Shown: in pieces, positions 1 to 24,500 of the stretch | How positions within the stretch are numbered: position 1 is the stretch's first letter | Layout of the letters: each line of letters begins with the position of its first letter | IMG/VR virus record: IMGVR_UViG_3300037137_000176 | Coordinates: 1-24,500 of that record | Direction: 5' to 3' (one strand) | DNA length: 24,500 nt | From: a virus | Program-made: the position numbers and the translations under genes | The notes under the pieces: model-generated | Databases searched by the model: none | Told to the model about the DNA's origin: nothing | Seen by the model: only the letters and a program-made list of their open reading frames with translations

Positions 1-240
1 CGATCCCGGTAGAAGCCACTACCGCTACGACCGCTGGGGCCCCGAACGCCTCAGCGGTCGCGATCCCGGTAGAAGCCACTACCGCTACGACCGCTGGGGC
101 CCCGAACGCCTCGGCAGTAGCTATCCCGGTCGAGGCCACTACCGCTACGACCGCTGGGGCCCCGAACGCCTCAGCGCTGACGATACCCGCCAGCGATTCT
201 ACTGCCACTACCGCCGGTAGCCCGATAGCCCCGGCCGTCG
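1..240. repeat. 60-bp tandem repeats (20-residue protein repeat)
   Basis: Units start at 1, 61 and 121 and are near-identical. They share long identical blocks and differ mainly in the last ten bases and at a few positions of unit 3. A fourth, clearly degenerate unit occupies 181-240, and traces of a fifth follow. The period is exactly 20 codons, so copy-number change keeps the frame. The array may continue left of the window. Confidence 0.93.
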
Positions 241-301
241 GGATTCCTGCGCTATTGATTGTGGCTGCGCCTACCCCGCCGGCAGATAGGAGCAGCGACA
301 T
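1..301 (-). CDS. Tandem-repeat virion protein, N-terminal part (runs off left edge)
   Basis: An open frame starts at ATG 301-299, one base after the TAG stop of the upstream gene, and is still open at position 1, so about 100 N-terminal residues are visible. It begins MSLLLSAGGVGAATINSAG and then settles into 20-residue repeats of the type GIATAEAFGAPAVVAVVAST, encoded by 60-bp tandem DNA repeats. From memory, repeats with the core G-I-A/P-S/T-A-E-A-F-G-x-P occur in many phage tail or surface proteins, so a fibrous or surface virion role is likely. No strong Shine-Dalgarno is visible, and coupling to the upstream stop is probable. The function is inferred from repeat type and position only. 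Confidence 0.7.
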   Translation of the reverse strand, partial: MSLLLSAGGVGAATINSAGIPTAGAIGLPAVVAVESLAGIVSAEAFGAPAVVAVVASTGIATAEAFGAPAVVAVVASTGIATAEAFGAPAVVAVVASTGI

Positions 302-302
302 T

Positions 303-977
303 CTAGTACGCTGTTACTTCAGCCCACGAGAAGTCCAGATACCATGCAATACCCATACTGGTGACGTTGAGGACTCGATTCTCGATTACGATTCCCTGGT
401 TCTGGGTCAACGCGAAAGGATGTGTACCGTTTACGTCGTCCAGACAATCCAGCGGTCCCCATTGTGGAGGTTGGTATGTGGCAGTAGCAAGGCCAGCCGT
501 GACCATGTACGGAAATGTGGCGAAGAACTGCGCGTCTTTCGTCATGGTTCCGCCGGTCATTCCCGCCGCCACGCCAGTCGTTGTCAAATAGCGAACCGAA
601 GCCCCCCCTGGGTATGCTGCCATAGTTCCGCTACGCTTTACGGCCGCAGTGGGGGTTACGGTGTTGGTAGTGTCGTCCACCGTAAATCCCGTGACCCGAT
701 ATACGTCCAGGGAGTTCTCTTGCAATGTGCCGGCCGCAATCTGGATGGCGCGCAACGTCAGTCGAGTCAAGATCAATATGTTGGTGGCGTGCGTATTGCG
801 AAGAGTCATAATGCGAGAGTTGGCCGCCTGTGTTGCGGTGGACACGATACGAACCGAGGTTCTGTAATGCCCCAAAGCGCCATACTCTACCGGCTTGATA
901 TGTGCATGTCCGGCACGGAATGCAGTGCCGCCAACCTCTTGCACTACGCCTCCGTTGCCTTGTATTTGAATAGCCAT
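303..977 (-). CDS. Hypothetical virion-associated protein, 224 aa
   Basis: This frame starts at ATG 977 behind a clear AAAGGA ribosome binding site five bases upstream. It reads MAIQIQGNGGVVQEVGG and ends LDFSWAEVTAY. The middle is rich in Thr, Ala and Val with alternating hydrophobic residues, which suggests mostly beta structure. I see no catalytic motif, signal peptide or membrane segment. It sits in a run of small co-oriented genes after the ejection cluster, and its stop is one base from the next start. Genes of this kind next to tail genes in other phages are usually called conserved hypothetical virion proteins. I cannot name a more specific function. Confidence 0.75.
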   Translation of the reverse strand: MAIQIQGNGGVVQEVGGTAFRAGHAHIKPVEYGALGHYRTSVRIVSTATQAANSRIMTLRNTHATNILILTRLTLRAIQIAAGTLQENSLDVYRVTGFTVDDTTNTVTPTAAVKRSGTMAAYPGGASVRYLTTTGVAAGMTGGTMTKDAQFFATFPYMVTAGLATATYQPPQWGPLDCLDDVNGTHPFALTQNQGIVIENRVLNVTSMGIAWYLDFSWAEVTAY

Positions 978-990
978 GATTTTCCTTTTG

Positions 991-1398
991 TTAGTTCCAC
1001 ACCCACGCTACAGTGTAAAGCCCATAGAGTCGAGTTCCTGCTCCACCACCGCCGCCGTGTCCAGAACCAGTGCCTTGTGGATTCTTGTGTAGTATGCTGT
1101 CTGTGATAACTTTATTAGATGCTCCAATGCCACCTCGCGGAATCAGAGGTTCGTTGATCTGGCTTGTGTTGAAGCCATAGATCGTGAACCCGGTGCCGGC
1201 GATGATGTTGCCGGCGAACACTTTAAGTGTCTCCAGCATGTGCTCGTCTGCGCTGTGGCTGGCGGTCGCCTCTGGCCTAATCCACGCCTCCACAAGCGAC
1301 CCGGCAACTATGGCGGCCTGCCCAGTTACCGCGACGCTTGTGTCCGACTGTCCGGGAAAGGCCCCAAAGTCGATGGTGGTTGTGCCTGTAGTTGCCAT
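991..1398 (-). CDS. Conserved small phage protein, Gly-rich C-terminus, 135 aa
   Basis: The ATG at 1398 directly follows the TAA of the upstream gene. No clear ribosome binding site is seen, so translational coupling is likely. The start MATTGTTTIDFGAFPG and the segment AIVAGSLVEAWIRPEAT, followed by ADEHMLETLKVFAG, match a small protein I recall as common in phage tail neighbourhoods and usually annotated as hypothetical. The C-terminal third has a Gly-rich stretch (GSGHGGGGGAG) followed by a hydrophobic end, TVAWVWN. This layout is consistent with a surface or fibre-associated beta protein, but that is inference. Confidence 0.78.
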   Translation of the reverse strand: MATTGTTTIDFGAFPGQSDTSVAVTGQAAIVAGSLVEAWIRPEATASHSADEHMLETLKVFAGNIIAGTGFTIYGFNTSQINEPLIPRGGIGASNKVITDSILHKNPQGTGSGHGGGGGAGTRLYGLYTVAWVWN

Positions 1399-1803
1399 TT
1401 ATAGCTTGAAGATTCTGTTGGCACCGTTATCGTGGACGATGTTTACCGTCTGTGAAGCGGCAGGAGTAAACGGAAGCCCGGACGCCGGGGTGTCAATATA
1501 AGCAACCACTCTTGCCGTGGCATCTACTCCGGTGTGCTTGAAGTAGACGATGGCCTTGCAAGCGCTTGCCGCCGTTGCTACCAGAGACGTATCGTTCGCG
1601 TCAAAGACACCGCTCGTGAAAGTCTTGCCGGCTAAAGCTATGCTACGTCCATTATCCACGGCCCCTAGGTCTGACAGAAACTTGTGTGAAGCAAGGAACG
1701 TGTAGGTGGACAACACGAGCATGACTCGAATGTCGCCGGTGTTGATGTTAATGGATTCGTCCAGGATGCCTTCGCGGCCCGGATCATACAGTGCGTTCGC
1801 CAT
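1399..1803 (-). CDS. Conserved phage structural-type protein, 134 aa
   Basis: ATG 1803 has an AGGGG ribosome binding site six bases upstream. The sequence opens MANALYDPGREGILDE, continues with a segment about D-I-R-V-M-L-V-L and then HKFLSDLGAV. This is the pattern of a widespread small phage protein with starts like MANALY-x-x-x-R-E-x-x-L, typically encoded near tail genes. It is likely a virion protein with a beta-rich fold. No enzymatic motif is visible. It lies in the same operon as its neighbours, with three bases between it and the upstream stop and direct abutment on the downstream ATG. Confidence 0.8.
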   Translation of the reverse strand: MANALYDPGREGILDESININTGDIRVMLVLSTYTFLASHKFLSDLGAVDNGRSIALAGKTFTSGVFDANDTSLVATAASACKAIVYFKHTGVDATARVVAYIDTPASGLPFTPAASQTVNIVHDNGANRIFKL

Positions 1804-1806
1804 TCT

Positions 1807-2130
1807 TTACCCCTGTGCGTGTTGTTCAAAATCAAGAGAAAGTACGCGCCCATGCTGGTCGCGAGACTTTACGGTGACGGTCCATGTGCCGCCAGATTTC
1901 GCCATAATTGCTGCGATCTTTTCTAATTGAGCGCCCTGTGCGCTCTGGTGTTTGGTCAAGGAAGAAACAACTCTATCTAAGGATTCGATCAAGGCTGTTG
2001 GTTGTTGCTCCACCACTACTGGCTCCGCCGTTTTTGGAGTGAGAGCAGGCGCTTTTTTTGGCGGCAACACATCCGGCCGATACTGACCCCCTAGCCGCGC
2101 CACATCCTCGCTCTTTATGACGATAGGCAT
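1807..2130 (-). CDS. Hypothetical protein with Pro-rich N-half and helical segment, 107 aa
   Basis: The gene begins at ATG 2130, inside the last 16 bases of the 2171-codon gene, in another frame. The best upstream purine run is AAAGG about ten bases away. The N-terminal 40 residues are Pro/Lys-rich (LPPKKAPALTPK) and probably disordered. Residues about 45-75 could form a helix or coiled coil (IESLDRVVSSLTKHQ), and the rest, about KSGGTWTVTVKSRDQHGR, looks like a beta hairpin. I do not recognise a family. Its position suggests an accessory virion or assembly factor. Confidence 0.7.
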   Translation of the reverse strand: MPIVIKSEDVARLGGQYRPDVLPPKKAPALTPKTAEPVVVEQQPTALIESLDRVVSSLTKHQSAQGAQLEKIAAIMAKSGGTWTVTVKSRDQHGRVLSLDFEQHAQG

Positions 2131-5100
2131 GATATGAGCCTTTGCACTTTCTCTGCATCGCTATCTATGCTCGCCAGGGCCTCACCAGCCGGCATAGAAA
2201 CATCCACCTGCCTTCCTGTCTCGCTTTCGATGGCGCTGACCTTCACTATAGCCGCTTCGTTCAGTTTGTTTTGGGTAATAGGGGACGGAGTAGAGGTAGC
2301 AGAAAACTCGCTGTTCGTGTCGCTCATGTTCTCAATAAACCGATTGATGGCGACCCGGCTGTCAGATGCAACATACCCCTTGAAGTTCCCGGAATCCCAA
2401 TACTGAGCCACATACTCCCAGTTGTTGTTGAGGTATTTCTCCAGTTCCGGGCCTGTGACCATGAGATTGTTCATGCCCACTATCGCTTGCTCTGCCTGAC
2501 TGGTTGCTTCTTTGGTGGCAGCAACACCCTTGTCCAGCACTTCTGCCGCCTTCGCTTTGATGTGTTCGGCAGTAAAGTATTGTGCTTTGTAGGCATCCTT
2601 CTTAGTCTCATTTGCTACGTAAGCAGGGGTGTCTTCCTTGATCTTTTCCTCGAACAAGGCGATGCCGTCCGGCTTCATCAGTTCCTTGACACGAGCAAAT
2701 TGCGCGTCTCTCGTGTTGCCTATGAATTGGAATCCCATAGACTCGTGAACGATGTCGTACTTTACCTTTGGATCAAACGTTCTGATCTGCGTACCATCAT
2801 CCTCCGTCCACGCAACTTTACCTGCATCCTCAGAGGAACCGAATGCCGATACGTCATACGTGGCACCAGGAACGGTGCTATGTTCTTTGAAGAACTTTGC
2901 CATCGTGAGGTTGGGGTCTAGCGCGAGCGTCTTAATGCTGCCGCCAGAGAGTTTCGTAATCGTCTTGTTAAACGCCCCCTCGCTGGCGGCAATATCTAGC
3001 AGTCGAGCACCGCTCTCGCTATATGCCTTAACTATGGCGTTGCCAACGATCTGCTGAACCTCGCGAAACCCAGGAATGCTGGTGGCAATGTGATCGTCGA
3101 AATTGCCGCGATGTGTAACGTATTCATCGCTAAACGCCTTGATGCCAGAAATGTCCAGCACCGGCTTGTACGTCTTGACATCTGGCGCGCGCTCTCCGCG
3201 TGACGCGGCAGAGAAAAAGTTTGTGAATCCTCTGCCGTCACCCCGAAGGTCTGTGGATGCTACGCTACTCTTGAAGATGGCAGTATCCTGTGGAACCAAT
3301 GAGAACGCGGTACCATCAGGCAACACTGTATGATCCCCCTTAAGGGCTGCGGGTCCAACGACAGTGGCATCGTGATTCCACGGCTCCACGTGTCCGTCTG
3401 TGTACTCCAGTCCATTCGTGGTGGCGATGGACTCTTGCTTAAAGCGTTTTGCTATTGCCAGAGACTCGTCTGCGGGGGCAAACATCAGAAAGTTGCGCCC
3501 TTGATCGACGCCCTTGTATGTGCCGGACACATCGTAATGCTCTATCCCTCGCTTCGTCAAGAGAGAGTCCAGAGCATCGTTTGCAACGGCGTTTGTGTCT
3601 GCGTCATGCTCATCTTTATTGGCGGTGACTATAGCCCAGCCGGTTTTTTTGAGGGCGGCCTCTGGGTCTTCGCGGAAGTCGTCGTAGACGGCGTTTTGCT
3701 GTTCTTGCGGCGCAACGCCAGTAACGTTGCCGCCGCTTTCGTTTGTGCTTGATCCAGGAGTGTCATAGTTAATCCCGTGTGCTTGTAGCGCTTCTTTTGC
3801 GCCATCGGAAAAGAATTTAGATGCAACGCCAGCGCCCAACTTGATGTACAGTTGTTGCTCGAAAAACCACAACACCGCCTGCACCTGACTGTGGCTGTAC
3901 CCTTCTGATTTGGCTACATTTCTAACCAACAGCTTGATGGCTCTGCGTTCAGGCTCAGAGGGCGAATCTTGTAACTGTCCTTGCTTGTTTACCAGAAGAC
4001 CGAACTGACGCAAGAAGGTTCGTGTCAACCACTTGTCAACCGTGACCTCTGTGTCGATGCCATTCAAGTTCAACGCAAATGGACCCACTTTCGGTCCAAA
4101 CAAATACACGCCTAACTGGGTGTTACCTTTCTTGCCGGGAACTGCGGGGGTTTTGAAAACACCAGACCGCATCCTCTCTGCACGTAACTCTGCAATGGTG
4201 TGTTCGGTCAACAACCATTCTGTGGCACCTTCTCTGCCGCGCTCCGCGATCATGAAATTCAGATGCGCTATTGCTTTTGCGTTATTTTTTCCGTAGAGAC
4301 TCCACGCTGCCCCGGTATTCGGGTCTGCTTCTGGAACCAATCCTGTTTCGACAAAGTGCCTGTAGGCGTCAATGGCATGAACCCAGTTTTCGTTCGCCTG
4401 TGTTGCCGGCGACAGAATGGCTGCCACTATACTGTACGTTTGGCGATGGCTCTCGTCATTCAATTCTGGAATGAGGCGCGTTGAGAGTTCGTATGCCTGT
4501 TTGATATCTCCACTGTACCAGTCCAACCCGGTTCTGGACTGAGTTATTTGATACTGGAATTCCTGCGTCACCATCTTCACGGCGCGAGCAAAGTGTTCTG
4601 GATTTTTGAAGTCCAGTGCTCCACCAAACTGATCGCGTATCAAGGCATCAAAATGGGCCCCTATTTCCTCTATGGTATTCTGCTTCTTGCCGAGAGGATT
4701 TTTGCTTTCGTCTCGATAGGTTACGGCGGTGCTTACATTGCCGGGCTCGCCGTCACCTTGAAGCTGTCTCCGTTCTTCAAGATAGTTTCGTGACCGCTCA
4801 GAAAGGAATTCTCCGACAGGGGCAATTCCTTCCCCGACTCTACCGCCAACAGCACCCTCTGGTCTGCGTATAACGAGTTGTAGTGGCTCAGGTATTGTGG
4901 AATAGGTTGATTGAAGCGACGCTCGTATTGCTGCGCGGGCGTCGGAGATTGTGGTGGTTTTATTGAGGGCATTATGTGCATCCTTCATCATGGCGTACGC
5001 TTTAGGAAGCGCCGCCTTCAAGAGTGGGCGTTGCGTGTAGTATAGCACACTTAATTGCGCAAACAGTTCCTCGCGAACCATGTTATGTACGGCCACCATG

Positions 5101-8100
5101 CTACCGTAACCGCTCGCCATGGCCTCTTGCGGGTTCCATGTCAAAGCCACGAAAGGGTATGACAAAAAAACTTTCAGGTTGTGGTTTGCGGTAGTTAGCC
5201 ACACCTCTTTGGCTTCTGCAATCACGGCACCAGGATATGTGCGTTTATGACTGACAGGGTCTATCGCAATCTCAAAGAGAGGAGAACTGTAACTAGACAC
5301 ATCGTTGCGACCATTCACCTTGCCGAATGTATCTAGCTCGTGGCCTAGCTCATGAATCAACGTTTGAAACAATTGCCTTCCTGCGGCTTCGTTGCCATTC
5401 ACTGCGGCCTGAAACAAAGCGTCATTAAACCCTATGCTTCTTTCATTGTCGCCTATCAGCCCATGACGCCCGTTTTCTTTTGTCGTGCCCGGGGTATATA
5501 GGTGAAAACTAGACAATCCTTTGATGGCGGCGTCTGGTACTCCGGCCGCCAGCACGTCCCGAATGAGCGCTGCCAGCACTGGATGTTCGCTGATGTTGAG
5601 CGACCTGCCTCCGCCAATATCTTTGATTACTCTGGATGTGTCTCTTACAATTAACTCAGCGTGTTGCCTAACTTCACTCAACGACGCTTTGAGTGGTCCG
5701 CGCTTGATGTTTGAATGAATAGCCAACGGCGACGACCATCCGTCGCCACTTTTCTTGATTGTCAGCCTACCCTCTAGGATTACGGTAGTACCCATTTTGG
5801 GTACTATAGTACCCGTTTTGGGTACTACTTCACCAGCCCCGAGTTGATTATCCCCGGTGACGCGCCCCGCTTCTGTTTGACGTGCTGTGGTAGCTTCAGT
5901 CCCTTGCTGGCCTTGTCCCACTCGGCCACCTTCCCCGCCCCTCCCAGGGCCTTCAGTCCTGCCGGGCTGTGTGCCCACCCCCTCTGCGCTACGCTGGCGT
6001 AAGGCATCGTTCACTCCTACTGGTTGTTCACGTTTCGTGGACACAGTCTGGTTCTGAACAGACTTCGCTTGTTGTCGCTCTGCTGCTCGTGCTTTAGCTT
6101 TGTCGAGGCTGACGACTGTTTTTAGGGTCGCCGCCAGCGCGTCATGTTCTGCCCCTGCCGGCAGGGCACCCATCTGTTGCAGAATTTCTGTAGCCTGAGC
6201 GCGGCGCATTGGATCATGCGGCACCCATACTTGCTCGACGGTGCTCTGGTTGTCGTACTGTACCGCGCTCGCCGGCAAGGCTTTGCCATTGATACCGATA
6301 TAGACCGATTGTTTGGAGCCGTCTGCGGAAGTGTGCTCCGCCATGACGCCGCCAGTGGTCGCGATCCTCGGGGAAATCTTGAAGGAGCTACCGGGCTCGA
6401 CCCCAGAGACGGCCCCGCCCGCTACCGGCACACCGGGGACATGAGGGGCGGTGGGCGTGGGCGTTGCCAGCGAGCCTACGAGTTGTCCGTGTTGTTCTGC
6501 GGCCAGGGCGCGTAAATGCGCGGCAGCCGGAGCTCCGTACCGGGTGCCGTAATGTTGAATAACCTGTCTGGCTTGATCGCGTAATTGGGCCGCCTGGGCC
6601 ACGAGCGGGGCGCGCTCTGGGGCGGGGGCGGCCTGCGCTTGCCGTTCCAGGTCGCTGGCGTGTAACAGGATGCCTGCCACATCCCCTGCCGTTTGTCCAT
6701 GCAGCGTCTCACTGACTCCGGGTGGAGCGGCACCTAGGCTTCTCTGCCTGTGTCCTGTGACCGGGGTCAACGGGGCATCTACAATAGCCTGAATCGAGGC
6801 TAGCGGGTTTTGGGTATCCACCTCTATCTGGCTGGGCGTAAGGGCCACTAGACGAGCTTCTTCCGTTGCTCTGGCCGCATACACCGCATCTGCGTGCGCT
6901 TGCGCCTTGTCGACCACCGGAACCTCGGTGACAGGCAAAGGCTCTGCCATCGCGATAGCTACTTGATTAGGATTAGGAGGTGGCAGCGCTGGCACTGGTT
7001 GCGCTGTTGGCGTTTGTGTTTGTTGTGTTGGCTCCAGAGTCAGAGGATCGACCCCAGATGTATCGTTTGTTGCTGGATTGACAACGGGACTGACAACGGG
7101 CCTTTCACCAGGACCGGCAACAGTGGAGGCAGGTGTTTTTTGCGAAACTGGAACTTGCAACGAAATGGGAACGTTTGACGCAATGGCTACCGATGCCTGC
7201 TTAGACCATGCGGCAGCTGCTTCTTTATTGACGACAGCAATATTGTCAAAAACTACTTTGGCGGCAGCGGCGCGCATCAAGGGTGGCGCGTCTCCGTTCT
7301 CTAGCGCGGCAGCAATTCGTGTATTTGCTGCGGCCCTATTGACTACGTGACTCAACCCAAATGGAGCCAGCATGGTTGTCATAACCAGAGCAGCGCCAGC
7401 CCCCTGCAACCCTTCCTTTATAGGATCATGCCCCTTCACTCCGTACGACGATTCGACGCGGGCCTCCAAATCGTTTTGGAGATATTCCGTACCCGACTCC
7501 CCTAGCGTAGTTTTTGCGAGTTGCCGAAAGAATGGTTTGACGATTCCGGTTTCCGTGACATCGCGCACTGCATTGCGTGCGGCAGCCTGCCCTATGCCTT
7601 TGAATGTTTTAACGCTGACCCCCAACAGCTGAGCCCCAAAGAGGGTGCCAGCCGCTTCAAATCCGCCCTCGATAATGTAGTTGATCCAGCCGGCTTGATT
7701 GGCGTCTCGCTCTGTTCCTCCTGCGGCCAACACGGCTTCTTTGGTTTGTTGTGCCTGCGAGCCACCATACAACGCGAATCCGCCAGCCACTATCGCACCA
7801 GTGGCCGCCACCGCCCCCAGCGGAGCAGCCGCTATTGATGTGCCCAGAAGGGCGGCGGAAGGGGCAAAAGCTCGCGCCCCCTGGGATATGGCCGTCCCTA
7901 CACCCCCCCGTCCATCTAGTTGCGCTTGAAGATAGGGGTTGTCTTGTTCGCTACGACTTGCAGCGTGAGCTATGTCTTGCCCCATTTCGTATGTGGTCTT
8001 TCCGGGCTCAGACATCCACTGCAATGCTTGACCATACATCTTCGGTAAATCTACCGCGCCCCCGGCGGCAAGTTGAGCATAAAACTCATCTTTGAGGGGC

Positions 8101-8630
8101 CGCAACTCTTCTGATGGTTGCGCTACTGTTGCTGTAACTGGAGTATTGGAAACGCGAGCAGCAAGCACTGCATTCTGCGCAGACTGCGGAGAGTATCCTT
8201 GCCCAACGAGCTTTGCTGCCTGTATGTTCTCTTGAGTTTTTCTGCGCTGCTCGTTGCTAATGATGCTGGCATTTTTGAAACCACCGGCTGCTTGTAAGTC
8301 TACCGGAGTTTGCTTTGCTGCATCAAGCGCGTCATTGTGTTGCTCCAAAGTAATGGAGCTACGTTCAGCTGGACGAGGAGAGAGAAACGCAAGAGGGTTG
8401 ACGCTGGGCGCAGCCGAGGGCGGAGCAGAAGTCTCGTCCGGGCTTAGTATGGGGGAGTAAGGCTCGGGCGGCTGGGCGAGCGGGATCACCGGCCCAGTGT
8501 AGTCGCCCGGCTCCGCGTTGCGCGCAGCTGGAGTGCGACTCACTTGATCCCCCGCGTCTAAGGGGATCACTGGTCCTGTGTATTCTATACCTTGATCGAG
8601 TGGGACTACCACACCCGAATAGTCTTCCAT
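2115..8630 (-). CDS. Giant polyvalent ejection protein: HELGH metallopeptidase motif, DUF3293-like and methyltransferase-like regions, 2171 aa
   Basis: ATG 8630 follows the upstream TAA directly, with AAAAGG eight bases before it. Visible layout: three short Y-[ST]-G-x-V-[IV]-P-L motifs (residues 4-11, 17-24, 44-51); a hydrophobic Ala/Gly-rich segment around 250-300; long Pro/Ala/Gln linkers; a zinc-peptidase motif HELGH at 1093-1097 with a possible third ligand in EELFAQ (E1187/E1188); a conserved-looking helical region about 1320-1600 (RTGLDWYSGDIKQAYEL) resembling domains of phage polyvalent proteins; a DUF3293-like region about 1660-1745; and a SAM-methyltransferase-like region from about 1870 with motif I LLDIAASEGAF near 1879. 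Polyvalent proteins are known as phage- or plasmid-delivered effectors entering the cell with DNA. Cluster position supports an injected internal virion protein. The domain names are from memory, and activity is not shown by sequence alone. Confidence 0.88.
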   Translation of the reverse strand: MEDYSGVVVPLDQGIEYTGPVIPLDAGDQVSRTPAARNAEPGDYTGPVIPLAQPPEPYSPILSPDETSAPPSAAPSVNPLAFLSPRPAERSSITLEQHNDALDAAKQTPVDLQAAGGFKNASIISNEQRRKTQENIQAAKLVGQGYSPQSAQNAVLAARVSNTPVTATVAQPSEELRPLKDEFYAQLAAGGAVDLPKMYGQALQWMSEPGKTTYEMGQDIAHAASRSEQDNPYLQAQLDGRGGVGTAISQGARAFAPSAALLGTSIAAAPLGAVAATGAIVAGGFALYGGSQAQQTKEAVLAAGGTERDANQAGWINYIIEGGFEAAGTLFGAQLLGVSVKTFKGIGQAAARNAVRDVTETGIVKPFFRQLAKTTLGESGTEYLQNDLEARVESSYGVKGHDPIKEGLQGAGAALVMTTMLAPFGLSHVVNRAAANTRIAAALENGDAPPLMRAAAAKVVFDNIAVVNKEAAAAWSKQASVAIASNVPISLQVPVSQKTPASTVAGPGERPVVSPVVNPATNDTSGVDPLTLEPTQQTQTPTAQPVPALPPPNPNQVAIAMAEPLPVTEVPVVDKAQAHADAVYAARATEEARLVALTPSQIEVDTQNPLASIQAIVDAPLTPVTGHRQRSLGAAPPGVSETLHGQTAGDVAGILLHASDLERQAQAAPAPERAPLVAQAAQLRDQARQVIQHYGTRYGAPAAAHLRALAAEQHGQLVGSLATPTPTAPHVPGVPVAGGAVSGVEPGSSFKISPRIATTGGVMAEHTSADGSKQSVYIGINGKALPASAVQYDNQSTVEQVWVPHDPMRRAQATEILQQMGALPAGAEHDALAATLKTVVSLDKAKARAAERQQAKSVQNQTVSTKREQPVGVNDALRQRSAEGVGTQPGRTEGPGRGGEGGRVGQGQQGTEATTARQTEAGRVTGDNQLGAGEVVPKTGTIVPKMGTTVILEGRLTIKKSGDGWSSPLAIHSNIKRGPLKASLSEVRQHAELIVRDTSRVIKDIGGGRSLNISEHPVLAALIRDVLAAGVPDAAIKGLSSFHLYTPGTTKENGRHGLIGDNERSIGFNDALFQAAVNGNEAAGRQLFQTLIHELGHELDTFGKVNGRNDVSSYSSPLFEIAIDPVSHKRTYPGAVIAEAKEVWLTTANHNLKVFLSYPFVALTWNPQEAMASGYGSMVAVHNMVREELFAQLSVLYYTQRPLLKAALPKAYAMMKDAHNALNKTTTISDARAAIRASLQSTYSTIPEPLQLVIRRPEGAVGGRVGEGIAPVGEFLSERSRNYLEERRQLQGDGEPGNVSTAVTYRDESKNPLGKKQNTIEEIGAHFDALIRDQFGGALDFKNPEHFARAVKMVTQEFQYQITQSRTGLDWYSGDIKQAYELSTRLIPELNDESHRQTYSIVAAILSPATQANENWVHAIDAYRHFVETGLVPEADPNTGAAWSLYGKNNAKAIAHLNFMIAERGREGATEWLLTEHTIAELRAERMRSGVFKTPAVPGKKGNTQLGVYLFGPKVGPFALNLNGIDTEVTVDKWLTRTFLRQFGLLVNKQGQLQDSPSEPERRAIKLLVRNVAKSEGYSHSQVQAVLWFFEQQLYIKLGAGVASKFFSDGAKEALQAHGINYDTPGSSTNESGGNVTGVAPQEQQNAVYDDFREDPEAALKKTGWAIVTANKDEHDADTNAVANDALDSLLTKRGIEHYDVSGTYKGVDQGRNFLMFAPADESLAIAKRFKQESIATTNGLEYTDGHVEPWNHDATVVGPAALKGDHTVLPDGTAFSLVPQDTAIFKSSVASTDLRGDGRGFTNFFSAASRGERAPDVKTYKPVLDISGIKAFSDEYVTHRGNFDDHIATSIPGFREVQQIVGNAIVKAYSESGARLLDIAASEGAFNKTITKLSGGSIKTLALDPNLTMAKFFKEHSTVPGATYDVSAFGSSEDAGKVAWTEDDGTQIRTFDPKVKYDIVHESMGFQFIGNTRDAQFARVKELMKPDGIALFEEKIKEDTPAYVANETKKDAYKAQYFTAEHIKAKAAEVLDKGVAATKEATSQAEQAIVGMNNLMVTGPELEKYLNNNWEYVAQYWDSGNFKGYVASDSRVAINRFIENMSDTNSEFSATSTPSPITQNKLNEAAIVKVSAIESETGRQVDVSMPAGEALASIDSDAEKVQRLISCLSS
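4733..4972 (-). CDS. Candidate nested gene in alternate frame, 79 aa
   Basis: Inside the 2171-codon gene, another minus-strand frame is open from ATG 4972 to TAA 4735-4733. An AAGGA ribosome binding site lies eight bases upstream of this ATG, whereas the ATG at 4981 overlaps it and is too close. The product, beginning MPSIKPPQSPTPAQQYERRF and ending SFKVTASPAM, has balanced, protein-like composition. The host frame over the same bases reads as a Gly/Arg/Glu-rich linker between the peptidase and the following helical region. I recognise no family. It may be an overprinted gene or a chance open frame. Confidence 0.35.
   Translation of the reverse strand: MPSIKPPQSPTPAQQYERRFNQPIPQYLSHYNSLYADQRVLLAVESGKELPLSENSFLSGHETILKNGDSFKVTASPAM
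5786..5827. repeat. Two back-to-back 21-bp palindromes
   Basis: Two perfect 8-bp stems TAGTACCC/GGGTACTA with 5-base loops (ATTTT and GTTTT on the plus strand) occupy 5786-5806 and 5807-5827 without a spacer. The second overlaps the stop codon of the nested 60-residue gene. In the frame of the large protein they encode two 7-residue repeats, V-P-K-[TM]-G-T-[IT]. As RNA they would form tandem hairpins. A protein-binding dyad, a transcript-end structure or a mobile palindromic repeat are all possible. Confidence 0.85.
5825..6007 (-). CDS. Nested small phage protein (MPYxSxAQxxWAH type) ending in GIINSG tag, 60 aa
   Basis: This frame lies wholly inside the 2171-codon gene in a different reading frame. 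ATG 6007 has a TAGGAG ribosome binding site about six bases upstream. The product opens MPYASVAQRGWAHSPAG, continues with KVAEWDKASKGLKLPQHVK and ends SPGIINSGLVK. The first two thirds match, from memory, a common family of small phage proteins starting MPYKSxAQ with W/F-H, E-W/F-D-x-A-S-K-G and L-P motifs; their function is unknown to me. The C-terminus carries the same peptide as four other proteins in this cluster. Host-frame residues here are a low-complexity Gly/Arg/Gln linker. Start signal, family resemblance and shared tag together make a real gene likely. Confidence 0.75.
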   Translation of the reverse strand: MPYASVAQRGWAHSPAGLKALGGAGKVAEWDKASKGLKLPQHVKQKRGASPGIINSGLVK

Positions 8631-9722
8631 TTACAGTACCTTTTGTCTTCCTTCTGGAGTGCGATATACCGCCTTGCCGTCTGGGGTCGTGCCAATCTGC
8701 ACCCATCCGGGAGGAGGGGCCGTGGGCGAAGATGTAGTAGCTACAGGAACCGTGCCGCCCGCTCTTTTTATGGCATCCTCAATGGCGGCGATGTTGTTGG
8801 TGTGTACTCTGATCCCGTTGGGGTTCTTTTGTTCCTCTGGATCGGAGAGAGCCGCTTTTTCTGAGGCCCATGCCGCTTTCAGAGTGGAGATTTTCTTTGT
8901 GGGCTCAGTCTCACCAGGAACAAAGGCCCCAGACTGCTCTTTTGCTGCCTCCGTCTTAGGATATTTTTTCGCCACCTCGTCGGCGGATACCGGCTGTAGT
9001 TTGGAGTCAAAATACTGATAATATCCAGGCGTCCCTGCGACGGCCGGCTTGTCACCCCACTTCAGAAACCAAAGGGACGAGCCCGGTTTGGCTGGCACTG
9101 GATCAACGCCATTAACCCATTTACGAGAGATTTGCGTATTGTCGTCGAATTGTGTGCCGTTGGGTTTGCCGTCGTCCCCAATCACGGCCTTGAAGTTTTG
9201 CATGTCGTTTTTCTGTAGCTTGTCGCCTGTGGTGCCTTTGGCTGCGGCATCTGCGCGATACTTATCTGCGCGCGCCATAGACTCATCTATCCTCTGTGCC
9301 AGAAGGTCTTGCTCCAGGGCGGTTAGTTTGTGTTCTTCTGTGTCGACAATGGTTGTCCCGGTCTTCGGGTTCACCACCCTACTCCCCTGAGGAACTGTAA
9401 TGGGACGGTTTTTGTCTGCCTCTACCTTAGCTGTCTCTGTGGCGGTCGTCATAGAGCCGGCGTTTGCCGCCGCCCCAGGACCGAGTGCAGCCTGTCTGCG
9501 CACCTCTGCGGCTGTCACGGTATCGAAGTTTTGGTTCGTCAAATTCTGATTGAACGTAGCCATTGCCTGTTGGTTTCCCAGGGTCAGCTTTGCAAGCATT
9601 TCAGCGCGCAAATTTTCTGCGGCAACCTTTTGCTTTTCCAGTTCGTCCTGCTGAACTGCTCCGGCAGCGCCAGCGACTCCACCTATCATGCCCGCTGCAA
9701 TTACTCCGCCCCATCCGCCCAT
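8631..9722 (-). CDS. Probable internal virion / DNA ejection protein, 363 aa
   Basis: ATG 9722 overlaps the upstream stop (TAATG), with GGGAG seven bases before it. The N-terminus is a Gly/Ala-rich hydrophobic stretch (residues about 2-23, VIAAGMIGGVAGAAGAV) followed by a long charged helix about 25-70 that could form a coiled coil. The middle is hydrophilic and Lys-rich. The C-terminus, GWVQIGTTPDGKAVYRTPEG, resembles a short module often found at the ends of phage internal proteins. The layout of hydrophobic N-terminus plus helical body, and the position between other internal proteins, suggest a protein ejected with DNA into the envelope. No enzymatic motif is visible. Confidence 0.75.
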   Translation of the reverse strand: MGGWGGVIAAGMIGGVAGAAGAVQQDELEKQKVAAENLRAEMLAKLTLGNQQAMATFNQNLTNQNFDTVTAAEVRRQAALGPGAAANAGSMTTATETAKVEADKNRPITVPQGSRVVNPKTGTTIVDTEEHKLTALEQDLLAQRIDESMARADKYRADAAAKGTTGDKLQKNDMQNFKAVIGDDGKPNGTQFDDNTQISRKWVNGVDPVPAKPGSSLWFLKWGDKPAVAGTPGYYQYFDSKLQPVSADEVAKKYPKTEAAKEQSGAFVPGETEPTKKISTLKAAWASEKAALSDPEEQKNPNGIRVHTNNIAAIEDAIKRAGGTVPVATTSSPTAPPPGWVQIGTTPDGKAVYRTPEGRQKVL

Positions 9723-10492
9723 TATTGTGCTCCCGAATTAACGATTCCGCCGACCGGGGGTCCGGGCGGTTGCGCAGTTGGTTGGCCCTGGGTGGGCGGA
9801 ACACCTTGCGGCTGATTGATGGTTGCGGGTGCGGCTGATTGCTGGTTGGCCGCCGACTGCGGTTGCTGCCACTTGATTCCGCCAGACGCCAAATCGCTTT
9901 GCGCTTCGTTCTGTACGTCCCCAGTGATTTGATGGTTGTCGATCATAGAGCGCCCAATTTCCTTCATCCCCTCAAGCGCCGCAGCCTTGCTCACGTCTTC
10001 CCGTTGCGCTTCCTGCATCAAGCCGGAACCAATGGCGATGGTTACGAGATCGGCAAGCACTTCTTGACCAGCATGAAAGAGAATGTCATCAGCTACCTGA
10101 GCGCCCTTCTTCTTCGTCTCGATGGTGCGCTTGACGGACAGCATAATCATCGCCGCAGTATGGCCGATGGTTTGCGAGATATTATGTTGTCCAGAGCCCA
10201 ATTTCATGATGATCGTAGCGGTTCCCCCGCGAGAGTACATCATGTTTAGCGCCAGGGTGACAACGGTGTCGTATTGGTCTTGCTCTTCTTTCGTCACGTT
10301 CGGGGTATCATTCTGCGCGTCCGCTCCCGCACCCTCAAGTGAGGTGGGGTCGGACGACATTTGATATGGTCCGGTTTGCTGATCTTGTGCGGTATCTGGT
10401 GACGACGACTCTTGACTCGTGTCTACCCGATCCTCTGCCGGAGATTCGGCATAGGCATCCTGAGCGCCCATCATTGGTTGCGTCATGTCCAT
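9722..10492 (-). CDS. Ejection-cluster protein with C-terminal GIVNSG tag, 256 aa
   Basis: ATG 10492 has a GGAGG ribosome binding site five bases upstream. Residues about 1-65 are acidic and Gln/Ser-rich, probably disordered. Residues about 67-175 form a mostly helical core (EEQDQYDTVVTLALNMMYSR, later FHAGQEVLADLVTIAIG) that looks like a conserved phage domain I cannot name. The last 45 residues are a Pro/Gln-rich tail ending PPVGGIVNSGAQ, the Val variant of the peptide shared in this cluster. Its stop overlaps the next start. Probable role: internal virion or chaperone-like protein packaged with the ejection proteins. This rests on context only. Confidence 0.75.
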   Translation of the reverse strand: MDMTQPMMGAQDAYAESPAEDRVDTSQESSSPDTAQDQQTGPYQMSSDPTSLEGAGADAQNDTPNVTKEEQDQYDTVVTLALNMMYSRGGTATIIMKLGSGQHNISQTIGHTAAMIMLSVKRTIETKKKGAQVADDILFHAGQEVLADLVTIAIGSGLMQEAQREDVSKAAALEGMKEIGRSMIDNHQITGDVQNEAQSDLASGGIKWQQPQSAANQQSAAPATINQPQGVPPTQGQPTAQPPGPPVGGIVNSGAQ

Positions 10493-10493
10493 G

Positions 10494-11312
10494 CTACCCT
10501 CCTATCTGTCCGGTATTGATAATACCAGGAGTGTGAAACGTAGGGCCCCAGGAGCCAGTCAAATCAGGAACCTGACCTCGACGAACAACGTCTGCCCGGC
10601 TTTGGTCATAGCGACGCTGCTCCGCATCCATCTGCTGTTTTTGTCCATATGCCCCGATCAATGCTTTTCCGCCCTCGATGAGTCCGCCAGCGATCATGCG
10701 CCGAGTCAGCGAATCGTCTTGCAGCAACCACTTTGCTCCAGCGTTCACTTTTTGAAAAATAGTGTTTGCATTTTGCGTAGGTTGGGCGGCTGTATTGAGT
10801 ACCGATTGACCAATATTTTGATTGCCTACAGGAGAGCCAGAAACAACCCCCTGGCCGCCATTAGCCAAATCAAGATTGGCCTCGTGCGCAGCCAGTTGTG
10901 TGGGCGTATAACCCGGTTCTGTGGGCGCAAGAACATCAGCCCCAACTCCCGCAGCGGCCCCCGCCCCTATGCCGCTTTCTGTGGCGGTGGCCGCAAGCCC
11001 AGGCAGGTAGGCATCGCCCGCCACAATAGCCGTTGCACCCTCAGACGCCAGCACTCCGCCAAACGTTAGCCCAGCGCTTGCCATTGCCGCTGTTTCAACA
11101 GCGGTAGCCCCGAAAGCCCCTACACCGGCAATGCCCAGGGCTTCTGCCGCCCCCGCAATTCCAGGCAAGGTTGCCGCAAATGTTGAGCCCAGCGCCCCCG
11201 CTGCCAACCCGCCGGTAAAGTAGATGGCGGCAGAAATGAGAACGGCCTTGAAGATCGGGGACTTCACAATCTTCTTGAAGACTTTGGCGATACTCTTGAA
11301 TACGTTGCTCAT
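10494..11312 (-). CDS. Membrane-active internal virion protein with C-terminal GIINTG tag, 272 aa
   Basis: ATG 11312 overlaps the stop of the acetyltransferase gene (ATGA), with CGGAG seven bases upstream. The first 20 residues form a basic amphipathic helix (FKSIAKVFKKIVKSPIFK), followed by a hydrophobic segment (VLISAAIYFTGGLAAGALG, about 24-42) and a long Ala/Gly-rich, weakly hydrophobic region to about residue 100. This layout is typical of phage proteins that insert into the host envelope during DNA ejection. The C-terminal half is hydrophilic, with a charged segment QQMDAEQRRYDQSRADVVRR, and ends FHTPGIINTGQIGG, carrying the shared peptide. Localisation is inferred. Confidence 0.8.
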   Translation of the reverse strand: MSNVFKSIAKVFKKIVKSPIFKAVLISAAIYFTGGLAAGALGSTFAATLPGIAGAAEALGIAGVGAFGATAVETAAMASAGLTFGGVLASEGATAIVAGDAYLPGLAATATESGIGAGAAAGVGADVLAPTEPGYTPTQLAAHEANLDLANGGQGVVSGSPVGNQNIGQSVLNTAAQPTQNANTIFQKVNAGAKWLLQDDSLTRRMIAGGLIEGGKALIGAYGQKQQMDAEQRRYDQSRADVVRRGQVPDLTGSWGPTFHTPGIINTGQIGG

Positions 11313-11776
11313 ACCACACTCCGATCCATTGTGAAAAAACAGCCAATGTGTTTAAATCCTAAGCGGGTGTACATTGCCGCTGTCGACTTGATGCTTTTTT
11401 CTCCGCTGGACACGGCCATCATAAGTCGGTCCACTTTGCGCTCTTCTAGCGCCCACACCTTGAATCGTTCGAGTAGTTTGCGGCCAGCACCCGGAGACTC
11501 AGAGTACAGTGCTATGTCTGTTGCAAACTGCATCTTCACAAACGGGTGTTTGTCTTCTTGCCCCAATATCACACCAACTATCTTACCGTCGGACTCCGCA
11601 ATATACGCGCACAATGTTTTGCGCACAATGCAGTTCGCTATCAACAACTTTACCGATCCTTCGTCGTACGCCAGCGCCGCAAACTCGCTTTTGTCGTGCC
11701 CACGCTTTCCTAGCTCACAAATTGCTTCGATGTCGTCCATCAAGGCAGAACGAATCACGAACTGCGGAGCAGTCAC
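11309..11776 (-). CDS. GNAT-family N-acetyltransferase, 155 aa
   Basis: The start is GTG 11776-11774, directly after the TAA of the upstream gene, with a strong AGGAGG-type ribosome binding site. GNAT enzymes move an acetyl group from acetyl-CoA to an amine. The sequence fits the fold: N-terminal RSALMDDIEAICEL (strand 1, helix 1), central strand IAESDGKIVGVILG, strand ATDIALYSE, then motif A SPGAGRKLLERFKVWA where acetyl-CoA phosphates would bind, and C-terminal MYTRLGFKHIGCFFTMDR. Length is normal for the family. Its place among internal virion genes is notable. Substrate unknown; a virion or host protein, or a small molecule, is possible. Confidence 0.9.
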   Translation of the reverse strand: MTAPQFVIRSALMDDIEAICELGKRGHDKSEFAALAYDEGSVKLLIANCIVRKTLCAYIAESDGKIVGVILGQEDKHPFVKMQFATDIALYSESPGAGRKLLERFKVWALEERKVDRLMMAVSSGEKSIKSTAAMYTRLGFKHIGCFFTMDRSVV

Positions 11777-13441
11777 TTACCCTCCTCCTGTTCCTGGGTC
11801 AACCGGCGGTGTCGCGGCCGGCGGCGGTGCGGCCGCAGGGGTTGTCGGAATGGTGCCAAGGTTGATTTTGAACCCAGGCGGCATCCACGGGTTTCCAGCA
11901 AACATCGCGTTCCAGTTGTTGATGGCCTGTATTTTTGCGTCCGGCTCCATCTGCGACGTTTGATACTGATTGATCCCGCTGGCGTAAATGGAAAACGTGT
12001 TGGCCTGCAAGCTTTGCAAGGCCAACTTGTCTTGCAATTGTAGCTGAACTTGCGTCTTATCCAGCTGCATACCAGCAATCTTCAGGTTGGCGTCGATCTG
12101 CATTCCTGCGATTGTCTTGTTGGCCTCAACCTGCATCGCCTGAACCCGCATCTGGGTCGAGTTGCTGGAGTCGCTAAGATAGCGCTTGAGTTGCGAGTCC
12201 TTGTCGAACAGATAGTTGTTCTGCTTGAAAGCCTCGTACGCCTTTTGAAGATCGAGCTTTGCCCCCTCTTGCATGGAGAGGAATTGATTGGTTATATTCT
12301 GGTTGACAAGGTTTTGATTCTGGAACGCCTGTGCATCTGCTTGCGCTATAGGTAGCGCCGCAGCGACAATCGCCTCTTCTCCGGCCTGCGCTGCCATGGA
12401 TGAATTCTGCAATCCACGAGCATTGGCTGCCTGAATAGCGCGAGCTTTGGCGGCCTCCAGGAGCGGGCTCCCTGTTTTGAGTATGTTGTCCAGCTGGCCT
12501 TGTACCGTTCCGGCATCTGGCCCGGTGCGCGTGACCTGAGACATCTGTGGTTGAACGTCTGCGCTAGGCGGAGCTCCAGGAATGGGGCCTACGTTACCTA
12601 CCGTGCCGGAATTGATGATCCCGGTATCCGGTCCCGGACCTCCAGGATACACGCCCCCAGGAGCGCCGCCGCCACCGCCACCGCCACCACCACCGCCGCC
12701 AGGAGGCGGAGTGCCACCGCCACCAGGAGGAGGAGGAGTGCCACCGCCACCGGGAGGCGGAGTGCCACCGCCACCAGGAGGCGGGGTGCCGCCGCCACCG
12801 GGAGGCGGAGTGCCACCGCCACCAGGAGGAGGAGGAGTGCCACCGCCACCGCCACCGCCACCAGGAGGCGGGGTGCCACCACCACCGGGAGGGGTGCCAA
12901 TATCCACCTGCTGCGGCTTCCAGTTGTTCCAGTATGCCTGTACCGCAAGCGTATCGGCATAGGGATTACCAGTCGGCGTGATGTTCGTGCCGAAGATGGC
13001 CGCCGGACTGGTGTTGATAGGGCCGCCCAAAGCTGAATTAACGCCACCGGGTTGGTTCTGGAGGGGCAGTCCTGTGCGCGGATTGATGGCCTTGTACCAC
13101 GACCCATCGGCATTCACGTACGAGCCACTGGCGGCGTCATACGTCACCCCAGGAGGTAATGGGGCCCCATTGATGCCCACTCCCTGATTGAAGCTAGCAG
13201 ACTTCTGTTTCGTCGTTTTGCCGGCGTAATTGTTCATGCCGTTGTGTATGAGGCCACCCATCGCACTCGGATTCAAGCCACCGTTGTTCAGGGTATCCTG
13301 AATGAACGCCTGTGACGTTCCGATAAGAGATGGATCAACGCCCGGGTGATTTTGGGCATTGACTAACTGCATACGCTTCTGATACGCGGCGTATCCTTCT
13401 GGGGTGGAGAGGTCTTCTCCGAACGCGTTGATGTTGGACAT
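11777..13441 (-). CDS. Ejection-type virion protein with Pro/Gly repeats and internal GIINSG motif, 554 aa
   Basis: The product has a hydrophilic N-terminus (residues 1-180) and a Pro/Gly repeat tract of units like GGGGTPPPG (about 182-261). The peptide TGIINSGT lies at 274-279, followed by a long helical body (about 300-510) and a Pro/Ala/Gly-rich tail. The helical body contains ARGLQNSSMAAQAGEEAI and ALPIAQADAQAFQNQN, a pattern I recall from a widespread family of phage internal or ejection proteins (R-G-L-x-N-S-S-M-A core). Heptad-like KTIAGMQIDANLKIAGMQLD suggests a coiled coil. It is the second gene of the ejection cluster. The Pro/Gly tract is probably a flexible linker, not a collagen helix, because it lacks G-x-y periodicity. 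Confidence 0.85.
   Translation of the reverse strand: MSNINAFGEDLSTPEGYAAYQKRMQLVNAQNHPGVDPSLIGTSQAFIQDTLNNGGLNPSAMGGLIHNGMNNYAGKTTKQKSASFNQGVGINGAPLPPGVTYDAASGSYVNADGSWYKAINPRTGLPLQNQPGGVNSALGGPINTSPAAIFGTNITPTGNPYADTLAVQAYWNNWKPQQVDIGTPPGGGGTPPPGGGGGGGGTPPPPGGGGTPPPGGGGTPPPGGGGTPPPGGGGTPPPPGGGGTPPPGGGGGGGGGGGGAPGGVYPGGPGPDTGIINSGTVGNVGPIPGAPPSADVQPQMSQVTRTGPDAGTVQGQLDNILKTGSPLLEAAKARAIQAANARGLQNSSMAAQAGEEAIVAAALPIAQADAQAFQNQNLVNQNITNQFLSMQEGAKLDLQKAYEAFKQNNYLFDKDSQLKRYLSDSSNSTQMRVQAMQVEANKTIAGMQIDANLKIAGMQLDKTQVQLQLQDKLALQSLQANTFSIYASGINQYQTSQMEPDAKIQAINNWNAMFAGNPWMPPGFKINLGTIPTTPAAAPPPAATPPVDPGTGGG
12660..12898. repeat. Pro/Gly-coding GC-rich tandem repeats
   Basis: On the plus strand the tract repeats GTGCCACCGCCACCAGGAGG-type units of about 24-27 bases with small changes, encoding (G)GGGTPPPG on the minus strand. 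Unit lengths vary by multiples of three. Long open frames on both strands here arise from the repeat. The tract is prone to slippage, so copy number may vary between isolates or assemblies. Confidence 0.9.
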
Positions 13442-13488
13442 ATTATTCCTGTGCGCCTCAGATCACGTGAGCCTAGACTGGCCTTGTG
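13442..13488. other. Short intergenic gap
   Basis: These 47 bases separate the GIINSG-ended small protein from the Pro/Gly-repeat protein and hold the upstream region of the latter. I see no terminator or promoter in them, and only a weak ribosome binding site before ATG 13441. Confidence 0.5.
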
Positions 13489-13812
13489 TTACACGCCGGA
13501 ATTGATGATCCCCACGCGCTCTCTATTGGGGCCCTTTTGGCCGGCTCTATTCGCCGGGGAGTTTGGGGCAATCAGAATAGGTTGCTTCGCAGGCGCCATG
13601 CCGGAAGTCGGAACGGCAGGTTTCACGCGAGGAACGCGAGGGGTAGACGGGGCAGCGCTAGGGGTGTTGATTCCCCGGCTCTGGTTGTACATAGGAGTCG
13701 TGGGCATCGGGTGACCCGTGGCCGCCGACCCGGCTCTCGCGCCGCCTACCAAAACCTGTCCAGGAGCGGCGTTTGGTTTTGGAATGTTTGTTCCAGGAAA
13801 GTACGTTGTCAT
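13489..13812 (-). CDS. Disordered Pro/Ala-rich protein with C-terminal GIINSG tag, 107 aa
   Basis: I place the start at ATG 13812 because it overlaps the upstream TGA (ATGA) and has GGGGAG seven bases before it; a longer frame to 13827 lacks such a signal. The product, MTTYFPGTNIPKPNAAPG onward, is rich in Pro, Ala, Gly, Ser and Arg throughout, has no predicted globular core and ends NRERVGIINSGV. The shared peptide is thus two residues from the end. It opens the ejection cluster right after the tail genes. A small cargo, adaptor or assembly factor with a docking tail is plausible, but no family is recognised. Confidence 0.75.
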   Translation of the reverse strand: MTTYFPGTNIPKPNAAPGQVLVGGARAGSAATGHPMPTTPMYNQSRGINTPSAAPSTPRVPRVKPAVPTSGMAPAKQPILIAPNSPANRAGQKGPNRERVGIINSGV

Positions 13813-14249
13813 GGTGTTGCTCCCCACGTGGTTGTTGTAACATCAGCGCCGGAATAGGCTATAGTGCAAACGTAAAACCCATGTTCGTCGAGCATTGGAA
13901 CATAGCTTGCTTCATTGTCGGACGAGTAGTATAGTGCCATCTTCGTGACGTTTGCGCCTGTCCATGTCACATCGGCCTTCAACCACTCTGTTTGATTGGT
14001 AATGGTGCCAGAAGTTCGAAAGTACACTCTATTCGGCTTTGCGGCCGTTCCTGGGGTGCCTTCGCCCCTTGTTACGGAGTTAGTGTAATCCCAACCAAAT
14101 ACCGCAACCTGTGGTCCGAAGTGGGCTATCGCAAGCATGGCCTGTAGAGCATAGAACTTCTCTCTAATTCCCGTGAACTGTAGTGGCGCGTTTTCCAGCG
14201 GGAAGCGTTCTATGTACGGCTTCCATAGACTCGGATTGAAAAGAGTCAT
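13809..14249 (-). CDS. Hypothetical tail-region protein, 146 aa
   Basis: ATG 14249 overlaps the stop of the nozzle-like gene (ATGA), with a GGGGTGAAG purine run upstream. The N-half (MTLFNPSLWKPYIERFPLEN, then REKFYALQAMLAIAHFGP) is helical and aromatic, and the C-half looks beta-rich (TGANVTKMALYYSSDNEAS, then GFYVCTIAYSGADV). No catalytic motif or membrane segment is seen. Position directly after the nozzle-like gene suggests a tail or neck accessory protein. I cannot assign a family. Confidence 0.72.
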   Translation of the reverse strand: MTLFNPSLWKPYIERFPLENAPLQFTGIREKFYALQAMLAIAHFGPQVAVFGWDYTNSVTRGEGTPGTAAKPNRVYFRTSGTITNQTEWLKADVTWTGANVTKMALYYSSDNEASYVPMLDEHGFYVCTIAYSGADVTTTTWGATP

Positions 14250-16342
14250 CGCTTCACCCCGACCGGAGTAAACTGCAATAACAGAGCGGACATCGTAAAC
14301 GGATCATCCACGGCGTCGACGTGATAGATGGCTATCCCGATAGAGCGCCCGAGTCCGTCAATGTTCGTCTCTGGCAGAGAGAGAACCCCGCTGTTCCAAA
14401 ACAATTCACCGAACAAAGCAAAATCAGATAGCACAGATGTTCTGCCCACTCCAGCGGAAAGCCTTAGCGGCTGTCCACTGTTTCCATAGTCGAAATCTAC
14501 ACCATAGTAGAGCCTGATTTGCCGTGGGCTTTCGACTTCGGCGGTGAGTTTGTGGAACATCTTGTCCCGGTCTGGATAGCCGTAATACTGAAACGGGAGT
14601 TGTAGTATGGATTCAATATTGGTCCCGTCAAACGAGGTTCCTGCATCCAACTCCATCACAAATCCATCGTCTATTCCGGCAAACAAACGCAGCGTTCCTG
14701 TAGTGTCTGTGCCTTCCACTGAGCACGTAATCTGATGCGCGTATTTGATAAACATCCAACCCATTAGCTTCGATCCAGAAAAAGTACCAACAACTCCGGT
14801 TTTGTCTGAGAAAAACAACCGATACTGAGATTTTGTGGTGCAGTAGATGCTGTCTACCGTGAGGCTGGCCTTTGCGAGCACTGTTTTTCGTATATTGCGC
14901 GACAATGATTGTGTGGCATAATCCTGATAGGTGGGCGGCGCGGGGAGCAAGACATTGATGGCCGCTTTGTCCATGAACAGGGTTTGTCCCGCAACGCTTG
15001 CGCCAGAGTACGGAACAGAGCCAGTGTCGTCAGCAATGGATCGTACGTTCCAATCAAGGTTACTGGTGCCGGTTAAAATATGTACCGTAAGAGCGCCGGT
15101 GATTGCGAGCGTGTTGTTGCCGTTAGAGCGCATCCCGGTGGGGTCATCTCCGGTTCCCAATTCAGATGCCCCGGTGCGCACACTCCAAACCAACGGAGTT
15201 CCTGTGCCACTGTTCTGAATCGACCCGCCCATAAATGCTAAAAACAAATGATTGCGATGCGTCTCTATGTACTTAGGAATGTCTACTGTCATTCCCGTTT
15301 CGACGTTGATGAAGTATGTGCCATCAAACTCGTATGCTCTATTGGCTCCGTCGCATCCATATACACGACGCAAGTTGGATGCACCATAGAAATTATCAAA
15401 AAGAGTTTGATGTCTGGCGTCCACAAACCCACTCACCCCGCTGTTGACTAGCATGGTGGTTGTTTGTTGTGTAGCTACAGCCTTGCATTTTGATACCCCA
15501 GCTACCTGAAGAAACTCTCCGGCACTGAATGTGCCAGTGATATTTGTTATGGCAAACCTACCGCTTGCAAAGGTGGGGCCGGCGAAGTTTCCTCCGCCTA
15601 TAGCAACGCGTCTAACAATCGCCGTGGCAGCGCTTGTAAGTCCGGTAATCGTGTTGCCTTCAAACACTTCTGCGGTTCCGGTGTCAAATCTGATATGCCC
15701 AGTTAAGGCCACGTTCGTCCAACCAGCATTGGCTTTGTAGAGTTTTTGTGTGGTGGGGGCTCCACTGTCAGCGCGCCACGCATACAGATATCCGCCGATC
15801 ATGAAGACCCCCAGCACCGGACCCGTGCCAGGACAAGCGGCCACAAGGCTGCGCCTGTAGTTCCTAGCTCCTGCTATCCACGCCTTGTACCCATCGTCAT
15901 CTACGCTGGCGGCTTGAGCGGTGCCGTCAAGCACGCACAGTTGCACGCTGCCTGCGGTGCGCAATAGGTTTTCTCCGGCCACGAACGTTCCCGCGATAAC
16001 CGTAATAGCTACCCTACCCACCGCATTTCCCGCTGCCCACGTACCGTTGTCAAGCATAGTGATGCCGGATATGTGGCCGGTGGCACCGCTCGTCCCTCCG
16101 GTAACTGCCTCCTGATCTAGCGGCTCGCTGACCCCAACTATGTACGGAAACGAGGAATACGTTGCCGCCGAAGGGGCGGTTGTGGCATCATACCTCTCAT
16201 ACCCTTGAATGCGTTTGTATCCGCCCCCAGACAGGCACTCAAAGTTTCGAGAGAAAGCAAGGCTGCCGGTCTTGATGGTGAATTGAGCATCTTCCTCATT
16301 CACCCCACCAGACAACGCAAATTGTTTTGGAACCCAGGCCAT
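14246..16342 (-). CDS. Tail nozzle-like structural protein, 698 aa
   Basis: ATG 16342 lies two bases after the adaptor-gene stop; the ribosome binding site is weak. The N-terminus (FALSGGVNEEDAQFTIKTG, then NFECLSGGGYKRIQGYERY) follows the pattern of podovirus nozzle or tail tubular B-type proteins, which form the tail tip of the tube. The body is beta-rich. Two related modules are visible at residues about 79-140 and 229-292, with matching cores GRVAITVIAGTFVAGENL and GRFAITNITGTFSAGEFL, so an internal duplication is likely. The C-terminal third contains DGFVMELDAGTSFDG and LPFQYYGYPDRDKMFHKLTA, a pattern I recall from these proteins. Length and position after the adaptor fit. Confidence 0.82.
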   Translation of the reverse strand: MAWVPKQFALSGGVNEEDAQFTIKTGSLAFSRNFECLSGGGYKRIQGYERYDATTAPSAATYSSFPYIVGVSEPLDQEAVTGGTSGATGHISGITMLDNGTWAAGNAVGRVAITVIAGTFVAGENLLRTAGSVQLCVLDGTAQAASVDDDGYKAWIAGARNYRRSLVAACPGTGPVLGVFMIGGYLYAWRADSGAPTTQKLYKANAGWTNVALTGHIRFDTGTAEVFEGNTITGLTSAATAIVRRVAIGGGNFAGPTFASGRFAITNITGTFSAGEFLQVAGVSKCKAVATQQTTTMLVNSGVSGFVDARHQTLFDNFYGASNLRRVYGCDGANRAYEFDGTYFINVETGMTVDIPKYIETHRNHLFLAFMGGSIQNSGTGTPLVWSVRTGASELGTGDDPTGMRSNGNNTLAITGALTVHILTGTSNLDWNVRSIADDTGSVPYSGASVAGQTLFMDKAAINVLLPAPPTYQDYATQSLSRNIRKTVLAKASLTVDSIYCTTKSQYRLFFSDKTGVVGTFSGSKLMGWMFIKYAHQITCSVEGTDTTGTLRLFAGIDDGFVMELDAGTSFDGTNIESILQLPFQYYGYPDRDKMFHKLTAEVESPRQIRLYYGVDFDYGNSGQPLRLSAGVGRTSVLSDFALFGELFWNSGVLSLPETNIDGLGRSIGIAIYHVDAVDDPFTMSALLLQFTPVGVKR

Positions 16343-16344
16343 GA

Positions 16345-17064
16345 CTATCGTCCAAACTCCGGCCGTCCAGAGCCGCGTCCGGCTAGCGGATAGTTTTTGC
16401 GTTGTCCAGGAACTTCATCGAGTTGATCTATACACAGTTTCGAGTATAAAGGGTTATACATCGAGTTGGCATACGAGAACAGATCGGTCGCCATGACTGA
16501 GCCGGCGAACATCATGACAGCCTTCCACACCAACACCCAATGAAATTGCTCAGGAAGAGCGGGAATGTCTGCGTTGTTGGCGAGCAGTTCTGGCGTTTCC
16601 CAGAAATCAAGGTTTATGACATACGCCCTGTCTGGGGTCGTGTTGAACACTACCGTTCCGTCAAGTCCGACGGCACAAGACGTGGGCCTGCCAGAAGGAA
16701 AGGTGCGATATCGTTGCCGAAAGTCGGAATAAGAAAACCAGCGAAGTTTGGTTTCGTCTTCGGTGCTTGTCGTGTAGATGTACGAATTCTCTGGGTCGAA
16801 TTTGTCGATGAATTGTGTACCAAATCCTGCCGGCAATGCGGTCTGCATCGTGTAGATGCGCTGCCCGATCACGAGAGGAAAATTCACCAGCTGAGAACGC
16901 AGAAACTTCCAGTACATCTGCGAAGCTTGAATTTCCACCCATCCCTGTGCCACGCGATTGACTATCTTAGCCAGAATGCCGGTCTGTCCAACGACGCTAC
17001 TAGGGCCCTCTCCGGCTACGCCACTTTCTTGTCTGGCCTTTTGGCAAATGGTCACAAAGTCCAT
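16345..17064 (-). CDS. Head-tail adaptor protein, 239 aa
   Basis: ATG 17064 has AAGGA five bases upstream. The sequence MDFVTICQKARQESGVAGEG, a helical segment (ILAKIVNRVAQGWVEIQAS), the phrase YWKFLRSQL, and later a beta strand pair plus a hydrophobic helix HWVLVWKAVMMFAGSV match the layout of the small adaptor proteins that dock on the portal ring in podoviruses of the SU10/N4-gp56 capsid type. The adaptor forms the ring between portal and nozzle. The next gene is nozzle-like, which agrees. The C-terminus is basic (AGRGSGRPEFGR). Confidence 0.8.
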   Translation of the reverse strand: MDFVTICQKARQESGVAGEGPSSVVGQTGILAKIVNRVAQGWVEIQASQMYWKFLRSQLVNFPLVIGQRIYTMQTALPAGFGTQFIDKFDPENSYIYTTSTEDETKLRWFSYSDFRQRYRTFPSGRPTSCAVGLDGTVVFNTTPDRAYVINLDFWETPELLANNADIPALPEQFHWVLVWKAVMMFAGSVMATDLFSYANSMYNPLYSKLCIDQLDEVPGQRKNYPLAGRGSGRPEFGR

Positions 17065-17072
17065 ATCAATCC

Positions 17073-17795
17073 TTAGAGCGACCCGAGGAGGGCGGCTGAT
17101 GTAGATGATGTTGCTTCGGCATCACGAATAAATAAACCCGAAAACACTTTAGTCTGTCCGGTGCCTGGGGCGTTGTACGTGTTGGTATCGCCATCATTGA
17201 ATGAGGCGTCGATAGCCCCGGCAACCGCTTGATCCCCAAACCCCCAGAATGAGTATGTGCTGGGCGCGACACCAATCACGACAGAATCGCCAGGGATAAT
17301 TGGTGCGCCAGTTGTTGTCCAGTATGGAAGATCCGGTGGCTCGATGGGGCTGTCGGAACCAAACCATACAAACGTTTGGTTGTTGGCGTCAGAACTAATT
17401 GTAATATCATCGATGGATGTTATTGCTACCGATGCACTGTCCCCACTAGAAACAATTGGGTTGCCTATTACAGGATCATAAGGAAAGCCGGATGTAGCCG
17501 CAAACTCCACGATGATCGCAGAGCCATAATCGTTGGATGTGTTAAAGACCCATGATCCTGGTTCTGAATCAGACACTTTCCAAAACACATACGTACGTGC
17601 TATTTCGGAGTCGTTACCGCTGAACAATGTATTCCATCCTGCCGGGGGGGTGCATGTACCTCCGTCGAGAGCCCATTGTACCTCTACCGATGCTAGAAGC
17701 AGTCGTCCATTCACCACCCCAGTAGAGGCAAGTGAAATAGTTGTGGATGGCGCTCCATTCGCAACCTTCCACGTATGGGTGTGGTTGGCGCTCAT
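17073..17795 (-). CDS. Beta-rich tail or surface protein, 240 aa
   Basis: ATG 17795 lies one base after the TAA of the upstream gene; the ribosome binding site is poor (GAAGAA), so coupling is likely. The product (MSANHTHTWKVANGAPSTT, then WKVSDSEPGSWVFNTSNDYG) is rich in Ser, Thr, Trp and Asp with alternating strand patterns, like jelly-roll or Ig-like sheets found in tail spikes and receptor-binding proteins. Many such proteins carry the phrase A-x-x-W-K-V/A-x-x-x-E-P-x-x-Y/W. No enzyme motif is seen. Role as adhesin is inferred from composition and from the fibre-like gene just upstream. Confidence 0.75.
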   Translation of the reverse strand: MSANHTHTWKVANGAPSTTISLASTGVVNGRLLLASVEVQWALDGGTCTPPAGWNTLFSGNDSEIARTYVFWKVSDSEPGSWVFNTSNDYGSAIIVEFAATSGFPYDPVIGNPIVSSGDSASVAITSIDDITISSDANNQTFVWFGSDSPIEPPDLPYWTTTGAPIIPGDSVVIGVAPSTYSFWGFGDQAVAGAIDASFNDGDTNTYNAPGTGQTKVFSGLFIRDAEATSSTSAALLGSL

Positions 17796-17796
17796 G

Positions 17797-18606
17797 TTAC
17801 GCGATGTTCTTCATCAGATTAGCGGTGTAGTCGAAACCGTCCCACTTTAGTATCAACAGATCGCGAGCGTTGGCCCCAGTAGAAAGGATAGTGTCTGCAC
17901 CAGATGCCCACTTGACACTAGCCGGCAAGGTCATGACTCTACCGCCAGTGGCGTCCTGTGTCATCTTGATATGCTGAACTCCCGGACCTGCCGGTGCGGT
18001 GAAGGTGAAGGTGCAATTCAGGGTCATCGCCACCCGATGATACTGCCCAGTCAGAAACGAGATCGTCTTCGCTGCACCGCTGTTCCCGTCGTCCACTTCT
18101 CCGTTGAAGCCAATGGACTTGATGCCAGTGATGGCGTTGTTCACCAGAACCGTGGTTGGCAGTGTTACGGTTCCGGTAAATGTGGGGGACGCAAGCGGAG
18201 CTCCAGCTATTGCAGCTAACGCGGCCGCAGCATTGACAGACGCCACAATAGAGCGCCCAGTGGCGGTGAACGTAGCCAGAGAGGCAGTGGAGGCTCCAGT
18301 GAAGTATGCAACCGTATCGGCCGCTCCAGCGAGCGCCGCGATGGCAGCCAACTTTGCTTCGAGCGTGAAGGCGGTAACTCCTAGCGTAGTGCGCATCGTG
18401 GCCGCATCGCTGTCGTCTAGCAACGTTCGAGCGAATGCGGTCATGGTAGTAGTGGCTGCGGCCCCTGCCGATGAAAAGTAGGGCAACTTGTTCGCTGCCG
18501 GAGTTACGGCAGCAAGAGCGATGATAGGAACTGAGGTAGTAATCCCTTCAACGGTATTAAACCACAGTGCGCTCACGAGCGTTACATGGTCAACAAACGT
18601 AGTCAT
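17797..18606 (-). CDS. Tail-fibre-like protein, 269 aa
   Basis: ATG 18606 has GAGGA about six bases upstream. The N-half is Ala/Thr-rich with the phrase LLDDSDAATMRTTLGV, and the middle contains APLASPTFTGTVTLPT, both common in phage tail-fibre stalk regions. The C-half (VDDGNSGAAKTISF, later LILKWDGFDYTANLMKNIA) looks like a small beta-rich tip domain. These phrases are known from trimeric fibres that bind the host surface. At 269 residues it is short for a full fibre, so it may be one part of a composite fibre or a head fibre. No chaperone gene is seen directly next to it. Confidence 0.82.
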   Translation of the reverse strand: MTTFVDHVTLVSALWFNTVEGITTSVPIIALAAVTPAANKLPYFSSAGAAATTTMTAFARTLLDDSDAATMRTTLGVTAFTLEAKLAAIAALAGAADTVAYFTGASTASLATFTATGRSIVASVNAAAALAAIAGAPLASPTFTGTVTLPTTVLVNNAITGIKSIGFNGEVDDGNSGAAKTISFLTGQYHRVAMTLNCTFTFTAPAGPGVQHIKMTQDATGGRVMTLPASVKWASGADTILSTGANARDLLILKWDGFDYTANLMKNIA

Positions 18607-18615
18607 AGCTATCCT

Positions 18616-18804
18616 CTATGCGTCCGGGCGTCGACCGTAGTCGATACCACAAACCATGCAGCCGGCAGCGCCGATTCCCGGCACCGCTTGAATATTGTAG
18701 ATCGTGCAGGCCCCGGCAATAGCCGCTCCTGCACGCAACTTTTCGATCTCTCTCGAATCGGGGACGATCAAGTCTTCGATGGACGTTGTTCCTGCCTCAG
18801 ACAT
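18616..18804 (-). CDS. Small hypothetical protein, 62 aa
   Basis: I choose ATG 18804, which has GGGAG six bases upstream. A longer frame reaching 18843 would begin inside the terminator hairpin of the upstream gene and has no ribosome binding site. The product opens MSEAGTTSIEDLIVPDSREI and has a Gly/Ala-rich C-half with three Cys residues (GACTIYNI, GAAGCMVCGID). The C-x-x-C pair could bind metal, but nothing else supports this. It lies between the terminator and the fibre-like gene. Function unknown. Confidence 0.7.
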   Translation of the reverse strand: MSEAGTTSIEDLIVPDSREIEKLRAGAAIAGACTIYNIQAVPGIGAAGCMVCGIDYGRRPDA

Positions 18805-18820
18805 GATCGTCTCCCAGGTT

Positions 18821-18848
18821 GAAAAAGACACCCGTTTTTTCAACGGGC
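18821..18848 (-). terminator. Intrinsic terminator after the head-gene block
   Basis: On the minus strand, six bases after the stop at 18855, the stem CCCGTT/AACGGG with a 5-base loop (18847-18831) is followed by TGTCTTTTTC (18830-18821). The stem-plus-T-run layout fits a rho-independent terminator. It separates the capsid genes from the tail genes and may lower expression of the latter relative to capsid. Confidence 0.7.
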
Positions 18849-18854
18849 ACTGCT

Positions 18855-19304
18855 TTAGATCGTGGTGTCGACCACCGGATTCGGGCCCTCGATCTCCATC
18901 CCCTCGGCAGGGTTGATCGGGGTGTAGCTGAATCCCTCGGTGAGTATGTCGTCATACTTCACAATGCGCTTGCGTTGGTCTGTGGGGTCGGGTATCTGGA
19001 AGAACTTGCGCTCGACATTGTTTAGCATATGCTCCACGAAGTACCACGGCACCTTAACCTTCGCGCCGCGCTTGATCCACTTGATTTCGTTGCCGACTGT
19101 GAACACCTGCGGGTCCGGGGCACCCAGCTTCTTTTGCAGCATCACTTCGCACATCAGTATTCCGCCGTCTTTGTTCGTCTTTTTCAGTTTTGACGCTTGC
19201 ACATCATCGTCTGCCACCTCTTGTTCGATGCTATGAACGAGAGCCTGAGTAACCGAGGCGACGACATTGGCAACCTCTACCTTGCGTTGTGCTTTGCTAG
19301 TCAT
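18855..19304 (-). CDS. Hypothetical protein of the head module, 149 aa
   Basis: ATG 19304 has a TAGGAG ribosome binding site about six bases upstream. Residues about 1-30 look helical (VEVANVVASVTQALVHSIEQ), followed by a charged middle and a probable beta section (VFTVGNEIKWIKRGAKVKVP), then an acidic Pro-rich tail. The sequence is well balanced, with no membrane segment or catalytic motif. It follows the capsid and decoration-like genes and is followed by a terminator, so it is probably a head or internal structural protein. No family recognised. Confidence 0.75.
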   Translation of the reverse strand: MTSKAQRKVEVANVVASVTQALVHSIEQEVADDDVQASKLKKTNKDGGILMCEVMLQKKLGAPDPQVFTVGNEIKWIKRGAKVKVPWYFVEHMLNNVERKFFQIPDPTDQRKRIVKYDDILTEGFSYTPINPAEGMEIEGPNPVVDTTI

Positions 19305-19368
19305 CTTCCACTCCTACTATTGGGGTGGGGTCAAGTCCCGTAAGGGTCGTCGCCCCATCAAACCGGAA

Positions 19369-19382
19369 CCCCCGGATGGGGG
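19369..19382. repeat. GC-rich hairpin, copy 1 (CCCCC-GGAT-GGGGG)
   Basis: A 5-bp C/G stem with a GGAT loop (ATCC on the transcribed strand) lies in the 97-base gap after the stop at 19402. The 14-base core is identical to that at 19984-19997. There is no T-run, so it is not a standard terminator; an RNA-stabilising or processing hairpin is possible. Confidence 0.7.
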
Positions 19383-19401
19383 CCCCGTAGTACCAGTACG
19401 A

Positions 19402-19935
19402 TTACGGGTTCACCGACGGCAGAACACCGAGCAAGTCGCCGGTCGTGGTAGTAACGCCGGCCGCGTTCCAGAACGTAGTGCCGATGATGAACGGGTTGGT
19501 AGCGTTGACAACCTTGATCCAGCCAATCGGCACGTACGTGTTCGCGACCGCGATGTCGGGCAGATCGCCCGTACCCAACGCGCCACGGAACGGCGTAAAC
19601 GACTGACCGGAGTAGGTGCCTTGAATGGCCTTGTAGCTGCCCGCCGCATCCAGAACAATCAGGATGTAAAACGTGGTGGCGGCCGGAGCGGTGTAATACG
19701 AATCGCGCCCCGTGATGGGGTTTTGCAGAGCCGCGTTCACGGTTACGGGCTCGACAGTCACGTCGGCCTTAACAGCGGGCGACTTTCCGTCGATACAGTA
19801 ACGAAGACCACCCGCCGGGCTAGACGTAACAGCAAACGTCGCGGCCGCACCAGTAGCCACAAGAGCCGGCTTGCTCAACAGCTTTGCGCCCATCGCTTCA
19901 CGAATCGCGCGGTTGACAATATCTGTCAGTTTCAT
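19402..19935 (-). CDS. Probable head decoration-like or capsid-associated protein, 177 aa
   Basis: I choose ATG 19935 because it has GGAG about eight bases upstream; a frame from 19965 adds ten residues but has no comparable signal. The product begins MKLTDIVNRAIREAMG (amphipathic helix), then continues as a Thr/Ala/Val-rich beta protein (TFAVTSSPAGGLRYCIDG, TFYILIVLDAAGSYKAIQG). Position directly after the capsid gene and the soluble beta fold suggest a decoration or head-stabilising protein. This is context only, since no family is recognised with certainty. GC-rich hairpins of the same type lie on both sides of the gene. Confidence 0.75.
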   Translation of the reverse strand: MKLTDIVNRAIREAMGAKLLSKPALVATGAAATFAVTSSPAGGLRYCIDGKSPAVKADVTVEPVTVNAALQNPITGRDSYYTAPAATTFYILIVLDAAGSYKAIQGTYSGQSFTPFRGALGTGDLPDIAVANTYVPIGWIKVVNATNPFIIGTTFWNAAGVTTTTGDLLGVLPSVNP

Positions 19936-19981
19936 TGGTATATCTCCATGCGTGTCCCGGTTCATCGCCGGGCGAAGTCCC

Positions 19982-19999
19982 CGCCCCCGGATGGGGGCG
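19982..19999. repeat. GC-rich hairpin, copy 2 (CGCCCCC-GGAT-GGGGGCG)
   Basis: A 7-bp perfect stem with a GGAT loop (ATCC on the minus strand) lies in the gap between the major capsid stop (20024) and the next gene. It shares the 14-base core with the hairpin at 19369-19382 but has a longer stem. No T-run follows. It may protect or set the end of capsid mRNA. Confidence 0.75.
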
Positions 20000-20023
20000 A
20001 GGTTATTGCATCACTGCACCGGA

Positions 20024-21007
20024 TTACAGGTCGGTAACAAGCGACTCCAGGCGGTACATCCAGTTCTCGTTCAGCCGAAGGGCGGTGTACCAATACTTCG
20101 CGCCCACGACATCACGTTGATTCACCGGATCGGACTTGTCAGCACCACTGTGGACGAACATCTCCACCGCCTTCGAACCCTTGAGAGGAACGTGGGCGTA
20201 GGCACTACGACCGATTACGATAAGCGGGTACACGTCGTTCTTGACCGTGCCCTTGAAGCCACCCGTCAGGGCCGTGGTCGCGTCAAGAAACGGCTCCGCA
20301 TTCACCGTTAGGACGAAGCGGACGTTTTCGACCGAACCCAGTTCGTAGTTGCTGATCGTCTTGCGGTTGCCGTATTTCGCGACAGGAATGAACCCGGCGA
20401 TTGCCCGGATGTCGTGCTCCATGTCCGTGTGCCCGAAAGCAACGTACGCGGCCTCGACGTTCCGTGTGTCGTAGTTCACGCTGGACGACATAACCTCGGT
20501 AATGAACTTCGCGCGCTGACTGTTCAGGGTACGAACGGCCAGATGCAGCTTGTTCAGCGAGATGGCGGTCGTCAGACCGAGGCGCGTGGTGCCGTTGGCA
20601 AACCCAACTTGCGTACCGGCCTTAAGGACTCCGTAGCAAACGCCTTCCGTTGTTTCGGTGGCTTGCTCGCCCAGGTTCTTCGAGGCTTCCTGCACGACAG
20701 GGTCTTCCGACAATTCACGAATGCGGTCGCTGCACTCGACAACGTCACCCCACTCTTGCATCGTGGCGCTGACGTCCTCGAACTGCATTTGACGCGCGGT
20801 CGGCGTCACACCTTCGGCCAGTTCCACCGTAAGACGGGGAAACGGAACCGAGCGCCGGAACTTGATAGTTTCGGACTTGTTCTTCGGCATCGGCTTCGTG
20901 TCACCGAATTTGCAGAAGACTTCCTGCGGTTCCGCGTGCTCCAGGAACACGGTGGCCGCATAGACGTTAGTTCGCTGGGCTACGCCAGCATACGTGGTTT
21001 GAACCAT
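20024..21007 (-). CDS. Major capsid protein, N4-gp56 family, 327 aa
   Basis: ATG 21007 has AAGG about nine bases upstream. The sequence follows the N4-gp56 capsid family closely: MVQTTYAGVAQRTNVYAAT, FGDTKPMPKNKSETIKFRR, LAEGVTPTARQMQFEDVSAT, QEWGDVVECSDRIRELSEDP, GEQATETTEGVCYGVLKAGT. This family has the HK97-type fold and builds the icosahedral shell. Length is close to the family norm. The acidic scaffold gene lies just upstream and the portal before that, the usual order. There is no sign of an N-terminal cleaved delta domain, which agrees with a separate scaffold gene. Confidence 0.95.
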   Translation of the reverse strand: MVQTTYAGVAQRTNVYAATVFLEHAEPQEVFCKFGDTKPMPKNKSETIKFRRSVPFPRLTVELAEGVTPTARQMQFEDVSATMQEWGDVVECSDRIRELSEDPVVQEASKNLGEQATETTEGVCYGVLKAGTQVGFANGTTRLGLTTAISLNKLHLAVRTLNSQRAKFITEVMSSSVNYDTRNVEAAYVAFGHTDMEHDIRAIAGFIPVAKYGNRKTISNYELGSVENVRFVLTVNAEPFLDATTALTGGFKGTVKNDVYPLIVIGRSAYAHVPLKGSKAVEMFVHSGADKSDPVNQRDVVGAKYWYTALRLNENWMYRLESLVTDL

Positions 21008-21040
21008 GATACTTGCCTTTTGTTCTGTATTGCGTTAGGG

Positions 21041-21997
21041 TTACGAGTAGCGGGCCTTGATCCTCTTGTTGGCGTTCTGTGCGTAGAAGGCGAACAGCTG
21101 ATCTTCGTCTTTGAGGTCCACGTTCTCGTTCGGGCTCGCGCCCTTTGTCTTGCCAGCGCCCTTGCCACCTTCGGCTTGTGCTCCGCGACGAGCGGCCAGC
21201 CTTGCGGCGTTGGCGGCTGCCTGCGGATCGAATTCGGGGGTGCTTTTTGCGGTGTGAGCTTCGTACAGATCGAGAAGGGCTATTGCGTCGGCAATATCAT
21301 CCGAGGCGGCCAGCTTCTCGTACGTTGAAGACGAAGACTTCCACTGCTTGAATTCTTCGGTGCTACATCTTTCCCTCCACCCGGCGTGAATTGCCTCGAC
21401 CGTGTCGAACGCCTCGTGGAGAAATCTGTCCCGCTTTTCGTTGTGGACGAATTCGGCTAACTCCCTGACGGTCGGGTCCGGCGTTGCCGGTCGAGCGTCC
21501 TTGAATTTCGACTCTATCGCCTTTGCGATGTCGGGATAATCCTCGGTGAATTGAGTCCATTCCTTTTCATCTTTCGCTTGCACCTTCTCCGGTTCTGGAG
21601 TGGGCGCTTTGATGCCCCGTGCTTCCTCATACAAGCGCTGATAGGCGGACACTCTGCCCGACACACTACGCAAGTCAAGAGCAAGCTTATCGGCCCGCAT
21701 CCTTTCATCCTCGGCGGCCTTGAAGCGCGCTCTCGCGGCGTCTCGCTTGTCCTCGGGTAGATAGGCTATCAGTTCCGCGTCCGGGTCTACGATCTCGGGA
21801 TCGACAACGTTGCCGGCGTCTACGCCAGACTGTCGGTCGATCACGTCTACGCCTTGCTTTTTGGCGTTGATCTTTGCCGCTTGTGCGGCGAATTCCTTGT
21901 CGTAGTCGAATCCTTCTTCCAGCGCTTCACCAGGAACCAGTGCTTCCTCATTGGCGACAGCGCCCTCGACTAATTCTTCTGTGTTGGTCGTGTTCAT
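21041..21997 (-). CDS. Scaffolding protein, 318 aa
   Basis: ATG 21997 overlaps the upstream stop (ATGA), with a run of six G seven bases before it. The product is acidic and Ala/Glu/Lys-rich: an acidic N-terminus (TEELVEGAVANEEALVPGEA), long predicted helices about 90-130 (DKRDAARARFKAAEDERMRA) and a basic C-terminus (FAFYAQNANKRIKARYS). This layout, lying between portal and major capsid genes, is characteristic of podovirus scaffolds, in which the basic C-terminus contacts coat subunits. No protease motif is seen. Identity rests on position and composition. Confidence 0.85.
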   Translation of the reverse strand: MNTTNTEELVEGAVANEEALVPGEALEEGFDYDKEFAAQAAKINAKKQGVDVIDRQSGVDAGNVVDPEIVDPDAELIAYLPEDKRDAARARFKAAEDERMRADKLALDLRSVSGRVSAYQRLYEEARGIKAPTPEPEKVQAKDEKEWTQFTEDYPDIAKAIESKFKDARPATPDPTVRELAEFVHNEKRDRFLHEAFDTVEAIHAGWRERCSTEEFKQWKSSSSTYEKLAASDDIADAIALLDLYEAHTAKSTPEFDPQAAANAARLAARRGAQAEGGKGAGKTKGASPNENVDLKDEDQLFAFYAQNANKRIKARYS

Positions 21998-22236
21998 GCA
22001 ACCCCCCTGTTTGTGTCTTGTAGTTGACTGAAACTGTAGCGCGGAGACTTCACTACCGGAAACTCTCCACCGAGCATTTGTTTCAACTCCGCTATTGCGC
22101 CACGTTTCGCTTGTGCCTCGCGTTCATCTACCGCCGGGTCTTCCAGCTGCAAGCGCAGTACAGCCAATCTGCCTTCTATGATAGATTGGATTTTTGCGCC
22201 TTCCGTGCTGTGAAAATTGATGATATCTCCGAACAT
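21994..22236 (-). CDS. Small head-module protein, 80 aa
   Basis: ATG 22236 has a GGAGG ribosome binding site four bases upstream and lies ten bases after the portal stop. The product (MFGDIINFHSTEGAKIQSII, then RLAVLRLQLEDPAVDEREAQ) is mostly helical and charged, and its C-terminus is less ordered (PVVKSPRYSFSQLQ). Its stop overlaps the scaffold start, so the two are probably co-translated. It may be an assembly cofactor of portal or scaffold. No family recognised. Confidence 0.72.
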   Translation of the reverse strand: MFGDIINFHSTEGAKIQSIIEGRLAVLRLQLEDPAVDEREAQAKRGAIAELKQMLGGEFPVVKSPRYSFSQLQDTNRGVA

Positions 22237-22246
22237 GAAGCCTCCG

Positions 22247-24436
22247 TTAAATGCCCGATCCTTGCCGCTGTTTCATATCCAATTCTGAATTGAACATTTG
22301 AATCTTCGAGTCCGCTTGCACCTTGATTCCGGCCAGCTTAGCGGCCGCGTCCTGAATGCTAAGATTCTGGTCTTGCGCCATGCGCGCTATTTGGATTCGT
22401 TCGGCGCTTGCTGTAGCCTCTCGTCTCGCGGCGATTTCTTCGCGCTTCACGGCGATCTTGTCTTGCTCCAATTGCACTGCGGCCGGGTCCATTCCAGCCG
22501 GTCCTGCTGGAGCCTTTTGCCCGGCCTGTGCTGCGGCCTGCGCCTGTTGCGCCTGAACCTCTAGGTTCTTCTTGATCTCGTCGTCGCTCAGGATGATGTC
22601 CTGAATGCGTTTGGCGGTGAGCGCTTGCTGGTATAGCTTCTTCATGTCCGTATACGGCTGCCACGTGGGCTGCATCGCCAGCTGCATCGCCATGTCCAGA
22701 GACTTTCCTTGCTGTTCCTTGTCCAGTAGAGTCGAAGAGCCTCGCGCCACGCACCGGAAGTCTCCCTTTATGTCGTCTCGTGGATTGAATTGCATGTTCC
22801 ACTCGTAGAAGCGGGATATCAACGGCTCAGTCATGTAGTCATCTAAAAACTTGATCGTGCGACGCAGGACCACGGTTGATGCGTTGTACAGAAGGCTCAT
22901 TCCTTGTGCGGTCTGCGTGATGTGCGGGGCCTGATCCCCCTGCATTAACAGAGGCAGCTGGGTAACATCGTCGGCAAACCTGATTCCCAGTTGCAGGATG
23001 TTGTCGAGCTCTTCCTGATGCGAGTCAATGGCAAACTGTCCGAACACGTCCGATACTTTGACCACATCGTCGGCCGCATACCACAACTTACGCGGCTTCA
23101 TGTGATAGTCGCCGTCCGCCGGACGCACAGAGTTAAGCCGGATCACAGTTTGCGGACAGACCGAAAGCCCGCCGTTGTCGTGCTTCATGCGCCACGCCGA
23201 GTTCACGCTATCCTGTTCGCCTCGCATCAGTCGAGGCATACCGATGCCGAAGGGGCTCGCCTCGTCCTTGTCGCAGTAGCAAACACTAATCGGGATATCT
23301 CCGCTGTCCAGTGGATTGAGGTCAATTCGAAGAACCGTATTGTCGCAAAACCACACGTTGCCAAATATGTCGTCGTCTTCTTCGATGCCCATCGACTCCG
23401 GGTCCATGCCAGAGGCCATCAGGTCGTCGTACGATAGGTTGCCAAAGTAGCGCAAAAGACGGTATCGGCTATCGACGAAGTTGTCGTTGTCAGATAGTGA
23501 GCGCAGTTCGTTCATCCACGACAGGGTGCGAACATTGAATGTTGGCGTCTTCCCGGCTAGAATTTCTTTAGTCTTGTCCCGGTCGAAGTTGAAACGCTTT
23601 GCGATCTTGCGGAACTCGGCAGCGTTACACAGGTGTTGGATAAAAACATGGTCCCACCCTTTCGGGTCTCCGGTGCTCATGTCTGGGTAGAAGTTCCAAC
23701 AGTCCACCCACTGCACTCCGGGGCGCTTGTCTTTATTCGGAACGAGCTTGCGCTCCCATTGCGAGTTTGCCTTGCCGGTAACAGGGTCCACCGGCCCGAG
23801 CGATGGCTGCCACTTCACCTTCCACTCGTCGACCACTACCGGGCCCAGGACGATACCAGTCCCCAGGCGCGCCATCTGTTCGATTGCCTGACGTTGCACG
23901 GAATTATGCCTAGACTCCGTCAGCTGGTCGTCTATTTCCTCTTCCATTTTCTCACATCGCGACTTTGCTTCCTTCTTTACGCTATCTGCAATGTCTTTTT
24001 CCAGCACCGTGTTACCGTCTGGCGTCACGACTTGCTGTTGTGTTCCGTCCGGGGACGCAGACATGGCAGGAGTTTCGTTCTGCGTGTCCATGCCGGCTAT
24101 CTCTGGTACTGGGGTGGCTGATAGGCCCCAGTTCTTCTCGTCGGTAGGAAGCCCCATGTCCATCACTCGCGCCGAGAACGCGTTTGTTTTCGGCTTCGTG
24201 ATGTTCAGAAAGAGAGTGCAGGACTCCGAGTCCGACAGGTCGCGTTCGACGCTGGGGTCGTAGCGCCCGTGGAATTGCCGCAGGTCTTCGAGCCACCGGA
24301 GCTCTATGTTCTGGCGCTTGCGTTCCGCGTCGACGAACTTCGCATACAGGACTCCCCCGAGGGCGGCCAGCTGCGCCGCGCGCGCCGCGTCGTCCGCTTC
24401 CTCTGCCGGGGTTTCGTGCGATGCGGCTTCCGCCAT
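22247..24436 (-). CDS. Portal protein, P22-like type, at least 729 aa
   Basis: The portal ring at one vertex is the channel for DNA and the docking site of the packaging motor. Visible features: N-terminal helix about 25-55 (LYAKFVDAERKRQNIELRWL), phrase LFLNITKPKTNAFSARVMDM, central segments MPRLMRGEQDSVNSAWRMKH and LWYAADDVVKVSD, helical crown or barrel region near the C-terminus (long Gln/Ala/Lys helices, about 620-729). This matches P22-like portals of podoviruses. I give ATG 24436 as the first Met in the window, but the same frame stays open to the right edge, reading QQPEFGPSDGD just before this Met. The true start may lie outside the window. Confidence 0.88.
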   Translation of the reverse strand: MAEAASHETPAEEADDAARAAQLAALGGVLYAKFVDAERKRQNIELRWLEDLRQFHGRYDPSVERDLSDSESCTLFLNITKPKTNAFSARVMDMGLPTDEKNWGLSATPVPEIAGMDTQNETPAMSASPDGTQQQVVTPDGNTVLEKDIADSVKKEAKSRCEKMEEEIDDQLTESRHNSVQRQAIEQMARLGTGIVLGPVVVDEWKVKWQPSLGPVDPVTGKANSQWERKLVPNKDKRPGVQWVDCWNFYPDMSTGDPKGWDHVFIQHLCNAAEFRKIAKRFNFDRDKTKEILAGKTPTFNVRTLSWMNELRSLSDNDNFVDSRYRLLRYFGNLSYDDLMASGMDPESMGIEEDDDIFGNVWFCDNTVLRIDLNPLDSGDIPISVCYCDKDEASPFGIGMPRLMRGEQDSVNSAWRMKHDNGGLSVCPQTVIRLNSVRPADGDYHMKPRKLWYAADDVVKVSDVFGQFAIDSHQEELDNILQLGIRFADDVTQLPLLMQGDQAPHITQTAQGMSLLYNASTVVLRRTIKFLDDYMTEPLISRFYEWNMQFNPRDDIKGDFRCVARGSSTLLDKEQQGKSLDMAMQLAMQPTWQPYTDMKKLYQQALTAKRIQDIILSDDEIKKNLEVQAQQAQAAAQAGQKAPAGPAGMDPAAVQLEQDKIAVKREEIAARREATASAERIQIARMAQDQNLSIQDAAAKLAGIKVQADSKIQMFNSELDMKQRQGSGI

Positions 24437-24500
24437 GTCGCCATCCGACGGCCCGAACTCTGGCTGCTGGTCGTCGAGTATCTCGGGCTTATCCTGTGTA

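Follow-up and report, generated by a model that had tools for sequence, protein, structure and literature searches.

Gene content of the window

The window, the whole 24.5-kb stretch of DNA analysed here, is a fragment from an uncultivated short-tailed phage, in which the structural genes all lie on the minus strand. In the order of that strand, these encode the portal, scaffold, capsid protein, small proteins, adaptor, tail nozzle, proteins of 146, 112, and 554 aa, a GNAT acetyltransferase, proteins of 272, 256, and 363 aa, and a 2171-aa giant protein. The capsid protein is of the N4-gp56 type, being 41 % identical to the capsid protein from this family in Pseudoalteromonas phage Y3. The tail nozzle/stabilisation protein (14246–16342, minus strand) is recognised by tblastn matches to phage stabilisation and head-closure proteins, has no match among solved structures, and was used as the query for finding related phages, which are given below by their locus labels.

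The GNAT gene (11309–11776, minus strand; PHROG 1249, E 2e-21) has a matching place in L077, G003, G015, and Y3. The cassette ends with the giant gene (2115–8630, minus strand; PHROG 4752, E 2e-14; DUF7178, E 1e-7), the product of which has a HELGHE site in its sequence, a methyltransferase-like C-terminal domain, and DUF7178, and is in these respects similar to the polyvalent proteins (PMC5512222). The HExxH is kept in the giant proteins of the relatives.

A peptide shared by five proteins

Five otherwise different proteins, all encoded on the minus strand, contain the peptide G-I-[IV]-N-[ST]-G (hereafter, the tag) in their expected coding frames. A six-frame scan using a looser pattern identified exactly five copies, the same five that had been reported in the first-pass annotation. 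GIINSG is present at 5837–5854 in a nested 60-aa ORF, three residues before the stop; GIVNSG at 9731–9748 in the 256-aa protein (p256), two residues before the stop; GIINTG at 10509–10526 in the 272-aa protein (p272), four residues before the stop; GIINSG at 12605–12622, residues 274–279 of the 554-aa protein (p554); and GIINSG at 13495–13512 in the 112-aa protein (p112), one residue before the stop. Its description as a C-terminal peptide holds for the four copies that are 1–4 residues from a stop, but the term is too narrow, because the fifth copy is internal and N-terminal forms are found in relatives. The nozzle, GNAT, and giant proteins are without the tag; the GNAT gene is within the cassette of most relatives, likewise untagged.

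The tags are within disordered tails or linkers, as was to be expected from the flexible Pro- or Gly-rich context described previously. For p256 (9722–10492, minus strand), the AF2 model has a helical domain (residues about 64–203) and a Pro/Gln/Gly-rich tail ending GGIVNSGAQ, of which residues 211–256 are predicted to be disordered (pLDDT <50); the context at the other copies is rich in Pro, Gly, and Gln. A fold search with p256 gave no match in the PDB and one match below 0.001 in BFVD, A0A2I7RSW4 (194 aa, E 4e-6), which, compared by length alone, corresponds to the protein at the p256 place in Vibrio phage 1.232.O. The p272 protein (10494–11312, minus strand) has a basic amphipathic/hydrophobic N-terminal segment and an Ala/Gly-rich body, and ends PGIINTGQIGG. 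Its predicted model, with a pLDDT of 37, was too poor to use, and no relatives were found when sought by p272 alone; orthologues are present in L077 and G003, as they are for p554. The small, basic, Pro-rich p112 (13489–13827, minus strand, from a GTG start, or from an ATG at 13812) ends VGIINSGV and has a positional counterpart in L077.

In p554 (11777–13441, minus strand), a (PPPGGGG)n linker is followed by the tag and then by a conserved core with RGLQNSSMAAQAGE. A search of GTDB genomes with the p554 alignment gave no relatives, and a match to the microvirus pilot protein H (E 3.5e-4) lay over a biased coiled stretch and was not accepted as homology. In seven very distant phages the core of this family has an invariant RGL, mostly in the form RGLxN[ST]S, and this is tag-like. 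The 363-aa protein (p363; 8631–9722, minus strand) is untagged in the window, where its N-terminus, GGVIAAG, is tag-like; it is tagged in L077 (GIVDSG) and G003 (GVVNTG). N-termini in the p363 family, such as GGVIASALAGG, SGLIWSALG, and AGLVMGNIG, have the look of a glycine zipper, itself similar to the tag.

When each of the 23 window proteins (7925 residues) was shuffled 3000 times, a mean of 0.015 and a maximum of 2 tag matches were obtained, compared with the five observed, so that the earlier judgement that chance is very unlikely is upheld. In an unbiased screen of 6-mers common to several window proteins the tag peptide came out on top, tied on count by the low-complexity SAAPST, and on shuffled proteins the screen reached at most one protein fewer than observed for the tag. 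As far as the literature could be searched, no published description of the tag was found, as the first-pass annotation had also indicated.

Selection on the peptide

Between tag copies, codon positions 1 and 2 are 92–93 % identical, and third positions are 31–40 % identical compared with 33 % from codon usage alone. The synonymous differences remarked upon previously are therefore those predicted by codon usage, with the copies at 12605 and 13495 being, as had been stated, identical in DNA (18 of 18 bases). Tag serine codons are TCN in the window and mostly AGC in L077. RNA folding z-scores at the tag sites are ordinary (−1.3 to +0.7) and there is no match to Rfam. Because synonymous sites follow codon usage and no RNA structure is found, selection acts on the tag peptide. 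It is scarcely credible that the tag is instead a DNA or RNA element, such as a hairpin or binding site, that is translated by accident. Although the copy at 10509 is a perfect short inverted repeat (GGTATT-ATC-AATACC), such an element is largely refuted by the unconserved synonymous sites, and is opposed by the folding and Rfam results and by a reading frame that is always identical.

The nested 60-aa gene

The nested gene (5825–6007, minus strand) is an overprint within the giant gene, read in the +1 frame; it encodes a protein ending RGASPGIINSGLVK and has a Shine–Dalgarno-like AGGAG (6014–6018, minus strand) six bases before its ATG. In L077 there is an overprint in the same +1 frame, with AAGGGAG preceding the ATG and AKGIVDSAAS as the tag counterpart. 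Over this interval the window and L077 are identical at 34 of 55 positions in the nested frame, compared with 23 of 60 in the giant frame; in the flanking sequence the giant frame is about a quarter identical. The body of the nested protein (MPYxSxxQR...DKASKGLKLP) has relatives in 15 IMG/VR loci and no match in GenBank phages. With homologues elsewhere, a ribosome-binding site, and a frame conserved beyond that of the giant gene, the nested protein recognised in the first-pass annotation is considered to be real.

None of the homologues from the 15 loci (0/15) has the tag; the family is tagged in just two phages, the window and L077, those in which the gene is nested inside the giant gene. 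As the homologues are untagged and both nested copies are tagged, the tag was apparently gained in this lineage by a small phage protein that is widespread. This is suggestive of a tag that may be enough to direct a foreign protein to the head. The overprinting of a widespread small phage protein family inside the giant gene of two phages, in the identical +1 frame, is also recorded here in its own right.

The tag in related phages

In L077, with a nozzle 57 % identical to that of the window, there are tags in six protein families. The positional counterpart of p112 (9891–10088) ends RGIVDSGITGKE, the p554 orthologue has TGIINSGSQ in the linker and NNTGIIDNGG at its end, the p272 and p256 orthologues end KKPSIINTGSMG and AMGIVNQAAGA, respectively, and p363 has ARGIVDSGSQ. 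In G003/G002, with a nozzle 45 % identical to that of the window, p554 has TGVIDSATAQ, TGGIVNAGANV, and a terminal GIVNTVPYTDTTSGGQ, the p272 orthologue ends NTGVVDSVTGLITGAPKP, p256 ends GGIVNQAAGAQQ, and p363 has SGVVNTGAAP. The final residues of the p256 orthologues are GIVNQAAGA and GIVNQAAGAQQ. Comparison of the window, L077, and G003, in that order, shows that the tag is kept while the linker diverges: GIVNSG, GIVNQA, and GIVNQA in p256; GIINTG, SIINTG, and GVVDSV in p272; and GIINSG, GIINSG, and GIVNAG in the p554 linker, where placement within low-complexity sequence is approximate, the G003 copy aligning with that of the window and the L077 copy not. In L077 and G003, but not in the window, p363 and the C-terminus of p554 both have tags.

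Looser forms are found in more distant phages that share the gene order. In the cultivated Pseudoalteromonas phage vB_Pun_Y3, a C-terminus reading GGLMSMAGG is loosely similar to the tag. L093 has GGGIINTALTG and, at the p256 position, a protein ending GGGIINQAQQGGM that is not homologous to p256 by sequence and has no match in GenBank phages. A p554 relative in L106 ends GGIINNARVNP. Three proteins of L116 end GILASRRG, GGLIASRRGGGG, and GLIQQARGA, the first two having paralogous tails. These paralogous tails, like the two copies with identical DNA over 18 bases, might be taken to mean that the tag is a remnant of shared ancestry or of tail shuffling, drifting without function. This is very improbable, as the other copies share residues and not synonymous bases and tags persist while the neighbouring linker is replaced.

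In G015, the nearest relative without a clear tag (nozzle 36 % identical), at most GGLVR remains and the cassette is kept, therefore the tag is not essential to cassette architecture. A large protein from another phage group (L122, 7913–11170) starts with MAGIVNKALSL, which is close to the tag, perhaps by chance.

Restriction to the cassette and mobility

The first-pass annotation had held that its reading would suffer if relatives lacked the tag or if it were equally common elsewhere. Checked in this way, the reading was not refuted. Orthologues are tagged, and across 19 loci that contain all or part of the cassette, 17 of 121 cassette proteins have a terminal G[LIVM][LIVM]x[STNQ][AGR], compared with 1 of 308 others (Fisher 2.6e-9), numbers that are indicative because the pattern was widened after the relatives had been seen and each start was set at the first ATG. 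For this comparison, cassette proteins were those encoded no more than 7.2 kb upstream of the giant gene, and the first 14 or last 18 residues were searched. Shuffled termini gave 0.79 matches on average (maximum 6), and the enrichment persists without the window and one paralogous tail (13/113, 2e-7). The residue-class order of the motif scores highest of 360 permutations, for which the mean is 0.96. Based on the shuffled window proteins, the cassette enrichment, and these permutations, chance origin of the tag is rejected. Beyond the window, six proteins from four lineages of the 19-locus set have the strict pattern at their C-terminus. A score scan built from the five window copies was unspecific at a low cutoff and its top hits alone were used.

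The tag is also able to change ends. In the p256 family, GLIQQARG is C-terminal in L116, and GLIQQAR and GLIQQN are N-terminal in L102 and L106, both of which are without the tail; membership of the family is by profile (L102, 1e-7; L106, 2e-4), with L116 being part of the profile. This bears on the suggestion that the tag is cleaved by the HELGH zincin-like region of the giant, or by another protease. The giant has HELGHE and relatives keep HExxH, some tag copies are internal, and there is a precedent in P1 DdrB, a polyvalent protein with a zincin-like domain that is processed before packaging (PMC5512222). Cleavage is nevertheless disfavoured and quite improbable: for four of the five copies a cut 1–4 residues from the stop would remove almost nothing and separate no domains, other copies are N-terminal or inside linkers, and the giant itself has no tag.

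Between families, tags are more similar within a phage (0.656) than between phages (0.494), and none of 5000 permutations gave as large a difference, for copies that were picked by resemblance. Likeness within a phage would fit self-recognition, in which identical peptides on different proteins pair as steric-zipper or kinked low-complexity segments and hold the ejection proteins together with no separate receptor. So would a short, aliphatic peptide with Gly/Pro/Gln-rich flanks and, in the p554 family, a core (RGLxN[ST]S) similar to the tag. Most carriers, however, have a single copy, and the copies differ within L077 (GIVNQA, GIVDSG, SIINTG), which suits a receptor groove at least as well; self-binding is therefore considered unlikely.

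The tag is a real short linear motif, as had been proposed for these ejection-type proteins. It is on unrelated carriers beyond chance, in disordered context, and the peptide is conserved against diverging flanks and readily gained or lost; it is kept in orthologues, appended to the nested family, confined to the cassette, able to move from one terminus to the other, and similar among the carriers of one phage.

Proposed function

Since the peptide is kept or moved in related phages, GIINSG probably serves as a docking tag, bringing its carriers together in the particle or in the injection channel. The carriers are likely to be internal (ejection) proteins, based on synteny with the ejection cassettes of podoviruses of the N4, DEV, and T7 type (PMC12633501, PMC10925440, PMC8954989). 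It is fairly likely that the tag is a portable short linear motif through which the proteins of the ejection cassette dock on one shared partner, either for loading into the virion or for assembly of the ejectosome. This partner may be the portal, nozzle, or giant protein, as suggested in the first-pass annotation, or else the capsid protein, the scaffold, the p554 core, or another copy of the tag. A short, aliphatic peptide on disordered tails that is portable, restricted to the cassette, and alike within a phage is the pattern that docking on one partner would produce, from which we infer the binding of a partner; the step that is served is judged from the synteny.

GIINSG would then be one phage's version of a portable G-Φ-Φ-x-[STNQ]-[AG], where Φ is aliphatic, placed in the flexible tails and linkers of proteins whose genes lie between those for the nozzle and the giant. 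Each tag would dock its carrier, through a short extended or one-turn peptide, on a single partner common to all, and the docked set would be loaded into the particle, kept or ejected together, or built into a channel through the host envelope. A role after ejection alone, in a trans-envelope conduit or in anchoring carriers to the host membrane complex and with no part in packaging, has a rather small probability. The carrier p272 has an amphipathic and hydrophobic N-terminus, p363, which is tagged in relatives, has a glycine-zipper-like one, and the N4 and DEV ejection proteins form a channel outside the particle (PMC12633501, PMC10925440). The nested 60-aa basic protein and p112, however, resemble cargo more than channel parts.

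More tentatively, and with some doubt, the docking tag may represent an exchangeable six-residue 'postcode' by which a short-tailed phage lineage recruits any protein, even the product of a gene newly created by overprinting, to the set that is injected. Such a tag would co-evolve with a single head or portal receptor, and GLIQQA and GLIASR would be part of the same system.

Comparison with known systems

Encapsulin cargo-loading peptides are short, with aliphatic, Gly, and Ser residues, follow a flexible linker at the C-terminus of several unrelated cargoes, and are bound by an HK97-fold shell protein. The tag matches these in being a short C-terminal peptide after a flexible linker on several carriers. 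It differs in that the window has no encapsulin and its capsid gene is N4-gp56-like, and in that tags are also N-terminal.

In phage P1, the first 30 residues of DarB direct a reporter to the capsid (PMC9024508). As a putative targeting signal, the tag is like those of DarB and of the T4 internal proteins (IPIII), which are short, portable, and borne by proteins presumed to travel within the head and to be injected (PMC9024508). Those signals are N-terminal, whereas the tag is mostly C-terminal (four of the five window copies, with one internal) and N-terminal in some distant relatives alone. Unlike them, it has just six residues and is on five or six different families and in linkers too.

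As in the cassettes of N4-like phages (Schitoviridae) and other podoviruses (N4 gp50–52, DEV gp71–73, T7 gp14–16), small and middle-sized proteins followed by a giant are encoded behind the tail genes in the window, where the capsid protein is also related to the N4-gp56 family. The giant virion RNA polymerase of the N4-like cassette is not detected; neither Pfam nor PHROGs identified an RNA polymerase family in the 2171-aa giant. For the ejection proteins of N4 and DEV, the accessible text of the two reports (PMC12633501, PMC10925440) gave no shared terminal peptide. The crassvirus cargo proteins C1 and C2 have short segments bound to the portal, tail barrel, and muzzle; unlike the tag, these are different segments of one protein at different sites, and the part of that study that was available reports no peptide common to the cargoes (PMC10172136).

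A portable tag, if true, would make the selection and placement of proteins by short-tailed phages testable, would let sequence alone identify the injected proteins of uncharacterised phages, and would provide a short sequence with which harmless reporter proteins could be loaded into phage particles. To our knowledge, the selection and placement of the proteins that leave the head before the DNA in these phages are poorly understood.

Other repeats in the window

The N-terminus of the giant protein (2115–8630, minus strand; residues 4–53) has two to four copies of a short peptide, the sequence of which is phage-specific. The same habit is seen in the giant proteins of L077, L079, L081, L093, L104, L113, L116, and L102, and the repeated peptides are YTGPVIPLD, DEFDPxRAEPVP, NPFDYLL, GLQPLD, NVFDQFD, LDEWGLPVS, LLSDADIFG, and VRGWDDE. 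They may represent another class of docking motif, serving the giant itself. At the end of the window, an ORF cut by the window boundary (2–301, minus strand) consists of tandem 20-residue repeats (ASTGIATAEAFGAPAVVAVV).
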